Source: Candidatus Manganitrophus morganii (GTDB lineage Bacteria > Nitrospirota > Nitrospiria > SBBL01 > Manganitrophaceae). From it: a stretch of 64,000 bases of DNA. The notes beneath the pieces are model-generated. The model did not search any database and was not told the DNA's origin. It was given only the letters and a program-made list of their open reading frames with translations. A program made the position numbers and the translations under genes. Below are positions 1 through 64,000 of this stretch, piece after piece (within the stretch, counting starts at the first letter, position 1; each line of letters opens with the position of its first letter). The stretch spans positions 2,728,001 to 2,792,000 of the forward strand of contig JAJHOH010000001.1 of assembly GCA_021651055.1 (NCBI GenBank), in the 5' to 3' direction.

Positions 1-2
1 CG

Positions 3-644
3 GTCCTCTTTTTCCCGGTAGTGGGATTGGCGATCGGCGTTTTCTTGATGGGGCTCGCCCAACTCCTGGGACTGATTCTCACGCCGGTCCTCTCGGCGGC
101 CCTGCTCCTTCTCGCTTTGGTTTTGATCACCGGCGGGCTCCATCTCGATGGATTGGCCGACCTCTGCGACGGCCTGGCCGCGGGCGGGGGCCGGGAGCGA
201 ATTCTCTCCGTGATGAAGGACCCACATATCGGCGCGTTCGGCATGATCGGTTTGGGGGTGGTCTTGATCTTGAAATATGCTCTCTTTGGTGAGATGATTC
301 GTAGGGGGTGGCTGACCGCGTTTCTCCTGATGGGGCTCCTCAGCCGGTGGGCGATGGTCCTGGCGAGTTTTTTCGGGAGGTATGCCAGAGAGAGCGGGAC
401 GGCGCAGCCCTTCATCGGGCGGATCAGCCGGTTCCAATGCGCCGGGGCGACTCTGATGACTCTCGCGGGCGCGTTTCTGATTTCAAAGGGAATCGGATTG
501 ATTGCCGTATCGCTCGTCTTTTTATCGGTTTTGGTTTTTAATCGATTTCTCGAATCAAGGATCGGCGGCTGGACGGGGGACGCGCTCGGGGCGCTCTCGG
601 AGATGGTAGAAGTGGGGGTGCTCCTCTTCATCAGCGCAGTTTAG
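3..644 (+). CDS. cobS: Adenosylcobinamide-GDP ribazoletransferase (cobalamin synthase), 5' truncated by window edge
   Basis: CobS joins adenosylcobinamide-GDP to alpha-ribazole(-phosphate) in the membrane, the last assembly steps of cobalamin. The frame is open to the window edge, so the N-terminal part lies outside. A family motif is visible around residues 40-62 (HLDGLADLCDG, then DPHIGAFG), in which the Asp residues bind Mg2+. Several hydrophobic segments follow, as expected for a polytopic membrane enzyme, and the C-terminal GWTGDALGA is also characteristic. It opens a run of B12 genes on the same strand. GTG at 21 is not the true start because homologues are longer. Confidence 0.93.
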   Translation, partial: VLFFPVVGLAIGVFLMGLAQLLGLILTPVLSAALLLLALVLITGGLHLDGLADLCDGLAAGGGRERILSVMKDPHIGAFGMIGLGVVLILKYALFGEMIRRGWLTAFLLMGLLSRWAMVLASFFGRYARESGTAQPFIGRISRFQCAGATLMTLAGAFLISKGIGLIAVSLVFLSVLVFNRFLESRIGGWTGDALGALSEMVEVGVLLFISAV

Positions 645-652
645 ATTAAGCC

Positions 653-732
653 GTCATTCCCGCGAAAACGGGAATCCAGAAGCCATTGATTTAAATAAAA
701 CTGGATTCCCGATTAAACATTTCAGGAATGAC
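653..732. repeat. Dispersed inverted repeat, CATTCCCGCG family, copy 1
   Basis: GTCATTCCCGCGAAAACGGG is followed, after a spacer, by an inverted partner (ACTGGATTCCCG ... GGAATGAC). A closely related copy lies at 5730-5800. It fills the cobS-adenosyltransferase gap and could fold as a hairpin in the transcript. Confidence 0.75.
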
Positions 733-773
733 GGACAGAGAGCTTTTCAAGGAATGATGAAAGGAGTTCATTG

Positions 774-1337
774 ATGCCGCGAATTACAAAGGTCTACACG
801 CGAACCGGAGATGATGGGAGCACCGGGCTCGGCAGCCGGCGGCGGGTCCCGAAGGACTCCGCGCGGATTTCATCGTATGGCACGGTCGATGAGCTCAATT
901 CCCAGATCGGCGTCGCCATGGCCGCCGGGCTCGACACGGTCCTGATGAAGGCCTTGGCCGGGATTCAGAACGATCTTTTCCACCTCGGCTCCGACCTCTG
1001 CATTCCGGAAGAAGATAAGGTGAAGATGAATGTGCCGAAGATCGAGCAGCGCCACATCGACGCGCTTGAAGAGTTGATGGACCGTCTTTCGGAAGCGCTT
1101 ACGCCGCTCGAAAATTTCGTTCTTCCGGGCGGTACGCCCGGCGCGGCGCAGCTTCATGTCGCCCGGACCGTCTGCCGCCGGGCGGAGCGGGAGGTGATCG
1201 CCCTCCGGCGGGTCGAAGCGGTCGGCCCCTTTACGGTCCCCTATCTGAATCGCCTCTCCGATGCGCTCTTCGTCATGGCGCGATACGAGAACAAAAAGCG
1301 GGGGATCGCCGATCTGTTGTGGGACAGCCGGGCGTGA
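774..1337 (+). CDS. Cob(I)alamin adenosyltransferase, PduO type
   Basis: The enzyme transfers the 5'-deoxyadenosyl group of ATP to cob(I)alamin, giving adenosylcobalamin. The N-terminal [20 protein letters not shown] is the PduO-type ATP-binding loop, and VDELNSQIG follows near residue 40. The C-terminal half has the conserved [19 protein letters not shown] helix and a late [18 protein letters not shown]. Length (187 aa) is normal. ATG 774 is preferred over the adjacent TTG 771 because AAGGAG at 761-766 lies 7 nt upstream. It sits between cobS and the B12 uptake genes, which suits a salvage role. Confidence 0.95.
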
Positions 1338-1354
1338 GCGAAGAGGAAATATAG

Positions 1355-2035
1355 ATGAAGAAAAAAACCTGGCTTTCCTGGAGCAGCGGCAAGGACAGCG
1401 CTTGGTCGCTCTTTCGTCTCAGGCAGCAGCCCGATATCGAGGTGACCGGACTGGTCACGACAGTGAACGAGCGGCATCAGCGGGTGGCGATGCATGCGGT
1501 CCGGTTGAGCCTCCTTCAGGCGCAGGCCGAAGCGGCGGGGCTTCCCCTTCACGTCGTGCCGATCCCTTCTCCATGCAGCAACGAGGCATACGAGGCCGCG
1601 ATGCGCCGGCTCATCGAAGAAGCGAAGCAGGAGGGGGTGACGCAGATGGCCTTCGGCGATCTTTTTCTGGAAGACATCCGAGCGTACCGGGAGCGGCAGC
1701 TTGCCGGCACCGGGATCACGCCGCTCTTCCCCCTCTGGCAGATCCCGACCGACCGCCTCGCCCAAGAGATGATCGCCGGGGGTCTGTCTGCCGTCATCAC
1801 CTGCATCGATCCGCGGCATCTTGCGCCGACCTTCGCCGGGCGAACGTTCAACGCATCCTTCCTGGATGACCTCCCGAAAGAGGTCGATCCGTGTGGGGAG
1901 CGGGGGGAGTTCCATAGCTTTACGGTCGCGGGGCCGATGTTCCGCCATCCGCTCTCCGTCACGGTTGGCGAGGTCGTCACGCGGGACGGGTTTGTTTTTG
2001 CCGATCTCTTGCCGGCGGCGGAGGCGGTCCGATGA
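1355..2035 (+). CDS. PP-loop ATPase, Dph6/MJ0570 (diphthine-ammonia ligase-like) family
   Basis: The N-terminal SWSSGKDSAWSLFRL is the PP-loop (SGGKDS-type) ATP pyrophosphatase motif, and the family signature GDLFLEDIRAYRE and the late CGERGEFHSFTVAGPMF are both present. In eukaryotes and archaea Dph6 amidates diphthine on EF2. Bacteria have no diphthamide, so that reaction is unlikely here. The gene lies between a cobalamin adenosyltransferase and btuFCD, with its stop overlapping the btuF start, which suggests a step in corrinoid salvage, perhaps amidation; this is inference. The fold assignment is firm, the substrate unknown. Confidence 0.85.
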   Translation: MKKKTWLSWSSGKDSAWSLFRLRQQPDIEVTGLVTTVNERHQRVAMHAVRLSLLQAQAEAAGLPLHVVPIPSPCSNEAYEAAMRRLIEEAKQEGVTQMAFGDLFLEDIRAYRERQLAGTGITPLFPLWQIPTDRLAQEMIAGGLSAVITCIDPRHLAPTFAGRTFNASFLDDLPKEVDPCGERGEFHSFTVAGPMFRHPLSVTVGEVVTRDGFVFADLLPAAEAVR

Positions 2036-2952
2036 GAACGGTCCGGCCCGTCCTTTGGATTCTGGCGCTCTTTCTTCTTTTCGCCGATCACTCCCTGGGG
2101 GTTGCGGCAGAGGAGACCGTTCCCCCCAAGAAACCGCAGCGGATCGTCTCGTTGACGCTCGGCACCGATGAAATTCTCTTCTCCCTGGTCGATCCGAAGC
2201 GGATCGCGGCGGTGACCTACCTTGCGGCCGATCCGGGGATCTCTCATGTGGCCGAGGCGGCGAAGGGTGTGCCGAACAAAATCCGGGCGAACATGGAACA
2301 GGTGGTGGCGTTGCAGCCCGATCTGGTTTTTGTGGCGACCTACACCTCGATGGATGTCGTGAAGCAGTTGAACGAAGCGCGGCTTCCGGTGGTCAAGCTG
2401 GAACTCTTTTCCTCCATCGAGGGGATCAAGCGGAACATCCTGACGGTCGGACAGGTGGTTGGAGAATCGCGGCGGGCGGAGGAGATTGTCGCCGAAATGG
2501 ATCGGAAGCTTAAGGCGATTGCAGAGCGTGTGGCGGCGGCTCCGCGGCGGCCGGGGATTCTTTTCTATACTCCGACCGGCGTGGTGGCCGGCAAGGAGAC
2601 CACTTTCGATGAGATCGCTACATTGATCGGCGCAAGGAATCAGGCGGGGGAGGCGGGACTGGTCGGGCATCAGAAGATGTCGGTCGAGAGGTTGATCCAG
2701 CTTGATCCGGAGATCGTCATCGTGAGCGAGTGGAATCCGGAGGAGGACGATTTCTATCAAAAGCTGATGGCCCATCCGGAATTGGGGCATCTTTCGGCGA
2801 TTCGGAACCGGCGGGTCTATTCCATTTCAGAGAAGCATCTTTCGACTGTCTCTCACTATATCGTCGACGGAATCGAGCAGATGACGCGGATCATCCATCC
2901 GGAGGGGTCCGGTTCGGCGGCGATGAACAAAGAGGGGGGGCGCTCCCGATGA
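2032..2952 (+). CDS. btuF: Periplasmic cobalamin-binding protein of ABC importer (BtuF-like)
   Basis: A signal peptide occupies about residues 1-25 (hydrophobic core, then GVAAEE). The mature part begins with PQRIVSLTLGTDEILFSL, typical of class III binding proteins for vitamin B12, haem and siderophores. The mid-protein MEQVVALQPDLVFVATYT and C-terminal VERLIQLDPEIVIV segments match that fold. ATG overlaps the previous stop (ATGA) and the end overlaps the permease start. The substrate is assigned from neighbours (cobS, adenosyltransferase). A ferric siderophore or haem cannot be excluded from sequence alone. Confidence 0.88.
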   Translation: MRTVRPVLWILALFLLFADHSLGVAAEETVPPKKPQRIVSLTLGTDEILFSLVDPKRIAAVTYLAADPGISHVAEAAKGVPNKIRANMEQVVALQPDLVFVATYTSMDVVKQLNEARLPVVKLELFSSIEGIKRNILTVGQVVGESRRAEEIVAEMDRKLKAIAERVAAAPRRPGILFYTPTGVVAGKETTFDEIATLIGARNQAGEAGLVGHQKMSVERLIQLDPEIVIVSEWNPEEDDFYQKLMAHPELGHLSAIRNRRVYSISEKHLSTVSHYIVDGIEQMTRIIHPEGSGSAAMNKEGGRSR

Positions 2953-4025
2953 GGCCTCCTTCGTTGGCCCTTCCGCTGCGGCGCGATTTCCCTTCCTTCT
3001 GGCCGAAGGCCGGTCTGCTGACCTTGCTCTTTCTCCTCCTAACCGGGAGTATCGTCGTCGCGACGGCGGTCGGATCGGTGGCGGTACCGCTTCCGGTGGT
3101 TGCGCGGCTGATTTTGAATCAACTTCCCTTTATTCATTTTACGGGGTGGGAGGCGTCGCAGGAGATCATCATCCTCACCGTCCGGCTCCCGCGGGTGCTT
3201 CTGGCGGCGCTGATCGGCGGGGGGTTGGCGGTTTCGGGGGCGGCGATGCAGGGACTCTTCCGCAACCCGATGGCCGATCCGGGGGTGATCGGCCTCTCCG
3301 GAGGGGCGGCGCTCGGCGCGGTGATCGCGTTGGGATCGGGACTTGCCTTTCATCATCATCTCATCCTGCCGGCCTTCGCCTTCGCCGGCGCCTTCGGCAC
3401 GGTTCTCCTGGTCTACCGGATCGCGACAAGGGACGGGAAGACGCCGGTCACCACCTTTCTCCTCTCCGGGATGGCGGTCGGGATCTTCATGGTGTCGATG
3501 ATGTCGCTGATCCTTTCCAGGCTCACCTCGGTCGCCGTGGTCGGCGAGATCCTCTTTTGGTTGATGGGGGGGCTTGATGCGCGGGGGTGGATTCATTTGA
3601 AGGTGGCCTTTGTTCCGATCCTGCTGGGGAGCGCGGGCCTTCTCTTCTTCGCCCGCGATCTGAACCTCCTCGCCCTGGAGGGGGAAGAGGGAGCGGCGGC
3701 GCTTGGGATGCGGGTGAAGTCGGTCCAGCGAATCCTGCTGTTGCTCTCCTCGCTCGTCACCGGCGCCTCGGTCGCCTTCACCGGGACGATCGCCTTCGTC
3801 GGCCTGATCATCCCGCATGTCGTTCGACTGATCATCGGTCCCGACCACCGGATCTTGCTGCCGGCCTCGTTTCTGGCGGGGGGGATCTTTCTGGTCGGCG
3901 CCGATCTCTTGGCGCGTACCGTGATCTCGCCGGAGGAGCTTCGTTTGGGGACGATTACTTCGCTGGTCGGCGTTCCCTTTTTTCTCTACCTTCTTCATAA
4001 AGGGATTCGTGATGGCGGGCGCTGA
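2949..4025 (+). CDS. btuC: ABC importer permease (BtuC/FecCD family)
   Basis: This is a polytopic permease of about 358 residues, the usual size for FecCD/BtuC proteins with ten membrane helices. Family landmarks include RLPRVLLAALIGGGLAVSGAAMQGLFRNPMADPGVIGLSGGAALGA near residue 80 and TGTIAFVGLIIPHVVRL near 280, the coupling region for the ATPase. The start at 2949 overlaps the btuF stop by one ATGA; longer in-frame extensions run into btuF and are rejected. Its 3' end overlaps the ATPase gene. Confidence 0.93.
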   Translation: MRPPSLALPLRRDFPSFWPKAGLLTLLFLLLTGSIVVATAVGSVAVPLPVVARLILNQLPFIHFTGWEASQEIIILTVRLPRVLLAALIGGGLAVSGAAMQGLFRNPMADPGVIGLSGGAALGAVIALGSGLAFHHHLILPAFAFAGAFGTVLLVYRIATRDGKTPVTTFLLSGMAVGIFMVSMMSLILSRLTSVAVVGEILFWLMGGLDARGWIHLKVAFVPILLGSAGLLFFARDLNLLALEGEEGAAALGMRVKSVQRILLLLSSLVTGASVAFTGTIAFVGLIIPHVVRLIIGPDHRILLPASFLAGGIFLVGADLLARTVISPEELRLGTITSLVGVPFFLYLLHKGIRDGGR

Positions 4026-4815
4026 GACGGGGGGGATCGAGATCCAAAAGGTTTCCCTTTCGAGGAGAGGAAGGCCGATCTTGCATCAGATCGACCTCAA
4101 GATCGGGGGCCGAGAGCTGATCGGCCTGATCGGTCCGAACGGCGCGGGAAAGTCGAGCCTGCTGAAGCTGCTGATGAAGCTCCTCACGCCGACCGACGGC
4201 GCGATCCTCCTCGACGCGAAAGATCTCAGTGAGTGGAGCCATCGGGCGCTTGCGCAGCAGGTCGCCTATCTCCCGCAGAGCCCGTCGCTCGATTCCGCTT
4301 TTCCCTGCCGGGAGGTGGTGCTGATGGGGCGGTATGCCCATCTCGGGCGGTTTGAGCGGGAATCTTCCCGCGACTTTGAAATTGCCCAAGAGGCGATGCG
4401 GCGGACGGCGACGACCGCTTTAGCAGATCGGCCGGTGACGGAGCTGTCGGGAGGAGAACTTCAACGGGTCCTGCTGGCCCGGACGCTGGCGCAGGAGGCG
4501 AGCACGCTTCTGCTCGATGAGCCGACGGCGAACCTCGACCCTCAGCATCAGCTCGGCGTGATCGAGCTGGTTGTCTCGCTCGTCGAAAAAGGAATTTCCG
4601 TTGTGATGGCGTTGCACGATCTTCACCTGGCGGCGCGTTATTGCCGGCGCTTGATCTTGCTTCATCAGGGGGAGGTGATTGCGGACGGTGCGCCGGGGGA
4701 GGTCCTGACGGAGCAGAATCTGCGGCGGGTCTACGGCATCGAGGCGGAGGTCGCGATTCATCCGACGCTTCACTATCCGGTGGTGACCCCCCTTTCGATC
4801 GCGCCGGGGAGGTGA
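4012..4815 (+). CDS. btuD: ABC importer ATP-binding subunit (BtuD/FepC family)
   Basis: The ATPase powers the BtuFC-type importer. Walker A GPNGAGKSS, the signature LSGGELQRV, Walker B LLLDEPTANLD and the switch HDLHLA are all intact. Length is 267 aa. ATG 4012 directly follows an in-frame GTG at 4009, so either could start; both overlap the permease 3' end, indicating translational coupling. The TonB-like gene begins 4 nt after its stop, so uptake across both membranes appears to be encoded in one operon. Confidence 0.93.
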   Translation: MAGAETGGIEIQKVSLSRRGRPILHQIDLKIGGRELIGLIGPNGAGKSSLLKLLMKLLTPTDGAILLDAKDLSEWSHRALAQQVAYLPQSPSLDSAFPCREVVLMGRYAHLGRFERESSRDFEIAQEAMRRTATTALADRPVTELSGGELQRVLLARTLAQEASTLLLDEPTANLDPQHQLGVIELVVSLVEKGISVVMALHDLHLAARYCRRLILLHQGEVIADGAPGEVLTEQNLRRVYGIEAEVAIHPTLHYPVVTPLSIAPGR

Positions 4816-4819
4816 AACG

Positions 4820-5698
4820 ATGAGATCAAAGATTCGTCTTTCATTGCTCCTGTCCCTTGTGTTTCATGTTGTTTTGGTCCTGGGGCTCTTTTCGAGGGCC
4901 GATCACGACGGGAGAGAAGCAGAGGGTTTGATTGTCGAATTGGTCTCGCTCGGCCAGATAGCGTCGGCTCCCCTCCGCACCGGCGATTCGACCGGCGCAT
5001 CCGATCTCCTCCCGCAGCCTGCTTTTCCGATGGGATCTGATGAGACCTTCGATTCGATAGAGGAGGAAGCGCAGCCGCCCGAGCCCTTCTTTGATCCGGA
5101 CGCCGAAGCGCAATCTCCTCCCACGTTCGATCAGGAGGAGCAGGAGATGTCGTTCCCGGAGGAATCCGATCGTTCCTTCGATCCGGACCTTCCTCCCATG
5201 GAAGATGTTGAGGAATCCTTGTCCGAGGAGCGGACGGAAACAGAGCCGGCATTCAGGCGGGTGGCAGGGATCGATCGATCCAAAAAAGAATCGACCGGAT
5301 CAACAGTGCCTAAGGGCACCGGCCATGGTTCCCCGGGAGACGGCGCGCCACAGCCGACCGTCGGTGATGCGATGCCCGGAGGAGCCGCGGGTGCCGGAGG
5401 AGGGCAGAGCGGTCCCCGCTTTGTCATTCCGAGCGCGGGACAATCCAATCCAAAGCCACACTATCCCGAGCGCGCACGGGCCGAGGGGAGGGAGGGAACG
5501 GCCCTTCTCCGGGTGACGGTTCTCGCAACCGGGAAAGTCGGCGAGGCGCTCATCGAGCAATCTTCAGGGCATACCGATCTCGACCGCTCGGCCGTCGAGG
5601 CGGTGAGGAAGTGGACTTTTCTCCCGGCCCGACGGGGGGAGAATCCGGTGACCTCATCCATCCGTATTCCTGTCATATTCGCGCTTAATCACCCTTAA
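4820..5698 (+). CDS. TonB-like energy transducer
   Basis: An N-terminal membrane anchor (about residues 8-25) is followed by a long acidic, Pro/Glu/Ser-rich periplasmic linker to about residue 205. A C-terminal TonB domain follows, beginning PHYPERARAEGREGTALLRV and ending in the ...DLDRSAVEAVRKWTFLPAR strand-helix motif. Members of the family carry proton-motive energy from ExbBD to outer-membrane receptors. The linker is rich in acidic residues rather than the usual Pro-Lys/Pro-Glu repeats. It follows btuD by 4 nt, so it probably serves a B12 receptor. No exbB/exbD is in the window. Confidence 0.88.
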   Translation: MRSKIRLSLLLSLVFHVVLVLGLFSRADHDGREAEGLIVELVSLGQIASAPLRTGDSTGASDLLPQPAFPMGSDETFDSIEEEAQPPEPFFDPDAEAQSPPTFDQEEQEMSFPEESDRSFDPDLPPMEDVEESLSEERTETEPAFRRVAGIDRSKKESTGSTVPKGTGHGSPGDGAPQPTVGDAMPGGAAGAGGGQSGPRFVIPSAGQSNPKPHYPERARAEGREGTALLRVTVLATGKVGEALIEQSSGHTDLDRSAVEAVRKWTFLPARRGENPVTSSIRIPVIFALNHP

Positions 5699-5729
5699 AG
5701 AGCCTCATCTGGGCAAATCATTAGAGCTC

Positions 5730-5800
5730 GTCATTCCCGCGAAAGCGGGAATCCAGAAACAGATATCTAAACACTGGATTCCCGCCTGCGCGGGAATGAC
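5730..5800. repeat. Dispersed inverted repeat, CATTCCCGCG family, copy 2
   Basis: GTCATTCCCGCGAAAGCGGG and the inverted partner CCCGCCTGCGCGGGAATGAC flank a short spacer. It is closely related to 653-732. The copy sits just after the tonB-like stop and may also act as a transcript-end hairpin, though there is no T-run. The rest of the gap to 5994 is AT-rich and I see no gene in it. Confidence 0.8.
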
Positions 5801-5994
5801 ACCAAGAGTAGTCCTATGCGATTGACTCCTCCCTCCCAGGATGCTAAAATCCGGGAATTTTAAAAATCAAACTAATTAATTAGATGGTTGAGGATAGAGT
5901 CGATTAGCGTACTGTTTAAGATTGTTGAAAGATAGATAGTGATTAGTAGTGATAAAATACGCTGATAAATCATATTAAACTGAAGGAGTCTCCC

Positions 5995-7017
5995 ACGAAC
6001 GATCGATTCTTAAAAGCCTGCCGGCGGGAGCCGGTTGATTGCACCCCGATCTGGCTGATGCGCCAGGCGGGGCGCTACATGAAAGAATTTCGCGAGATCC
6101 GAGCGAAACATTCTCTCCTGACCGTCTGCAAAACGCCGGAGCTCGCCGCCGAAGTGACCCTTCAGCCGATCAAACGTTTCGATCTCGACGCGTCGATCAT
6201 CTTCGCCGACATCCTCCTGCCGCTGGAGCCGATGGGGCTCCAGCTCGAATTCGTGAAGGGGGAAGGCCCCGCCATCCACAATCCGGTCAAAGATAAAAAG
6301 GGGGTCGAAGCGCTCCGGCCCGTCGAACCGGAAGAGAGTCTCGGCTACGTGATGGAGGCGATCCGGCAGGTTCGGCGCGAGCTCAAGGTGCCGTTGATCG
6401 GTTTTGCCGGCGCCCCATTCACCCTCGCAAGCTACATGATCGAAGGGGGCCATTCCCGGAACTACCTCGACACCAAGCGGATGATGTACGGCGCGCCGGA
6501 GGTCTGGGATCTCCTGATGACGAAGCTGGTCCGTGTTCTCACTGATTATCTGCTCGCCCAAGTTAAAGCGGGGGCGCAGGCGCTTCAGGTCTTTGACAGC
6601 TGGATCGGGGCCCTTTCACCCGACGACTACCGGCGCTTTGTCTTCCCCCACATGAAGGCCCTCTTCACTTCGCTTCGGAGCGCGGGGGTGCCGCTGATCC
6701 ACTTCGGGACCGGCACCGCCACGTTGCTGGAGCTGCAGAAAGAGGCGGGGGGAGACGTGATCGGCCTCGACTGGCGGGTCAATTTGGATGAGGGATGGAA
6801 GCAGCTGGGGTACGATGTGGCTGTTCAAGGAAATCTCGATCCGGTCGTCCTCTTCGCGCCGCGGGCCGAAATCGAAAAGCAGGTGGATGAGATCATTCGC
6901 CGCGCCGCCGGCCGCCCCGGCCATATTTTTAATCTCGGCCACGGCATCCTTCCGGAGACCCCGCTTGAGAGCGTCGACGCGGTGATAGAGCGGGTCCATC
7001 GAAAGAGCGCGAGATGA
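5995..7017 (+). CDS. hemE: Uroporphyrinogen decarboxylase with apparent ACG start
   Basis: HemE removes the four acetate carboxyls of uroporphyrinogen III. The N-terminal NDRFLKACRREPVDCTPIW and MRQAGRYMKEFREIR blocks hold the substrate-binding Arg residues. The interior has FADILLPLEPMG, IGFAGAPFTLASYMIEGG and a late HGILPETPLESVDAV. The only in-frame ATG near the 5' end (6058) would delete the first conserved block. Upstream to the stop at 5953 there is no ATG, GTG or TTG. GAAGGAG (5982-5988) lies 6 nt before ACG 5995, exactly where homologues have Met-Asn-Asp-Arg. So the start is ACG, or one base is wrong. hemH follows with overlap. Confidence 0.9.
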   Translation, partial: TNDRFLKACRREPVDCTPIWLMRQAGRYMKEFREIRAKHSLLTVCKTPELAAEVTLQPIKRFDLDASIIFADILLPLEPMGLQLEFVKGEGPAIHNPVKDKKGVEALRPVEPEESLGYVMEAIRQVRRELKVPLIGFAGAPFTLASYMIEGGHSRNYLDTKRMMYGAPEVWDLLMTKLVRVLTDYLLAQVKAGAQALQVFDSWIGALSPDDYRRFVFPHMKALFTSLRSAGVPLIHFGTGTATLLELQKEAGGDVIGLDWRVNLDEGWKQLGYDVAVQGNLDPVVLFAPRAEIEKQVDEIIRRAAGRPGHIFNLGHGILPETPLESVDAVIERVHRKSAR

Positions 7018-7973
7018 TCACCCGGAACGGAAACCCGATGAAGAAGGTTCCATCGGAGCAGGTGGCGGTCCTCTTGATGGCCCACGGCGGGCCCGATTCG
7101 CTCGACGATGTCGAGCCGTTTCTCCGCCACATCATGAAGGATCGGGTCCCCTCGCCCGAGATCGTCTCGCAGGTCCGGGAGCGGTATCGGCTGATCGGCG
7201 GGAAGTCGCCGCTCCTGGAGATCACGCAGCAGCAGGCCGCCGCCCTGGAGACGGAGCTGAACAAAAAGTCGTCCCGATTCCGCGTCTACATCGGGATGCG
7301 CCATTGGACCCCCTTTATCAAAGAGGCGGTCAAGCAGATCATTGAGGATCAGTCGCAACAGCTCATCGCCCTCAGCCTGGCCCCTCAATATTCCAAGCTG
7401 AGCGTCGGCGCCTATATCCAGGCGCTCCAGACGGCGCTCGCCGACGCCGGGAGCGACCTGCCGATGACGGCGGTGGAGAGCTGGCACAACCAGCCGCTGC
7501 TGCTCGATGCTTTCGCGAAGAAAGTAAAAGAGGGGCTGAACGGCTATCCGGAAGCGATTCGATCGACCGTTCCGATCCTCTTCACCGCTCACTCTCTTCC
7601 GGAGCGAGTTCTCACGGAGGGGGACCCCTATCCGAAGGAGTTGGAGGGAACGGTCGCCGGCGTGGTGAAACGGCTGGGAAACGTGAATTCCCGCTTTGCC
7701 TATCAGAGCCGCGGAATGTCGCCGGGAAAATGGCTGGGACCGGAGGTCGATGACGTCCTCAACGAGCTGACCGCCCAGGGAGAAAAAAATCTCCTGATCG
7801 TTCCGGTCGGATTCGTCTGCGACCATGTCGAGATCCTCTACGACATCGACATCCTCTACAAACAAACGGCGGAATCCAAAGGAATCGAACTCCGCCGGAC
7901 CGAATCGCTCAACGCCTCCCCGCTCTTCATCCAGGCGCTCGCCGCCGTCGTCCACGCGCACCTGCCGGTGTAA
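7014..7973 (+). CDS. hemH: Ferrochelatase
   Basis: HemH inserts Fe2+ into protoporphyrin IX (or coproporphyrin III in some lineages). The N-terminal VAVLLMAHGGPDSLDDVEPFL is typical. The catalytic His is in LFTAHSLPERV near residue 200 and the acidic metal-path residues in VCDHVEILYDIDI near 275. Length is normal. ATG 7014 overlaps the hemE stop; an alternative start at 7038 would shorten it by eight residues. hemG, 2.8 kb downstream, encodes an oxygen-dependent-type protoporphyrinogen oxidase, but a coproporphyrin route cannot be excluded by sequence reading alone. Confidence 0.95.
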   Translation: MITRNGNPMKKVPSEQVAVLLMAHGGPDSLDDVEPFLRHIMKDRVPSPEIVSQVRERYRLIGGKSPLLEITQQQAAALETELNKKSSRFRVYIGMRHWTPFIKEAVKQIIEDQSQQLIALSLAPQYSKLSVGAYIQALQTALADAGSDLPMTAVESWHNQPLLLDAFAKKVKEGLNGYPEAIRSTVPILFTAHSLPERVLTEGDPYPKELEGTVAGVVKRLGNVNSRFAYQSRGMSPGKWLGPEVDDVLNELTAQGEKNLLIVPVGFVCDHVEILYDIDILYKQTAESKGIELRRTESLNASPLFIQALAAVVHAHLPV

Positions 7974-8002
7974 ATCATCTTTGATATAAATTGTAATTGT
8001 TT

Positions 8003-8090
8003 GTAGGGGCGCCCCGATGTGTGCGCCCTTTTTTATTGTGTGATTTTCCAGAAGGGACAGGGCAGGGCGGACACACCGGTCCGCCCCTAC
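8003..8090. repeat. GTAGGGGCG-ended inverted repeat, copy 1
   Basis: The sequence begins GTAGGGGCG and ends CGCCCCTAC with partly palindromic interior. The stop codon of the minus-strand permease gene (8087-8089) lies inside its right end. Related copies are at 17644-17671, 32481-32530 and 50640-50694. The ends suggest a miniature element; no transposase is nearby. Confidence 0.75.
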
Positions 8091-9628
8091 AATCGATCGG
8101 GATGATCTTTTCGGACAACGGCCATCCCGACAAGAAATAACGCCATCAGCCCATACGCCGCCGCGATCCGGAACGGGTAGATCGTTTCGATCCCCCACGG
8201 GAAAAAGAGCCGTCCATCTTCAAACGGCGAGTGGATCACGCCGAAGAGGGCCAGCGCCCCGGCCGCGCCGAAAAAAAACGCCGCGCGGAGAAGCCGCCGG
8301 TCGATGATCTCCGCCAGCGCTCCACCCCAGAGAAGCGAGGAGACGATAAATCCGTTTGAGAGGAACAACATCGCCTGGTAGGTGATGGCCGTCTCGCCCT
8401 GGAGGTCGGAAGCGCGCTTTCCGAGATGGCCGAGCAAGCCGTTCATCTGGATCAAGATGACGGCGGCGATTACCGGGAGGAAGGCGAAAGCGACCGCTTT
8501 GTAATGCTCCTGGGGGGTGGCGGCGAAGGCCTGCGCGGTGATCTCCAGGCCGATGAAGACCAGGATCGGCGCCACCGCCGTCTCCGGCAGCAGATCGACC
8601 ACATTCCCTAGGAATCCGAAGATTCCGGCGAGCCCGATAAAAAGCGCCGTCGCCAAGGTATAGCCCGCTCCGCCCCCCATCTCCTTGTAAGCCGGATGGC
8701 CGATGTAGGGGGTCGTCTGGACCACGCCGCCGCAGAGGCCGCTCGCGACCGTCGAGAGCCCGCTCGTGAGGAGAATCGACCGGGTATCGTATTCATCCCC
8801 CGCCGCCGCGGCGCTTTCGGTCACGTCGATCCCGCCGATGATGACGATGATGGCGAAGGGGAGGGCGATCGGGAGGTAGGTCAACACATAAGGAAGCCCT
8901 TCTAAGAAGGCCAGCGTCGGCAGAGGGAGCGCTCCGGCGGCCGTTTCGTGGAGCGCCGCTTCGTGTCCCAGTCCGAAAAGACCAAGCAGGTGGGAGAGGA
9001 GAATTCCCAAGACGACCGCCGCGAAGGCGGCGGGGATCCGGAAGGGAAAAGGAATTTTCCCGACGATGCAGGTGAGAATCACGATCAATGAGAGAAAGCC
9101 GACAAGGGGAGACTGAATGATTTTCAGCAGCGGGAGAAAGGCGATCAAGAGAAGCGCCACCCCGGCGATCGGCCCGAGCAGGCCGGCGCGGGGGACGGCC
9201 CGCTGGATCATCGGGCCGAGGAACGCCCCCGCCGTTTTGACCAGCCCGACCAGAATGATCACCGCCGTCGAGATCTTCCAGGCGAGCGCCGCGTCGTTCG
9301 TCGCCACATAGGCGGGGCCGATGACGCCAAAGGTAAAGGCGAAAAGCGAAGGGGTGTCGATGCCGAGCGGCATCGCGGTGATGTCGGTCCTTCCGGTCCG
9401 GCGGGCGAGGCGGATCGCCATGATCGTGTAGGCTAAATCACCGACGAAGACGCCGATCGCCGATCCGGGGATCATCCGGCCATAGACGATCTCGCGCGGA
9501 AACTGAAAGATGCCGACCAGGATCGCCGCCATGATGACCAGCTGGGTCATGTTGTCGACGACGAGGCCGAAGAAGGCGTTGAGATCGCCGGGCCGCAGAA
9601 GGAGTTTTTCTTTAAGATTTCTTCGCAT
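8087..9628 (-). CDS. NCS2-family (xanthine/uracil-type) permease-like membrane protein
   Basis: The 513-residue protein is hydrophobic throughout, with about 12-14 predicted membrane segments. The N-terminal GDLNAFFGLVVDNMTQLVIM and the TDITAMPLGIDTPSLFAF segment match the uncharacterised NCS2/sulfate-permease-fold group annotated as putative xanthine/uracil permeases. Substrate cannot be read from sequence. It is transcribed against the haem genes and ends inside a dispersed repeat. Its start faces the REC-PAS gene across about 150 nt that hold a possible promoter for the latter. Confidence 0.75.
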   Translation of the reverse strand: MRRNLKEKLLLRPGDLNAFFGLVVDNMTQLVIMAAILVGIFQFPREIVYGRMIPGSAIGVFVGDLAYTIMAIRLARRTGRTDITAMPLGIDTPSLFAFTFGVIGPAYVATNDAALAWKISTAVIILVGLVKTAGAFLGPMIQRAVPRAGLLGPIAGVALLLIAFLPLLKIIQSPLVGFLSLIVILTCIVGKIPFPFRIPAAFAAVVLGILLSHLLGLFGLGHEAALHETAAGALPLPTLAFLEGLPYVLTYLPIALPFAIIVIIGGIDVTESAAAAGDEYDTRSILLTSGLSTVASGLCGGVVQTTPYIGHPAYKEMGGGAGYTLATALFIGLAGIFGFLGNVVDLLPETAVAPILVFIGLEITAQAFAATPQEHYKAVAFAFLPVIAAVILIQMNGLLGHLGKRASDLQGETAITYQAMLFLSNGFIVSSLLWGGALAEIIDRRLLRAAFFFGAAGALALFGVIHSPFEDGRLFFPWGIETIYPFRIAAAYGLMALFLVGMAVVRKDHPDRL

Positions 9629-9748
9629 TCGAGCCTGTTCCGAAGGGGAGCTCCAAGCGGAGGAGTATACACACTCAAAACCGGGACCACAACGTTATTT
9701 TTGGGAAACCGACAGGTCTACCCCCGAAGACTTAAAGAGTGTCTTCGC

Positions 9749-9778
9749 TTGCTATTGTCATCCTGAAATTCTTATAAT
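9749..9778 (+). promoter_or_regulatory. Possible sigma70-type promoter for REC-PAS gene
   Basis: TTGCTA (9749-9754) and TATAAT (9773-9778) are separated by 18 nt. Transcription would begin within a few bases of ATG 9789, implying a very short or absent leader; no Shine-Dalgarno is visible. Confidence 0.4.
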
Positions 9779-9788
9779 GTTAATCACT

Positions 9789-10622
9789 ATGGGAAACGCC
9801 TCGAAAATAAATATCCTGCTTGTGGACGACCATCCGGAGAATTTGCTTGTCTTGGAAGCGATTCTGGAATCCCCCGCTTATCACATCGTGAAAGCGCTTT
9901 CCGGGGAGGAGGCACTGAGATGTCTTCTCAATCAGCCCATTTCACTGATCCTCCTCGATGTGCAGATGCCGGGCCTCAACGGATTCGCCACCGCGAGGCT
10001 GATCAAAGAACGGGAGTCGGCGCAGCACATCCCGATTATTTTCATGAGCGCCATCCATAAGGCCTACGAATACGTTTTAAAAGGCTACTCCGCCGGCGGA
10101 GTGGACTACCTCTTTACCCCGTTTGATCCGGAGATCGTCCGGGCAAAAGTGACCGCGCTGGTCGAGCTCTTCAACCGGGAGAGCCAACCCAAACCGCTGG
10201 TCGACATTCTCCATCTGAATGAACGGAGGCACCGTTACCGAAGCTTGGCGGAGGCGCTGCCGATCATTGTCTGGACGGCCTTGCCTGATGGTCCCATCGA
10301 TCACATCAATAAAGAGTGGCGTAATTACACCGGGATGACGTTTGATCAGAGCAAAGGGTGGAGATGGGCGGCCGCCCTGCATCCGGACGATCTTCAATAC
10401 TGTCTTGACAGACTGGCCCGAGCCATCCGCGTGGGGAAGGATTGTGATATCGAATGCCGGCTCAAAAGGAAGGATGGAAGCTACCGCTGGCATCGTCTCC
10501 GGACCGCCCCGGAGCGAAATCTCAAAGGCAAACTGATGGGGTGGTTTGGAAATGCAATCGACATCCACGAGCAAAGACAAGTAGAAGAGACAGAAAGAAA
10601 GAAAACGAAACACTCCTCCTGA
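9789..10622 (+). CDS. Response-regulator receiver plus PAS domain protein without output domain
   Basis: A receiver domain spans about residues 5-125 (ILLVDDHPENLLVLEAIL, phosphoacceptor in LILLDVQMPGLNG, a late Lys region VRAKVTAL). A PAS/PAC domain follows to about 265 (YRSLAEALPIIVWTALPDG ... HPDDLQYCLDR ... DGSYRWHRLRTAPERN ... GNAIDIHEQ). In this architecture a histidine kinase usually follows, but the frame stops soon after the PAC helix and no continuation is visible in the next 200 nt. It may be a real single-output sensor or a truncated hybrid kinase. ATG 9777 is an alternative start. Substrate or signal unknown. Confidence 0.8.
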   Translation: MGNASKINILLVDDHPENLLVLEAILESPAYHIVKALSGEEALRCLLNQPISLILLDVQMPGLNGFATARLIKERESAQHIPIIFMSAIHKAYEYVLKGYSAGGVDYLFTPFDPEIVRAKVTALVELFNRESQPKPLVDILHLNERRHRYRSLAEALPIIVWTALPDGPIDHINKEWRNYTGMTFDQSKGWRWAAALHPDDLQYCLDRLARAIRVGKDCDIECRLKRKDGSYRWHRLRTAPERNLKGKLMGWFGNAIDIHEQRQVEETERKKTKHSS

Positions 10623-10770
10623 TTCCGTTCTGTTTTATTCCCTTCCCTCGCCTTTTCGGGGCACTGTCCCGGACTTCCAACAAGACATTCATCGCGTAGG
10701 CTTCGCCCCTCCGACCCGACAAGAATCGGGACGAGGCATGCCTCACCCTGCGTCTTTTTCTGTGCCTTTC

Positions 10771-10799
10771 TTGAATCTTTTTCCTATTTCTCATAGAAT
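10771..10799 (+). promoter_or_regulatory. Sigma70-type promoter of hemG
   Basis: TTGAAT (10771-10776), a 17-nt spacer and TAGAAT (10794-10799) precede hemG by 24 nt. The preceding 150 nt hold no gene that I can support. Confidence 0.65.
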
Positions 10800-10823
10800 G
10801 GCGGAAAATCTAGTAGGGACCGT

Positions 10824-12245
10824 ATGGAACAGAAAAAGAAGGTCATCATTGTCGGCGGCGGAATCACCGGGCTTTCGACGGCTTATTTTCTCCAGGAGAA
10901 AATGAAAGAGAACGCTCTTCCGATCGACTGCATGCTGATCGAATCGGACGCCCGTTTCGGCGGGAAGGTGGTGACGGAGCGGGTCGACGGGTTTGTGATC
11001 GAAGGGGGGCCCGATTCGTTCATCACGCAGAAGCCGTGGGCGCTCGATCTCTGCAAGCGGCTGGGGCTGACCGACCGGCTGATTCAGACCAACCCCGTGG
11101 AGAAGGCGATTTATATCCTCTCGGAGGGAAGACTCTGCTCGATCCCGGAGGGGTTCAACTTGATGGTGCCGGGGCGGGTGATGCCGTTTCTTTTCTCCCC
11201 GCTGGTCTCGCCGTTCGGAAAGGCGCGGATGGGGCTCGATCTCCTCATCCCGCGAAAAGGGACGCCGGAGGATGAGAGCATCGCGTCATTCGTCCGCCGA
11301 AGACTGGGACAGGCGGCGGTCGAGCAATTCGCCGAGCCGATCCTCGCCGGGATCTACGCGGGGGACGCCGAGAAGTTGAGCATGATGGCGACCTTTCCGC
11401 AATTTGCGCAAATGGAGCGGGAACATGGGAGCCTCGTCTGGGGGATGTGGATGCGCCGGTGGGATGCCGCTAAAAAGCCGCTCCGGAAGAGTGAATGGAG
11501 TCTCTTCGTTTCGCTCCGGGATGGGCTGGCCGGTTTAATCGAAGCGATCCGATCAAGATTAGATCAGGTGATGTTGCTCTCCGGCCGGAAGGTCGTCGGT
11601 ATCCGTCCCGCGGGAACGCAGTTTGAAGTTTCTCTCGATGGAGAGAAACTCCTCGCCGACGCGGTCGTGATCACGACGAAAACCCACACGGCCGCCGACT
11701 GGATCGAGGGGTGGGATGCGCCGCTGGCGAAGCGGCTCCGGGAGAATGAATATGTCTCGACGGCGACCGTCTCGTTGGGGTTCCGGAAGGCCGACGTTCC
11801 CCATCCGCTCAACGGCTTCGGTTTTGTGATCCCGCGGCGGGAGAAGCGGAAGATCATGGCGGCGACCTGGACCTCCACCAAGTTCCCCGGCCGGGCGCCT
11901 GAGGGGCATGTTTTGATCCGGTCTTTTCTGGGGGGAGCGCATCAGGAAGAGGTCGTCGGTCTGGACGATGCGTCGCTCATCTCGGTTGTCCGGGAAGAGC
12001 TCCGGTCGATTTTAAAGATTAAGGCCGAGCCGGTGGCGGCCCGCCATTTCCGCTGGATCAAGGCGAACCCGCAGTACCATGTCGGCCACCTCGACTGGGT
12101 GGCGTCCGTCGAAAAAGAGGGGGCGAAGCACCGCGGCCTCTACCTTATCGGGGCCGCTTATCGGGGGGTCGGCCTTCCGGATTGCATTCATCAGGGGATG
12201 GAAACGGCGGAGAAGATCGTTCGATCGGTCTCTTCTAGAACCTGA
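10824..12245 (+). CDS. hemG: Protoporphyrinogen/coproporphyrinogen oxidase (FAD-dependent, HemG/HemY type)
   Basis: The flavoprotein oxidises the porphyrinogen to the porphyrin before metal insertion. The Rossmann FAD motif VIIVGGGITGLSTAYFL opens the protein, followed by GGKVVTERVDGFVIEGGPDSF. The C-terminal HRGLYLIGAAYRGVGLPDCIHQGMETAEKI closes the FAD site. Length (473 aa) is normal. A TAGGGA-like Shine-Dalgarno lies close upstream of ATG 10824 and a promoter at 10771. It is separated from hemEH by two unrelated genes but completes the late haem pathway. A hairpin after its stop ends transcription. Confidence 0.93.
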   Translation: MEQKKKVIIVGGGITGLSTAYFLQEKMKENALPIDCMLIESDARFGGKVVTERVDGFVIEGGPDSFITQKPWALDLCKRLGLTDRLIQTNPVEKAIYILSEGRLCSIPEGFNLMVPGRVMPFLFSPLVSPFGKARMGLDLLIPRKGTPEDESIASFVRRRLGQAAVEQFAEPILAGIYAGDAEKLSMMATFPQFAQMEREHGSLVWGMWMRRWDAAKKPLRKSEWSLFVSLRDGLAGLIEAIRSRLDQVMLLSGRKVVGIRPAGTQFEVSLDGEKLLADAVVITTKTHTAADWIEGWDAPLAKRLRENEYVSTATVSLGFRKADVPHPLNGFGFVIPRREKRKIMAATWTSTKFPGRAPEGHVLIRSFLGGAHQEEVVGLDDASLISVVREELRSILKIKAEPVAARHFRWIKANPQYHVGHLDWVASVEKEGAKHRGLYLIGAAYRGVGLPDCIHQGMETAEKIVRSVSSRT

Positions 12246-12257
12246 ATAAAAAGAAAA

Positions 12258-12305
12258 GCCCCCAGCCTGTTCCTCCCCCCTTGGTGGAAGAGGTCAGGCG
12301 GGGGC
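12258..12305. terminator. Probable bidirectional terminator between hemG and the TPR gene
   Basis: GCCCCCAGCCTG pairs imperfectly with CAGGCGGGGGC around a loop. It lies between convergent genes, with A-rich sequence on the left and TT-rich on the right. Confidence 0.6.
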
Positions 12306-12345
12306 AAATTTTCATCCGGATGATCGTCCTGCTTTAAGCGCTCGG

Positions 12346-12690
12346 CTACCCTTGCGGGATCATTTCCGGCGACTCTGCCTGTGCAATCAAATTGGCCGCC
12401 TGGTCAAAATGTTTCTCTGCCTGGTCTGTTTGTCCCGCCGCCGCCAGGGCCATTGCCAAGTTGACATGGGTTTCCGGCGTGGTGGGGTCCTCTTGCTCGG
12501 CCGCTTGGAAGTGGATTACCGCTTCATCGAACTTGTCTTCCCTAAAAGCCTCGACCCCTTTCTTAAAGTGTTTTTTCGCTTCCTCATCCGCAATTCCTTT
12601 CGGCTGCACCGGCTCGATGTGATCGGCGAAAACCGGTCCGGTCATCACTGCCAGCAGGAGTGCCGCTAAAAATCCAATCCATTTTTTCAT
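12346..12690 (-). CDS. Small exported TPR protein
   Basis: A signal peptide spans residues 1-22 (FLAALLLAVMTGPVFA). The mature part (about 92 aa) consists of about two tetratricopeptide repeats (EAKKHFKKGVEAFREDKFDEAVIHFQAAEQEDPTT, then PETHVNLAMALAAAGQTDQAEKHFDQAANL). TPRs bind peptides; the partner is unknown. It is the last gene of the minus-strand metal cluster, 81 nt after the TlpA-like gene, and may belong to it. Start is supported by an AAGAG-type ribosome site. Confidence 0.85.
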   Translation of the reverse strand: MKKWIGFLAALLLAVMTGPVFADHIEPVQPKGIADEEAKKHFKKGVEAFREDKFDEAVIHFQAAEQEDPTTPETHVNLAMALAAAGQTDQAEKHFDQAANLIAQAESPEMIPQG

Positions 12691-12771
12691 CGCTCTTCCT
12701 CCCTCTGATTCTAACTCTCAAGATTTTATTCTAGGCGCTTCGAATAGAAGGGATCAATTCACTCTATTGGG

Positions 12772-13389
12772 CTACTCCGAATCAGTACTCTCGAGGTGAA
12801 GGGTAGGCGGTGGAGCGCTCAACCCGAGCGTTGGTTTTTTCAGTAACCTTTTAAAAGCTTCCTCGATACTCTGCTCCGTCAATGTCCCCCCCACGACCCG
12901 TTCTCGAATAATTCCGTCTTGATCGATAAAGAAGGTCACCGGCAGGCTGACGACGCCGAAGCGCTCGGCGATGTTCGCCCTCCGGTCGAGGAGGATGGGG
13001 AAGGTCAACTTTCCATGGTGCGCGAAGGAGCTTGCCGTGTCGAGTTTCTCCCCGAAATTCACCGCGAGAACCACCAGGCCGTCCTTCTCGTATCTTTCAT
13101 AAGCGGCCTGGATCTCCGGCATTTCTTTCTTACACGGTTCGCACCAGGTGGCCCAGAAGGTCAACAGCACCACCTTGCCGCGATAGTCGTTCAGCGAGAC
13201 GGTCTTCCCCTTGAGCGTTTCGGCTTGAATGGAAGGGGCCGGGCCGCCGACCTGCGGCGGCTTCGACCCCATGCCAATAAGGACTCCCCAAGAGAGAAGA
13301 AGGACGAAGAAGAGGCCGGCTTCCCGAAGGGAAAGGCGGGGAGGGGCGGGAGCCCCTCCCTTTTTTATTTTTTGATGATTGTCTTTCAT
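12772..13389 (-). CDS. TlpA/ResA-type membrane-anchored thioredoxin
   Basis: A single N-terminal membrane segment (about residues 26-45) anchors a periplasmic thioredoxin fold. Redox Cys are in TFWATWCEPCKKEMPEI near residue 85; the cis-Pro region is VVSLPVTFFIDQDG. TlpA/ResA proteins reduce disulfides during cytochrome c or copper-protein maturation. It follows the beta-propeller lipoprotein gene by 9 nt, so the two are very likely co-transcribed. The Lys-rich, Pro-rich N-terminus is unusual but does not affect the fold. Confidence 0.9.
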   Translation of the reverse strand: MKDNHQKIKKGGAPAPPRLSLREAGLFFVLLLSWGVLIGMGSKPPQVGGPAPSIQAETLKGKTVSLNDYRGKVVLLTFWATWCEPCKKEMPEIQAAYERYEKDGLVVLAVNFGEKLDTASSFAHHGKLTFPILLDRRANIAERFGVVSLPVTFFIDQDGIIRERVVGGTLTEQSIEEAFKRLLKKPTLGLSAPPPTLHLESTDSE

Positions 13390-13398
13390 TTGAAACCT

Positions 13399-14829
13399 CT
13401 ATTCATGAGAAAGATCCCCTTCCAGTGAAAAGACCAGAAGGCTGGTCGGTGTTCCGCCGACTTGAACGGTATCGACCACCGCATTGCTGGTGGCGTCGAT
13501 CACCGACACCGTTCCCTCGGTGCGGTTGGTCGCGAAAACATGTGTTGCTTGGCCGCCTTCCTCTAAAATCGCGATCGATCTTCCTGCCGTGGTTGTTCCG
13601 ACAGTAATCTCGGCCGGAGCAGGCAGGGTCGGCAGAGCGGAAATGTCATAGGCCAGGACGACATCTCTTCTTTGGGTCGGCCTCTGTGCACTTCCCGACC
13701 CGGCGACATACATTTTTGCCCCGTCCGACGTAAATTCAATCGCACCTGGATTAATATTCACAAGATCGTGCGTTGTGGCGCCGTTGGGGTTGGTTACATC
13801 GATGACTGTCAGTTTGCCCGTCACCGTGGACGAATCGAAGCCTCGGACGATAACGAAGCGGCCATCAGGGGTGACGTGAGTCGCGCCTGCAAATCCAATG
13901 TCCAGTGTCGTCTCAATTGCGAGGGTGGCCGGGTTGATGATGTTGACGGTTCCATAATCCTCATTGTTGTTGTAGATTTTCCCGCTGACCTCGGAAAACA
14001 CCATCCCGTGTGGACCGGCTTCGTTCGGCGTGGTGATATCGGCATCACAGGTTCCCCCTGTTTCCTGCGCCGGATCGCAAAGGTCGATCGTATCGATCAC
14101 GGTGAGATAGTTGGGGTTTGGTGAGGCTTCCGTTCCAGGATCATTGTCGATGACGGAGATCGTTCCGTCGATAATGTTGCTGATGAAGGCCCGAAGCGGA
14201 ATCGAAGCCTCGGTCGCCGTCGGTGTGCTGAAGGCGGTTTTGTGGTGTCCTTTCCCCACACAGATCGTGGCAAGCACCTCGCCGGCGTTCACCTCTTCCT
14301 CTTCATCGTCGTGACCGGCGGTGCCATGGTTTTGGATCACGGAGACCGATCCAGTCTGGGCCGTGTTGCAGGCGGCGGTGACGGTGTCGATCCCGGTCGT
14401 CGGGTCTGAATCATTCTGGACCCAGATCCGGCTTCCTTCCGGGTCGCGATTGATGTGGACGGGCCGCTGGCCGACGGGGATGAATTTCCTAAACGTGGTT
14501 ATATCCCCCACCGGATCGAGCGCGGCGACTTGGTTCGTGCTCCCCAGGTTGATGAAGATGTGGTTCTTCCTCGACGAGGTCATATCCCCTACGCTGGAAA
14601 AGAGATCGATCGGCTCGACCAGCGTGTTTCCTGCAACGCCGTGCTCGATGACGGAGACTGTCCCGTTCGTGTTTCCGACTAAGATCCGGGCTTCCACCCC
14701 GGCGGGTGCCCCTGCACTTTGCGAGAGACTGGAAGGGGGGCTCGACTGGCTGCCGCATCCGGTGACGGCAAAAAGGGTGGATAGGGCGATCAATAATCTA
14801 AAACGAGTAACCTGCTTTTTGAAATTCAT
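13399..14829 (-). CDS. YVTN-type beta-propeller lipoprotein
   Basis: The start at 14829 is chosen because GGAGGAAG lies just upstream and gives a lipoprotein signal peptide (lipobox ending VTGC near residue 23); a longer in-frame reading lacks this. The remainder is a series of YVTN/NHL-like blades: LVGNTNGTVSVIEHG, ALDPVGDITTF, FISNIIDGTISVID, NNNEDYGTVNIINPATLAIETTLDIG, ATNRTEGTVSVIDATSNAVVDTVQVGGTP. Such propellers usually mediate protein or metal-centre contacts; no catalytic residues can be assigned. It lies between an outer-membrane protein and a TlpA-like thioredoxin in the metal-transport cluster. Confidence 0.85.
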   Translation of the reverse strand: MNFKKQVTRFRLLIALSTLFAVTGCGSQSSPPSSLSQSAGAPAGVEARILVGNTNGTVSVIEHGVAGNTLVEPIDLFSSVGDMTSSRKNHIFINLGSTNQVAALDPVGDITTFRKFIPVGQRPVHINRDPEGSRIWVQNDSDPTTGIDTVTAACNTAQTGSVSVIQNHGTAGHDDEEEEVNAGEVLATICVGKGHHKTAFSTPTATEASIPLRAFISNIIDGTISVIDNDPGTEASPNPNYLTVIDTIDLCDPAQETGGTCDADITTPNEAGPHGMVFSEVSGKIYNNNEDYGTVNIINPATLAIETTLDIGFAGATHVTPDGRFVIVRGFDSSTVTGKLTVIDVTNPNGATTHDLVNINPGAIEFTSDGAKMYVAGSGSAQRPTQRRDVVLAYDISALPTLPAPAEITVGTTTAGRSIAILEEGGQATHVFATNRTEGTVSVIDATSNAVVDTVQVGGTPTSLLVFSLEGDLSHE

Positions 14830-14854
14830 GGCACTTCCTCCGATTTGATCAATT

Positions 14855-15850
14855 TTAGAAAACATGAGAGACCCCGAAGATGAAGCCGTAGCGAGGGGCG
14901 ATGTTGACCTCGTTGACCTCTTGATAGATCGGGAGCTGGACATGGGTATAGAGCGCCGTGTTGGGGGTCGCCTGAAGCGTCACCCCCGGCGTCAAATAGA
15001 CCCATCTTCCGCCGGTGCTCGGGACTTTTTCTCCCTTGAATTCATCATGCGGAGACTGGCGAAGATTCACCTGGAGACTGACCAGCGCCTTTTCCATCAG
15101 GCGATAGGAGCCGCCCGCATTCACAAGGAGGGTGTGGCCGAAGCGATAGTCGAGCGGATTCTCGGTGTTGATCTGATAGGAGGTGGAGAAGAAGGTGTCG
15201 AATTCGTGCGGGATGATCTGGTAGGCATAATAAAGAGAAGCGATGCCGTCCCAAGAGCCGGTGCCGGGCTGGATCGTCGGCTCGTTGATTGCGCCGTCGT
15301 GATCGAGGAGTTTATATTCCCCCGTCGGGGTCTTTACTCCCAAACCGACCACCATGAGATTCTTGGTCCTGACCAGGAGGGCATATTTTCCGATCAAACG
15401 AATGTCGCCGAACCCCGAGCTTCCGTCCGACCGGCTGAAGTCGCCGGGAACATGGGCATGCTCGTGGGTCCGTAGATTAAAGAAGGGGACCGATGCGGTG
15501 AGGGTAAACCGCTCGCTGACCCCGAATCCGAGATCGAGCTGCATCAGCTCATTGTTGGTCCGGATCTCGCTGTGACCGTTCGGGACGATCACCCCGTTTT
15601 CGAAATCGATCCGGGGAACCAGCGCCTCGGAAGCTTTGTCGTTGCCCCGGAGGATCTGATCCATCGGGATCCAACGATAGGAGAGATCGACGACAATCTG
15701 GCCGGGGGTGGCGATTCCCTCTTGGGTGCCGGTGACAAGGAAACAGTTTGCCGATCCGCAGCTTGCGAGGGCGACCTTCGCGCTCAGCATCATGATCAGT
15801 GCGACGAGTAAGACGAGTAAACCGATGTTCCATAGAACGATCCGACGCAT
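14855..15850 (-). CDS. Outer-membrane beta-barrel protein, MetA/transporter-like
   Basis: A signal peptide (about residues 1-29, ...AKVALA) precedes an alternating hydrophobic pattern that ends in GFIFGVSHVF, a typical barrel C-terminal Phe. The pattern of LDLGFGVSERFTLTASVPFFN and FGDIRLIGKYALL resembles the phenol-degradation MetA-like/alpha-amylase-inhibitor-like barrel group. A loop near residue 132 is His-rich (RTHEHAHVPGDF), which may bind metal. An AAGGAG site precedes ATG. It lies 25 nt upstream of the propeller lipoprotein in the same direction. Confidence 0.75.
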   Translation of the reverse strand: MRRIVLWNIGLLVLLVALIMMLSAKVALASCGSANCFLVTGTQEGIATPGQIVVDLSYRWIPMDQILRGNDKASEALVPRIDFENGVIVPNGHSEIRTNNELMQLDLGFGVSERFTLTASVPFFNLRTHEHAHVPGDFSRSDGSSGFGDIRLIGKYALLVRTKNLMVVGLGVKTPTGEYKLLDHDGAINEPTIQPGTGSWDGIASLYYAYQIIPHEFDTFFSTSYQINTENPLDYRFGHTLLVNAGGSYRLMEKALVSLQVNLRQSPHDEFKGEKVPSTGGRWVYLTPGVTLQATPNTALYTHVQLPIYQEVNEVNIAPRYGFIFGVSHVF

Positions 15851-15968
15851 GAAAACTCCTTTTCAGTGATTTCGGATCGCGCCGAGTGAGACCACGCTGA
15901 ACACCAATGTGCAGGCGGTCACTTCCGCGGCGCGTCCGAATGAATGATTTGACGAAGAACGAAATGAT

Positions 15969-16286
15969 TTAGGAAAGGGAAAAAGGAGGAGGCCGGATGG
16001 TCCCGGTGGAGAGGGGTTGCGGCCGGGGAGGTTCTTCCGGTTGAATGGTCGGGATTTCAAAAGAAGGGGTCGATTGCCCGTCGAGGGTCTGCCCCGATGT
16101 GTGGACGAAGGTCGAGGCGGCGCACATCCAGGTGCAGATGAAAGAGGCATGCTGCTTGGCATGATCCTCCGCATGCTCCTCATGGCTGAGGGCATGCCCC
16201 TCGGCGCGAACCATGATTAGGCCGGTCGAGATAAGATAGACCAGTGTAAAGAGAAGGGCGGTCTGTTTAATCCACACTCTGGACAT
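15969..16286 (-). CDS. Small membrane protein with His/Cys-rich periplasmic segment (S1)
   Basis: About 105 residues: an N-terminal membrane segment (LLFTLVYLISTGLIMV) followed by ALSHEEHAEDHAKQHASFIC and then TWMCAAS, so seven His/Cys residues lie just outside the membrane. The C-terminal third is Pro-rich. GTG at 16295 is an alternative start. I do not recognise a named family, although the H...C..W.C.A arrangement resembles two other small proteins in this cluster (16402-16716, 19887-20198). Metal binding is inferred from composition and from its position beside a zinc-type ABC transporter. Confidence 0.6.
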   Translation of the reverse strand: MSRVWIKQTALLFTLVYLISTGLIMVRAEGHALSHEEHAEDHAKQHASFICTWMCAASTFVHTSGQTLDGQSTPSFEIPTIQPEEPPRPQPLSTGTIRPPPFSLS

Positions 16287-16401
16287 CGTGTTCACAAGTT
16301 AAAGGAGCGTGCGAAGCATCGCCTTTCCAGGCGGATCGCGGGTGAACCAAGAGAATGGCCCCATTCGGGAGCGGGCTCATTCAGGGAATGTTAAATAAGG
16401 T

Positions 16402-16716
16402 TCAGAGGGGAGGGGCCCGGCTGTGAAGCCGCAGGAGAAGGGATTGATGGGGGAGCGTTTTCGGAAGGGCAAGAACCGTTCCGATGAATAACAGAGAGAG
16501 GGTCAGGGGAACCATTTGCGTCCGGTCGGTGACGGTGGCTGCGCAGGCGAGGAGACAAGAGGCGCTGTGCGAGACCGTCCGGCCGTGGTGATGGCTCTGC
16601 TCCGTGGGGGAGTCGAACGCGCAAAGGGTTCCTAGAATGAGCGCTGCAAAATAGATTACAGGGAAGGAGAGGAAGAGAATCTTTTTGTAGCTTAAGCGGA
16701 ACATGCCTCTATTCAT
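16402..16716 (-). CDS. Small two-helix membrane protein with His/Cys loop (S2)
   Basis: Two hydrophobic segments (FLSFPVIYFAALILGTL and VPLTLSLLFIGTVLAL) bracket a loop of SHHHGRTVSHSASCLLACAA. The start is uncertain: ATG 16716 and ATG 16704 are both possible and neither has a good ribosome site; a perfect ATAGCGCTAT palindrome (16715-16724) overlaps the first. It follows the permease gene by about 20 nt. The loop is similar in composition to S1 and S3. A role in metal sensing or delivery is inference only. Confidence 0.6.
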   Translation of the reverse strand: MNRGMFRLSYKKILFLSFPVIYFAALILGTLCAFDSPTEQSHHHGRTVSHSASCLLACAATVTDRTQMVPLTLSLLFIGTVLALPKTLPHQSLLLRLHSRAPPL

Positions 16717-16736
16717 AGCGCTATTCAAACTTGTTG

Positions 16737-17606
16737 TCAAGCTTTTTCACCCTTAGGGGGGTTGCCGCGGGGCCGTGTTGCTCGGATTCCGGGCCGGATC
16801 ATCCGAAAAAGGGATCTTCCAAGGATCGGAAGAAGGAGGAGCAGCCCGAAGGCGCAGACGATCGAGGCCCCTGTCGGGAGGTCGAACGTCACCGAGGCGG
16901 CCAGCCCCAGGAGGCTGGCCGCCGTTCCAAATCCCCAACCGATCCATAATCTAGGCACAATTCCGTCCGTCAGAAACAGCGAGGCCAATGCCGGGACGAT
17001 GAGGAATGCGAAGACGAGGAGAACCCCGGCCAGCGAGACCGAACTTGTCACCACCACGCCGAAGGCCGCGTAGAAGAGAAAATCCCAGGGGCGGAAACGG
17101 TATCCCCTGCGGAGGGCTTCCTCGGGGTTGAACGAGATGAGTAGAAAGGCTTTTCGGAAGAACCAGTGGAAGAGGCCGACCGCTGTGTAAAGAATCGCCG
17201 TCTTCGTAATCTGCGCGGGGGTGACCGTGAGGATATTTCCGACCAGCAGTCCGCGGATGTGCTCCGCCCCGCCCGGGGCGCGGTCAAGGACGATGACGGC
17301 GGCGGCGGCCGAGACGACATAGACGATTCCGATGATCGCCTCTTGGGGGATCTTTTCATCGCGCGATCGGGAGAGGGAGAAGAAGGCGGCGCCGATCAGG
17401 GTCATCCCGAGGGAGGCCCAGTAGGCGGCCGGATCATGCAGGTCGCGGCCGAAGAGAAGGGCTGCGGTCGCGCCGAGCGCCGCCATCTGCGCCAGCGCCA
17501 GATCGACGAAGATCACCCCCCGCCGGATCACATGGAGGCCGAGATAGGTGTGAATCCCGGTCAGAATCAGACAGGCGATGAAGGGCCAAAAAAGAAAAGA
17601 CAGCAT
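16737..17606 (-). CDS. Metal ABC transporter permease (ZnuB/TroC family)
   Basis: This integral membrane protein (about 289 aa) has the ABC-3 family pattern: GLHVIRRGVIFVDLALAQMAALGATAALL near residue 30 and SLAGVLLVFAFLIVPALASLFL near 200. It imports Zn2+ or Mn2+ delivered by the binding protein encoded 61 nt upstream. ATG 17606 is chosen; the longer in-frame reading extends into the 17644-17671 repeat. No ATPase gene follows or precedes it in the cluster, which is unusual because znuC normally adjoins znuB. Confidence 0.9.
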   Translation of the reverse strand: MLSFLFWPFIACLILTGIHTYLGLHVIRRGVIFVDLALAQMAALGATAALLFGRDLHDPAAYWASLGMTLIGAAFFSLSRSRDEKIPQEAIIGIVYVVSAAAAVIVLDRAPGGAEHIRGLLVGNILTVTPAQITKTAILYTAVGLFHWFFRKAFLLISFNPEEALRRGYRFRPWDFLFYAAFGVVVTSSVSLAGVLLVFAFLIVPALASLFLTDGIVPRLWIGWGFGTAASLLGLAASVTFDLPTGASIVCAFGLLLLLPILGRSLFRMIRPGIRATRPRGNPPKGEKA

Positions 17607-17643
17607 CAGATCCTCGTATCGATATTTGATCGTCTCTGTTCTC

Positions 17644-17671
17644 GTAGGGGCGTATCGCAATACGCCCCTAC
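17644..17671. repeat. GTAGGGGCG-type perfect inverted repeat, copy 2
   Basis: Two 12-base arms, GTAGGGGCGTAT and ATACGCCCCTAC, surround a CGCA loop. It occupies the znuA-znuB spacer and overlaps the last codons of the binding protein, so the hairpin could modulate the ratio of the two products. Confidence 0.8.
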
Positions 17672-18579
17672 CGCAATGCCTCCGCCAAGCGGTTCGTCAA
17701 AAGATCGAAGAGGTCGAAATAGTCGTTGATCCCGGCCGAAGCCGATACCGAGGGGGGAAGCGGTACAACCTTCGCTCCCGTCTTCTCCGCCAGGAACTTC
17801 GGCGCCTGATCGCTGAAATACGGCTCCATGAGGATCACCTTCACCTGCTCCCGCGGGATCAGCGCGATCACCTCCCTCATGTGGGAGGTGGACGAGGGGA
17901 TCCCCGGTTTCGGCTCGATATATCCGGCGGCCACCAGCCCGAACCGTTTCAGAAAATAGGGCCAGCTGTTGTGATAGGTGATCACCTTCGCCCCCTCGAA
18001 CGGTTTCATCCGCTCCTGCCACCGGGAAAGGGCCGCGTCGATCCGAGTTGAGAAGTCGGCGAGGTTCCGGTCGTACTCCGCTGCTCCCTTCGGGTCGACC
18101 CGTTTCAACCCTTCGGCGATGTTCCTCGCAATCTGTTTTCCATTCATCGGATCAAGCCAGATGTGCGGATTCCCCTGAAGGTGAACGTCTCCGGCGGACC
18201 GGTCGATCGGCTCCGCCGGAACCTCCAGCGCCGTGATTCCTCTCGAAGCATCGACAAAACCGGGCGCCCCGCTCTGGATCTTTCCATTCCGTCCGCCGAG
18301 CAGCAAGGGCCCGACCCACGCTTGCTCTAATTCCAGGCCGACTTGGACGAAGAGGTCGGCCCGGGAGAGTTTCAACATGAAGCTCGGTTTCGCCTCGATG
18401 AAGTGGGGGTCTTGGACCCCCTTTGCAAGGGATTCCACTTCCACCCGCTCGCCGCCGACCTCTTTTGCAATTGCGGCGAGATCTTCGGTGGTGGTGACCA
18501 CATTGACCGGAGCGGCCTCGACCGGCCGGGCGATCTGGAGCGTCAAAAGAAAAGATGCGAAAAGAAAGATCGGTCTCAT
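17668..18579 (-). CDS. Metal-binding periplasmic protein of ABC transporter (ZnuA/TroA family)
   Basis: A signal peptide of about 22 residues ends ...RPVEA. Metal-ligand His residues are visible in VQDPHFIEAKPSFM (near 60), GNPHIWLDP (near 140) and VITYHNSWPYF (near 205). A later acidic ligand candidate is in MEPYFSDQAPKFLAEKTG. The His-rich loop that marks many zinc-specific ZnuA proteins is absent, so Zn versus Mn is open. Start 18579 has GGAGG upstream; an in-frame TTG at 18594 is less likely. The outer-membrane protein gene immediately upstream ends at 18591, 12 nt before this start. Confidence 0.92.
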   Translation of the reverse strand: MRPIFLFASFLLTLQIARPVEAAPVNVVTTTEDLAAIAKEVGGERVEVESLAKGVQDPHFIEAKPSFMLKLSRADLFVQVGLELEQAWVGPLLLGGRNGKIQSGAPGFVDASRGITALEVPAEPIDRSAGDVHLQGNPHIWLDPMNGKQIARNIAEGLKRVDPKGAAEYDRNLADFSTRIDAALSRWQERMKPFEGAKVITYHNSWPYFLKRFGLVAAGYIEPKPGIPSSTSHMREVIALIPREQVKVILMEPYFSDQAPKFLAEKTGAKVVPLPPSVSASAGINDYFDLFDLLTNRLAEALR

Positions 18580-18590
18580 CTCCGCCTCCT

Positions 18591-19790
18591 TCAAAACGTA
18601 TGGGCGCCGTGAGCGCCGATGAGGAATGCGTACTGAATAAAAACGGCGTGAATCGGGTCGTCCCGATCGTCCGAGTTGTCATAGTTATACTGAAGGCGGA
18701 TCTTGGAGAACTCGGAAGGGTAGAAGGTCAGGTTCGACGAAGCGCGCCATCGCTCTCCGGAAGCGGGATCGACCGGATCGGTGGCGTCGGCCTGTTCGTA
18801 TCGGATCCCGGCGACCCAGCGCCGCGCGAAGCCATAGAGCGACTGAATATAGAAACCGTCATTCGCAAATGTCTCCTCGGACAACACGGTCCCGTCGTCC
18901 AGGGCGGCCTCTCCCGCTTCGTAGCTGCGGCGCATCGCCTCTCCCTGAAAAGTGACAAACGGCCAGCCGTGATCGGCGGTGAGCGGCTTCCATTTCACAA
19001 AGAGATCGACCCCATGAATCCGTGTCGAAGTATTCTCCCCCGTTCCGTTGGGGCCGAAGAGATGGGAGGTCCCCGCGACAAGGGTCACGCTCTCCGAGAG
19101 ATCGAGCGAGGTTTTGATCCGGCCCAGATAAAGAAGGTCCCCTTCATCGTGCACATCGCGCTCGAGAATCGGCCGGCCGGCGAAGGTCTCCTCGGGAGCG
19201 AAGAGAAAGCTGGTCGCCGTCTCTCCCTCGGCATTCTGGGCGCTTCCGATCAACTCCAGATAAAAAGGGAGCGGCAACAGAGCGGAGAGCTGTACGCCCG
19301 GGCTCCTTAAACCATCGCCGCCGAACATCAGCGTGTTGATCATGTTCTGATCGGCAAAGTCCCAGACATGCGGATGAAGCGGGTTTTGCCGGCCGAACCG
19401 GGTGAAGAATTGTCCCCCCATGACCTGAAGGCCGTAGGGAAGAGAGAGAGTGGTTAGGAAGGCTTCTTCCACTTCGATAAATGATTCGCCGTCTTCGAGA
19501 CCGAAAATCAGGTGGGCTTCGCCCCGAAAGTAAGGGTCGACATTGCCGGCGAGGGTCAATTCGAGATTCTGAAGGGTGAACCCTCGTTTGTTCGGATCGT
19601 GGGCGCCGAATTGAAGATGGTCCGGATCGGAAAAGGTGGCGGCGGAGAAAAGGCCGTCGAGTGAAATCTCCGGATTGAACGTCTGGGCGCTTCGCGCCGG
19701 CGGGGCGATCCCCTCCTGAGCGAAGAGCGAAGGGACGATTCCCAGAATCGCCCCCAGAACTGAAAGGGCGAACAGAATAGAACGCATCAT
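18591..19790 (-). CDS. Outer-membrane porin-like protein of metal cluster
   Basis: A signal peptide (...VPSLFAQEG) precedes a 375-residue mature domain with alternating amphipathic strands and an acidic/aromatic girdle (FNPEISLDGLFSAATF, FRGEAHLIFGLEDGESFIEVEEAFLTT, GGQFFTRFGRQNPLHPHVWDF). It ends YAFLIGAHGAHTF with a terminal Phe. This pattern matches a group of uncharacterised outer-membrane proteins found beside ZnuA-type genes. It starts with GGAGGAAGC upstream of ATG and is tightly linked to the binding protein, so it may be the outer-membrane entry route for the same metal. Specific function is inferred. Confidence 0.75.
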   Translation of the reverse strand: MMRSILFALSVLGAILGIVPSLFAQEGIAPPARSAQTFNPEISLDGLFSAATFSDPDHLQFGAHDPNKRGFTLQNLELTLAGNVDPYFRGEAHLIFGLEDGESFIEVEEAFLTTLSLPYGLQVMGGQFFTRFGRQNPLHPHVWDFADQNMINTLMFGGDGLRSPGVQLSALLPLPFYLELIGSAQNAEGETATSFLFAPEETFAGRPILERDVHDEGDLLYLGRIKTSLDLSESVTLVAGTSHLFGPNGTGENTSTRIHGVDLFVKWKPLTADHGWPFVTFQGEAMRRSYEAGEAALDDGTVLSEETFANDGFYIQSLYGFARRWVAGIRYEQADATDPVDPASGERWRASSNLTFYPSEFSKIRLQYNYDNSDDRDDPIHAVFIQYAFLIGAHGAHTF

Positions 19791-19886
19791 GCTTCCTCCA
19801 TGTCGATGGGTAGAAATCGTCGCGCAAGATCCCGTCCGATATGGGACCTCCTGCGCGATTCTATTCCAATGATGGTTTAAGCGGGT

Positions 19887-20198
19887 TTAACAGAGAGAAG
19901 CGAGATACGGTGGGGCGCGGGTCGGTTTTTGGAAAGAAATCCGCTCGACCGGGAGGAAGAGCCTCGGAAGCGGGTTCCCGGTGAGGTGGATGAGAAAGAG
20001 GGCCAGCGCCGCGAGGAACGGAACCGACGCCTGGCTGTTCTGGACCCAGAGGCCGATCGCGCAACCGTGCGGGTCGACCAACTCGTCTTCGGAATAGGCG
20101 TGAAAGAGGGCGAAGCCGGAGAAGAGGAAAAGATAAAGAACCAGACCGAGGGTCAGCAGGCGGAGCGGCTGACCCTTTTTGAGGATGCTTGAATGCAT
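19887..20198 (-). CDS. Small membrane protein with His/Cys segment (S3)
   Basis: Two hydrophobic segments (LTLGLVLYLFLFSGFALF and PFLAALALFLIHL) flank an acidic loop with DPHGCAIGLWVQNSQAS. It is the first gene of the minus-strand metal cluster and has its own promoter (20206-20234). The arrangement is like S1 and S2. I recognise no named family. A regulatory or metal-handling role is inference from the setting. Confidence 0.6.
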   Translation of the reverse strand: MHSSILKKGQPLRLLTLGLVLYLFLFSGFALFHAYSEDELVDPHGCAIGLWVQNSQASVPFLAALALFLIHLTGNPLPRLFLPVERISFQKPTRAPPYLASLC

Positions 20199-20205
20199 GA
20201 CGCAA

Positions 20206-20234
20206 AGCTAATCAAAAAGCGAGCCGAATGTCAA
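20206..20234 (-). promoter_or_regulatory. Sigma70-type promoter driving the metal cluster
   Basis: On the minus strand TTGACA (20229-20234) and TTAGCT (20206-20211) are 17 nt apart, and ATG 20198 follows by 7 nt. I see no clear Zur-type palindrome here. Confidence 0.5.
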
Positions 20235-20238
20235 CGCT

Positions 20239-20727
20239 TTATTTCGCCGGCGCGGAGCGGAATGCGAGAAAGGCGGCCCATGTGCGGATCGATTCCCCAA
20301 TCAGCGCGATCACTCCCGTCAAAGAGGCGGTGAGCGCTCCCGGAGGGGGAGGGGGCGGTTCGGTCGGGAGGAGTTTTCTGATTTTCGTGAGGATCTCCTT
20401 TGGGTTCAGCGGCTTGGTGAGATACTCGTTGGCGCCGAGGGCCAGTCCTTGTTCCCGCGAAAAAGGGTCGGTTTTCGCCGTGAGCATCAGAATCGGGATG
20501 TGGTTGGTTTTTGGATTTCCCCGGATCGCCCGGCAGACTTCAAAGCCGTTCATCTTCGGCATCATCAGATCGAGCAGAACCAGCGCGGGGAGATCACGCT
20601 CGGTCTTTTCTACCGCCTCTAACCCATCCTTTGCGGTGATCACCTCGTACCCCTCTCTTTCAAGCACCGCGGAGAGAATGAGGATCGTATCGATATTGTC
20701 ATCCACCGCAAGGACTTTGTGCGGCAT
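20239..20727 (-). CDS. Single-domain response regulator with C-terminal tail
   Basis: A receiver domain covers residues 1-120: acidic pocket KVLAVDDNIDTILIL, phosphoacceptor VLLDLMMPKMNG, Thr/Lys switch MLTAKTD and EYLTKPLNP. After a poly-proline linker (EPPPPPPGA) there is a 35-residue hydrophobic tail (LTGVIALIGESIRTWAAFLAF) that could lie on or in the membrane. No DNA-binding domain is present. GGAGGAG supports the start. No kinase gene adjoins it. Confidence 0.9.
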   Translation of the reverse strand: MPHKVLAVDDNIDTILILSAVLEREGYEVITAKDGLEAVEKTERDLPALVLLDLMMPKMNGFEVCRAIRGNPKTNHIPILMLTAKTDPFSREQGLALGANEYLTKPLNPKEILTKIRKLLPTEPPPPPPGALTASLTGVIALIGESIRTWAAFLAFRSAPAK

Positions 20728-20887
20728 TTCTCCTCCTTCATGAAGATGAGGCTGTCCGGAAGATCAGGGACGCAGCGTCATTCAGCAACATTTTTTCAAG
20801 TTTGTGCAGCGGATTCTACACCAGGCCTATTGAGACTACAAGGGGGGAAAGTAACTACGTTGGAGAGGATGCCCGCCTGAAACGCGG

Positions 20888-21649
20888 CTATTTCGTGATC
20901 CACTTCTCGATCCGGGTGATCATCCGCTCGAAATCTTCCGGTTTTGAGAACTCATGGTTGGCGCCGGGGATCGCCTCCATCTCTCTTTGGTCGTTCGGCA
21001 GCCGGAGGGTGTCGAAGAGGCGGAGGCTCTGATCGAACGGGACATACTCGTCGGCCTCGCCATGAACGATCAGCGTGGGAGGTTTGATCTGCGCGGCCGC
21101 CCGGTAGGTGTCGTATTTCAATTGATCTTCATAGAAGGCATAATCGAGCCGGGCCTTTCCATGCGGGGTGGCGATCGCGAGGATGCCGCTCTCCTTCCAA
21201 TGGCTCATTCCGGTCTCCCCCAGCTGCGCCCGCCAGATCGGCGGGTAGTCGGAGACGGGGCATTTGAGGGCGACGGCGAAGAGCGCCGGGTGTTTCGCGG
21301 CGGTATGGACGGCGACCAATCCGCCGAAGCTCGATCCGACCAGGCCGACCTCCGTATATCCGTTTTCGTTTAACCAGCGGATCATCCCCTCAGTCTGCTC
21401 CAGGCATTGGGTCAGCGTCAGGCGCGAGAAAGGGCCGTCGCTTTCGCCGTGGCCGAAGAAATCGAACCGGCAGGCCGCGATCCGCTTGGAGAGAAGGCGG
21501 GGGGTAAGGGTCCGGTTGGTCTCGCTCTCCTTGCTCGACATAAAACCGTGGCAGAGGAGGACAGCCCGGGAGGTCGATCCCTCGGGAGTCGCCAGAACGA
21601 CCGAGGTTTTTAGCTGATCGGTCAGATTTAATTCGAGTTTTTTCTCCAT
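20888..21649 (-). CDS. Alpha/beta-hydrolase (serine esterase/peptidase-like)
   Basis: The fold is clear: oxyanion region AVLLCHGFMSSKESETN, nucleophile elbow GLVGSSFGGLVAVH, acid in TLIVHGEADEYVPFD, and His in EAIPGANHEFSKPE. GGAGG upstream fixes the start at 21649; the longer reading is rejected. Substrate is unknown; related proteins are esterases or acyl-peptide hydrolases. It is monocistronic, with about 160 empty nt before the response regulator. Confidence 0.88.
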   Translation of the reverse strand: MEKKLELNLTDQLKTSVVLATPEGSTSRAVLLCHGFMSSKESETNRTLTPRLLSKRIAACRFDFFGHGESDGPFSRLTLTQCLEQTEGMIRWLNENGYTEVGLVGSSFGGLVAVHTAAKHPALFAVALKCPVSDYPPIWRAQLGETGMSHWKESGILAIATPHGKARLDYAFYEDQLKYDTYRAAAQIKPPTLIVHGEADEYVPFDQSLRLFDTLRLPNDQREMEAIPGANHEFSKPEDFERMITRIEKWITK

Positions 21650-21752
21650 GCGGCCTCCGGTCATATCATTGAGAAACAGGATACCTTTTTGCCGGATGGC
21701 TTGCAAGCAACTTCTCCCCCGCCCTCCTCCCGTGTTTTAACGGGTTTCTCCC

Positions 21753-21781
21753 TTGACACCCTTTTCATCTCTCTCCATAAT
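21753..21781 (+). promoter_or_regulatory. Strong sigma70-type promoter for TrpD2-like/CbiX/TrpS run
   Basis: TTGACA (21753-21758), 17-nt spacer, CATAAT (21776-21781). Transcription would start near 21788, leaving 3 nt before ATG 21791 or 15 nt before ATG 21803. Confidence 0.75.
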
Positions 21782-21802
21782 ACGGGCATTATGCTGGGAC
21801 GG

Positions 21803-22812
21803 ATGCAATATTTGGTTCATAAAGTCGGAGCGGGGGAGAAGGCGGCCCAAGACCTGACTTACGAGGAGGCGCGCGAGGCGGCGCAGCTGCTTCTCTCCGG
21901 AGAGGCGACGCCGGCCCAGGCGGGGGGTCTTCTGATCGCGATGCGGGTGAAGAATGAGACGAATGAGGAGATGCGCGCCTTTACCGAGGTCTGCCGGGAT
22001 TACAATAAGCCGTTGATGCTCAAGCGGGGAGTGGTTCCGCTCGATATCCCGGTGTATGCGGGGAAGAAAATTTTTTTCCATGCGATCATCCCGGCGGCAT
22101 TTTTGATCGCGGCGTCCGGACGGCCGGTCCTGCTGCACGGCTTTTCCGGCGCCCCGGGACGGCTGGGGGCGGCCGATGTGTTGCGCTCGCTCGGGATCTG
22201 CGTCGATTTCACCCCGCAGGAGGGATCGACCATCTTAGAGCGGCAGGGCTTTCTCTATCTCGATGTGGCCAAGTTCAATCCCCCTCTTCACCGTTTCCAA
22301 TTGCTGCGGACCGAGCTCGGCGTCCGGACCCTCTTCAACGCCGTCTGCAGGATGGTCGATCCGGCCGATTCCGGCCGGCACCTCATCGGGATCTCGCATC
22401 CCCCTTATTTCGAGAAGACCCTGGAGGTATTGAAGCGGCATGGAAGCCGTCGCACCTTGATCGTCCGAGGGGTCGAGGGGGGGCCGGAGCCGTCGATCAC
22501 CTCGGAGACGAAGGGGTTTCTTGCGATAAATGGGGAGGCGGCGGCGCTCTCGATCGCCGCCGCGGAACTCGGCCTCTCCTGGGCCAAACGGAGCGATATC
22601 CCGGGAGGGGAGCCGGAGGAGCAAGCGGGCCTGATTGAAAAGATTCTCGCCGGAGAAAAGGTCGGACCGGTGCGGGAGTGGGTGCTGCTGACCGCCGCGA
22701 CCGGCCTTCTCGCGGCGGGGGAGGCGCCGACCCTTGTGGACGGGTGGAAGCGGGCGGAGCAGGTTCTCAACGAGGGCGCGGGGCTTCGCAAGCTAAAGGA
22801 GAGTGCGGGGGC

Positions 22813-22816
<4 letters not shown>
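21803..22816 (+). CDS. Anthranilate phosphoribosyltransferase-like protein (TrpD2/YbiB group)
   Basis: This is a nucleoside phosphorylase/phosphoribosyltransferase fold of about 337 residues. The N-terminal helical domain has LTYEEAREAAQLLLSGEATPAQAGGLLIAMRVKNETNEEM. The anion loop is PVLLHGFSGAPGRLGAADVL, where true TrpD has KHGNR, so the active-site signature is altered. A later IVRGVEGGPEPS is family-like. TrpD2 proteins bind nucleic acid rather than making tryptophan. ATG 21803 is preferred because the promoter leaves it a short leader; 21791 is possible. It overlaps the CbiX-like gene by ATGA. Confidence 0.78.
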
Positions 22817-24631
<1,815 letters not shown>

Positions 24632-24721
24632 CAATTACGAATGAGGAATGTGGGAATTAGGAATTGAAAATCAACTCTTTTGACGTTCATTCCTAATTCG
24701 TAATTCTTAATTCCTAATTGA
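24632..24721. repeat. AATTAGGAATT-type dispersed inverted repeat
   Basis: Tandem 9-10-base units (ATTACGAATGAGGAATG, GAATTAGGAATTG) run into their reverse complement (CATTCCTAATTCGTAATT). Related sequence occurs at about 27830, 38290, 47750, 49155, 54327, 55917 and 56109. Confidence 0.75.
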
Positions 24722-24739
24722 ACTTTATGTACTTCCAGA

Positions 24740-24768
24740 TTGACGCACAAAGCGAAAAATGATATAAC
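24740..24768 (+). promoter_or_regulatory. Promoter of tRNA-Met
   Basis: TTGACG (24740-24745), 17-nt spacer, TATAAC (24763-24768), ending 28 nt upstream of the mature tRNA. Confidence 0.7.
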
Positions 24769-24796
24769 CGGAGCTTGTCTTTTCTTGGAAACCAAT

Positions 24797-24872
24797 GGCG
24801 GCGTAGCTCAGTTGGTAGAGCAGCGGAATCATAATCCGCGTGTCGGGGGTTCGAGGCCCTCCGCCGCTACCA
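24797..24872 (+). tRNA. tRNA-Met (CAU), elongator type
   Basis: The cloverleaf folds fully: acceptor GGCGGCG/CGCCGCT, D stem GCTC/GAGC, anticodon stem GCGGA/TCCGC with loop ATCATAA (anticodon CAT), T stem GGGGG/CCCTC, discriminator A and encoded CCA (24870-24872). The first pair is G-U, unlike the unpaired first base of initiator tRNA, so this is an elongator tRNA-Met or, less likely, a lysidine-modified tRNA-Ile2. Confidence 0.95.
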
Positions 24873-24899
24873 TCCTTCTTTTCTCTTTTCAGAGACGGT

Positions 24900-25286
24900 C
24901 TACCCTAACAGCACATCATCCGTAGCGGCGGTGAGGACGAAGACTTTCTCGTTGTTGTTTTCCGGATCCGAGAAAAAGAGAAAGAATCCCTTTCTTCCGG
25001 GAGAGACGCCCGTGGTGTAGCCGAAGAGATTTTCCCCGTCTTTGAAGCAGACCATCACTCTTCGACCCAGCCCCGGCCGCTCCATATCGATCCGCTCTTT
25101 ATAGGTCGGATTTCCGTCGAAGCACTTCACGAAGAAAATCCCCTTCAATCGCGAAGGGTCAACCTTGATTGTTTCTCCCGAGGTTTTCTTCGTAAGGTGG
25201 AACCAAGGTTTTTCCGGGGAGAAGTCGCCGGTGCTTCCCTTGACGACCTCTCCGTCTTGAAAATGAAGAACGATCCTGTTTTGCAT
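24900..25286 (-). CDS. Conserved protein of unknown function (DUF6982-like small beta-domain repeats)
   Basis: This is a protein of about 128 residues with two similar halves, each opening with a V-x-F-x-DGE motif (IVLHFQDGEVVKGSTGDFSP and VMVCFKDGENLFGYTTGVSP). The pattern suggests paired SH3-like or PilZ-like small barrels. ATG 25286 has AAGGGA upstream and matches the domain start; the longer reading only adds a hydrophobic stretch from the spacer. It is divergent from the sensor kinase gene. The family name is from memory and uncertain. Confidence 0.7.
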   Translation of the reverse strand: MQNRIVLHFQDGEVVKGSTGDFSPEKPWFHLTKKTSGETIKVDPSRLKGIFFVKCFDGNPTYKERIDMERPGLGRRVMVCFKDGENLFGYTTGVSPGRKGFFLFFSDPENNNEKVFVLTAATDDVLLG

Positions 25287-25585
25287 TACTATCCCTTTCT
25301 GAGGTTTTACGTCTACTGTGAAAATGACCGCTGCGATCATCCCGCCGATCAGGGGAAGGGAATTATACAATAACTGGATATTCCTTGTCATCCCTTTAAT
25401 TTCACTTTCCCGGTGGAATCGAGAGGGTCTTGAATACCCTCAAAGAGTCAGGTATCTTCTTACTCTGGACAAAATGCGTCGTCGACAAAGGAGCGGCTGC
25501 TCCGTTTTTGCGATGCGTGGAAAACCGGCCGGCGTGTGATGCAGAAAACGCCCCGAAACGACTGAAGATCATTTTTCGGAGTCGA

Positions 25586-27805
25586 ATGCTTCGGTTTCAA
25601 GATCGGTCCATTAAATCCAAGCTGATGTTTCTAACGCTGATGACCAGCAGCATCGTCTTGATGCTGGCCGGCATCGCTTCGATCAGCTACCAGATCCTCA
25701 AAGTACGGCAGAGCTTGACGTATAATCTCTCCACGTTGGCGGCCGTCATCGGCACCAACAGCACGGCGGCGTTGACCTTCAACGACCCGAAGGCCGGGGA
25801 AGAGACGTTGGCGGCCTTGGCGGCCTATCCGCGCGTCATTGCCGCCGCCATTTACACCAAAGAAGGCCGGGTTTTTTCCACCTACGTCAGGGATCCTGCG
25901 CCGGAAGGATTTCAGCCCCCCCCGGTTGGACCGGCCCTTTCCCGTTTTGAGAGAAACGCGCTGGTCGTTTTTCGCCCCATCTTTTTAGGAGAGGATCGGG
26001 TCGGCACGGTTTACATCCAATCCGATCTGGAAGATCTCTATTCGGCGCTCAGACAATACACCGCGGTGACCGCGGGCCTGATCGTGGCCGCCTCTTTCGT
26101 CGCCCTGTTGCTCGCCTCCCGGTTTCAGCGGGTCGTTTCCGAGCCGATTTCACATTTGGCCAAAACGGCGAAAGCGATCTCCATCCGGAAAGACTATACG
26201 ATCCGGGCGCAGAAGCACGGCCAGGACGAGTTGGGCCTCCTGGTGCAGGGATTCAATGAGATGCTCGACGAGATCCAGACCCGGGATGCGGCCCTGGGGG
26301 CGAGCGAGCTGCGGTTTCGGACCCTGACCAGCCATGCGCCGGTCGGTATTTTTCAGACCGACCCCAAGGGGAACTGTCTTTTTGTCAACGGGCGCTGGTG
26401 CGACATGGCGGGGATGACGCCGGAAGAGGCAAAGGGGGAAGGCTGGATGCGCGCGTTGCACCCCGAGGACAAGGAGCGGGTTTTTAACGAATGGTACGAC
26501 GCCGCGAAGGCCGGGCGCGAGTTTGCCTCCGAGTACCGCTTCCAAACGCCGCAAGGAAAGGTGACCTGGCTTTACGGCAGCGCCATTGCGCTGCGCAACG
26601 AATCGGGTGGGGTGATGGGCTACATCGGAACGATCACGGACATCACCGAGCGGAAAGAGGCCGAGGTCCAATTAAAAGAGTCTGAAAACCGGTTCCGCCA
26701 GCTTGCCGAGAACATTCATCAAGTCTTCTGGATGTCCGATACATTCAAACAGGAGATGCTTTATATCAGTCCCGCCTATGAAAAAATCTGGGGGAGAAGC
26801 TGCGAGAGCCTCTATCGGCAGCCGAAATCTTTTGTAGACGCGATTCACCCGGAAGATCAGCCCCGTATGAAGGCCTCTCTGGAGCGGCAAGCCCGCGGAG
26901 AGGGGACCGATATTGTCTACCGTGTCATCCGTCCCGATGGGTCGAGCCGTTGGATTCGAGACCGCAGCTTCCCGATTCACGATCGATCCGGCCGGGTTTA
27001 CCGGATGGCCGGAATCGCGGAAGATATCACGCAGCAGCGGGAAGCGGAAGAAGAGCTGAAGCAGAAGACGATCCAAGCGCTGGAGGCGAGCCGGATCAAA
27101 TCGGACTTTGTTTCGAACGTCTCCCATGAGCTGAGAACGCCGATCAATGCCATTATCGGCTATAGCTCGCTGCTGCTGGACGAGACCTACGGCGCCGTCG
27201 GCCAGGATCAAAAAGCCCCCTTGGAAGGGGTGGTCCGAAACGCAAATGACCTTTTAAATCTGGTGAATGACGTGCTCGATCTCTCCCGGATCGAATCGGG
27301 CAAAATGGCGATTCGTCTCGGACCGGTCGAGATCCCCTCCCTCATTGAGGGCATTCTGTCCGGAATGCAGCCGCTCTTTGAGAAAAAATTGCTTTTTGCC
27401 CGGTTTCATCCCCCGGAGACCTTTCCGGTCATTCAATCCGACGCAGAGAAAATCAAACAGATCACCATCAATTTCCTGTCGAATGCCGTGAAATTCACGA
27501 AAAAAGGAGGGGTGACGATCTCGGTGAAAGACCGGCCGGAGAGAGGGGGAATTGCGTTTTCAATCCAAGACACCGGAATCGGCATCAAACGAGAAGAGCT
27601 TCCGAAAATATTCGATGCGTTTCATCAGGTCGATGCGAGCGCGACCAGGGAGTTCGGGGGGGTGGGGTTGGGGTTGGCGATCGTTAAAAAACTGATCGAT
27701 TTGTTACAAGGGGAGATTCAAGTCGAGAGCGAATATGGAAAAGGATCGACCTTTACCGTTTACCTCCCCTACCAGCTCGAACGGGTCAAAGAGAGCGCCT
27801 CCTAG
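25586..27805 (+). CDS. Membrane histidine kinase: CHASE-type sensor, HAMP, two PAS, HisKA, HATPase
   Basis: Order: membrane helix (about 15-35); periplasmic domain with SLTYNLSTLAAVIGTNSTAALTFNDPKAGEETL, a CHASE8-type pattern; second membrane helix (about 160-180); HAMP; two PAS/PAC domains (PVGIFQTDPKGNCLFVN and QVFWMSDTFKQEMLYIS); HisKA with the phosphorylated His in FVSNVSHELRTPINAIIG; and HATPase boxes NFLSNAVKFTKKGG, DTGIGIKREEL, GVGLGLAIVKKL. CGGAG lies 5 nt upstream of ATG. It ends 4 nt into the convergent YfiR-like gene. CHASE8 sensors, YfiR proteins and TonB receptors often occur together, so they may form one pathway. Confidence 0.92.
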   Translation: MLRFQDRSIKSKLMFLTLMTSSIVLMLAGIASISYQILKVRQSLTYNLSTLAAVIGTNSTAALTFNDPKAGEETLAALAAYPRVIAAAIYTKEGRVFSTYVRDPAPEGFQPPPVGPALSRFERNALVVFRPIFLGEDRVGTVYIQSDLEDLYSALRQYTAVTAGLIVAASFVALLLASRFQRVVSEPISHLAKTAKAISIRKDYTIRAQKHGQDELGLLVQGFNEMLDEIQTRDAALGASELRFRTLTSHAPVGIFQTDPKGNCLFVNGRWCDMAGMTPEEAKGEGWMRALHPEDKERVFNEWYDAAKAGREFASEYRFQTPQGKVTWLYGSAIALRNESGGVMGYIGTITDITERKEAEVQLKESENRFRQLAENIHQVFWMSDTFKQEMLYISPAYEKIWGRSCESLYRQPKSFVDAIHPEDQPRMKASLERQARGEGTDIVYRVIRPDGSSRWIRDRSFPIHDRSGRVYRMAGIAEDITQQREAEEELKQKTIQALEASRIKSDFVSNVSHELRTPINAIIGYSSLLLDETYGAVGQDQKAPLEGVVRNANDLLNLVNDVLDLSRIESGKMAIRLGPVEIPSLIEGILSGMQPLFEKKLLFARFHPPETFPVIQSDAEKIKQITINFLSNAVKFTKKGGVTISVKDRPERGGIAFSIQDTGIGIKREELPKIFDAFHQVDASATREFGGVGLGLAIVKKLIDLLQGEIQVESEYGKGSTFTVYLPYQLERVKESAS

Positions 27806-28518
27806 TCCGGCATCGCCGGAACCAAAGACGTTATTCGTAAATCGCTATTCGTTAATCGAAAACCGCTTCTGAAATTAAAACGGACAATGCCGGCAACGGG
27901 TGATGGATGATCCGAAACGCCGACATCAAAAGGGACTTCCCGGTAGGCCCCCCCCTCGGGCACGATCCGGGCCAATTTCAACAACTGAGAGCTCGGCTTC
28001 AATCCGGCCCGCTCCACCGCGGCGACGTTGATCGCGAAACGGACCCGGTTCTGCTCCATTTCCAATTGGACCATCCCCCCCCGCTCGGCGAAATGGTCGC
28101 TATCGCTAACGGTCAAGACCGGCGCCCGGCTCAACTGCTTCACGATCCGGGAGGCGTTTCCCGCCTCCGAATCGCTGATAAAAAGAATATGGGCCCCGGC
28201 CGCCTCCTCGATCCTCGAAAACCTTCTTACGAGAATCGGCTTGTCTCGAACGGTTTTTCCCGCAACCGCTTCATCGATCAGTCTTCCAAATGGATCCTCT
28301 CCCAGAATTCCGATCACGAAGGCCGGATCATTCGAGAGTGCCTCCTCAGGCCAATCGACGAATTTGGCAAAGTTATACAGAAACGCCGCCTTGACCTGAT
28401 ATTCCGTCGCCGTCTGGGATGTGGCCTCGAACGGCGGAAATGCGACACTGATCGCGATCAATAAGATAAAGATTGAAATTCTCTGAAGGAGTGATCGGCG
28501 CTTCATTCCCCGCTTCAT
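27802..28518 (-). CDS. YfiR family periplasmic protein
   Basis: A signal peptide (about residues 1-32, ...FPPFEATSQ) precedes EYQVKAAFLYNFAKFVDWP, the signature of the YfiR/DUF4154 family. In Pseudomonas YfiR is a periplasmic repressor of a membrane signalling enzyme. The family end (LLKLARIV) is followed by about 50 extra residues, the last of which (TNSDLRITSL) translate an AATTACGAAT-type dispersed repeat, so the C-terminus has been extended or rebuilt. Start 28518 has AAGGGGGG upstream; 28506 is possible. It overlaps the convergent kinase gene by 4 nt and nearly abuts the receptor gene. Confidence 0.85.
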   Translation of the reverse strand: MKRGMKRRSLLQRISIFILLIAISVAFPPFEATSQTATEYQVKAAFLYNFAKFVDWPEEALSNDPAFVIGILGEDPFGRLIDEAVAGKTVRDKPILVRRFSRIEEAAGAHILFISDSEAGNASRIVKQLSRAPVLTVSDSDHFAERGGMVQLEMEQNRVRFAINVAAVERAGLKPSSQLLKLARIVPEGGAYREVPFDVGVSDHPSPVAGIVRFNFRSGFRLTNSDLRITSLVPAMPD

Positions 28519-28526
28519 TCCCCCCT

Positions 28527-30581
28527 TTATTCCCATTGAACGGTTACTTTCGCATAAACGCCGCGTTGCACTTCGACGACGCCCCGAGCGAATTCCGCAT
28601 GCTGCTGATCGAGCAGGTTTTGGCCGACGACCGAGAGTTCCACTTTCTCCGTCGGATGCCAGCCGAGCCGGAGATCGAGGTTATAATATCGCTTCACTAC
28701 CTGGGCGGGAAGGCGGTCGACATACCGGAGAAACCAATCAAACTCCAGGTTCCCCGGCAAATCGATCATCGAGCGGAGCCCCGCCTGATGATGCGGGCTC
28801 GACCCTTCCGTTCCCGCTTCGCTGCTTTCCCGGGTTGGAAAACCGGCTTGCGCATTCAGGTGGATTTGGAGGAACGAGTAGATGAAGTTGACCCGCCACC
28901 ACTCCTTCGCCTGCCAGTCGGTCATCAACTCCACGCCGTAGGTATGACCGTCCATCTGATTGGTGAAGAAAAACGGGACGATCACCCTGTCGGGGCCGGG
29001 AGGGGCCGCCTCGGTGAATGACGGGGCCCCCATCTCCAGGGTCGAAAGGTTCGCATACTTGTTATAGAATGTGGTCGAAGTAAAAGAGAGCCGGGGCTGC
29101 GGTTGAACCCTATATCCGAGCTCATAGGCGATCATCGTCTCCGATTCAAATGACTCGTTCGGAAGGACGCGGCCAAACGTATTCGTGGCCGGATCCAGGA
29201 TGCCGGAGAGCGCCAAATCATGCTCCAGCCGGGTCGGGGTCCGGACGGCCCGGGTCACGGCGCTCCAGACCACCTGTGTTTCGGTCGGCTTCCAAAGCGC
29301 TCTTCCACTCGGCTGGAGCTCGAACCCGCTGTAGTCGTTGTGCTCGAACTTGGAGCCGAGGGTCAGAACCACCCGGTCATCGATAAAACCGATCTGGTAC
29401 TGGACGAAGGCGCTATAGATCGCATCGGTCCGGTCCGCGGGGATAAATTCCACCGTCTCGACGCCGCTTGTATCGTCCGAGTTAAGCCGGTAGCCGGCCC
29501 CCCAATTCAGCGCCTGACTTTTGATCAATCGAAGGTGGTGCTGAAAATCAAAATCGAGGGTGTGCCGCTCTTCCTCGAAGTTCGCCTCTTCCCGGTTCGT
29601 ATAATCATAATAGACCTTCAACGTCCAGTCGGACCGCTCGCTCCGGACGTGGCCCCAGCGGAACAAAAGATTCCCGCCGGAGAGATCGGCGTCTCTTAAG
29701 ACCGTTTGCGAGAAAGGGGGGGTGTAGATTCCGAACGTGGTCCGCTGCCCCGCCTCCCCGGTGTAAAAATCTCCTTGGAGGGTGAAGGCGTCGCGGTCCG
29801 TTATATCGAGATCGGTGCGAAACCCCGCCTGGCCCATCCGCCAGTCGTCGAAATCGACTCCGTCTTGATGAAAGCCGGCATCCCGATCGAAGTATTTTGC
29901 ATAGACCCGGTAATGGAGCTCTTCGCCGGACCTTCCTCCATAACGAACCCCGCCGAAGCCGCGCTCTTCCGTCCCGGCTCCGAGCGTGACCAATCCCCCC
30001 TGGGTCTCTTTTGAGTGTTTGGTGATGATGTTAATCACCCCGTTGACCGCGTTCGCCCCCCAGATGACCCCCCCCGGCCCGCGGATCACTTCGATCCGTT
30101 CGATGTCTTCCAGCAGCAGATCCTGCACCTCCCAGTAGACGCCGGCAAAGAGGGGATTGTAGACGCTCCGCCCGTCGATCAATACCAGGATCGATCGGGA
30201 GAGCCGGCTGGTGAATCCCCGGATCCCGATTGCCCACTGATTTGCATTGATCCGGGCGACCTGAACGCCGGGGGCCATCCGCAGCGCCTCCGGAACGGAG
30301 GTGACGCCGGAGCGGCGGATGTCTTCCTGCGTGATCACAAAGATCGCCGCCGGGGTATTGAACCATTTGATCGGACTTTTGGAGTAGGTGACGATCTCCA
30401 CGTTCATCAGTTCTTCGAGACTGAGTTCCGTGAGAGCGTCTTGGGAATTTGTGGCGTGGGAGACTTCTTGACCCCAGGCGAGGGGCCGGTTTTCGATCAG
30501 GAGCAGAACCACCGTGAGAAAGAGCGCCTCCGCCAGAATGCGCCGGACGTGGTGAAGAACGATCCCCCTTCGGATGGTCAT
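28527..30581 (-). CDS. TonB-dependent receptor
   Basis: A signal peptide ends ...LAWGQE. The plug domain follows: LTELSLEELMNVEIVTYSKS (TonB-box neighbourhood and N-terminal strand), AAIFVITQEDIRRSGVTSVPEALRMAPGVQVARI, GFTSRLSRSILVLIDGRSVY, and the IERIEVIRGPGGVIWGANAVNGVINIITK motif. A large barrel (to residue 684) ends GVYAKVTVQWE. It matches siderophore/vitamin-type receptors whose ligand is unknown; this subgroup is often linked to YfiR. It lies directly upstream of the yfiR-like gene. No ABC importer adjoins it. Confidence 0.93.
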   Translation of the reverse strand: MTIRRGIVLHHVRRILAEALFLTVVLLLIENRPLAWGQEVSHATNSQDALTELSLEELMNVEIVTYSKSPIKWFNTPAAIFVITQEDIRRSGVTSVPEALRMAPGVQVARINANQWAIGIRGFTSRLSRSILVLIDGRSVYNPLFAGVYWEVQDLLLEDIERIEVIRGPGGVIWGANAVNGVINIITKHSKETQGGLVTLGAGTEERGFGGVRYGGRSGEELHYRVYAKYFDRDAGFHQDGVDFDDWRMGQAGFRTDLDITDRDAFTLQGDFYTGEAGQRTTFGIYTPPFSQTVLRDADLSGGNLLFRWGHVRSERSDWTLKVYYDYTNREEANFEEERHTLDFDFQHHLRLIKSQALNWGAGYRLNSDDTSGVETVEFIPADRTDAIYSAFVQYQIGFIDDRVVLTLGSKFEHNDYSGFELQPSGRALWKPTETQVVWSAVTRAVRTPTRLEHDLALSGILDPATNTFGRVLPNESFESETMIAYELGYRVQPQPRLSFTSTTFYNKYANLSTLEMGAPSFTEAAPPGPDRVIVPFFFTNQMDGHTYGVELMTDWQAKEWWRVNFIYSFLQIHLNAQAGFPTRESSEAGTEGSSPHHQAGLRSMIDLPGNLEFDWFLRYVDRLPAQVVKRYYNLDLRLGWHPTEKVELSVVGQNLLDQQHAEFARGVVEVQRGVYAKVTVQWE

Positions 30582-30825
30582 TCTCTGGAAGCTCCCTGCA
30601 GGTGGAGGGTGAAAGTTGCAGCTGCAATGCTCATGACACAGATTATAAGTTTGAAATTATAAGATACAAAATCGAAATTGTCATCCACTAAATAAAATAT
30701 TTTTATATGGCGATCGCAGATTGGTTGGAAGGATATTCAAAACAGGAATTTCACCGGAGGGTATTTCTGGACGGGCGCCGTCCTCTTATGCAGCGAGCCG
30801 GAGGAACTCTTCCACGCATCGGCTC

Positions 30826-31479
30826 CTAACCAAACCGGCTCAGCGGGCAGGCCTCGTGAGGATGAGGCCGCGCGGGGCAATAGTCCCGTCCATAATCGAC
30901 GACGCGAAAATTGAAATGGACCCATTCCTCTTCGGGTAAAATCGCCATCAGATCCCGCTCGATCTTATCGGGGTCGGTCTCGTTCGTCAGCCCCCACCGC
31001 CGGGCAAGGCGCTTGACATGGGTATCGACCGCGATTCCCTCGGCCACGCCGTAGGCCTGCGCCTGGATCACATTGGCCGTCTTGCGCCCCGCACCGGGGA
31101 GGGTCCGGAGCGCCTCCATCGTCCGCGGGACCTTCCCGGCGAACTGCTCCTTCACGATTTTGGCCGCCCTTAGGATGCTCTTCGCTTTATTCCGGTAGAA
31201 GTTGACCGACTTGATCTCCCGCTCGAACGCTTCCGGGTCGGCATTCACGTAGTCGTCGAGCGTTTTGTATTTCTTGAAAAGCCGCTCGGTCACCTCATTG
31301 ACCTTTTTATCGGTTGTCTGCGCCGAGAGAACCACCGCGATGTAAAGCTCCCAGGGATCGGCGTGGCGGAGCACCGTCTTCGCCTCGGGATAGAGCTTTT
31401 TTAATTCAGCCACGAGCTGAGCGGCTTTCTTCTTCTGCTCGGTGTTTTTTAAATGAATGGTCGACTTCACTTGATTCAT
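30826..31479 (-). CDS. nth: Endonuclease III-like DNA glycosylase/AP lyase with altered Fe-S motif
   Basis: The protein removes oxidised pyrimidines from DNA. Family helices are complete: AVVLSAQTTDKKVNEVTERLFKKY, the helix-hairpin-helix LPGAGRKTANVI with the catalytic Lys region, and the catalytic Asp in VDTHVKRLARRWGL. The C-terminal cluster loop should be C-x6-C-x2-C-x5-C; here it reads CPARPHPHEACPLSRFG-stop, so the second ligand is His and the fourth is missing. GGAGG precedes ATG 31479. About 240 nt between this gene and the receptor gene hold no gene I can support. Confidence 0.88.
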   Translation of the reverse strand: MNQVKSTIHLKNTEQKKKAAQLVAELKKLYPEAKTVLRHADPWELYIAVVLSAQTTDKKVNEVTERLFKKYKTLDDYVNADPEAFEREIKSVNFYRNKAKSILRAAKIVKEQFAGKVPRTMEALRTLPGAGRKTANVIQAQAYGVAEGIAVDTHVKRLARRWGLTNETDPDKIERDLMAILPEEEWVHFNFRVVDYGRDYCPARPHPHEACPLSRFG

Positions 31480-31525
31480 TTTACGCCTCCCTGCCGCTTT
31501 TCTCCAATAGGTCGGATTGGGGAGA

Positions 31526-31555
31526 TTGTAGCGCGCGCTCTTTCTATGGCACAAT
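31526..31555 (+). promoter_or_regulatory. Possible promoter of ComA-like gene
   Basis: TTGTAG (31526-31531) and CACAAT (31550-31555) are 18 nt apart, 37 nt before ATG 31592; GGAGAAGGAG provides the ribosome site. Confidence 0.4.
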
Positions 31556-31591
31556 AAAAAAAGAATCTTTTATGTCGCGGAGGAGAAGGAG

Positions 31592-32443
31592 ATGGCTCAA
31601 GCACAGCCGAAAAAAGAGGAGCGGGCGTTCTCGTTTATCCGGATGAACGAACGCGCAGGAAAGCCGCGCACGCGCGGTATTACCGAGATCCGCGGTCCTT
31701 ATTATACGCCGATGGGGAAGCGCTACCTTGAAGATGTCTTGGAGACGATGGGGAGCTATGTCGACGCGCTCAAGTTCGCGGGGGGCTCTTTCAGCTTAAT
31801 GCCCCGGCGGGCCGTCAAAGAACTTCTCGATCTGTGCCATTCGCACAACGTCGTCGTCTCCACCGGCGGCTTCATCGAATATGTTCTCACTCAAGGCCCG
31901 CAGGCGGTCGACCGGTATATCGAAGAGTGCAAGGCGCTCGGGTTCGACATCGTCGAGATCTCCAGCGGTTTCATCGTCGTTCCGACCGACGATCTTCTCC
32001 GTCTTGTCGAGAAGGTCCAGAAGGCGGGGCTTAAAGCGAAGCCGGAGGTCGGGATTCAGTTCGGCGCCGGCGGGGCGACCGCTTCGGCGGAGCTTCAGGA
32101 GGAGGGGACCCGCGATCCCGAGTGGGCCATTATGCAGGCGCAGCGGTTCATCGACGCCGGGGCGTATCAAATCATGATCGAGTCGGAGGGGATTACCGAA
32201 AATGTCCCGACCTGGCGGACCGATGTCGTCGCCAAGATCGTCCGCGCATTGGGGCTGGAGAAGCCGATGTTCGAAGCGGCCGACCCGGAGGTCTTCGCCT
32301 GGTACATCAAGAACTACGGCCCGGATGTGAACCTCTTCGTCGATCACAGCCAGATCGTCCAGCTCGAATCACTCCGATCGGGGATCTGGGGAACGAAGAG
32401 CCTCTGGGGCCGGGTCGTGACCTATCAGCCGAAAGCGGCATGA
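31592..32443 (+). CDS. Phosphosulfolactate synthase (ComA) family protein
   Basis: ComA adds sulfite to phosphoenolpyruvate, the first step of one coenzyme M route in methanogens; bacterial members may make sulfolactate. Family blocks are visible: GITEIRGPYYTP, DALKFAGGSFSLMP, VVVSTGGFIEYVL, CKALGFDIVEISSGFI, KAKPEVGIQFGAGG, DAGAYQIMIESEGITENV and LFVDHSQIVQLESLRSGIWG. These cover the TIM-barrel sulfite and PEP sites. No other coenzyme M genes are in the window. It stands alone between nth and a pirin gene. Confidence 0.88.
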   Translation: MAQAQPKKEERAFSFIRMNERAGKPRTRGITEIRGPYYTPMGKRYLEDVLETMGSYVDALKFAGGSFSLMPRRAVKELLDLCHSHNVVVSTGGFIEYVLTQGPQAVDRYIEECKALGFDIVEISSGFIVVPTDDLLRLVEKVQKAGLKAKPEVGIQFGAGGATASAELQEEGTRDPEWAIMQAQRFIDAGAYQIMIESEGITENVPTWRTDVVAKIVRALGLEKPMFEAADPEVFAWYIKNYGPDVNLFVDHSQIVQLESLRSGIWGTKSLWGRVVTYQPKAA

Positions 32444-32480
32444 TTGGGAAAGTGAGGAATGAGGGGTGTTTGTTTTAGGA

Positions 32481-32530
32481 GGGGCGCAATTTATTGCGCC
32501 CTCAGGTTGGGCGTGATCAATCACGCCCCG
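32481..32530. repeat. GTAGGGGCG-type repeat, copy 3 (ends degenerate)
   Basis: Two hairpins in a row, GGGGCGCAAT/ATTGCGCCC and GGGCGTGAT/ATCACGCCC, as in copy 4 at 50640-50694. Outer bases of the left end are GGAG rather than GTAG. It lies upstream of the pirin gene. Confidence 0.75.
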
Positions 32531-32559
32531 ACCGAACCTCGCGCCTTATGGAGGAGTCG

Positions 32560-33240
32560 ATGATTCAACTCCGACGGAAAGAAGAGATCTTCCATGTCGA
32601 GGAGGAGTGGTTCTCCGCCGATTGGCACTTTTCCTTCGATGGTTATGTCGACCCGGAAAACACATTGTTCGGAACGCTGCGGGTCTTCAATGTCGATACG
32701 CTGATTCCCGGCGCCGTCTGGCCGATGCACCCCCACCGAGATATCGAAGTGATCACCTATTGCGTCGCGGGGGCGTTCGAGCATGCCGACAGCCTTGGCC
32801 AGGACGGTGTCCTTTGGCCGGGAGACGTCCAGCATACGACGGTGGGAAGCGGCGTCGAGCATTCGGAGATCAATCATTCCGACAAAAATCCGATGACTTT
32901 CATCCAGGTCTGGATTCTCCCCTGGAAGAGCGGGTTAACCCCCCATGTGGAGCAGCGGCATATTCGGAAAGAGGAGCGGCTCCATCGATTTTTACCGGTG
33001 GTCTCCAACCGCTCTCCCGGGGCGCTTCCGATCGAGCAGAATGCCGAGGCCTATGCGGCCGCGCTGACGGCCGGGGATCGGATCGATCACCGATTGGAGC
33101 CGGGCGACGGGATTTACTTTTACGTTATCTCCGGGGCCGTTTCTCTGAACGGACAAGCGCTCAACGCCGGCGATGCGGCAAAGGTCCGGGAGGAGCCGGC
33201 GCAGGAGAGTGAGCTCTTCATGGTGGGGGTGACCCTTTGA
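32560..33240 (+). CDS. Pirin family protein (YhaK/quercetinase-like cupin)
   Basis: A bicupin of about 226 residues. The N-terminal cupin has the metal-binding His pattern MHPHRDIEVITYCVAGAFEH and later VGSGVEHSEINHS, where pirins hold Fe. It then has MTFIQVWILPWKSGLTPHVEQ. Some members have quercetin 2,3-dioxygenase activity; physiological roles vary. GGAGGAG at 32550-32556 places the start at ATG 32560 rather than at upstream in-frame codons in the repeat. The archaemetzincin gene follows 16 nt later. Confidence 0.88.
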   Translation: MIQLRRKEEIFHVEEEWFSADWHFSFDGYVDPENTLFGTLRVFNVDTLIPGAVWPMHPHRDIEVITYCVAGAFEHADSLGQDGVLWPGDVQHTTVGSGVEHSEINHSDKNPMTFIQVWILPWKSGLTPHVEQRHIRKEERLHRFLPVVSNRSPGALPIEQNAEAYAAALTAGDRIDHRLEPGDGIYFYVISGAVSLNGQALNAGDAAKVREEPAQESELFMVGVTL

Positions 33241-33256
33241 GTTCGGAGGAGCGGCC

Positions 33257-33820
33257 GTGCATTCGATCGTAATCGTGCCGTTCGGCGATGTTCCGAAAAC
33301 GCTGCTCGATTTTCTGACGGAGGAACTTGGCTTCCGTTTCGGGACGGAGGTGCGGCTCTCCGCCGCCGAGCCGATCCCGGAAGGGGCTTTCGACCGGAAC
33401 CGGAATCAATACCGCTCGTCGCTTTTCCTCCGCCGGCTTGAGGAGGAACGGCAGGATGAAGACCGGCAAGAGACGGAGCGGCGGCTCGGCATCGTCAATG
33501 TCGATCTCTACAATCCCGAATCGGACCGGGTCCTCGGCGAGGCCGATCCGGTCGACCGGGTGGCCGTGGTCTCCCTCGCCTCCCTTCATCCGGAAACGGA
33601 GGCGCTTCCCGAAGAGGATCTCCGTTTCCGGACGCGGGTTCTCAAAGAGGCGGTCCATGAGCTGGGGCATACCTATCAGCTCGAGCATTGCGGGAACCCG
33701 AAGTGCGTCATGTCCTTCTCCAACGCCCTGGACGACCTCGATCGAAAAAGCGCCGGTTTCTGTATGGCGCATCAATCGAAGCTGAAGCGCGAAGCTGAAG
33801 CGAAGTTGAAGCGACGATAG
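33257..33820 (+). CDS. amzA: Archaemetzincin (zinc metalloprotease, peptidase M54)
   Basis: The catalytic motif HELGHTYQLEHC (HExxHxxGxxH type, with Gln at the Gly position) near residue 133 binds Zn2+ through His residues. It is followed by GNPKCVMSFSNALDDLDRKSAGFC, the Cys-rich structural zinc site of this family. An upstream strand RVAVVSLASLHPE fits the metzincin edge strand. Start is GTG 33257 with GGAGG upstream. Length is normal. The C-terminal tail KLKREAEAKLKRR is basic. Substrates are unknown. A second, apparently dead relative of the same fold is fused to TPRs at 54421-55749. Confidence 0.9.
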   Translation: MHSIVIVPFGDVPKTLLDFLTEELGFRFGTEVRLSAAEPIPEGAFDRNRNQYRSSLFLRRLEEERQDEDRQETERRLGIVNVDLYNPESDRVLGEADPVDRVAVVSLASLHPETEALPEEDLRFRTRVLKEAVHELGHTYQLEHCGNPKCVMSFSNALDDLDRKSAGFCMAHQSKLKREAEAKLKRR

Positions 33821-34013
33821 CCGACAGGTAGATCGTTCGCTCTCCTCTTTACCGGAGAAATTCCCTCATCCTGGTCCTTTTTCTCTCGACTCATACCCTC
33901 CTGATCATTGAAGAATGGTGCACCCTTACATCCTTTTCCGCCGGCGCACAGATGAATCGTCCCGATGAATTCCAGATTCTCTGTATTCAGACTACATTGG
34001 TATTTTATCTTTC

Positions 34014-34041
34014 TTGACAGCGTTCTTTCCGGTGCTATCTT
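34014..34041 (+). promoter_or_regulatory. Promoter of membrane-protein/vWA-lipoprotein pair
   Basis: TTGACA (34014-34019), 16-nt spacer, TATCTT (34036-34041). AAGGAGG just before ATG 34098 is the ribosome site. The preceding 190 nt contain no gene I can support. Confidence 0.6.
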
Positions 34042-34097
34042 GTGCGTAGCCCGATTCAGGATAGGGTGCACGCAATCAAAAAAGGCAAGGAGGCATT

Positions 34098-35333
34098 ATG
34101 TTTGAACGATTGATTGAGATGGCTCCGATGGAGTGGCAGGATTTTGTCATCATGTTGCTCAGCCCTCTGGAGTGGATTCCCCAGATGCAGCAGTGGCTGG
34201 CCGATTTCTTCTTCGAGTCTTCCTCGAATGGAATCCTCGTGGCCAAGATCGTCCTGCTCCTCTTCCCCCTGTTGCTCTGGATCGCCGCGATCTGGTGCAC
34301 GCAGCTGTCGCTCTACACCCTTCCGTTCCGCTCCGGAAGGCTTCAATTCATCTCCATGATGCTGCTGGCCTGGTGGGATGCCGCCCGGGCGGTCTGGCTC
34401 TATTGGATCGGGCTCTTCCGCGTCACGGGGGTAATCCTCGGATGGCTCTTTGCGGTGACCCGGCTGGCGGTCAAATTGTTGGTCGAGAGCGGCAAACAGA
34501 TTCTCCTTCTTCCTTTTACCATGACCGGAAAGATGACCCAGAGTTACTTCCAGCCGGGGGTCCCCTGGATCGCCTTTATCATGCTGATTTTCTGGTGTCT
34601 GCTGGAGGCGGTCATCTTCACGTATACGCTCACCCCGACCGTCTCGGAGGTTTTGGCCGATCTGGTCGGCGTGGAGCCTCCTGCATCGATGGGGGCGGCC
34701 CTCTACCTTTTTCTCCTCCTGTTGATTCTCGGAAGCTTTGCCTGCATCCAGGCTTTTGTCGATGCCGTGAAGAAGCGGGAGTATAAATTTATCATTCAGA
34801 TGGTTCTGGTGGAGATCTTCGTGATGTTCTTCGAGGTGATGTTCCTCTACCGCGAGCTGGTCGACGCGGTGACCCCCTGGATCGCCCAGCAGACCGGAGA
34901 GCAATTCCGGTTGGGGATTGTCTTTACCCTTTCACTCGCGGTCTTCGGGTGGGCCGGCATCCGCGGAATGACCTGGTTTCTCTTCGGCCAGTTCGGCACC
35001 CCGCCGCTGCTCGCCTTTATCTCCCGCAGGCCGATGATCACCCCGGAGCAGGCCGGCGCGGTGACGCCGCCGGCGGCCGAAGCCGCGCTTTGGTGGCGCG
35101 CCCCGGTTCAGGATTTCAAGGGGGAGATCGGCTGGCTGCATGAGAAGAGCGATCAGCTTCTGGAGTATCTGACCCTTCCGGTCCTCCAGGTCATGGCGGC
35201 GGCGCTCAACTTCGCCTTGATCCTGGTCTCCTCGCGGCCGATTTTCAATCTGCCGTTGAAAGGACTCAAAGAGGTGATGGCAACCAAGGAGATCTTTACC
35301 TTGCATCTCCAACCGAAGAGGGCGGAACGATGA
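34098..35333 (+). CDS. Polytopic membrane protein of unknown function
   Basis: The protein has 411 residues with about seven or eight hydrophobic segments (for example KIVLLLFPLLLWIAAIW, IFWCLLEAVIFTYTLTP, LYLFLLLLILGSFACIQAF). A soluble C-terminal part of about 100 residues begins near RRPMITPEQAG and includes two amphipathic stretches. I recognise no family. ATGA overlap with the next gene indicates that it works with the vWA-like lipoprotein. Position and pairing suggest an envelope complex; anything further would be guesswork. Confidence 0.75.
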   Translation: MFERLIEMAPMEWQDFVIMLLSPLEWIPQMQQWLADFFFESSSNGILVAKIVLLLFPLLLWIAAIWCTQLSLYTLPFRSGRLQFISMMLLAWWDAARAVWLYWIGLFRVTGVILGWLFAVTRLAVKLLVESGKQILLLPFTMTGKMTQSYFQPGVPWIAFIMLIFWCLLEAVIFTYTLTPTVSEVLADLVGVEPPASMGAALYLFLLLLILGSFACIQAFVDAVKKREYKFIIQMVLVEIFVMFFEVMFLYRELVDAVTPWIAQQTGEQFRLGIVFTLSLAVFGWAGIRGMTWFLFGQFGTPPLLAFISRRPMITPEQAGAVTPPAAEAALWWRAPVQDFKGEIGWLHEKSDQLLEYLTLPVLQVMAAALNFALILVSSRPIFNLPLKGLKEVMATKEIFTLHLQPKRAER

Positions 35334-36106
35334 AGATGCGTCTCTACGCTATTTTAAAAGCCCTGGTGGGGGCGGTGGCCCTTACGGCGGCGCTGGCCGC
35401 TTGCAGCACCCAGGTCGCGGAGCGAAAGCCGCGGCAGGCGTTGTTCATCGGGGTCGATGTCAGCGGCTCGTTTCAGCAGTCGGGTTATTATGATGACGCC
35501 ATGACTTTTCTCGCCCATTATATTTACGGGCATCTGAACGAACTGGGGGGACTGGCGCCGCCGCGCGAGCTCTTCGTCGGTTCCATCGGCGGAAAGGACA
35601 GCGCCGAGCCGAAAGCCTTTCATCCGATCCATGACTTTACCGGAAAGAGCATCCCGGAGATCGAGGAGCAGCTTCGGGCCTGGTTCGTCCCGATGGATTC
35701 CTTCACCGATTTCAATCCCTTCTTCCAGCAGGTGGCGCGGATTGCGAAGGAGCGCCACCTGACCCTCTCCCCCATCACGGTGATGCTCGTCAGCGATGGG
35801 ATTCCGGACGCCCCGATGCCGGCGAGCGAAACGGGGTCGCTCTATGAGAAGATCGACCTGTCGCCGCTCGAATACCTTTCGAGGAATCTGACGATCCGCT
35901 TGGCGTATGCCAGCCCGAAGGTCGGGGAGAACTGGAGAAAAGAGATCCCGCGGCAGCGGGTTCGCCTCTGGGCGGTAGAGGGAGAGGTGATGAAAGGGTG
36001 GAGCAAGCAGGTGGAGCCGGAGGTGGTCGATCCGGCGGGGCAGGAGCGGTTGTGGAAATGGGTTCGAGACAATGTCGACTATCGGGTCCGGTCCATTTCG
36101 GGCTGA
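35330..36106 (+). CDS. Lipoprotein with vWA-like domain
   Basis: A lipoprotein signal (ALTAALAAC, lipobox near residue 24) precedes a single alpha/beta domain. ALFIGVDVSGSFQQSG carries the DxSxS of a MIDAS metal site; candidate further ligands are Thr in SFTDFNPF and Asp in VMLVSDGIPDAP, in the expected order. Such domains bind protein partners through a metal. Its start overlaps the polytopic membrane gene, so the two are translationally coupled. The stop is followed within 3 nt by the left end of a 174-bp mobile-type repeat. Confidence 0.82.
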   Translation: MKMRLYAILKALVGAVALTAALAACSTQVAERKPRQALFIGVDVSGSFQQSGYYDDAMTFLAHYIYGHLNELGGLAPPRELFVGSIGGKDSAEPKAFHPIHDFTGKSIPEIEEQLRAWFVPMDSFTDFNPFFQQVARIAKERHLTLSPITVMLVSDGIPDAPMPASETGSLYEKIDLSPLEYLSRNLTIRLAYASPKVGENWRKEIPRQRVRLWAVEGEVMKGWSKQVEPEVVDPAGQERLWKWVRDNVDYRVRSISG

Positions 36107-36108
36107 TT

Positions 36109-36282
36109 GAAGCTCCCCGCAGCAAGCTGCGGGGAATCTTCGACCCGAAAGGATGGAAAAACTCTATTTGTATGGTTCGCTCCGCGAACGATGTGGGCGG
36201 AGGCTTCGCGATCTATATACATCTGCACATTCGCGCGTCTAACCTTCGCAGCAAGCTGCGAGGAATGCGACGCGCGTGCGTG
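36109..36282 (+). repeat. Modular palindromic element, copy A (174 bp)
   Basis: Bounded by TT on each side, it begins GAAGCTCCCCGCAGCAAGCT and ends GCGTGCGTG. Hairpin 1 (CCCCGCAG/CTGCGGGG) is followed by a shared block to TTTGTATG. A module of about 58 nt then follows, then hairpin 2 with outer arms GCGCGTC/GACGCGC and inner CGCAG/CTGCG. Copy B (55934-56108) has the same hairpins but the module lies on the other side of hairpin 2 in opposite orientation. Confidence 0.85.
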
Positions 36283-36295
36283 TTCAAGTGGAGCG

Positions 36296-36332
36296 GTAAA
36301 ATAAAAACGGCCAGGGTTTTCACCCTGGCCGT
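36296..36332 (-). terminator. Rho-independent terminator for the 58-residue gene
   Basis: On the minus strand a perfect 11-bp stem (ACGGCCAGGGT and its complement) with a 4-nt loop is followed by TTTTTATTTT. Confidence 0.75.
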
Positions 36333-36450
36333 TGCGCTTCTCCCAACTCCTAGGCCCACATCCGGTTGCCGCATCCATTCGAGAGAGTGTCGTTCGTCAT
36401 CGCTGCCGGAGATCATTTGAGAATGAGTAGAAATTGAAAGAGAGAGGGCG

Positions 36451-36627
36451 TTAGGGGAGGAGCTGCCACTCGTCTTTATCGATCGTCACTTTTTGACCCG
36501 CCTGAATCTGCTTTAAATCATTGCGGTCGAACATACCGAGGTAGCGCTCGATCCGATCGTCATCGATGATCCGATCTTCTTTCATCTGGCCGCTCGGTAA
36601 CTTGTACTTCCGAATCAATGTTGCCAT
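36451..36627 (-). CDS. Small conserved-looking protein of 58 residues
   Basis: The reading frame starts MATLIRKYKLPSGQMKEDRI and ends KDEWQLLP. AAGGAG lies 8-9 nt upstream of ATG 36627, and a terminator lies about 120 nt downstream. The protein is charged, without a signal peptide or Cys, and has the look of a compact helical regulator. I recognise no family. It is too short for usual gene-finding cut-offs, but start, ribosome site and terminator agree. Confidence 0.7.
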   Translation of the reverse strand: MATLIRKYKLPSGQMKEDRIIDDDRIERYLGMFDRNDLKQIQAGQKVTIDKDEWQLLP

Positions 36628-36764
36628 GCTTCCGGTCTCCTTGCTTTGATATTTCGGAGGCGGCGTGGAGCCGGCCCCTTCAAAAAGCCCGCATTTTATC
36701 CCGATCTTTCGGGGAAATCAAGTTAAATTTTACGCTCCCCGGGATCGGTTGTCCGTGCGGCCGC

Positions 36765-37997
36765 TTACCACCGCTTCGTCCGCTTCTTGAAGCCGTTTTC
36801 TTTCCATCCGTTTTCTTTTTTTCGCTGCGATTGAAACGGCTTCTTCGCCGCCGGCTTCGATTTGTCCGCGGTTTCCTTCACTTCGAATCCGGCCACCAGA
36901 ACCTGTGGGATTTTGGACCCGATCAGCCGTTCGATGTCGCGCAGGCTTCCCCGCTCCGCGGGGGACATCAGCGAGATCGCATCACCCGTTCCCTGGGCGC
37001 GGGCGGTCCGCCCGATCCGGTGGACATAATCCTCCGGCGCCTCCGGCAGCTCATAATTCACCACGTGGGTGATCCCCTTTACATCCAGTCCGCGCGCGGC
37101 GATGTTGGTCGCCACCAGGACCTGAATCGCCCCGCGCCGGAATTGCTCCAGCGCCTGGGTCCGCGCTCCCTGGCTCTTGTCGCTGTGAAGCGCGGCGACC
37201 TTCTTCCCCTTCTTCGTGAGATGGGAGGCGATATCGTTGGCGCGGTGTTTCGTCCGGGTGAAGACGAGGACCTGGCTCATTTTCTCCAGCTCCATCAGAT
37301 GAATCAACAGGTCGCGCTTTCTTCCGGTATCGACCGGGTAGACGACCTGGCGAATCCCCTCCGCCGGGGTTCCCTGCGGCGCCACTTCGATCCGTTGGGG
37401 ATTGTTTAAGATCTCATCGGCGAGCTTCTTCACCTCTCCGGAAAGGGTGGCCGAGAAGAAAAGGGTCTGCCGCTGCTTCGGGAGGGCCTTGATGATCGTC
37501 CGGACATCGGGGAGGAATCCCATGTCGAGCATCCGGTCGGCCTCATCCAGCACCAGTACTTCCAGATTTCTAAAGTTGACGGTTCCCTGGCGCATGTGAT
37601 CGAGCAGCCGTCCCGGGGTGGCAACGAGGATATCGATCCCCCGCCGGAGCGCGTCTTTCTGCGGGCGGATGCCGACCCCGCCGAAAATCACCTCGTTTTT
37701 GAGCCGAAGGAAGCGCCCGTAGGTCCGGATGCTCTCATCGACCTGCGCCGCCAGCTCCCGCGTCGGCACCAGCACCAGCGCCCGAAGCGAGGGCGATTTT
37801 CCTTCCCGCAGCCGGTGTAGGATCGGAAGGGTAAAACCGGCCGTTTTCCCGGTGCCGGTCTGCGCGCAGCCGGTGAGGTCTTTCCCCATCATAATGATCG
37901 GGATGGCCTGTATCTGAATCGGTGTGGGGTTCTCATAACCTCTCGATTTCACGGCGCGAACAATTTCGGGGGCGAGCCCCATTTCTTCAAATGACAT
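36765..37997 (-). CDS. DEAD-box RNA helicase (RhlE-like)
   Basis: All helicase motifs are present in order: Q-motif FEEMGLAPEIVRAVKSRGYENPTPIQ, motif I AQTGTGKTAGF, Ia PTRELAAQV, Ib TPGRLLDHM, II VLDEADRMLDMGF, III SATL, IV LVFTRTKHRAN, V NIAARGLDVKGI, VI HRIGRTARAQGTG. A short basic tail (KPAAKKPFQSQRKKENGWKENGFKKRTKRW) may bind RNA. Start 37997 has AGGAG upstream. The 370-nt leader region holds a GGGACC-AC-GGTCCC palindrome (38024-38037) that might be an operator or cold-shock hairpin. Confidence 0.95.
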   Translation of the reverse strand: MSFEEMGLAPEIVRAVKSRGYENPTPIQIQAIPIIMMGKDLTGCAQTGTGKTAGFTLPILHRLREGKSPSLRALVLVPTRELAAQVDESIRTYGRFLRLKNEVIFGGVGIRPQKDALRRGIDILVATPGRLLDHMRQGTVNFRNLEVLVLDEADRMLDMGFLPDVRTIIKALPKQRQTLFFSATLSGEVKKLADEILNNPQRIEVAPQGTPAEGIRQVVYPVDTGRKRDLLIHLMELEKMSQVLVFTRTKHRANDIASHLTKKGKKVAALHSDKSQGARTQALEQFRRGAIQVLVATNIAARGLDVKGITHVVNYELPEAPEDYVHRIGRTARAQGTGDAISLMSPAERGSLRDIERLIGSKIPQVLVAGFEVKETADKSKPAAKKPFQSQRKKENGWKENGFKKRTKRW

Positions 37998-38368
37998 TCT
38001 GTTTTTCTCCTGATTAATCATAAGGGACCACGGTCCCCACATGGAAGCAAAATCCCGGCGGGGCGTTCCTCCTCAATGAATATAGAGAAGCGGCGCGCCG
38101 CGGCGGCTCATTTCTGCTTGGTTTTAAGAACCGTTTGAAGTGTAAGAGTCCATCGGTAGGGTGGATGAACCCGCTTCTTGAGGAGGGATCATAATGTAAG
38201 CGGATTCCGCCTCGTGGTTCTGAAACTGCCCACAGAGTATCACACGGGGGGTGAGATGCGCAAGGAAAATGTTTAGTGAGGGGGGGTAGATCAATTAGGA
38301 ATCTGAGAATTAGGAGTGAGGAATGGACACATCCATTCCAAAAACGCCCTCATATGATCGATTGATTC

Positions 38369-38872
38369 TTACCGAATGGGGAGCGACTGAACCACGTTGC
38401 CTTTGTCGTCGACCAGGGCGATCTTTTCAATCCCGGGCTCTGTTTTGATTTTGATCAGGACGTACGGCCGGGTCATCACGGTCGCCTGGAATTGGTCCGC
38501 GGGGGGCGCCTCTACCCTGATTTTCACACGCAAGGTCTCATCGTCTCGGGTCACTTCATCGACAACGATCCGGTATCCCGCCGACGGCTTCTCTTCCGTG
38601 GAGACAAAAACGACGAGCGACTTTTCGAAATCAATCTTGGGGGGAGACGGCGGAGGAAGCCGGCCGGAATGGATTTCCGCGAAGAGCGTCTCAAACAGCG
38701 CTTCCCGGTCGACGACCTCGAATTGAAGAGAAGGGGATTGCTTTCCGGAATGGACCCCTTGGTCGATAATGCTGTATTTCACCTTGGAAGCGGCGCAGGC
38801 GCTCACGGCGAAGATGACCGCCCAGAGGAGCCAAAAAAATCCCCGGCCGCGGGTGGTGCTGTTCCTGTTCAC
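38369..38872 (-). CDS. PrcB-type lipoprotein (protease partner)
   Basis: A lipoprotein signal (AVIFAVSAC near residue 26) is followed by a C-terminal beta domain with IDFEKSLVVFVSTEEKPSAGYRIVVDEVTRDDETLRVKI and FQATVMTRPYVLIKI, the PrcB_C pattern. In Treponema, PrcB is a lipoprotein that stabilises the subtilisin-like protease dentilisin. Here its start overlaps the stop of a subtilisin-like lipoprotein by 4 nt, the same partnership. Function as assembly factor or inhibitor is inferred from this. Confidence 0.8.
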   Translation of the reverse strand: MNRNSTTRGRGFFWLLWAVIFAVSACAASKVKYSIIDQGVHSGKQSPSLQFEVVDREALFETLFAEIHSGRLPPPSPPKIDFEKSLVVFVSTEEKPSAGYRIVVDEVTRDDETLRVKIRVEAPPADQFQATVMTRPYVLIKIKTEPGIEKIALVDDKGNVVQSLPIR

Positions 38873-41442
38873 TGAAGCCGCCTGAATTTTTTGCCGGGAG
38901 TCCCGCCGGGCGCAGCCTTGGCGCGCTGGGGAGAGACAAGATCTCCCACCAGAATCTCGATCCCCGATCGCTCCTCTCCCGCCGTCACGGTCACCGGCTC
39001 CGGGAAAGAGCCGCAGGCGTCTTCGAGGTCGCAGATAAAGCCGTCGTCGTCCCGGTCGGTCCCGGCCACGATCGTGTAAGTTCCGGGCGGTGTTTCCGGA
39101 AGGGTGAAGGTATAGTTTTGCGCGCGGCTTGTTGCGGTCTCCGACACGGTCTCGAACGCTTCATCGACTACCAGAACAAAGACGGTGCCGACATTCCCCA
39201 ACGTTTCTCCGCCGACCGTCATCTCCACGGTGACCGTCGCGGTTGGGTTTTGTGGGGCATCTGACGTGATCGTGATGGTCGCGGTATAGTTCCCATCCGC
39301 AAGGCCTGTTCGATCGACGGCGGCGTTCACCGTCAGCGGCGCCGTTCCGGACGTCGGGCTGACCGTCAGCCAGGGGGCATCATCGGTGATTTCGGTGATG
39401 TTGAGGGTTCCGATTCCGGGATTGGTGATATTGATTTGGAGCGTGTTGATGTAATTGTTGAAATCGAGCGAGGTGGTCGAGACGCTGAGAATCGGGGCGG
39501 TCGCAGGAGTCCCTCCGCCTTGCACTACACCCGCCGCCTGCACCGCCAAGGCGGCATCGATGAGACCGTGGCCATACAAATCATCCCGGCCGGTGGCGCC
39601 GAGATCTCGCGTAATCCGCTGGGTGGTACCCGGGTGGGTCCCGGCGAGGAGCTGGTCGATATCAGTCGGTGTCAAAGTAGGATTCACGGCGAGCATCAAT
39701 GCAATTACCCCCGCGACATGCGGAGCGGCCATCGATGTTCCTTGGAGGAACCGAAAGCCGAATTCGCCGGCGTCGTTTCCCTGCGTGCTTAAGACGCCAT
39801 CCTGGAAGCCATCCCCGTTTAAGTCGGCTCCTGAGTTCCCACCGGGCGCCGCGACGTCCACCCTCGATCCGAAGTTGGAATACGGAGCCTTTGTTGCGTT
39901 GAGATCGACCGCCGAGACCGAAATCACCCCGTCCAGACCGGCGGGCGAAGTAAGCGCGCTGGTGTTCTCGTTGCCGGCCGCCGCCACCACGATGACGCCT
40001 TTTTCCCTCGCCTTGTTAATGGCATTCTGCATCGTTTGGCTAAAGCCCTGACCGCCGAGACTCATATTGATAATGTGGGCAAGCTTCGAAGCATTTTCAT
40101 CTTCGCCGCCGGCGGCATGAAGGATCGCTTCCGCAATATCGGCATCGGTTCCCCCTCCTTCGCCGAGAACCCGGAGCGGCATGATCTGCGTCTGCCGGGT
40201 AACCCCCGCTACGCCCGAATTATTGTGGGTCTCAGCGCCGATGGTGCCGGCCACATGGGTTCCATGAAAGCTGCTGCTTTCTCCCCGGGGATCATCGCCG
40301 TCATCGTTTGCGTTCGTATCGTTATCGACAAAATCGAAACCAGAGATCAATCGTGCACTCAAGTCCGGGTGACCGACCAACACACCGGTATCAAGCACCG
40401 CTACGATGACATTACTGCTTCCCTGAGTGACGTCCCATGCCTGGGGAAGGTTGATCAATTCATAATGCCATTGCTTGCCGAAGTGTGTGTCATTGGGAGT
40501 AAAGAAGTGCTTCCGGATGAAATTGGGTTCGGCGTAGACCACGTCGGGGTCTCTTCGCAGTCGCCAGATCGTATCGATCATCAGCGCCTTCAGCTCATTC
40601 GCCTCGCTCTTCTCCGTTCTGAATTTTGATTTTGAGCCCGCCGCGCCCTTTTGTAACCGCGGGGCGGGAGGGATCACCTGCATTAACTCGACTTCCTGCG
40701 GAAGCGATCGCTTCGGTGTCAGGCCATGACGGACCGCGAAACCATTGCTCTTTCGCCGGGCTCCCGATGGATCATCCTTTAGCTTCACGAGTATCTCGCC
40801 GGGAGCAAATTCGGCCCCGGGCGGAATCGGCTCCGATGCGGCCGACAATCCCTCCACGGAGGAAAAGTCGAGGACATAGGCGCTCTGGCCTGCAAAGGCG
40901 ACCACCCCCACCAGGAAATCTCCCCCTGTGTCTAGTATCATCTGAGATGTAATCTCGATCAACTCCGTCGAAATCAGTCCGGCGGAGGCTTCGACAATTG
41001 TCTCTTCAGAGGCATCGATCAGGACCAAATCAAGATCGTTCACGTCGAGATCATTGGCCCCGATGCTGAGGGTGATCCGGACCGGTTCTGAGGCGTTGAG
41101 GCGGAATAGGTCGGGGATCGGCACATCGTTGGGCGAAATAACGAAGACGTGGGGGTCCGTTTCGGATGCGTTTCCGGAAACGGTGAGCGTATTGGAAGCC
41201 GGCTGTGCCTGATCGACATCATCGTTCGGCTCCGCCTCCACCGTGTTGTCGGGGGGAATGGTCAGCTTGCCGGAGGCGGTCCCGGTCGTCGGTACCGGCG
41301 GATTATTGTTGCTCCCACCCCCGCCCCCCCCGCCACAACCGGCGAGTGCCAGTGATCCGATCAAAAAGCTGATGATCAAATAAGAAAAAGGAAACAGACG
41401 CCGGCCGGCCGGCGCTGTGGGGTTGCAAAGGTCTCTCTGCAT
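38869..41442 (-). CDS. Subtilisin-like serine protease lipoprotein (peptidase S8)
   Basis: The lipobox (LALAGC near residue 36) is followed by a Gly/Asn linker, a PPC-like beta domain (about 60-200), a fervidolysin-type prodomain (FAPGEILVKLKDDPSG ... LMQVIPP), then the S8 catalytic domain: Asp in VIVAVLDTGVLVGHPDLS, His in SFHGTHVAGTIGAE, oxyanion Asn in VVAAAGNENT, Ser in QGTSMAAPHVAGV. A BACON/Ig-like domain (LSVSTTSLDFNNYIN) and a further beta region complete it. It is a surface-anchored protease, probably paired with the PrcB-like lipoprotein encoded by the overlapping next gene. Confidence 0.93.
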   Translation of the reverse strand: MQRDLCNPTAPAGRRLFPFSYLIISFLIGSLALAGCGGGGGGGSNNNPPVPTTGTASGKLTIPPDNTVEAEPNDDVDQAQPASNTLTVSGNASETDPHVFVISPNDVPIPDLFRLNASEPVRITLSIGANDLDVNDLDLVLIDASEETIVEASAGLISTELIEITSQMILDTGGDFLVGVVAFAGQSAYVLDFSSVEGLSAASEPIPPGAEFAPGEILVKLKDDPSGARRKSNGFAVRHGLTPKRSLPQEVELMQVIPPAPRLQKGAAGSKSKFRTEKSEANELKALMIDTIWRLRRDPDVVYAEPNFIRKHFFTPNDTHFGKQWHYELINLPQAWDVTQGSSNVIVAVLDTGVLVGHPDLSARLISGFDFVDNDTNANDDGDDPRGESSSFHGTHVAGTIGAETHNNSGVAGVTRQTQIMPLRVLGEGGGTDADIAEAILHAAGGEDENASKLAHIINMSLGGQGFSQTMQNAINKAREKGVIVVAAAGNENTSALTSPAGLDGVISVSAVDLNATKAPYSNFGSRVDVAAPGGNSGADLNGDGFQDGVLSTQGNDAGEFGFRFLQGTSMAAPHVAGVIALMLAVNPTLTPTDIDQLLAGTHPGTTQRITRDLGATGRDDLYGHGLIDAALAVQAAGVVQGGGTPATAPILSVSTTSLDFNNYINTLQINITNPGIGTLNITEITDDAPWLTVSPTSGTAPLTVNAAVDRTGLADGNYTATITITSDAPQNPTATVTVEMTVGGETLGNVGTVFVLVVDEAFETVSETATSRAQNYTFTLPETPPGTYTIVAGTDRDDDGFICDLEDACGSFPEPVTVTAGEERSGIEILVGDLVSPQRAKAAPGGTPGKKFRRLQ

Positions 41443-41509
41443 GGGGGTGGATTCTCCTGTTTGAATCGGAAAAGAATCTGCCGATCATTCCGCCCGTCAG
41501 TGTACGTCA

Positions 41510-41525
41510 ACTCTTTTAAAAGAGT
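41510..41525. promoter_or_regulatory. Perfect 16-bp palindrome in divergent region
   Basis: ACTCTTTTAAAAGAGT is a perfect inverted repeat about 70 bp upstream of the protease start. It lies between divergent transcription units, so it is a candidate operator. Confidence 0.45.
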
Positions 41526-41610
41526 CAATATTCGGATTTCATAGAAGGGGCTTTTCAACCGATGATCTCCGCGACGGGACAGGAGATGGATTGTCCTTCC
41601 ACTATTCTGC

Positions 41611-41640
41611 TTGACCTTTTTTCGGCGATTCGATTATATT
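41611..41640 (+). promoter_or_regulatory. Promoter of the lipoprotein gene run
   Basis: TTGACC (41611-41616), 18-nt spacer, TATATT (41635-41640), about 93 nt upstream of ATG 41733. Confidence 0.6.
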
Positions 41641-41732
41641 GTGGCTTGCGTATAATCCCTTTCTGGTAAATGCGCGGTTCCTTACACGGGAATGGAGTGA
41701 TTCCATCCCGCATCCACGGAGCATGATTGGAT

Positions 41733-42083
41733 ATGTGGAGAATAATCTCTGTCTTTTCGCTTTTAGGTTTGTTGTTCAGCGGCTGTGCCTTCGGGGGCTA
41801 CGCCCGGGCGGATCTTCAAGAACACCAGCCGACGTTTGGGACAGATGCCACCAAGAGCCAGATCGTTGAAATGCTCGGCCCGCCCGACAAGTACATCCAG
41901 ATCGACAACACGGAGTACCTGGCTTACAAAACAAAAAAGGGTTGGTTCGTCCTCCTGGGGGGACGGACGGAAGCAAACGAATATGAGATCAAGCTCACCG
42001 ACGGTAAGTTTACCTCGGCCCGCTTTATTCCCGCTGGGAGTTCCTACGGCATTTTGGCCCCGCAGGGGGCCGTCGCAGAATAG
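41733..42083 (+). CDS. BamE/SmpA-like small lipoprotein 1
   Basis: A lipoprotein signal (LLGLLFSGC near residue 17) precedes a compact domain with PTFGTDATKSQIVEMLGPPDKY and NTEYLAYKTKKGWFVLLGG, matching the SmpA/OmlA (BamE) fold pattern (helical GxPxxxxxxxxxxxWxY-type core). BamE belongs to the outer-membrane protein assembly machine. ATG 41733 is chosen over an in-frame TTG 41727. A second protein of similar layout follows in the same frame after a single stop codon. Confidence 0.75.
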   Translation: MWRIISVFSLLGLLFSGCAFGGYARADLQEHQPTFGTDATKSQIVEMLGPPDKYIQIDNTEYLAYKTKKGWFVLLGGRTEANEYEIKLTDGKFTSARFIPAGSSYGILAPQGAVAE

Positions 42084-42095
42084 GAGGGGAGGCAG

Positions 42096-42479
42096 ATCGC
42101 TTCGAAATTTTTCATCGCGATGCTGATCCTTGTCGCTTTCTTACAAGCTGGCTGTTCCATCACGCATATGGGGTCGCCGCCTTTGAGAAGCGGTCGGGCG
42201 GGGATCCCATTTGATCTCACCCGAAAGACGGCGATTGAGAAATATGGCGTTCCGGACAAGGTCCATGTCGTCGGGGAGCGGTCGTACTGGGTCTACCGCC
42301 GATTGGATGGATCATTTATTAATTTGTTGAATTACCTTTCCTTTGGGAGCGTTGATCGCCGGGCGATCCAACTCGAATACGAAGGGGACCGGCTGGTCCG
42401 CGTGGAGGAGTATCGGGCCGGGGATACTTTTAGCCTCGGCATTCTCGGTTATGCGCCGCCCGGAATGATCTCTGAGTAA
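42096..42479 (+). CDS. BamE/SmpA-like small lipoprotein 2 with apparent ATC start
   Basis: From ATC 42096 the product reads (M)ASKFFIAMLILVAFLQAGC, a normal lipoprotein signal with a Lys and an LQAGC lipobox. TAGGAGGGG at 42081-42089 is at proper distance. The first ATG, 42120, would leave an 11-residue peptide with no positive charge and no ribosome site. No ATG/GTG/TTG lies between the previous stop (42081) and 42120. The mature part has IPFDLTRKTAIEKYGVPDKVHVVGERSYWVYR, a BamE-like core. Either ATC is used or one base is in error. Confidence 0.7.
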   Translation: MASKFFIAMLILVAFLQAGCSITHMGSPPLRSGRAGIPFDLTRKTAIEKYGVPDKVHVVGERSYWVYRRLDGSFINLLNYLSFGSVDRRAIQLEYEGDRLVRVEEYRAGDTFSLGILGYAPPGMISE

Positions 42480-42532
42480 GCAGAAGCTCCGGAGGTTCCT
42501 CCGGCTTGAAGCGGTCTACACGCTCTATATAT

Positions 42533-44458
42533 ATGAAACGACTCATTCCAATCCTTCTCCTTATCTCCCTCGGGCTTACCGGTTGCGGGAACTATAATCC
42601 TGTCGCTGTCGTTCAGTTCCTCGCGGCATCAAAATCAGACTCTGGAGATTCGGACGGCGGTTCACATTCCGGGAGCGCCGGCACCCCCCCAATCAATACG
42701 CCTCCGCCTTCCTCTTTTCCTCCGCCAGTTCAACTTCAATCGATTACGGTGGCTCCTTCAACGGCCTCAATTCCTAAAGGGAAATCACAGATGTACTCGG
42801 CCCAGGGAGCCTACTCTGACGGCACTACCAAAGAGATTACTTCCCTAGTCCAATGGAGAATCGAAGCGCCGACTTCGATTGGGTACTTCTCTGGAAGCGA
42901 AGCCAAAGGGACGGAACTTGGGACCGGAACAATTGAGGCAATTTTACAAGGTGTGACGGGTGCCGCCTCCCTTACGGTCCGGGAGCCGGAGCTTATTGCG
43001 TTCTCCGTCTCTCCGACGGACCAACGGATCGGTGTTGGATCCATCCATGACTTCGTAACAAACGGGTGGTTTACAGATTTTAGTTTCGATTATCCCACTC
43101 CAATAAGCTGCCGCTTGTCCGACGCTACGGTGGCAATCATCATTGAAGTCGGCGAGTCACACTGCCGTATTCAGGGTCTCTCGGCTGGAACGGCAACTTT
43201 ATCACTCTTTTCCGCGTCATCCGAATTTTCCGCTGATGCAACGATAGAAGTTCTGCCGTTGACTCCTTTCGGCAGTCGTGCGGCCCACTGGACCCCGGAG
43301 ATGAAAATCGGCGTGGATGAGACGGGCGCTCCCGTTGTTGTCTTCAGAGTTCCGTTTGACGGAACGGGTGATCTTTTTTGGTCGCGCCGCGCCGAAGATG
43401 GCAATTGGTCTGCACAGGCGACGATCTCTGCGAAGCCGGTAGGAGGATGGGAGTCGTTCGTCATGGATCTGGCACTGGACGGCTCGATCCTTTTAGTTGG
43501 AACCGGTGCACATGGCATTTACAGCACCCAGTACCTGCCGGGGCAGGGGTGGCAGGAACTCGAGACTGTCTCGGAAAAAACTCTTGTCCCTTTCGAATTT
43601 GGGGGTGCGTTCGAGGTTGGTTACGACGCGGAAGGGAACGGCATTGCCATGTGGACTGATGACGCAAATATCTTCTCGAGTGAGTACCATGCCGGTTCAG
43701 GGTGGAGCGCGCCGGTGGATTGGGGATCTGGCTATTACCCGGTTCTAGCAATGAACGAGTCGGGAAAAGCCATTCTAGTCTGGCACAAATTCACCGGTAT
43801 TGTTTCGGGAGATGGTTTTGATGCCCCCATCCATAGACCGTATGCAGTAACCTATACAGTGGGGACAGGCTGGACTGTACCGGTTGTATTAGATTCGTTC
43901 GATTTTGCCAGCAATCCAACCGCAGCGATGAACGAGTCCGGGGAGGCGATTGCTGTTTGGCAACGGGTCCATTCCTATGAAATTCTGACTTCCCGCCTGC
44001 TTGCGGACGGAAGCTGGACTCCGGCAGAGGTGTTGTCGGATGATCTCATGCCGTGTGTCGGAAGCGTTGCAATCGATGTGCAAGGAAACGTCCTTCTTCT
44101 CTGTAATCGTTCATATCGCTACCTTGTTGGTTCGGGCTGGCAAGCGCCGGCCTCAATAGAGATTCCAATCCCTGGTCAATTGGAAGTTGATCGTCAAGGG
44201 GATACCGTGATCGTCTGGCCCTATGGATCGCCCGAGGGACCGGAAGTTAAAATAAGCCGCTTTGACCATGTCCACGGATGGCAACCCGACGAGACACTCG
44301 CAATCCCACGTGGCGGCACCACTCGCATTCCCTTTGCGATGAATTCTGCTGGAAATGCCGCGATGGCCTGGGCATCCAACTTTCAACTTTGGAATTCTGG
44401 AAGAAAAGTATTTGAGGATTATCACGAAATTTATATCCAGACAGTCCCGTCTGATTAG
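42533..44458 (+). CDS. Large lipoprotein with Ig-like (Big) domain and repetitive beta-strand region, paralogue 1
   Basis: The lipobox is SLGLTGC (about residue 18), followed by NYNPVAVVQFLAASKSDSG and a Ser/Pro linker. A Big-type domain spans about 65-160 (LQSITVAPSTASIPKGKSQMYSAQGAYSDGTTKEITSLVQW). A second Ig-like segment follows, then about 350 residues of repeats with GTGD-, SGEAIAVWQ- and GWTVPV-type motifs, suggesting a propeller or sialidase-like fold. ATG 42533 lacks a ribosome site. TTG 42506 is an alternative, just after a CCGGAG/CTCCGG hairpin. The next gene encodes a clear relative. Confidence 0.78.
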   Translation: MKRLIPILLLISLGLTGCGNYNPVAVVQFLAASKSDSGDSDGGSHSGSAGTPPINTPPPSSFPPPVQLQSITVAPSTASIPKGKSQMYSAQGAYSDGTTKEITSLVQWRIEAPTSIGYFSGSEAKGTELGTGTIEAILQGVTGAASLTVREPELIAFSVSPTDQRIGVGSIHDFVTNGWFTDFSFDYPTPISCRLSDATVAIIIEVGESHCRIQGLSAGTATLSLFSASSEFSADATIEVLPLTPFGSRAAHWTPEMKIGVDETGAPVVVFRVPFDGTGDLFWSRRAEDGNWSAQATISAKPVGGWESFVMDLALDGSILLVGTGAHGIYSTQYLPGQGWQELETVSEKTLVPFEFGGAFEVGYDAEGNGIAMWTDDANIFSSEYHAGSGWSAPVDWGSGYYPVLAMNESGKAILVWHKFTGIVSGDGFDAPIHRPYAVTYTVGTGWTVPVVLDSFDFASNPTAAMNESGEAIAVWQRVHSYEILTSRLLADGSWTPAEVLSDDLMPCVGSVAIDVQGNVLLLCNRSYRYLVGSGWQAPASIEIPIPGQLEVDRQGDTVIVWPYGSPEGPEVKISRFDHVHGWQPDETLAIPRGGTTRIPFAMNSAGNAAMAWASNFQLWNSGRKVFEDYHEIYIQTVPSD

Positions 44459-44476
44459 TCGCCGCGGGAGTACTTC

Positions 44477-46330
44477 ATGAAACGTTTTATTCCAATCGTC
44501 CTGTTTTTTTTAATAAGCTTATCAGGTTGCGGAAATTACAACCCCATTTCTATTGTTCAGTTCGTCGCAACCGGATCAAAATCCGACTCAGGGAATTCGG
44601 ACAGCAGCTCAGGTTCCAGCGGGTCGGGAGGCGGTGCCCCCGTCATACCAGGGCGTTCTCTCAAAGCGCTCTCTATAAAACCGGAGAATCCCTCTGTTCC
44701 GTTGGGTAGGCATCTTTTGTTCTCGGCGGTGGGTACTTACTCAGATGGCACAACAGAGGATGTGACTCAGCTTGTCATTTGGAATGCGGATAGTTCGCAA
44801 CCCGTGGCCGATTTCTTAAGCGAACCTATTGCGGCCCGCCCAGGTGTTCTGCGCAGTAGTGGCATCGGAACATCGACCATCACCGCCTTCTATCAGGGAG
44901 TGGTGGCTTCAACACTGCTTATTGTCACCGAGCCGGAGGTGGAACGAATTGATATTACATTGCCAAATTCTAAAATTCAGATTGCGGTCGGAGCGAAATT
45001 TCAGGTCTTTGCTTCGGGCTGGTATACGAACCAGGAGAATCGCCCAATAACCGACTCGATCCTCTGCAGCGTCGCTGACACCAGGATTGCTACCATCACC
45101 AGTACGCCTGAAGTAAATTGTATTATCTTTGGCTTAACTCCGGGCGCGACGGTACTGACGGTATTAGCCGACCACGCCACGCTCGAAATCATACTTGAAG
45201 TCCTCCCGATCCAAACGTTAGATGCTCTCGATGAAGAAGGCATCGGAGGATCAATGATCGGTATCGATGAGGCTGGAAATATCCTGGTTGTTTGGCGGCG
45301 GTGGCCCTCCGAGCCCGGCCAGTTTCGCAGCAGCCGATATGATGTATCGAACAGTGTCTGGTCGGATTCAGGTTTGGTGGATACTGACCAAGGTTCAATC
45401 GATGATCTTAAATTTGCTATGAACAAAGCGGGACAGGCGTTGCTTGTATGGTCTGGTCCGCAGGGAGTCTTCAGCTCAGTTTATCTTCCTGGGTCTGGCT
45501 GGCAAGAAAAGAAAACAGTGACGGTCGACTCAAATGGGACTTTAGTCGATGTGAAGGTCGATCCGGATGGTAAAGGCGTTGTCGCTTGGTTGAATAGCAG
45601 CGGCATTTTTATTACTGAACAGATTTCCGGTTCCGGTTGGTCCACACCCTCCAATAGAGGTTCGGCTGTCTCCGCCTCCTTAGCCATGAATTCAGAGGGG
45701 GATGCCATCCTGGTTCGGCGGGATTCTTCCCTTTATGCGTCTTTCTTCAAAAAAGGGCTGGGGTGGCAGCCAGAAGTGGTTTTGTCCAACTCCCTTTCGA
45801 ATCAGTCACATCGGGTTGCCATGGATACTTTCGGAGGGATTGTCGTCTGGACAGAGGATTCTGGGATTAAGGCGGCCCGGTATGAACAGACTACCGGCTG
45901 GAAGCTGAGTGAGGCATTGAGCGGGGCCACTCCAGGTGGTTTTTTACCGTTCGCTCTCGCCGTCAGTCCAGGCGGGCATGTGATTGTGATGTGGCGGGAT
46001 CATGGTAATTCTACGTTGGTTTATTCCCTTTTCCATCCCGGGTTGGGTTGGCAGACTCCAGAAACCCTTGGATTCGGATTCGAGCCTTTTCAGGTCAGAA
46101 TGGATAAGGACGGAAATGTGCTTGCGACATGGACCTTCGGTCAGACGATTGGCATCAGTCGATATCGCCAGACAACCGGCTGGGAAGAAAATGAACTCCT
46201 TCCCAGTCTTCGAGGATACACCCTTGGACCCGCTTTGGAAATGAATGCCTCCGGTACTGCTGCAGTGATTTGGCCTCAGGGCGTGGACCTTTACCTTTAT
46301 CGCTTTCATTTCGATAGAGACAATCCATAA
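44477..46330 (+). CDS. Large lipoprotein with Ig-like (Big) domain, paralogue 2
   Basis: The N-terminus (MKRFIPIVLFFLISLSGCGNY then NPISIVQFVATGSKSDSG) is nearly the same as in the preceding gene, and the order of Big domain (LKALSIKPENPSVPLGRHLLFSAVGTYSDGTTEDVTQLVIW), second Ig-like segment and repeat region is identical. Sequence has diverged strongly after that. GGGAG lies 7 nt before ATG. The pair appears to be an old tandem duplication. Both genes look less GC-rich than their neighbours. Possible roles are adhesion or polysaccharide binding; the sequence does not say which. Confidence 0.8.
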   Translation: MKRFIPIVLFFLISLSGCGNYNPISIVQFVATGSKSDSGNSDSSSGSSGSGGGAPVIPGRSLKALSIKPENPSVPLGRHLLFSAVGTYSDGTTEDVTQLVIWNADSSQPVADFLSEPIAARPGVLRSSGIGTSTITAFYQGVVASTLLIVTEPEVERIDITLPNSKIQIAVGAKFQVFASGWYTNQENRPITDSILCSVADTRIATITSTPEVNCIIFGLTPGATVLTVLADHATLEIILEVLPIQTLDALDEEGIGGSMIGIDEAGNILVVWRRWPSEPGQFRSSRYDVSNSVWSDSGLVDTDQGSIDDLKFAMNKAGQALLVWSGPQGVFSSVYLPGSGWQEKKTVTVDSNGTLVDVKVDPDGKGVVAWLNSSGIFITEQISGSGWSTPSNRGSAVSASLAMNSEGDAILVRRDSSLYASFFKKGLGWQPEVVLSNSLSNQSHRVAMDTFGGIVVWTEDSGIKAARYEQTTGWKLSEALSGATPGGFLPFALAVSPGGHVIVMWRDHGNSTLVYSLFHPGLGWQTPETLGFGFEPFQVRMDKDGNVLATWTFGQTIGISRYRQTTGWEENELLPSLRGYTLGPALEMNASGTAAVIWPQGVDLYLYRFHFDRDNP

Positions 46331-46353
46331 GCCACTTCAGCCATCTCTCTTCG

Positions 46354-46971
46354 TCACCGCTCCTGTTTTTTCCGGGACGGATCTCGCGCGGGGTCTTTCT
46401 CCGGGAGGACGTCGCTGACCCACTCTCTTGTCTTCCAGCCGGGAACGGGGGTCTCGCAGCCGGCCTTGGGGACGAAGTCGGAGCGCTTCACCCGGTGCAT
46501 CTGGTGGATGTAGCGGGGACAGTTCGGGAAGACCTCGCGCGCCTTCACCCGGACGATGAACTGCGCTTCAGGATAGTCGGCCATCAGCGGATCGTTCGCG
46601 TCGATTGTCGCCTCGCCCTGCACCCGCATCCGGGTTTGGTTTTCGAAATCGATAAAGAGCATTCCGACCTGCCGGGTCGCGGCGATGTTCCCCATTGAAA
46701 GATACATCCCGTTGCCGTCATAGTTCGGAAAGGCCAACGTGCGGGGATCGACCACCCGGACGAACCCCGGCTCCCCCGCTTTGTAAGAGCAGGTCGGATG
46801 CCCGCGGTCATCGACCGTCGCCAGGAAGAACATATCGAGCCCCTGAATGAACTCGATATCCTCTTCATCGAAGCGGTCTCTCACGACCGCTTCGTCCAGC
46901 CGGTCGGCCATCCGGCGGGTGTCGAACTGCGCTTGCAACTTCCGGTGCCCCTCACGATAGATGTCGGACAT
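46354..46971 (-). CDS. Pyridoxamine 5'-phosphate oxidase-like (split-barrel) flavin-binding protein
   Basis: The split-barrel core is visible: DIEFIQGLDMFFLATVDDRGHPTCSYKAGEPGFVRVVDPRTLAFPNYDGNGMYLSMGNI and VGMLFIDFENQTRMRVQGEA. PNCPRYIHQMHRVKRS follows, as in the general-stress/nitroreductase-like branch. Such proteins bind FMN or F420; true PNPOx activity is not implied. AGGAGG precedes ATG 46971. Its 3' end faces the paralogous lipoprotein. Confidence 0.85.
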   Translation of the reverse strand: MSDIYREGHRKLQAQFDTRRMADRLDEAVVRDRFDEEDIEFIQGLDMFFLATVDDRGHPTCSYKAGEPGFVRVVDPRTLAFPNYDGNGMYLSMGNIAATRQVGMLFIDFENQTRMRVQGEATIDANDPLMADYPEAQFIVRVKAREVFPNCPRYIHQMHRVKRSDFVPKAGCETPVPGWKTREWVSDVLPEKDPARDPSRKKQER

Positions 46972-47055
46972 GGATTCCTCCTAAGGCAATTGAACTATCG
47001 TATATATCAGAGCGGCTTGATCGGCGTCAAGGGTTGGAAGAAAAGAACTGCGGCA

Positions 47056-47084
47056 TTGATCTCTTCCTCATAAAGACGTATACT
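47056..47084 (+). promoter_or_regulatory. Promoter of the outer-membrane barrel gene
   Basis: TTGATC (47056-47061), 17-nt spacer, TATACT (47079-47084). Confidence 0.65.
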
Positions 47085-47173
47085 CCCAGCGATTTTTAGC
47101 CGGTGCGAGTAAACAGCGCCTCGGTTTTCGCAAAGAGGATGTATAAAAATCAATGATCGGTCGGGGAGTCGAC

Positions 47174-47743
47174 ATGTTGTCTCAGCCTGCGTTGCTCATC
47201 AAGGGATTGCGTGCGATGTTTCTTCATTCGAAATGGTTCCTGGCCGGAGGGATCCTCTGTTTGCTCGTTGCCGCTCAACCCTCTTCGGCGCAGGAGGGCC
47301 CTTACCTCGGACTTCAAGCCGGTTATCAGACCTATCAGGGAGATCTCGACGGAAACGGCACGACGCTCGGCCTGCGCGGGGGGTATGCCTCTTCCACCCC
47401 GGTCTCCGTCGAGCTGCGGGCCGGTTACGGCGATTCAAGAAATTATCAGTTGGCCGCCGGGGTGGAATATGCCTTTTTTCAATTCGAAGGGTTTCGTCCC
47501 TATGTTCAGGTCGGCTGGGGGTGGTACGGCATCGAAGCGGAGCTTCTCTCGGATCAGGTTCGCCTAAAGGGGCACGGACCCGACATCGGCCTGGGGTTTG
47601 ATTACTTCAGCGACGCGCGGACTTCCATCGGCTTTGGAATTGCGGAGCGTTTCATCCGTTATGAATCGGACGACCCACGCGTCCGGGACAACATCGATGG
47701 CCGGATCCTTCTCCTCACCGCGCGATGGAATGTCTACTACTGA
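47174..47743 (+). CDS. Outer-membrane beta-barrel protein (OmpW/OmpA-like)
   Basis: An N-terminal signal region (KWFLAGGILCLLVAAQPSSAQ) is followed by eight-strand-like alternation: GPYLGLQAGYQTYQGDL, TTLGLRGGYASSTPVSVELRAGYGD, YQLAAGVEYAFFQFEGFRPYVQVGWGWYG, GLGFDYFSDARTSIGFGIAERF. It ends LLLTARWNVYY. GGGAG upstream of ATG 47174 supports this start; 47216 would also give a signal peptide. It has its own promoter and no partner genes. Confidence 0.8.
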   Translation: MLSQPALLIKGLRAMFLHSKWFLAGGILCLLVAAQPSSAQEGPYLGLQAGYQTYQGDLDGNGTTLGLRGGYASSTPVSVELRAGYGDSRNYQLAAGVEYAFFQFEGFRPYVQVGWGWYGIEAELLSDQVRLKGHGPDIGLGFDYFSDARTSIGFGIAERFIRYESDDPRVRDNIDGRILLLTARWNVYY

Positions 47744-47747
47744 ATGC

Positions 47748-47855
47748 AATTCGGAATTGGAATGTAAAGATCAATTCAGAGCGGAGAGATTAGAAGGTCT
47801 CGTGGACTTATCGGTTTTTTGAATTCTTAATCCGTCATTCCTAATTCTTAATCGG
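47748..47855. repeat. AATTAGGAATT-type dispersed repeat at convergent ends
   Basis: Units such as AATTCGGAATTGGAATG and the inverted ATTCCTAATTCTTAATC lie between the barrel gene and the HDOD gene. The last codons and stop of the HDOD gene (EPIKN) are made of this repeat. Confidence 0.65.
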
Positions 47856-49067
47856 TTCTTTTTCCTGCGTCGGTATTCCCTGGAAGTGCTCGGTGGCCCA
47901 GGCGAGGGCGGCGGTGTAGCATTCGGGGATCGCCAGCGCGTCGATCCCCAATTTTTGCGCCAGGGCTTCGAACGCTCCCCAGTTCGCTTCCAGGTAAGAG
48001 AGGCTGAGCCGGTGAAGATCGTTCAGCCGGCCTTCCCCCTCCCCGAGCAAAGCATTCTTAACGTCCTGCGCAATCGGCATTTCCTGCAACACCTCGGCCA
48101 TCGGCCGGTTCACCAGGCCGTCGATCAAAGAGAGCATCCCCATCAAGAAGAGATCTTCGGACCGATGGGTCATCCGGAACGTCGGGGCGAGCAGTTCCAG
48201 AAACCGGCCCCGCAAGGTCGATTGAAAGACCAGCTCGGGCGGCTTGTCCTTGGCGAGTCCGGCCATCGCAATGAAAGAGGCCCATCGCCGAAACCCGGTC
48301 TCTCCGAGCATGACGAGGGCATGTTTGATCGATTGGATCTCCATCTGCCAGCCGAAGAAGGCCGAATTCATATAGCGAAGGAGCTTGTAGGAGAGCGACA
48401 TTTCCAGTTTGAGGATTTTTTCAAGCTTGTCGAAATCGAGCTCGGGCCGCTGGATCTCTTCCAGAATCCGCAGGTAATTGAGCTTAAAGCCGGGGATCTC
48501 TTTCCCCGTCACCAGCACCGGCTTGCTGAAAAAACCCCCTTGGAAAAGATGCGCCCCCGCCGTCATCGCTTCTTCAAAAGCGGTGCGGCTTTCCAGCTTG
48601 GCGGCCAGGATCTGCGTCGCGCCGGTCAGCAGGCCTCGAATCCCCTTCTCCGGCGCGCCGTCGACTTTGATAATGTCGGCCAACGACAGCAGGCTGGCGT
48701 GTTGCGGCTGCAGGGCATAGGCGCCGAGGACCAGAGGGATCCCCGATTGCTTCAGGTTCCGGCAGGCGGTCAGCACCTCGGCGTCGGCCTCCATCTCTTC
48801 CAACAGCTCCACCGCCACCTGGCCCGCCGGCAGCACCGTCGCCGCCTCCTGCAGCAGGAGGTTGCGGGTCAGGGGAAGGAAGGCCTTTTTCCCCCCGCTG
48901 ATTTCGTTGATCCCAAGCAGATAAAGGGCGTCGGCCACTTTTGATGCCGCCTGGTCGGGGCTGATGCTCCCAACCGTCCCGCCGAGGCCGTCTCGAAAGT
49001 GCACTTCGTAGCCGACCACCTCCTCCATCCGATTGAAAATCGGATGCCGCACCAGATAAATGTTCAT
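47841..49067 (-). CDS. EAL-HDOD signalling protein (YuxH type)
   Basis: The N-terminal half is a degenerate EAL domain: NIYLVRHPIFNRMEEVVGYEVHFRDG and QGGFFSKPV near residue 195; the catalytic metal ligands of active phosphodiesterases are largely absent. The C-terminal half is an HDOD domain (LDKLEKILKLEMSLSYKLLRYMNSAFFG, IKHALVMLGETGFRRWAS, LFLMGMLSLIDGLV). These proteins act as non-enzymatic regulators in motility, competence or c-di-GMP pathways. GGGAG lies 8 nt before ATG 49067. A repeat provides its final codons. Confidence 0.88.
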   Translation of the reverse strand: MNIYLVRHPIFNRMEEVVGYEVHFRDGLGGTVGSISPDQAASKVADALYLLGINEISGGKKAFLPLTRNLLLQEAATVLPAGQVAVELLEEMEADAEVLTACRNLKQSGIPLVLGAYALQPQHASLLSLADIIKVDGAPEKGIRGLLTGATQILAAKLESRTAFEEAMTAGAHLFQGGFFSKPVLVTGKEIPGFKLNYLRILEEIQRPELDFDKLEKILKLEMSLSYKLLRYMNSAFFGWQMEIQSIKHALVMLGETGFRRWASFIAMAGLAKDKPPELVFQSTLRGRFLELLAPTFRMTHRSEDLFLMGMLSLIDGLVNRPMAEVLQEMPIAQDVKNALLGEGEGRLNDLHRLSLSYLEANWGAFEALAQKLGIDALAIPECYTAALAWATEHFQGIPTQEKEPIKN

Positions 49068-49279
49068 CACAATTCTCCCGATATTCCCTGCATGGATACC
49101 ATGCGAATGAAAAATCGTCAAATTACAACAAGAATGAAGAAGGAGCGTCGCTTCAATGAGGAATTGAAAATGACGAATGAGGAATGGGGGAGATCGTTCG
49201 AATTCCGAAAGTCAATTCCATGATTGACAAACGGAAAAAAATCGTGTTGTCTGAGAGAAACATCGAACCGGAGGTTTTT

Positions 49280-50611
49280 ATGACTTTTAGAGGGCCGATT
49301 GTTTGGGTTGCGCTGCTCGCGTTCCCCCTCCTCGCGGCGGGGCAGGACCAGGCGTTGATCCGCCAGCAGCTTGAAGAGGCGAACGTCTCCTTTTCCACCG
49401 CGGGATTCATCGAACAGATCCGGCGGGGAGAGGCGGAAACGGTCGACCTTTTTCTTCAGGCGGGAATGAATCCGAATGTCCAAGACAAAAGCGGCCGGAC
49501 GGCGTTGATCTGGGCGGCCGGAAACGGACATGTCGCCGTGGTCGAGCGGCTGCTCGACAGCGGCGCCGATCTCTGCGGCACCGGCAGCCGGGCGCAATCG
49601 GCGTTGGCCTGGGCCGCTTCCAACGGCCGAACCGACGCCGCGCGGGTTCTGCTCAAGGCCGGGGCGAGGGCGTGCGAAAAGGAGAAAAGGGGGATCACCT
49701 CGGTAACCGCCGCCGCGATGAACGGCTATGCCGACACCCTCCGGATGCTCCTCGAAAGAATCGACGATGTTCCCTATGAAGAAAAGGCGGTCGCATTTGC
49801 ATCGGCGGCCGAATCGGGCCATCTAGAGGTCCTTCGTCTTCTGCTCGACGCCGGCATCGATGCGGAGGCGCGGACCCCGAGTGGATCGACCGCCCTCGGC
49901 GCCGCGGCCCTTCGGGGCCGGGGGACGGCGGTGACGTTTCTTCTCGATCACGGCGCCAATCCCAATGCCTCGGTCGATCTTCATGGAACGGTGTTGGCGG
50001 CCGCCGCAAAGGGGGGCCGTCTCGATGTCGTCCGCCTTTTGCTGGAGCGGGGCGCGCGCGCTGACGGCGCGGCGCTTCGGGCGGCGGCGCAGGCGGGGGA
50101 TGCCGATATCGTCTCCCTTTTGCTCGACGCGGGGGCGCCTGTCGACGCCCGCGTCTTCGGCGGCGAAACCCCGCTGATCGAAGCGACGATGGCGCGCAAA
50201 ATAAACGTCGTTGATTTGCTGATCGAACGGGGCGCCGACGTCAACGCCAGGACCTTGACGGAGGAGTCGCCGCTTTTCATCGCCGCGAGCGGCGGCGATC
50301 CGGAAACGGCGGCGCTGCTCCTGGAGGGGGGCGCCGACGTTCATGCGCGGGGGAAAGAGGGGCAGACTCCCTTGATCGCGGCGGCGACGCACGGCCATAT
50401 GGAAATCGTCAGCCTGTTGAGCGCGCATGGCGCCCAAATCGACGTCGCCGACGACATGGGAAAAACGGCGCTCGTTCACGCCCGGGAGCGGGGCCACCGG
50501 GAGATCGTTCATCTGCTGATGAGCGCCAAGAAGGCGCCGGCGCCGGAGGGGTTGAATCTGGAGAGAATTAAAAATCCTTCTATTCAAGAATTTGAAATAA
50601 GAAACGATTAA
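49280..50611 (+). CDS. Exported ankyrin-repeat protein
   Basis: A signal peptide (VALLAFPLLAAGQ) is followed by an IR-QL-EEAN segment and then about eleven to twelve ankyrin repeats of 33 residues (for example SGRTALIWAAGNGHVAVVERLLDSGADL, EGQTPLIAAATHGHMEIVSLLSAHGAQI). Such repeats bind proteins. GGAGG lies 5 nt before ATG 49280; upstream in-frame Met codons sit in dispersed-repeat sequence and are rejected. No partner gene adjoins it. The C-terminal NPSIQEFEIRND contains repeat-derived codons. Confidence 0.88.
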   Translation: MTFRGPIVWVALLAFPLLAAGQDQALIRQQLEEANVSFSTAGFIEQIRRGEAETVDLFLQAGMNPNVQDKSGRTALIWAAGNGHVAVVERLLDSGADLCGTGSRAQSALAWAASNGRTDAARVLLKAGARACEKEKRGITSVTAAAMNGYADTLRMLLERIDDVPYEEKAVAFASAAESGHLEVLRLLLDAGIDAEARTPSGSTALGAAALRGRGTAVTFLLDHGANPNASVDLHGTVLAAAAKGGRLDVVRLLLERGARADGAALRAAAQAGDADIVSLLLDAGAPVDARVFGGETPLIEATMARKINVVDLLIERGADVNARTLTEESPLFIAASGGDPETAALLLEGGADVHARGKEGQTPLIAAATHGHMEIVSLLSAHGAQIDVADDMGKTALVHARERGHREIVHLLMSAKKAPAPEGLNLERIKNPSIQEFEIRND

Positions 50612-50639
50612 TACAACGCAAAAAATTGTGTTTGCCTTT

Positions 50640-50694
50640 GTAGGGGCGCAATTTATTGCGCCCTCCGGCTGGGCGTGATCAATCACGCCCCTAC
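50640..50694. repeat. GTAGGGGCG-type repeat, copy 4 (complete)
   Basis: Begins GTAGGGGCGCAAT and ends CACGCCCCTAC. Internally it has two hairpins, GGGGCGCAAT/ATTGCGCCC and GGGCGTGAT/ATCACGCCC. The ends pair with each other, so the whole 55 bp can also form one long hairpin. Confidence 0.85.
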
Positions 50695-50774
50695 ATAAAC
50701 CAGGTCACAAATATTTCCGCATTTGTATGAGATGGCCCGCTCGAATGTTCCAACACGCTTGATTCATCCCTCCA

Positions 50775-50803
50775 TTGATTCCCCCCTTTTCTAAGACTAT
50801 AAT
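50775..50803 (+). promoter_or_regulatory. Promoter implying a leaderless transcript
   Basis: TTGATT (50775-50780), 17-nt spacer, TATAAT (50798-50803). Start codon ATG 50810 lies 7 nt after the -10 box, where transcription should begin, and no ribosome site is present. Confidence 0.7.
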
Positions 50804-50809
50804 AAACCC

Positions 50810-52000
50810 ATGACCTATCCACTTTTCATTCGTTCGATTTTATCGCTGCTGTTGATCGCGGCGCTTTCGAGCCCGGCGCTGGCGGTGCTTTACTCCTGGC
50901 GGGATGCGGAGGGGGTGCTTCATGCGACCGACCGGCGCGACAAGGTGCCGGAGGGGGTCACCCCCGATGTCTGGCCCGACCTTCCTCCCTCTCCTCCCGC
51001 GGAAGCGCCTCAAGTCCTGCCGCCGCAACCCAAAGCGGAGACCCCTCCCAGAGCGCCCTCTCCCGCGGCCGAGGTCGAAGCGGAGGAGGTGACACAGGGG
51101 GCGTTCGCCGTGCAGCTGGTGCGGGAGCTGGGGTTGGAAGAAGATGCCGACCCGGAGGAGGCGGCCGAGCTTCTCACGCGGATGCGGGTGACCCCCCGTT
51201 TGGGACGATGGGAGCTTTCGGCGCCGATCACGCCGGCGCTGGTGAGCCGTCTTCGGACATTGACCGTCTCCGCCGCGCAGCGGGGCGCCGTCCCGATCGC
51301 GCCGGAGGAGGCCCTTCTGGCGTTCGATACGACGGCGGCGCTGCTGAACGTGTCGATCCCCGCCGCTTCCGAAGCCGATCTTTCCGACCGTCCGGCCTCC
51401 TCGACCTATCTCGACGCCCCGCCGCTCGTCCTCATCAGCCCCCCGCCGCCGCGGATCGTTTCGTATTATGTCTGGGTTCCGGTGGAGGAGGGGTTTTTCT
51501 GGTCGGGTTCCCGACGCCATGGGTTTTATGTCCTGCATGAAGTCCACCGCGATCTTCATTTCAACGGCCATCGGTTTGCTTTCCGCCGGCATCACATCGA
51601 GCGCCGCTTCACCGATCGGTTTTACAACGATCCTTTCTTCGATCGGCGGGTGTTTGATGTTTTCCCCCCTTTTCATGACCGCCGTCCGCCGGTGATCGTC
51701 CTCCCGCCGCCGATCATCCATCCGCCCCATCTGCCTCCTCCCCCGCGCCGCCACGACCGAAATCTTCGCGGAGGGTCTCGTTCCACCGGCCGTCCGACGA
51801 TCCGGTCGATGCCTCCTTCCGCCATGACGCCGCTGGCCCCGCCGGTCGGAGGGACCGTTTTGACGCCGCTGGCGCCGCGCTTGCGCGGCCGGTCGAGCGC
51901 GCCCCCCCCTGGGTTGACCCCGCTTGCGCCGCGACTGCCGCAGGAGCCTCAAGAGCCCCCCGCTGCGAGTGTGCCTCGGCCGTCGTTGCGGGGACGGTAG
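50810..52000 (+). CDS. DUF4124-domain exported protein with proline-rich tail
   Basis: A signal peptide (LLLIAALSSPALA) precedes a DUF4124 domain (VLYSWRDAEGVLHATDRRDKVPEGV), a short Pro/Glu linker, a central region with MTYPL...-unrelated helices, and an aromatic/His segment (YYVWVPVEEGFFWSGSRRHGFYVLHEVHRDLHFNGHRFAFRRHHIERRF). The last 110 residues are Pro/Arg-rich with a repeated ALTPLAPRL-like unit. Function unknown; DUF4124 proteins are envelope proteins. It appears to be translated from a leaderless transcript. Confidence 0.75.
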   Translation: MTYPLFIRSILSLLLIAALSSPALAVLYSWRDAEGVLHATDRRDKVPEGVTPDVWPDLPPSPPAEAPQVLPPQPKAETPPRAPSPAAEVEAEEVTQGAFAVQLVRELGLEEDADPEEAAELLTRMRVTPRLGRWELSAPITPALVSRLRTLTVSAAQRGAVPIAPEEALLAFDTTAALLNVSIPAASEADLSDRPASSTYLDAPPLVLISPPPPRIVSYYVWVPVEEGFFWSGSRRHGFYVLHEVHRDLHFNGHRFAFRRHHIERRFTDRFYNDPFFDRRVFDVFPPFHDRRPPVIVLPPPIIHPPHLPPPPRRHDRNLRGGSRSTGRPTIRSMPPSAMTPLAPPVGGTVLTPLAPRLRGRSSAPPPGLTPLAPRLPQEPQEPPAASVPRPSLRGR

Positions 52001-52078
52001 ATTCTGTTGGAAAGGGGCGTTGCCCCAACCCCCCCCAAGGGATGTTAGATCTGAGAATTAGGAACCAAGAATATTGGA

Positions 52079-52656
52079 ATGGGGCTCTTCGCCCCAAGCC
52101 CCACCGCGGGGGTTGCTTGCCCAACCCCCTTCGGATTCCTAATGGCACCGGGGTTTCACCCCTGGACCCCCCATACCGGTCAGAACTCGCACACTCACAG
52201 AAAAACACTGTGATTGTGCTTCAGACAGCTGACCTTGTAGGGTAGGTGAGACGATTTGATTTGTAGTGGGCCTCTGTGTCCTCGCTCCACCCATCCCCCA
52301 GTGGGTCCCTTGCGCTGCGGGCACAGAGGCCCACAGAACACAAAGCTGATTAAAACCAATAAAACAAAATAGCAAAGAGCCTGCGCGTCGTGGGCGTACT
52401 GTGCCCCCCATTCTCCTGCGTTCTTCTGTCCAGACGTTTTATCGACCAAATCAGGTCACCATTGTTTGAAGCACAATCCACGGTGCTCTTCCGTGCGTTG
52501 TGCGAGTTGTGACCGTGGGGGGTGCTGGGGGGCGGCAGCCCCCGCTGCCCTGGGAATCCGAAGGGGGGTGGGCACGCACCCCCCGCGGCGGGGGTGTGGG
52601 GCGAGCAGCCCCACGACATTCATTCCCCACAGGGGGGCTCGGGGCGAAGCCCCATT
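52079..52656. repeat. Large imperfect palindrome with nested hairpins
   Basis: The left outer arm (from AATGGGGCTCTTCGCCCC) matches the reverse complement of the right outer arm (ending GGGGCGAAGCCCCATT), though the right arm is about 40 nt longer. Both contain CCCCCTTCGGATTCC in corresponding places. Inner arms of about 58 nt (52177-52235 and 52453-52515) share ACTCGCACA and ATTGTGCTTCA. The unpaired middle holds another hairpin of GTGGGCCTCTGTG (52266-52281 with 52319-52334). No gene can be supported inside. It replaces any ordinary intergenic sequence upstream of the zinc-ribbon regulator. Confidence 0.8.
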
Positions 52657-52665
52657 TAGATTCCA

Positions 52666-52693
52666 TTGACGGATTCCTCTTCTTTGTTATATT
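52666..52693 (+). promoter_or_regulatory. Promoter of zinc-ribbon response regulator
   Basis: TTGACG (52666-52671), 16-nt spacer, TATATT (52688-52693). It begins 10 nt after the right end of the palindrome. The -10 region and leader have a near copy at 56294-56338. Confidence 0.6.
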
Positions 52694-52746
52694 TAAATCA
52701 TGCGTTTCATCCCCCAGTAAAATACCAGGAACGAAAGAGAGGTTGC

Positions 52747-53316
52747 ATGGCAGAGGAAACCAAATATTGTCTCTGCTGCGGCGAGGATGTTCCGTGGAAT
52801 CGGATCACCCGCGACGGCAATGAGGAGCTGACCTGCCTCTACTGCGGGTTCATCCTGGGGGCGACGCCGCTCCCGGCCAAGACCGCCAAGTGCATCATCA
52901 CCGTCGACGATGTCGCCTTCGTCAACGATCTCTTAAAGGGGATGTTGATCAACAAGGGGCTGGCCGACACGGTGATGACCGCCGCCAACGGGCAGGAGTT
53001 TATCGCCCTCTTCAATGCGCGCCTGACCGCGAAACAGCCGGTCGACATGGTGATCCTCGATCTGGAGATGCCGGTGATGGATGGGATTTCGGCGGCCCGG
53101 ATGATGCGGGCGCTCGAAGGGAAGTATCAGGTCGCCAAATCGCCGATCCTCTTCTTCTCCGCGCGAAAGTCCGATGAGGCGCTCAAGAAACAGCTCGGTG
53201 TCTTTTCCCCCGCCAGCTACGTCAACAAAGGAACGTCGTCCGGCATGGACGGCCTGGTGGAGCGGGTCGATCAGCTGGTGACGCATTTGCTCAATAAGCA
53301 GCGCGCGACTGTCTAA
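52747..53316 (+). CDS. Response regulator with N-terminal zinc ribbon
   Basis: Residues 1-37 form a zinc ribbon (YCLCCGEDVPWNRI ... LTCLYCGFILG, two CxxC pairs). A receiver domain follows: acidic pair IITVDDVAFVNDLL, phosphoacceptor MVILDLEMPVMDG, Ser switch LFFSARKSD and Lys in SYVNKGTSSG. No DNA-binding domain. The start has GAGAGG upstream. Fragments of the 3' end of closely related genes occur at 54369-54404 and 56135-56173, and a copy of its promoter and leader at 56272-56338, so it belonged to a locally repeated family. Confidence 0.9.
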   Translation: MAEETKYCLCCGEDVPWNRITRDGNEELTCLYCGFILGATPLPAKTAKCIITVDDVAFVNDLLKGMLINKGLADTVMTAANGQEFIALFNARLTAKQPVDMVILDLEMPVMDGISAARMMRALEGKYQVAKSPILFFSARKSDEALKKQLGVFSPASYVNKGTSSGMDGLVERVDQLVTHLLNKQRATV

Positions 53317-53466
53317 CCGATTGACTTTCTCTTTCATTTAAATATACTGAAAACAATTTTTATCGGCGGAGGAGCACTCCGTTTTGACGCTGGCAAACAG
53401 CAACGCGCCGCTGTTAAAATAGTGAATGACGGAGAATTGAGCGTTTGAGATTGGCGGAGTTGGGTG

Positions 53467-53772
53467 ATGGGCAAAATTCAAGTTGAGATTCCAAAAGAAG
53501 AGATCGCGGCGTTCTGCAAACGGAATCACATCCGCAAATTCTCACTCTTCGGCTCTGTGTTGCGCGATGATTTCCGGCCGGAGAGCGACATCGATGTTTT
53601 GGTGGAGTTCGATACGGACGCAAAGATTTCTCTCTTCGATTTGATTGATATGGAAGAAGAGCTTGCGTCCATCCTGGGACGGAAAGTCGATTTGATCGAA
53701 GCCTCCTCTCTGCGCAATCCTTTTCGCCGGTACGAGATCCTCCGCACGCAACAGGTCATTTATGACGTTTGA
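53467..53772 (+). CDS. MNT-type nucleotidyltransferase antitoxin
   Basis: The core motif FSLFGSVLRDDFRPESDIDVLVEF (GSxxR...SDxD) near residue 27 is that of minimal nucleotidyltransferases. LIDMEEELASILGRKVDLIE follows. In MNT/HEPN pairs this protein AMPylates or binds the HEPN RNase to silence it. ATG 53467 follows an in-frame GTG. Its 3' end overlaps the HEPN gene by 11 nt. Confidence 0.92.
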   Translation: MGKIQVEIPKEEIAAFCKRNHIRKFSLFGSVLRDDFRPESDIDVLVEFDTDAKISLFDLIDMEEELASILGRKVDLIEASSLRNPFRRYEILRTQQVIYDV

Positions 53773-54121
53773 GTCCCGAGACCCAGCTTATCTTTGGGAT
53801 ATGCTCGATGCGGCCCAGAGCATCCAATCGTTCACCGCGGGAGTAGATCAGGAAGCTTATTTAAAGAACCAGATGATGCAGTATGCGGTGGAGCGCCAGC
53901 TCGGTGTGATCGGAGAGGCGGCCCGCCGAGTGTCTGAAGGGTTTAAAAAGACACATCCTGAAATCCCCTGGCGGGAAATCATCGCTCAACGAAATGTTCT
54001 CACTCATCAGTATGGTGAGATCCGGCATGATCGAATCTGGCAAGTCATCACGGCGGATATCCCTGCTTTGGTCTCATTCTTAAAGCCCCTCATTCCGCCT
54101 CTCCCGCCGGAGGAGCCATAG
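53762..54121 (+). CDS. HEPN-domain toxin (DUF86/HepT-like RNase)
   Basis: The four-helix HEPN fold is indicated by DPAYLWDMLDAAQSIQSFTAG, QYAVERQLGVIGEAARRVS and the active-site RNVLTHQYG (Rx4-6H) near residue 80. HepT-type toxins are RNases neutralised by the partner MNT protein, here encoded by the overlapping upstream gene. It ends in a Pro-rich tail. Complete and probably functional. Confidence 0.92.
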   Translation: MTFESRDPAYLWDMLDAAQSIQSFTAGVDQEAYLKNQMMQYAVERQLGVIGEAARRVSEGFKKTHPEIPWREIIAQRNVLTHQYGEIRHDRIWQVITADIPALVSFLKPLIPPLPPEEP

Positions 54122-54171
54122 GGCTCGTCTTGGGTTCAGATGAAATCCATCTAGAGAACCAATCATGAAAC

Positions 54172-54291
54172 GGCGGCTTCGCCGGGCTGAACGATCGGTT
54201 CATCGATCTTCGCGTCGACGACCACGCCAAGCCGGTTCAGGAATTATCCCGTCTTCTGGCGCTGCATAAGAAGTTTTATCCGAGAGAGTGA
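54172..54291 (+). pseudogene. 3' remnant of a DUF1028 (Ntn-hydrolase-like) gene
   Basis: The frame reads GGFAGLNDRFIDLRVDDHAKPVQELSRLLALHKKFYPRE-stop when read in parts; the segment RFIDLRVDDH..PVQELSRLL matches the C-terminus of DUF1028 proteins. There is no start or N-terminal domain upstream, where the HEPN gene ends. So a larger gene was lost here. Confidence 0.6.
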
Positions 54292-54326
54292 GACGGTCTT
54301 CCGCCACCAACTCTATTGATGTAGTC

Positions 54327-54360
54327 CATTCCTCATTCGTAATTCAAAAATTCCTAATTG
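54327..54360. repeat. AATTAGGAATT-type repeat: empty site for the 175-bp element
   Basis: CATTCCTCATTCGTAATT followed directly by CAAAAATTCCTAATTG. At 55917-56126 the same sequence is split by the 175-bp element between AATT and CAAAAATT. Confidence 0.85.
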
Positions 54361-54368
54361 ATCTTCTC

Positions 54369-54404
54369 GTGACCCATCTTCTCAAGAAGCGCGCGACGGT
54401 GTGA
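54369..54404 (+). pseudogene. 3'-end remnant of a zinc-ribbon response-regulator gene (1)
   Basis: The frame VTHLLKKRATV-stop corresponds to the last residues VTHLLNKQRATV-stop of the complete gene at 52747-53316. It starts abruptly after a dispersed repeat. Confidence 0.65.
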
Positions 54405-54420
54405 TGGATTCGGAATTTTC

Positions 54421-55749
54421 TTATCGGAAGGAATATTTCTCGTAAACCCGCTCGATCTCGCGAAGCTGTCCCGGCTCGAACCGGCCGGGACGGCCCGCCC
54501 GCATTTTTAGAAATTCGTCCCGCTCGACGATCGTTTGCTCGCAAAGTTTGGAACTCTTCAGCAGAAAATCATCGAGACCGTCCGGGTAAGAGGTCGGGCA
54601 GTGGGGCTTGGTCGTCCGCCCGAATCCGAGCAGATTGGCGATGGTGGAAATGAATTGGATCGCCACCCTCCGCGTTGAGATCACTTCCGGCTCATAGTCC
54701 TTTCGAAACACGATAAAACGCTTCGATGACAACACGGCGGTTCCCCGAGAGGGGGTTTGCCAGGAAAAGACAAAGTTCGTTTTCGGTCCAAAGATGTCTT
54801 TTCCGGTAAAGGCAATGAGAAGGGTGTTGCTGGCTTTGGGGTTGGGATACGTTTTTTCCAGAAGGTCGAGGATGTGGTCGCCGTCATACTGATCTCGGGT
54901 TGGGTCCAAAATTTTCTTTTCATCCCATGTTATTGGATCAAGCACTTCGCACCGCACGAGAAATTTACTCTCCAACAAGGGACAGATGTCCTCGGTCTGA
55001 ATGGCCGGATCGACACCGTTGATCGGAAGAATCCGGATCGTAAACCCTTTGTAAAACGGCTGACGGGCCAGCTCTTGGTAGGGGAACGGCGGTTCCGCCG
55101 CCACATGGAGCCGCTTCAGCTTCGTCCGGATCACCACCCCCTCTTCCTCTTTCAGGCCCGGACCGGCGAGCAACTCCAGGTAGTGAGAGACGGCGCGCTC
55201 CTTCTTCCCGGCGTCCACATAATACTCTCCCAAAATTATCTGAGCGACCGTGCTCTGAGGCTCCAGGGCCAACCCCTCTTCTATAAATGAAATGGCCTCA
55301 TCCTTTTTTCCGATCTCATGATAGAGATCTCCCAGGATAAAGAAGACCTTGGCAAACTTCCGCCGGCTGACGTTATGGAGTTTTCGGACCATCGGAAGGG
55401 TTTTTTCATAGGCCGCAATCGCCTGATCGGTCTCTTTCAGCGCCAGATGGGCGGTTGCTTTCAAGTGGACGTAATAAATATTTTTCTCGGTGAGAGGGTG
55501 TTTTTCAAAGTACCGGTCGACCAGATTGATGACCTCCCGGTACGCTTTGGCGTCGAACCGTTCAAAAATCGTATTCAGAAAAGCTTTTTCCTCATCCGCC
55601 TCCTTCGATTCGACAGCATCCCTCGGATCGGCCCCCTTCGATTCGGGCGGGAACACCCAGGTGACCCCATTCAACAACAGTATCAGGAAGAGGACAGCCG
55701 AAGCCGACAGCAATATATATTTTTTGCCCGATTCGATTCGATCGATCAT
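54421..55749 (-). CDS. Membrane-anchored TPR protein with inactive archaemetzincin-like domain
   Basis: A membrane anchor (about residues 12-32) is followed by about five TPR-like helices (NIYYVHLKATAHLALKETDQAIAAYEKTL, KFAKVFFILGDLYHEIGKKDEAISFIEEGLALEP). The C-terminal 200 residues resemble archaemetzincin: IRILPINGV, NTLLIAFTGKDIFGPKTNFVFSWQTPSRGTAVLSSKRF, then RVAIQFISTIANLLGFGRTTKPHC. In active enzymes that last site is HELGHxxGLxHC; here both catalytic His and the Glu are replaced, while the closing FLLKSSKLC keeps one structural Cys. I infer a pseudo-protease used for binding. GAGGTG supports the start at 55749. Confidence 0.72.
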   Translation of the reverse strand: MIDRIESGKKYILLSASAVLFLILLLNGVTWVFPPESKGADPRDAVESKEADEEKAFLNTIFERFDAKAYREVINLVDRYFEKHPLTEKNIYYVHLKATAHLALKETDQAIAAYEKTLPMVRKLHNVSRRKFAKVFFILGDLYHEIGKKDEAISFIEEGLALEPQSTVAQIILGEYYVDAGKKERAVSHYLELLAGPGLKEEEGVVIRTKLKRLHVAAEPPFPYQELARQPFYKGFTIRILPINGVDPAIQTEDICPLLESKFLVRCEVLDPITWDEKKILDPTRDQYDGDHILDLLEKTYPNPKASNTLLIAFTGKDIFGPKTNFVFSWQTPSRGTAVLSSKRFIVFRKDYEPEVISTRRVAIQFISTIANLLGFGRTTKPHCPTSYPDGLDDFLLKSSKLCEQTIVERDEFLKMRAGRPGRFEPGQLREIERVYEKYSFR

Positions 55750-55933
55750 GAGTAAGCACCTCAAAGTTTGAGCGCCGCTGGTCTTGCCAAGAGGGTACCA
55801 GAGCCGATCATTCTGTCAAGGAATGCCTGGATGCCGCGCTTCTCGGTTCATGAGCCGAACCGACCCGAGTTGTCCAATGCGTTGCGGGGGGAACTGCCGG
55901 ATTGATTCTGACTTTGATTCCTCATTCGTAATT

Positions 55934-56108
55934 GAAGCTCCCCTCAGCAAGCTGCGGGGAATCTTCGACCCGAAAGGATGGAAAGACTCTATTTGTATGC
56001 GCGTCTAACCTTCGCAGCAAGCTGCGAGGAATGTGCCCACAGGAATGAAGGCCGAAGCGCCTCTGCTCACATCGTGAGTGAAAGCGAACCATGCGACGCG
56101 CGTGCGTG
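55934..56108 (+). repeat. Modular palindromic element, copy B (175 bp), inserted in a repeat
   Basis: Begins GAAGCTCCCCTCAGCAAGCT, ends GCGTGCGTG, bounded by TT. Comparison with the uninterrupted sequence at 54327-54360 shows that exactly this segment plus one TT is extra. The internal module (about 58 nt, ending in GCGAACCAT) is the inverse of the module in copy A and lies between hairpin 2 and its right outer arm. Confidence 0.85.
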
Positions 56109-56134
56109 TTCAAAAATTCCTAATTGCCCTTCTA

Positions 56135-56173
56135 GTGACCCATCTTCTCAACAAGAAGCGCGCGACGGCATGA
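56135..56173 (+). pseudogene. 3'-end remnant of a zinc-ribbon response-regulator gene (2)
   Basis: The frame VTHLLNKKRATA-stop again equals the C-terminus of the 52747-53316 protein. It follows the same dispersed repeat as remnant 1. Confidence 0.65.
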
Positions 56174-56271
56174 TGGATTAAAGTTCCTGCTGTCTATTCG
56201 GTATGGCTTCCTTCTTCACTGATTCCTCATTTTCACTCCTAATTGAAGCATTGATCCTACCTACTTTCCGG

Positions 56272-56345
56272 TTGATCTTTTCCTCCAATTTGATATAGTA
56301 AGCCATTCGTTTCATCCCCCAGGGAAATACCAAGAGTCGAGCACT
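56272..56345 (+). promoter_or_regulatory. Orphan promoter and leader of a lost response-regulator gene
   Basis: TTGATC (56272-56277), 16-nt spacer, TATAGT (56294-56299), then a leader with CGTTTCATCCCCCAG and AAATACCA shared with the leader of 52747-53316. The coding part that should follow at about 56350 is absent; unrelated sequence begins there. Confidence 0.65.
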
Positions 56346-56392
56346 ATTTCCCAAATATCAAAGTTTAGGACTTGACCCCAGGATCTTTACGC

Positions 56393-56556
56393 ATGGCCGC
56401 CACAGTGTTCAATAGCCCCATTGCGGTTCGTGCAAGCCTTCAAGTCGTCCGCACTTTTGTCCGCCTGCGTGAAATTCTGGCGACCCACAAAGAGTTGGCT
56501 TCAAAGCTGTCCGAACTGGAACGCAAACTGGAAGGTCACGATCAGGCCAAGCGGCG
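56393..56556 (+). pseudogene. Fragment of ORF6N/KilA-N-type protein gene
   Basis: The frame MAATVFNSPIAVRASLQVVR and then TFVRLREILATHKELASKLSELERKLEGHDQA matches the C-terminal coiled region of ORF6N-domain proteins (phage antirepressor-like, common near mobile elements). The N-terminal DNA-binding domain is missing and the last residues are replaced after EGHDQA. It lies directly outside the restriction island. Confidence 0.7.
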
Positions 56557-56572
56557 GGGGAGGGAGAGATGT

Positions 56573-56593
56573 TTGATTGCAAGACCTGACCCT
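56573..56593. repeat. Left boundary repeat of restriction island
   Basis: TTGATTGCAAGACCTGACCC; the inverted counterpart is at 63629-63649 (18 of 21 positions agree). A looser copy, CAAAGTTTAGGACTTGACCCC, is at 56360-56380. Confidence 0.6.
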
Positions 56594-56665
56594 GGTCGCA
56601 TGAATTTAAATTGCATTATGACCCCATTACTTTTTATATAATGAACATAGCACTTAGGCATCCGC

Positions 56666-59600
56666 ATGACAAAAGAAAACCAAATCGAACATGCCTTAAT
56701 CGCTAAACTTAAGGACCTCAAATACACGTATCGCGCTGACATTCGCGACAAAGCCGCGCTTGAGCAGAACTTCCGCCAGAAATTTGAGGCACTTAATCGT
56801 GTCCACCTCACCGAAGCCGAATTCGCCCGCTTGCGCGATGAGATCATTACCGCCGATGTCTTCACTGCCTCACAGGCATTGCGCGAAAAGGGCAAGTTCA
56901 ACCGCGAAGACGGGACCCCGCTGGAATACATGCTGGTCAATCTCCGCGACTGGTGCAAAAATGAGTTTGAAGTCATCAACCAGCTTCGAATCAACACTGA
57001 CAATAGCTTTCAATGCTACGATGTCTTACTCTTGATCAACGGCTTGCCGCTGGTGCAGATCGAATTAAAATCACTACAAATCAGCCCTCGCCGTGCCATG
57101 GAGCAGATCGTCGAATACAAAAAAGACCCCGGCAACGGCTACACCAATTCGCTGCTCTGTTTCATGCAGTTGTTCATCGTCAGCAACGAAACCGACACCC
57201 GCTACTTCGCTAACAACCACAACCAGCATTTTAGCTTTAACGCCGAAGAGCGCTTTTTGCCCATCTACCAGCATGCCGATCAAGACAACAACAAAATCGC
57301 CCACCTGCATGAGTTTGCCGACGACTTCCTCGAAAAGTGCCATCTCGGCCAGTTGATTAGCCGCTACATGGTCCTGGTGCAGAGCGAGCAAAAAATCCTC
57401 GTCATGCGCCCGTACCAAATTTATGCGGTCAAGGCCATCGTCGACTGTATCCACCAGAATCGCGGCAACGGCTATATCTGGCACACCACCGGCAGCGGCA
57501 AGACCCTCACCTCGTTCAAGGCCTCCACGCTGCTGAAAGACAACCCCGATATCGAAAAATGCCTGTTCGTGGTGGACCGCAAAGACCTCGACCGTCAGAC
57601 CCGTGAGGAATTCAACAAATTCCAGGAAGGATGCGTCGAGCACAACACCAACACCGAAGTACTCGTGCGCCGCATGCTGTCGGACGATTACTCCGACAAG
57701 GTGATCGTAACCACCATCCAGAAGCTCGGCCTGGCGCTGGATGAAAGCAGCAAGCGCAACAAGGAGAAGCAAAAAGAGGGCAAGCAGACCTACAAGGAAC
57801 GGCTGGAACCTCTGCGCGACAAGCGCGTGGTTTTCATCTTCGACGAATGCCACCGCTCCCAGTTCGGCGACAACCACAAGGCCATTAAAGAGTTCTTCCC
57901 TAAGGCGCAATTGTTCGGCTTTACCGGCACGCCGATCTTTGAGGAAAACGCCACTTACCAGCAGATCGACGGCAATGTCGGCTCCTACAAAACGACCAAA
58001 GACATCTTCGAGAAACAACTGCACGCCTACACCATCACCCACGCCATCGAAGACAAAAACGTGCTGAGCTTTCACGTCGACTATTTCGGCAAGGAGGGTG
58101 ACAAGAAGCCGAAGAAGGGCCAGACCCCGCCGCCGGAAGCAGTCATCAACGCCATCCTGGAAAAGCACGACAGCGCCACTGGCCAGCGCCGCTTCAACGC
58201 CCTACTGGCCACGGCCTCTATCAATCACGCCATTGAATACTACGAGAAATTCAAAACCCTCCAAGCGCAAAAACAGGCGACGGATGAAAACTTCGAGCAG
58301 CTGCAGATCGCCTGCGTCTTCTCGCCACCGGCCCACGCCGTCGCCACCGACAATAAAAATGATAAAAATGTAAAAGACATTCAGCAGCTACAGGATGACC
58401 TGCCGCAGGAAAAGGCGGATAACCAAGTTGAGCCAGAGAAAAAGAAAGCCGCGCTCGCGGCCATCATCGACGACTACAACCGCCAATACGGCACCAATCA
58501 CAGCCTCAACGAATTCGACCTCTATTATCAGGACGTGCAGCAGCGCATCAAGGACCACAAATACAGCAACGCCGACTACCCGCGCAAAAACAAGATCGAC
58601 ATCACCATCGTGGTGGACATGCTGCTCACTGGCTTCGACTCCAAATACCTCAACACGCTGTACGTGGACAAGAACCTCAAGCACCACGGCTTGATCCAGG
58701 CCTTCTCGCGCACTAATCGCATCCTCAACGACAGCAAGCCCTGGGGCAACGTCCTCGACTTCCGTTATCAGGAAAGCGATGTGGACGACGCCATCGAACT
58801 CTTCTCCGGCGCCGCCATCGACAAGGCGCGGCAAATCTGGTTGGTCGACCCCGCCCCCAAGGTGGTGGAAAAATTTCAGAAGGCCGTGGATCAGCTGCAA
58901 ACCTTTATGCAGGCCAAGGGGCTGCGCTGCGAACCCGCGCAAGTGGTCAACCTCAAGGGTGACACCGCCAAGGCGGAGTTCATTAATCACTTCAAGGAAG
59001 TGCAAAAGCTCAAGACCCAACTGGAGCAGTACACCGACCTTGACGAGCAGAGCAAGCAGACGATCGAAACAAAGCTGCCCACCGACACCCTGCGCAGCTT
59101 CAAGGCCGCCTATCTGGACACAGCGCTTGAACTCAAGCGTAAACAGGGCAGGGGCGATGCCGCGGACCCGGAGGTGCAGCAACTGGAATTCGATCTGGTG
59201 CTGTTTGCCTCGGCACTGATCGACTACGACTACATCATGGCGTTGATTGCCAAATCCACGCAGAAGGGCGGCAAGCAGAAGATGACTCGCGCGCAGCTCA
59301 TCGAATTTATTGGCTCCCACTCCAATCTTGAAGAAGATCGTGAGGACATCATCAGCTACATCAACAGCCTCAAAACGGGCGAGGTTAAGAGCACAAAAGA
59401 AATTAGCGATGATTTCCAGGCCTTCAAGGCGCAACAGGCCGCCGAAAAGCTAGGCCGCATCGCCGCTAAGCACGGCCTGCCAACCGCCGCGCTGCAAGCC
59501 TTCGTCGACGTAATCATCGGCCGCATGATCTTCGATGGCGAACAGCTCACCGACCTGCTTGCGCCCCGGCAACTTAACTGGAAGGCGCGCCGCGAGGCCG

Positions 59601-59686
59601 AGCTGGCGCTGATGGCCGACCTGGTGCCCTATCTGCAAAAGCTCGCAGGCGGGCGCGAGATATCGGGGTTGAATGCGTATGAGTAA
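56666..59686 (+). CDS. hsdR: Type I restriction enzyme subunit R
   Basis: HsdR cleaves and translocates DNA in the type I complex. Residues 1-200 form the PD-(D/E)xK nuclease ([20 protein letters not shown]). Helicase motifs follow: I [14 protein letters not shown] near 275, DEAD-like [13 protein letters not shown] near 390, III [46 protein letters not shown] near 660. The C-terminal 250 residues are the HsdM-binding domain. At 1006 aa it is complete. The gene is the first of the island and overlaps hsdS by 14 nt. Confidence 0.95.
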   Translation: [1006 protein letters not shown]

Positions 59687-60884
59687 GCCAGAGAAGATGG
59701 GTCTGGTGCCGGCGCTGCGCTTTCCTGAGTTTCGGGATTCAGGGGAGTGGGAAGAAAAGAATCTAGGTGACTTATGTGAAATTACAAATGGAAAATCGAA
59801 CGCGCAAGATCACATTGAAGGCGGATTCTATCCACTATTTGATCGTTCGGAGGTGATCAAAAGGTCTAATGAATACCTCTTCGATTGTGAAGCTGTGATC
59901 CTACCTGGTGAAGGAATGCGATTTATTCCGAAATACTATGTTGGAAAATTCGACTTGCACCAAAGGGCCTACGCACTAAAGGATTTTTCTTGTAAAGGTA
60001 AGTTCATTTATTACTCAATGGCTGCGCGAAGTGGCTTGTTGGCTAGAAAAGCAGTTCAGTCAACTGTTCTATCTTTGCGTTTGCCAATATTACAAAACTT
60101 TCCAATCCAAATTCCTGGTGTCCCGGAAGAACAACAAAAAATCGCCGACTGCCTCACCTCCATCGACGAGCTGGTTACCGCCCAAACCCAAAAACTCGAC
60201 GCCCTCAAGGCCCATAAAAAAAGCCTGATGCAGCAACTCTTCCCCGCCGAAGGCGAAACCGTGCCCAAACTCCGCTTTCCTGAGTTTCGGGAGAAGGGAG
60301 GGTGGAAAAGCGATTCAATAGGCAATATTTTCGAAACGACTTCTGGCGGCACTCCAAGCCGCTCAGAAGAAAGCTATTGGGGCGGATACATCCCGTGGAT
60401 CACGACCTCTCTAGTAAATTGTGGAGTGATAACTGAGGCCGAGGAATTCATTACTGAGGATGGGCTGAACAACTCTTCTGCTAAGATATTCCCCGAAGGG
60501 ACTACTTTAGTCGCGATGTATGGCCAGGGCAAAACACGTGGACAGGTGGCATTGTTGGGAATTGCGGCTGCAACGAATCAAGCGTGCGCGGCCATTCTTC
60601 CAAAGAAGGGAATCGAGCCATATTTCGTGTTTCTGAGCTTGGCAGGGCGATACGACGAGTTACGAGATTTGAGCAACAGAGGCGGGCAAGAGAACCTGAG
60701 TCAAGGGTTAATTCGAGAAATTACCTTCTCGTACCCAGCGGATGTTGCGGAGCAAAAAACCATCACGTCTTGCCTTGCCTCCCTCGACAACCTTATCACC
60801 GCCCAAACCCAAAAACTTGACGCCCTCAAGGCTCATAAAAAAGGCCTGATGCAGCAGCTTTTCCCGGCCATGGACGAGGTGTGA
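59673..60884 (+). CDS. hsdS: Type I restriction enzyme specificity subunit S
   Basis: HsdS selects the bipartite target. Two target-recognition domains are separated by a conserved central region and a C-terminal copy of it: AQTQKLDALKAHKKSLMQQL near residue 170 and AQTQKLDALKAHKKGLMQQL near 375. Each TRD is introduced by LRFPEFR (residues 16 and 200). The DNA of these repeats is nearly identical (60175-60255 and 60797-60870), a substrate for domain exchange. The TRDs themselves have more AT-rich codons than the repeats. ATG 59679 is an alternative start. Confidence 0.94.
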   Translation: MRMSKPEKMGLVPALRFPEFRDSGEWEEKNLGDLCEITNGKSNAQDHIEGGFYPLFDRSEVIKRSNEYLFDCEAVILPGEGMRFIPKYYVGKFDLHQRAYALKDFSCKGKFIYYSMAARSGLLARKAVQSTVLSLRLPILQNFPIQIPGVPEEQQKIADCLTSIDELVTAQTQKLDALKAHKKSLMQQLFPAEGETVPKLRFPEFREKGGWKSDSIGNIFETTSGGTPSRSEESYWGGYIPWITTSLVNCGVITEAEEFITEDGLNNSSAKIFPEGTTLVAMYGQGKTRGQVALLGIAAATNQACAAILPKKGIEPYFVFLSLAGRYDELRDLSNRGGQENLSQGLIREITFSYPADVAEQKTITSCLASLDNLITAQTQKLDALKAHKKGLMQQLFPAMDEV

Positions 60885-60886
60885 GT

Positions 60887-61951
60887 ATGAGCCTGCAAGC
60901 TATCGCTAACGAACTTAAAGATTTGAATGACTACGTTGTCCTGATTTTTGCTTTTAATGCAACCGGCAAGACGCGATTATCTGTTGCCTATAAGGATGCA
61001 ACAAAAGACCTTGAAACAGGAAAACATGCGGGCGTCTATTACAACGCCTTCAGTGAAGACTTGTTTGTCTGGGATAACGATGAGGAAAACGACGGCGCAA
61101 ATATGCGGCTAAAGGTTCTGCCCAGCAGCCTAAATAGATTTCATAGTTTTCTTTATGAAAATCCAGACATAGTTATAGAAAAGCTGGCGTTGTACGCACC
61201 GAAGTATAGTTTCCGATTTACCCCATATAACGATGCGGAGAAAGGAATCGAATCTGTTACGTTCTTTTTGGAGAGCGACGAAAATGCTGTTATTAAAATT
61301 TCACGCGGAGAAGAGCGAATTTTCGTCTGGTGTTTTTATTTAGCACTTCTGGAGGTAGAGGGTTGGGCGGATGAGCAGGACGCACATATATTTATTGATG
61401 ATCCGGTCTCTAGTCTCGATGATCACAATATCTTTATTACTGCCAACACTATTCTTCAGCAGATAGAAAAGCACTTCAAGAAGAAGCGCATTATCGTCAC
61501 AACTCACCATATTGGTTTGATGAATATCTTATACAACATGTTGAAAAAAGGTGAAAAGAGTGACCGATATAAAAATATAACTAGCGTAAAAATTCTAAAA
61601 CATACTGGTGATGGATTGGTGCTCGAAGATTTAACGAAAAATGTGTTCCTTTATCATTTGCACTTATTGCAAGTATTAGATGAAGCAAGAAAAGGGCAGT
61701 TATACACATACCACTTTGCTTTGCTTAGGCAGCTTCTCGAAAACGTTGCTTCCTTCTTAGGCACGGGCCAATTTAGCCACGCCCTGTCTCAAATAGGCGT
61801 CGCCAAGCCTGATGACGCAGCTAACGTCATCAATACGCATTCTCATAAGAATGTCTATTACGACCAAACTGAAATGATGAACTCCACTGAACAAGACTAT
61901 TTCAATGACATATTCAGCAAGCTCATTGAAACGTATCAGTTTGTGATTTAG
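60887..61951 (+). CDS. prrC: PrrC-type tRNA anticodon nuclease (restriction guard)
   Basis: In E. coli PrrC cleaves tRNA-Lys in the anticodon loop when phage proteins disable the type I enzyme that normally masks it. Here the NTPase domain has FAFNATGKTRLSVAYKD (residues 21-37), YYNAFSEDLFVWDNDEENDG (51-70), signature SRGEE (139-143), Walker B HIFIDDPVSSLDDHN (167-181) and TTHH (205-208). The C-terminal domain has FLYHLHLLQ, YHFALLRQLLENVASFLG with Arg281 and Glu285, and NTHSHK with His318/320, matching the R-x3-E...H catalytic set of PrrC. GAGGTG precedes ATG 60887. It sits between hsdS and hsdM. Codons are AT-richer than those of hsdR. Confidence 0.93.
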   Translation: MSLQAIANELKDLNDYVVLIFAFNATGKTRLSVAYKDATKDLETGKHAGVYYNAFSEDLFVWDNDEENDGANMRLKVLPSSLNRFHSFLYENPDIVIEKLALYAPKYSFRFTPYNDAEKGIESVTFFLESDENAVIKISRGEERIFVWCFYLALLEVEGWADEQDAHIFIDDPVSSLDDHNIFITANTILQQIEKHFKKKRIIVTTHHIGLMNILYNMLKKGEKSDRYKNITSVKILKHTGDGLVLEDLTKNVFLYHLHLLQVLDEARKGQLYTYHFALLRQLLENVASFLGTGQFSHALSQIGVAKPDDAANVINTHSHKNVYYDQTEMMNSTEQDYFNDIFSKLIETYQFVI

Positions 61952-61962
61952 GTGGGTTGACT

Positions 61963-63582
61963 ATGACCAAAGAACAACTCAGCCAACTCGGCGAGACCCT
62001 CTGGGACATCGCCGACCAGCTACGCGGCGCGATGAACGCCGACGACTTCCGCGACTATATGTTGTCGTTCCTATTCTTGCGCTACCTCTCCGACAACTAC
62101 GAGGCTGCGGCGCAGAAGGAGCTGGGGCGCGACTATCCCGCGCCGGCAAAAGACGAGCGGCGCGCGCCGCTGGCGATCTGGTACGACGCCAATGCCGAAG
62201 ACGTTACCGACTTCGAGAAACAGATGCGTCTCAAAGTGCATTATGTGATCGAGCCGCAATACCTGTGGAGCAGCATCTATGAAATGGCGCGCACCCAGCA
62301 CGACGACCTGCTGGATACCCTGTGGAAGGGCTTCAAGTACATAGAAGAGAAATCCTTTGCCAGCACTTTTCAGGGCCTGTTCTCCGAGATCAACCTGCAT
62401 TCTGAGAAGCTGGGCAAGACGCCCAAGGCGCGCAATGAAAAGCTGTGCACCATTATAAAAAAAATCGCCGAGGGCATTGCCCAGTTCAGCACCACCACCG
62501 ACATCCTCGGCGATGCCTATGAATACCTGCTAGGCGAGTTCGCCGCCGGGTCGGGTAAAAAGGCGGGCGAGTTCTACACCCCGCAGCAAATCTCCACGAT
62601 TCTTTCCCGCATCGTGACGCTGGACAGCCAGGAACCGGCCACGGGCAAAAAGAAAAAACTCGATCAGGTGTACGACTTTGCCTGCGGTTCCGGCTCGCTG
62701 CTGTTGAATGTCCGCAAGCAACTCGGCAAGGGCGGCATCGGCAAAATCTACGGCCAGGAAAAGAACATCACCACCTATAACCTGGCGCGCATGAACATGC
62801 TGCTGCACGGAGTGAAAGATACCGAGTTCGAGATTCACCACGGCGACTCCTTGCTCAATGAGTGGGAAATCCTCAAAGAGATGAACCCGGCCAAAAAGCT
62901 GCAATTCGATGCCGTGGTCGCCAACCCGCCTTTCAGTTACCGCTGGGAACCCAATGATGCGTTGGGCGAGGATTTCCGCTTCAAGAATTACGGCCTCGCC
63001 CCGAAATCGGCCGCCGACTTCGCTTTTCTGTTGCACGGCTTCCACTTCTTGAGTGACAGCGGTGTGATGGCAATCATTTTGCCCCACGGCGTGCTGTTCC
63101 GTGGCGGCGCGGAAGAGCGCATCCGCACCAAGCTGCTGAGAGACGGCCATATCGACACCGTGATCGGCCTGCCCGCCAACCTCTTTTTCTCCACCGGCAT
63201 CCCAGTTTGTATTCTGGTCCTAAAACGCTGCAAAAGACCCGATGACGTGTTGTTCATTAATGCATCCGAACATTTTGAAAAGGGCAAACGCCAAAACCGC
63301 CTGTTGCCGGAGCACATCGACAAGATTATCGAAGCCTATCAGTACCGCAGGGAAGATGAACGCTACTCACGACGTGTTTCAATGGAGGAAATAGAGAAAA
63401 ACGATTACAACCTGAATATCTCGCGTTACGTAAGCACAGCCACTCCTGAGGAACAAATTGACTTACAGGTGGTTAACACAGAATTGACAGACCTACAAAA
63501 TAGGATTGTTGAAAACACAAAGAAACATAATGAGTTTCTTAAAGAACTTGGTCTGCCACCCTTGCCTGGCAAAGAAGATTGA
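61963..63582 (+). CDS. hsdM: Type I restriction-modification methyltransferase subunit M
   Basis: HsdM makes N6-methyladenine with S-adenosylmethionine. The N-terminal helical domain (TLWDIADQLRGAMNADDFRDYMLSFLFLRYLSDNY) precedes the SAM site VYDFACGSGSLLLNVRKQL near residue 240 and the catalytic AVVANPPFSYRW (NPPF) near 325; YTPQQISTILSRIV lies just before. Length (539 aa) is usual. AGGTGG supports ATG 61963; TTG 61957 is possible. It follows prrC by 11 nt and closes the operon. Confidence 0.95.
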   Translation: MTKEQLSQLGETLWDIADQLRGAMNADDFRDYMLSFLFLRYLSDNYEAAAQKELGRDYPAPAKDERRAPLAIWYDANAEDVTDFEKQMRLKVHYVIEPQYLWSSIYEMARTQHDDLLDTLWKGFKYIEEKSFASTFQGLFSEINLHSEKLGKTPKARNEKLCTIIKKIAEGIAQFSTTTDILGDAYEYLLGEFAAGSGKKAGEFYTPQQISTILSRIVTLDSQEPATGKKKKLDQVYDFACGSGSLLLNVRKQLGKGGIGKIYGQEKNITTYNLARMNMLLHGVKDTEFEIHHGDSLLNEWEILKEMNPAKKLQFDAVVANPPFSYRWEPNDALGEDFRFKNYGLAPKSAADFAFLLHGFHFLSDSGVMAIILPHGVLFRGGAEERIRTKLLRDGHIDTVIGLPANLFFSTGIPVCILVLKRCKRPDDVLFINASEHFEKGKRQNRLLPEHIDKIIEAYQYRREDERYSRRVSMEEIEKNDYNLNISRYVSTATPEEQIDLQVVNTELTDLQNRIVENTKKHNEFLKELGLPPLPGKED

Positions 63583-63628
63583 GTAGCGCTCATGGTCCGG
63601 GCCGGACCTAGAGATTAGATTGGTGTCA

Positions 63629-63649
63629 GGGGTCAGCTCTTGCGATCAA
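63629..63649. repeat. Right boundary repeat of restriction island
   Basis: GGGGTCAGCTCTTGCGATCA, inverse of 56573-56593. The next 180 nt contain no gene I can support, but hold AAATAGGGACACCCCCCATT, a sequence type often left by REP/IS200-like elements. Confidence 0.6.
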
Positions 63650-63834
63650 GCATTTCATTGCTCTGATTCCTCTGTCTAAAGCTTTCTATTTTTCATTGAA
63701 CCCCTTCTGAAAACGGCGTACCCTGAAGCGGCATGTGCGGCTTCATAAAAAAATAGGGACACCCCCCATTTATAGAAACTCAAAAGGCTTTCCACCATCC
63801 AACCATATCATCTTCTAGGAGATGCTAAAATCCG

Positions 63835-64000
63835 ATGCCCTACTATATAGATCTTTTCTCTCCTGAAACCCATGCGGCTTTCGCCGCATCGTCCCGCGAT
63901 ATCTCCGGATTCCGTATCCGACATAAAAACATGGCCGAAAGAATCAAGCCCGGCGATGTCTTCATTTGTTACCTCACCCGGTTGTCTCGCTGGTTCGGGG
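63835..64000 (+). CDS. EVE/PUA-like domain protein, 3' truncated by window edge
   Basis: The first 55 residues read MPYYIDLFSPETHAAFAASS then RDISGFRIRHKNMAERIKPGDVFICYLTRLSRWFG. This matches the opening of small PUA/EVE-like domains (YxLDLFxPET...SGF...R...A..I.PGD...CYLTxLSRW), which read modified bases or occur beside restriction and defence genes. AGGAGA lies about 12 nt upstream of the ATG. The rest lies outside the window, so length and further domains are unknown. Confidence 0.75.
   Translation, partial: MPYYIDLFSPETHAAFAASSRDISGFRIRHKNMAERIKPGDVFICYLTRLSRWFG

Follow-up and report, generated by a model that had tools for sequence, protein, structure and literature searches.

How does a short sequence that carries no gene come to sit inside a repeat, and what would move it? 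The case considered here lies in a window of 64,000 nucleotides, the whole stretch of DNA that was analysed, from the 4.29-Mb single-contig genome of Candidatus Manganitrophus morganii (G000). The genus belongs to the Nitrospirota, class Nitrospiria. A preliminary description of the window had proposed a mobile element with base-exact ends, two hairpins of common core and no coding capacity, moved in trans. It had also suggested a search of the genome and its relatives, a comparison of filled with empty sites and a search for a transposase with matching ends. Comparisons within the genus used three genomes, G000, G002 and G004, the last of which contains CP114561.1 of Ca. Manganitrophus sp. 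GAC4. The search for uninterrupted sites took in five sister genomes. Matches were also read in G033 and G035, other genomes of the class, and in G029.

Two copies of the element in the window

The repeat ATTCCTCATTCGTAATT followed directly by CAAAAATTCC is unbroken at 54328-54354. Read directly at 55917-56120, it is broken by a 175-bp sequence, GAAG...GTG (55934-56108, top strand), and a second TT (56109-56110). The split repeat described earlier at 55917-56126 is therefore real. This 175-bp sequence, copy A, has TT on either side (55932-55933 and 56109-56110). It opens with hairpin 1 (55934-55966), whose outer GAAG/CTTC stem extends to the left terminus. The inner stem of hairpin 1 is 9-10 bp long and reads CTCCCCTCAGC/GCTGCGGGG in copy A, with one mismatch. 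Hairpin 2 (55999-56029) combines an inner stem with, in this genus, an outer GCGCGTC/GACGCGC stem, the 3' arm of which lies at 56095-56101. Its inner hairpin (56009-56029) has a GCAGCAAGCTGCG core identical to that of hairpin 1. A module of ~60 bp, module Y (56030-56092), separates hairpin 2 from the right end, GCGACGCGCGTGCGTG (56093-56108).

Copy B (174 bp, 36109-36282, top strand) starts two bases past the stop codon TGA at 36104-36106 and is flanked by TT at 36107-36108 and 36283-36284. Its site in G004 is uninterrupted and reads GATCAAG. It had been described as the same element, and it does have the same ends and both hairpins, but its sequence is not the same 175 bp, since the order of modules differs. 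The two copies have hairpin 1, linker, hairpin 2 and right end in common. The extra ~60 bp lies after hairpin 2 in copy A and before it in copy B, where module X (36170-36232) precedes hairpin 2 (36233-36263; outer 3' arm GACGCGC, 36269-36275). Module X aligns to the reverse complement of module Y. In L014, a copy of 227 bp, the two modules flank hairpin 2 and form with it a single long imperfect palindrome.

The stretch at 54327-54360 (top strand; target ATTCA, 54342-54346) had been taken for the empty site of copy A. It is uninterrupted, but it is not the same locus before insertion. Its likeness to the host sequence around copy A extends rightward past the insertion (54343-54389 against 56109-56155, 91% over 47 nt), and pieces of the same host repeat lie inverted at 38288-38328 and elsewhere; the stretch thus represents a paralogous copy of a host repeat that is dispersed. 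A dispersed repeat, CAAGAAGCGCGCGACGG...GATGGATT, is found at 53295-53322, 54383-54410 and 56152-56179 and belongs to the sequence broken by copy A.

The window has several other features. Type I restriction-modification genes adjoin copy A at 56666-63582, with HsdR at 56666-59686, HsdS at 59673-60884 (internal repeats 60129-60248/60750-60869) and then open reading frames at 60881-61951 and 61957-63582. At 53464-54121, nucleotidyltransferase (MNT-like) and HepT-like genes overlap, as in an MNT/HepT toxin-antitoxin pair. A different double-hairpin repeat (GGGGCGCAATTTATTGCGCCC ... GGGCGTGATCAATCACGCCC) is present at 32466-32532 and 50628-50694, the two being 90% identical. Palindromic repeats of the form CGTCATTCCCGCG...CGGGAATCCAG at 652-681, 5729-5758 and 5774-5800 resemble CGTC-type REPs.

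Copy number and distribution

The right-end 20-mer, allowing up to 2 mismatches, matched 27 times in the host genome, 14 in G002 and 25 in G004, though the matches that are most degenerate may be due to chance; a reversed control pattern matched 0 times. The left-end 17-mer (up to 1 mismatch) matched 27 times in the host genome against 0 for its control, so the recurrence of these ends is not accidental. Copies range from 45 to 229 bp, with sizes mainly of 45, 105, 108-118, 165-176 and 227-229 bp. Those at different sites are 97-100% identical, and several 117-bp copies are identical between different sites and between species. The family is also found in other genomes of the class, on Manganitrophus plasmids, and in the Desulfobacterota (Ca. 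Desulfaltia, Desulfobacterales, Desulfobacteraceae). Searches of Rfam and of phage records and viral contigs gave no match to the element. At L010, L003, L012 and L023 and their orthologs, presence among G000, G002 and G004 is not tree-like, hinting that copies were lost, passed on by gene flow or inserted more than once at one site.

The insertion rule

For 25 copies the two flanks were joined and looked for in the five sister genomes; the same was done for copies found only in G002 or only in G004. For 25 filled sites a sister species has the orthologous site uninterrupted, so the element is mobile, as had been proposed, and it has moved since the species diverged. The uninterrupted site is exactly ATTCA in 12 cases, and the remainder carry a substitution or a small indel. 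The comparison gives a simple rule: ATTCA becomes ATT-[GAAG...GTG]-TTCA, so that a site gains the element and one extra TT. The ends can be placed to the base, as claimed, with GAAG and GCGTGCGTG as constant termini and TT on both sides, within the target ATTCA. TT occurs at both junctions and once at uninterrupted sites, which fits a duplicated TT and a carried TT alike.

Flank conservation is limited to ATT on the left, TTCA on the right and a preferred A, giving a target information of 5-6 bases. TTCA (TGAA on the bottom strand) is present in 51-53 of 53 and in 21 of 21 copies, a fixed tetra- or pentanucleotide flank of the kind that IS200/IS605 mobilisation expects. The only terminal inverted repeat is TTGAA/TTCA(A), 4-5 nt with the target bases included. 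An IS91-type target, GAAC, was rejected because its C belongs inside the element and varies between families. Among the Desulfobacterota copies TT is preceded by either A or T, and TTCA never varies. In Ca. Desulfaltia bathyphila (L104) a RAYT gene lies between the arms of a perfect 27-bp inverted repeat, and a copy breaks one of these arms. Deleting the element and one TT in silico gives the arm back exactly, and so confirms the insertion rule in another phylum.

With all orthologs counted, target positions differ at 15.6% against a background of 6.1%. When each site is represented by a single ortholog, the target shows no significant excess of substitutions (P=0.18), and the idea that the element overwrites its target was rejected on this ground. 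Small indels, counted in the same way, are enriched at uninterrupted junctions (5 in 125 target positions against 27 in 2848, P=0.01). Some uninterrupted sites may therefore be losses.

Hairpin conservation and shrinkage in place

In a comparison of 37 distinct sequences, Watson-Crick pairs fill 94% of hairpin 1 cells, against 42% after a one-base slide, and the stem shows compensatory changes from GCAGC/GCTGC to GCCCC/GGGGC. Mismatches in hairpin 1, read on the top strand, are A-C rather than G-T by 15:4, with 10 of the 15 A-C mismatches being one shared variant. On the bottom strand the A-C mismatches become G-T wobbles, which weakly favours the bottom strand as the one that folds. The whole single strands of copy B fold better than shuffles (z -3.0 and -3.5), and those of copy A fold no better than shuffles (z -0.6 and -0.4).

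The size classes differ at orthologous sites. At L027, L028 and L029 the host genome has 45 bp where sister species have copies of 105-117 bp, and at L010 the arrangement is reversed. The corresponding gap at these four sites, 47 against 107-119 bp, is that of a core deletion between palindromes. The 45-bp forms thus come about where they stand, through deletion between the cores of hairpins 1 and 2. As mobile units in their own right they were rejected at the three G000 sites, where a sister species has the 105-117-bp copy at the same place.

Relationship to IS200

Read along the bottom strand, the element is (T)TGAA^CACGCACGCGCGTCGCATTCC-hairpin ... GATTCC-hairpin-AGCTTCAA^; its ends are otherwise written TGAA^CACGCACGCGCG... 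and ...GGGGAGCTTCAA. The corresponding reading for IS200-type elements elsewhere in the class is TTCAA^CTTGTGATTCC-hairpin-tnpA ... GATACC-hairpin-AGCTTCAT^. One end of our element is identical at 30 of 31 positions to the right end of an IS200 with an intact tnpA (score 57), whereas the best right-end score among 2000 composition-matched control hairpins was 30. The other end has ATTCC and the hairpin loop in common with the IS200 left end (score 25; 9 of the 2000 controls were as good), a likeness that taken alone would argue only weakly for kinship. In G033 and G035 the Manganitrophus element finds its genome matches at the right end of this IS200 and, in G035, also in one single-hairpin mini-copy; in G029 the match adjoins a decayed tnpA. 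These IS200s (G033, G035 and others) belong to the single-gene IS200/IS605 family with a Y1 TnpA. They resemble the element in the right end, in the ATTCC foot and left hairpin loop, and in single-hairpin mini-copies, one of which is in G035. Unlike the element, they carry tnpA, have a left flank of TTCAA and not TTGAA, and have a shorter left linker.

No copy contains a transposase gene, for which 45-229 bp would not suffice. Searched with both end patterns, G000, G002 and G004 yielded no autonomous copy with exactly these ends: most ends have a partner not more than 250 bp away, the others are solitary or degenerate, and nowhere are two ends far enough apart to hold such a gene. All of this is consistent with the proposed lack of coding capacity and movement in trans. 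As to a transposase with matching ends, the class holds an IS200 right end identical at 30 of 31 positions, but no transposase with exactly these ends was found. The complete host genome has no Y1_Tnp match at E<=1, nor do three of the five sisters (G001, G003, G004), and no relative of the IS200 TnpA was found in G000. This absence lowers the case for IS200/IS605 mobilisation in the present genome, not in its ancestors. The replication-strand bias expected for IS200/IS605, toward the lagging-strand template, is a trend only (27 of 43, P=0.13).

A probable palindrome-associated transposable element

IS200/IS605 elements have a hairpin at each end, use a fixed tetra- or pentanucleotide and make no duplication (PMC7290912, PMC6006769). 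Palindrome-associated transposable elements (PATEs) have been defined, and repeat-mediated core deletion between their palindromes described (PMC3119063). The PATEs of Haloquadratum and other prokaryotes (PMC3119063, PMC7290912) are, like our element, gene-free with near-terminal palindromes like those of IS200/IS605. They too show strain-specific insertions, core deletion between two palindromes, and recent activity with few or no intact transposases. PATEs are further described as having neither terminal inverted repeats nor a clear target duplication; our element has the 4-5 nt TTGAA/TTCA(A) and a TT that may be duplicated or carried. The relation of the near-terminal palindromes to IS200/IS605 is seen here at one end (30/31) and more weakly at the other. 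Our element differs from known PATEs in being a new sequence family with optional inverted modules X and Y, common to Nitrospirota and Desulfobacterota, and in that no cognate transposase was found in its host.

We consider it likely that the element is a PATE, related to IS200/IS605 but not autonomous, and that a Y1 TnpA moves it in trans as single-stranded DNA. Its anatomy gives good support to the view that it behaves as an IS200/IS605 passenger. Mobilisation by a TnpA is what we infer from this likeness, and the enzyme would most likely be of the IS200 type. Acting in trans, a Y1 (HUH) TnpA would recognise the hairpins of a single strand, presumably the bottom strand of the window. Cuts 3' of (T)TGAA at one terminus and 3' of ...GCTTCAA at the opposite one would release a single-stranded circle of the element. 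The circle would then insert 3' of another (T)TGAA, which is ATTCA on the top strand. The doubled TT would come from the ambiguous alignment of an insertion that duplicates no target bases, whichever side the TT belongs to. Copies would later shrink in place to 45-bp remnants by deletion between the near-identical hairpin cores.

Other explanations

The family could instead be an orphan of Nitrospirota and Desulfobacterota that moves without any Y1/HUH transposase, through an unrecognised enzyme exchanging strands at a TT core in ATTCA, which we think unlikely. A site-specific recombinase with a 2-bp TT core (a serine recombinase, IS607-like or IS110-type) would swap R^TT with the target A^TTCA and leave TT at both ends. 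Both the doubled TT, single at uninterrupted sites, and a host without a Y1 enzyme would be expected of it. However, the target information of 5-6 bases falls short of the longer targets that IS110-type systems pair with a guide, the compensatory changes in the hairpins suggest single-stranded substrates, and the IS200 right end matches at 30 of 31 positions. We regard such a recombinase as improbable.

A RAYT (TnpA_REP) might also move the element, which would make it a REP-like repeat and not an IS200 passenger. GTAG-tagged (RAYT) and CGTC-tagged REPs (PMC3733652, PMC6006769) are likewise short intergenic palindromes in many copies, the CGTC type without a dedicated transposase, and RAYT-like Y1 proteins occur in many genomes that have our palindromic, intergenic, gene-free family. 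Unlike REPs, the element has two distinct ends, a defined target, documented uninterrupted sites, a GAAG and not a GTAG foot, and no association with RAYT genes. Among ~50 Y1 loci scanned, one had an adjacent copy, that of Ca. Desulfaltia bathyphila. We rejected this RAYT and copy as a cognate pair: removal of the element and one TT leaves the perfect 27-bp inverted repeat of the RAYT locus, so the copy is a separate insertion into it. G000, G001, G003 and G004 have no RAYT, and we find this explanation quite improbable. Least probable is that an old element was mostly lost, with uninterrupted sites made by hairpin-assisted deletion between the two TTs: the indel enrichment and the non-tree-like presence speak for it, but copies at different sites are 97-100% identical within and between species, many sites are uninterrupted in both sister species and the same rule holds in another phylum; loss may operate alongside insertion.

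Implications

The preferred reading, a PATE, leaves a puzzle: near-identical copies occupy different sites in a complete genome without a detectable Y1 transposase. The enzyme may therefore have been lost, may come from elsewhere (Manganitrophus plasmids carry copies) or may be of another kind. The missing enzyme and the cross-phylum distribution are the points of interest. The element is a well-delimited new sequence family of an already known sort of non-autonomous element. As a bacterial family of the PATE type it offers an insertion rule exact to the base, core deletions in place and many uninterrupted sites on record, with three genomes of one genus to compare.
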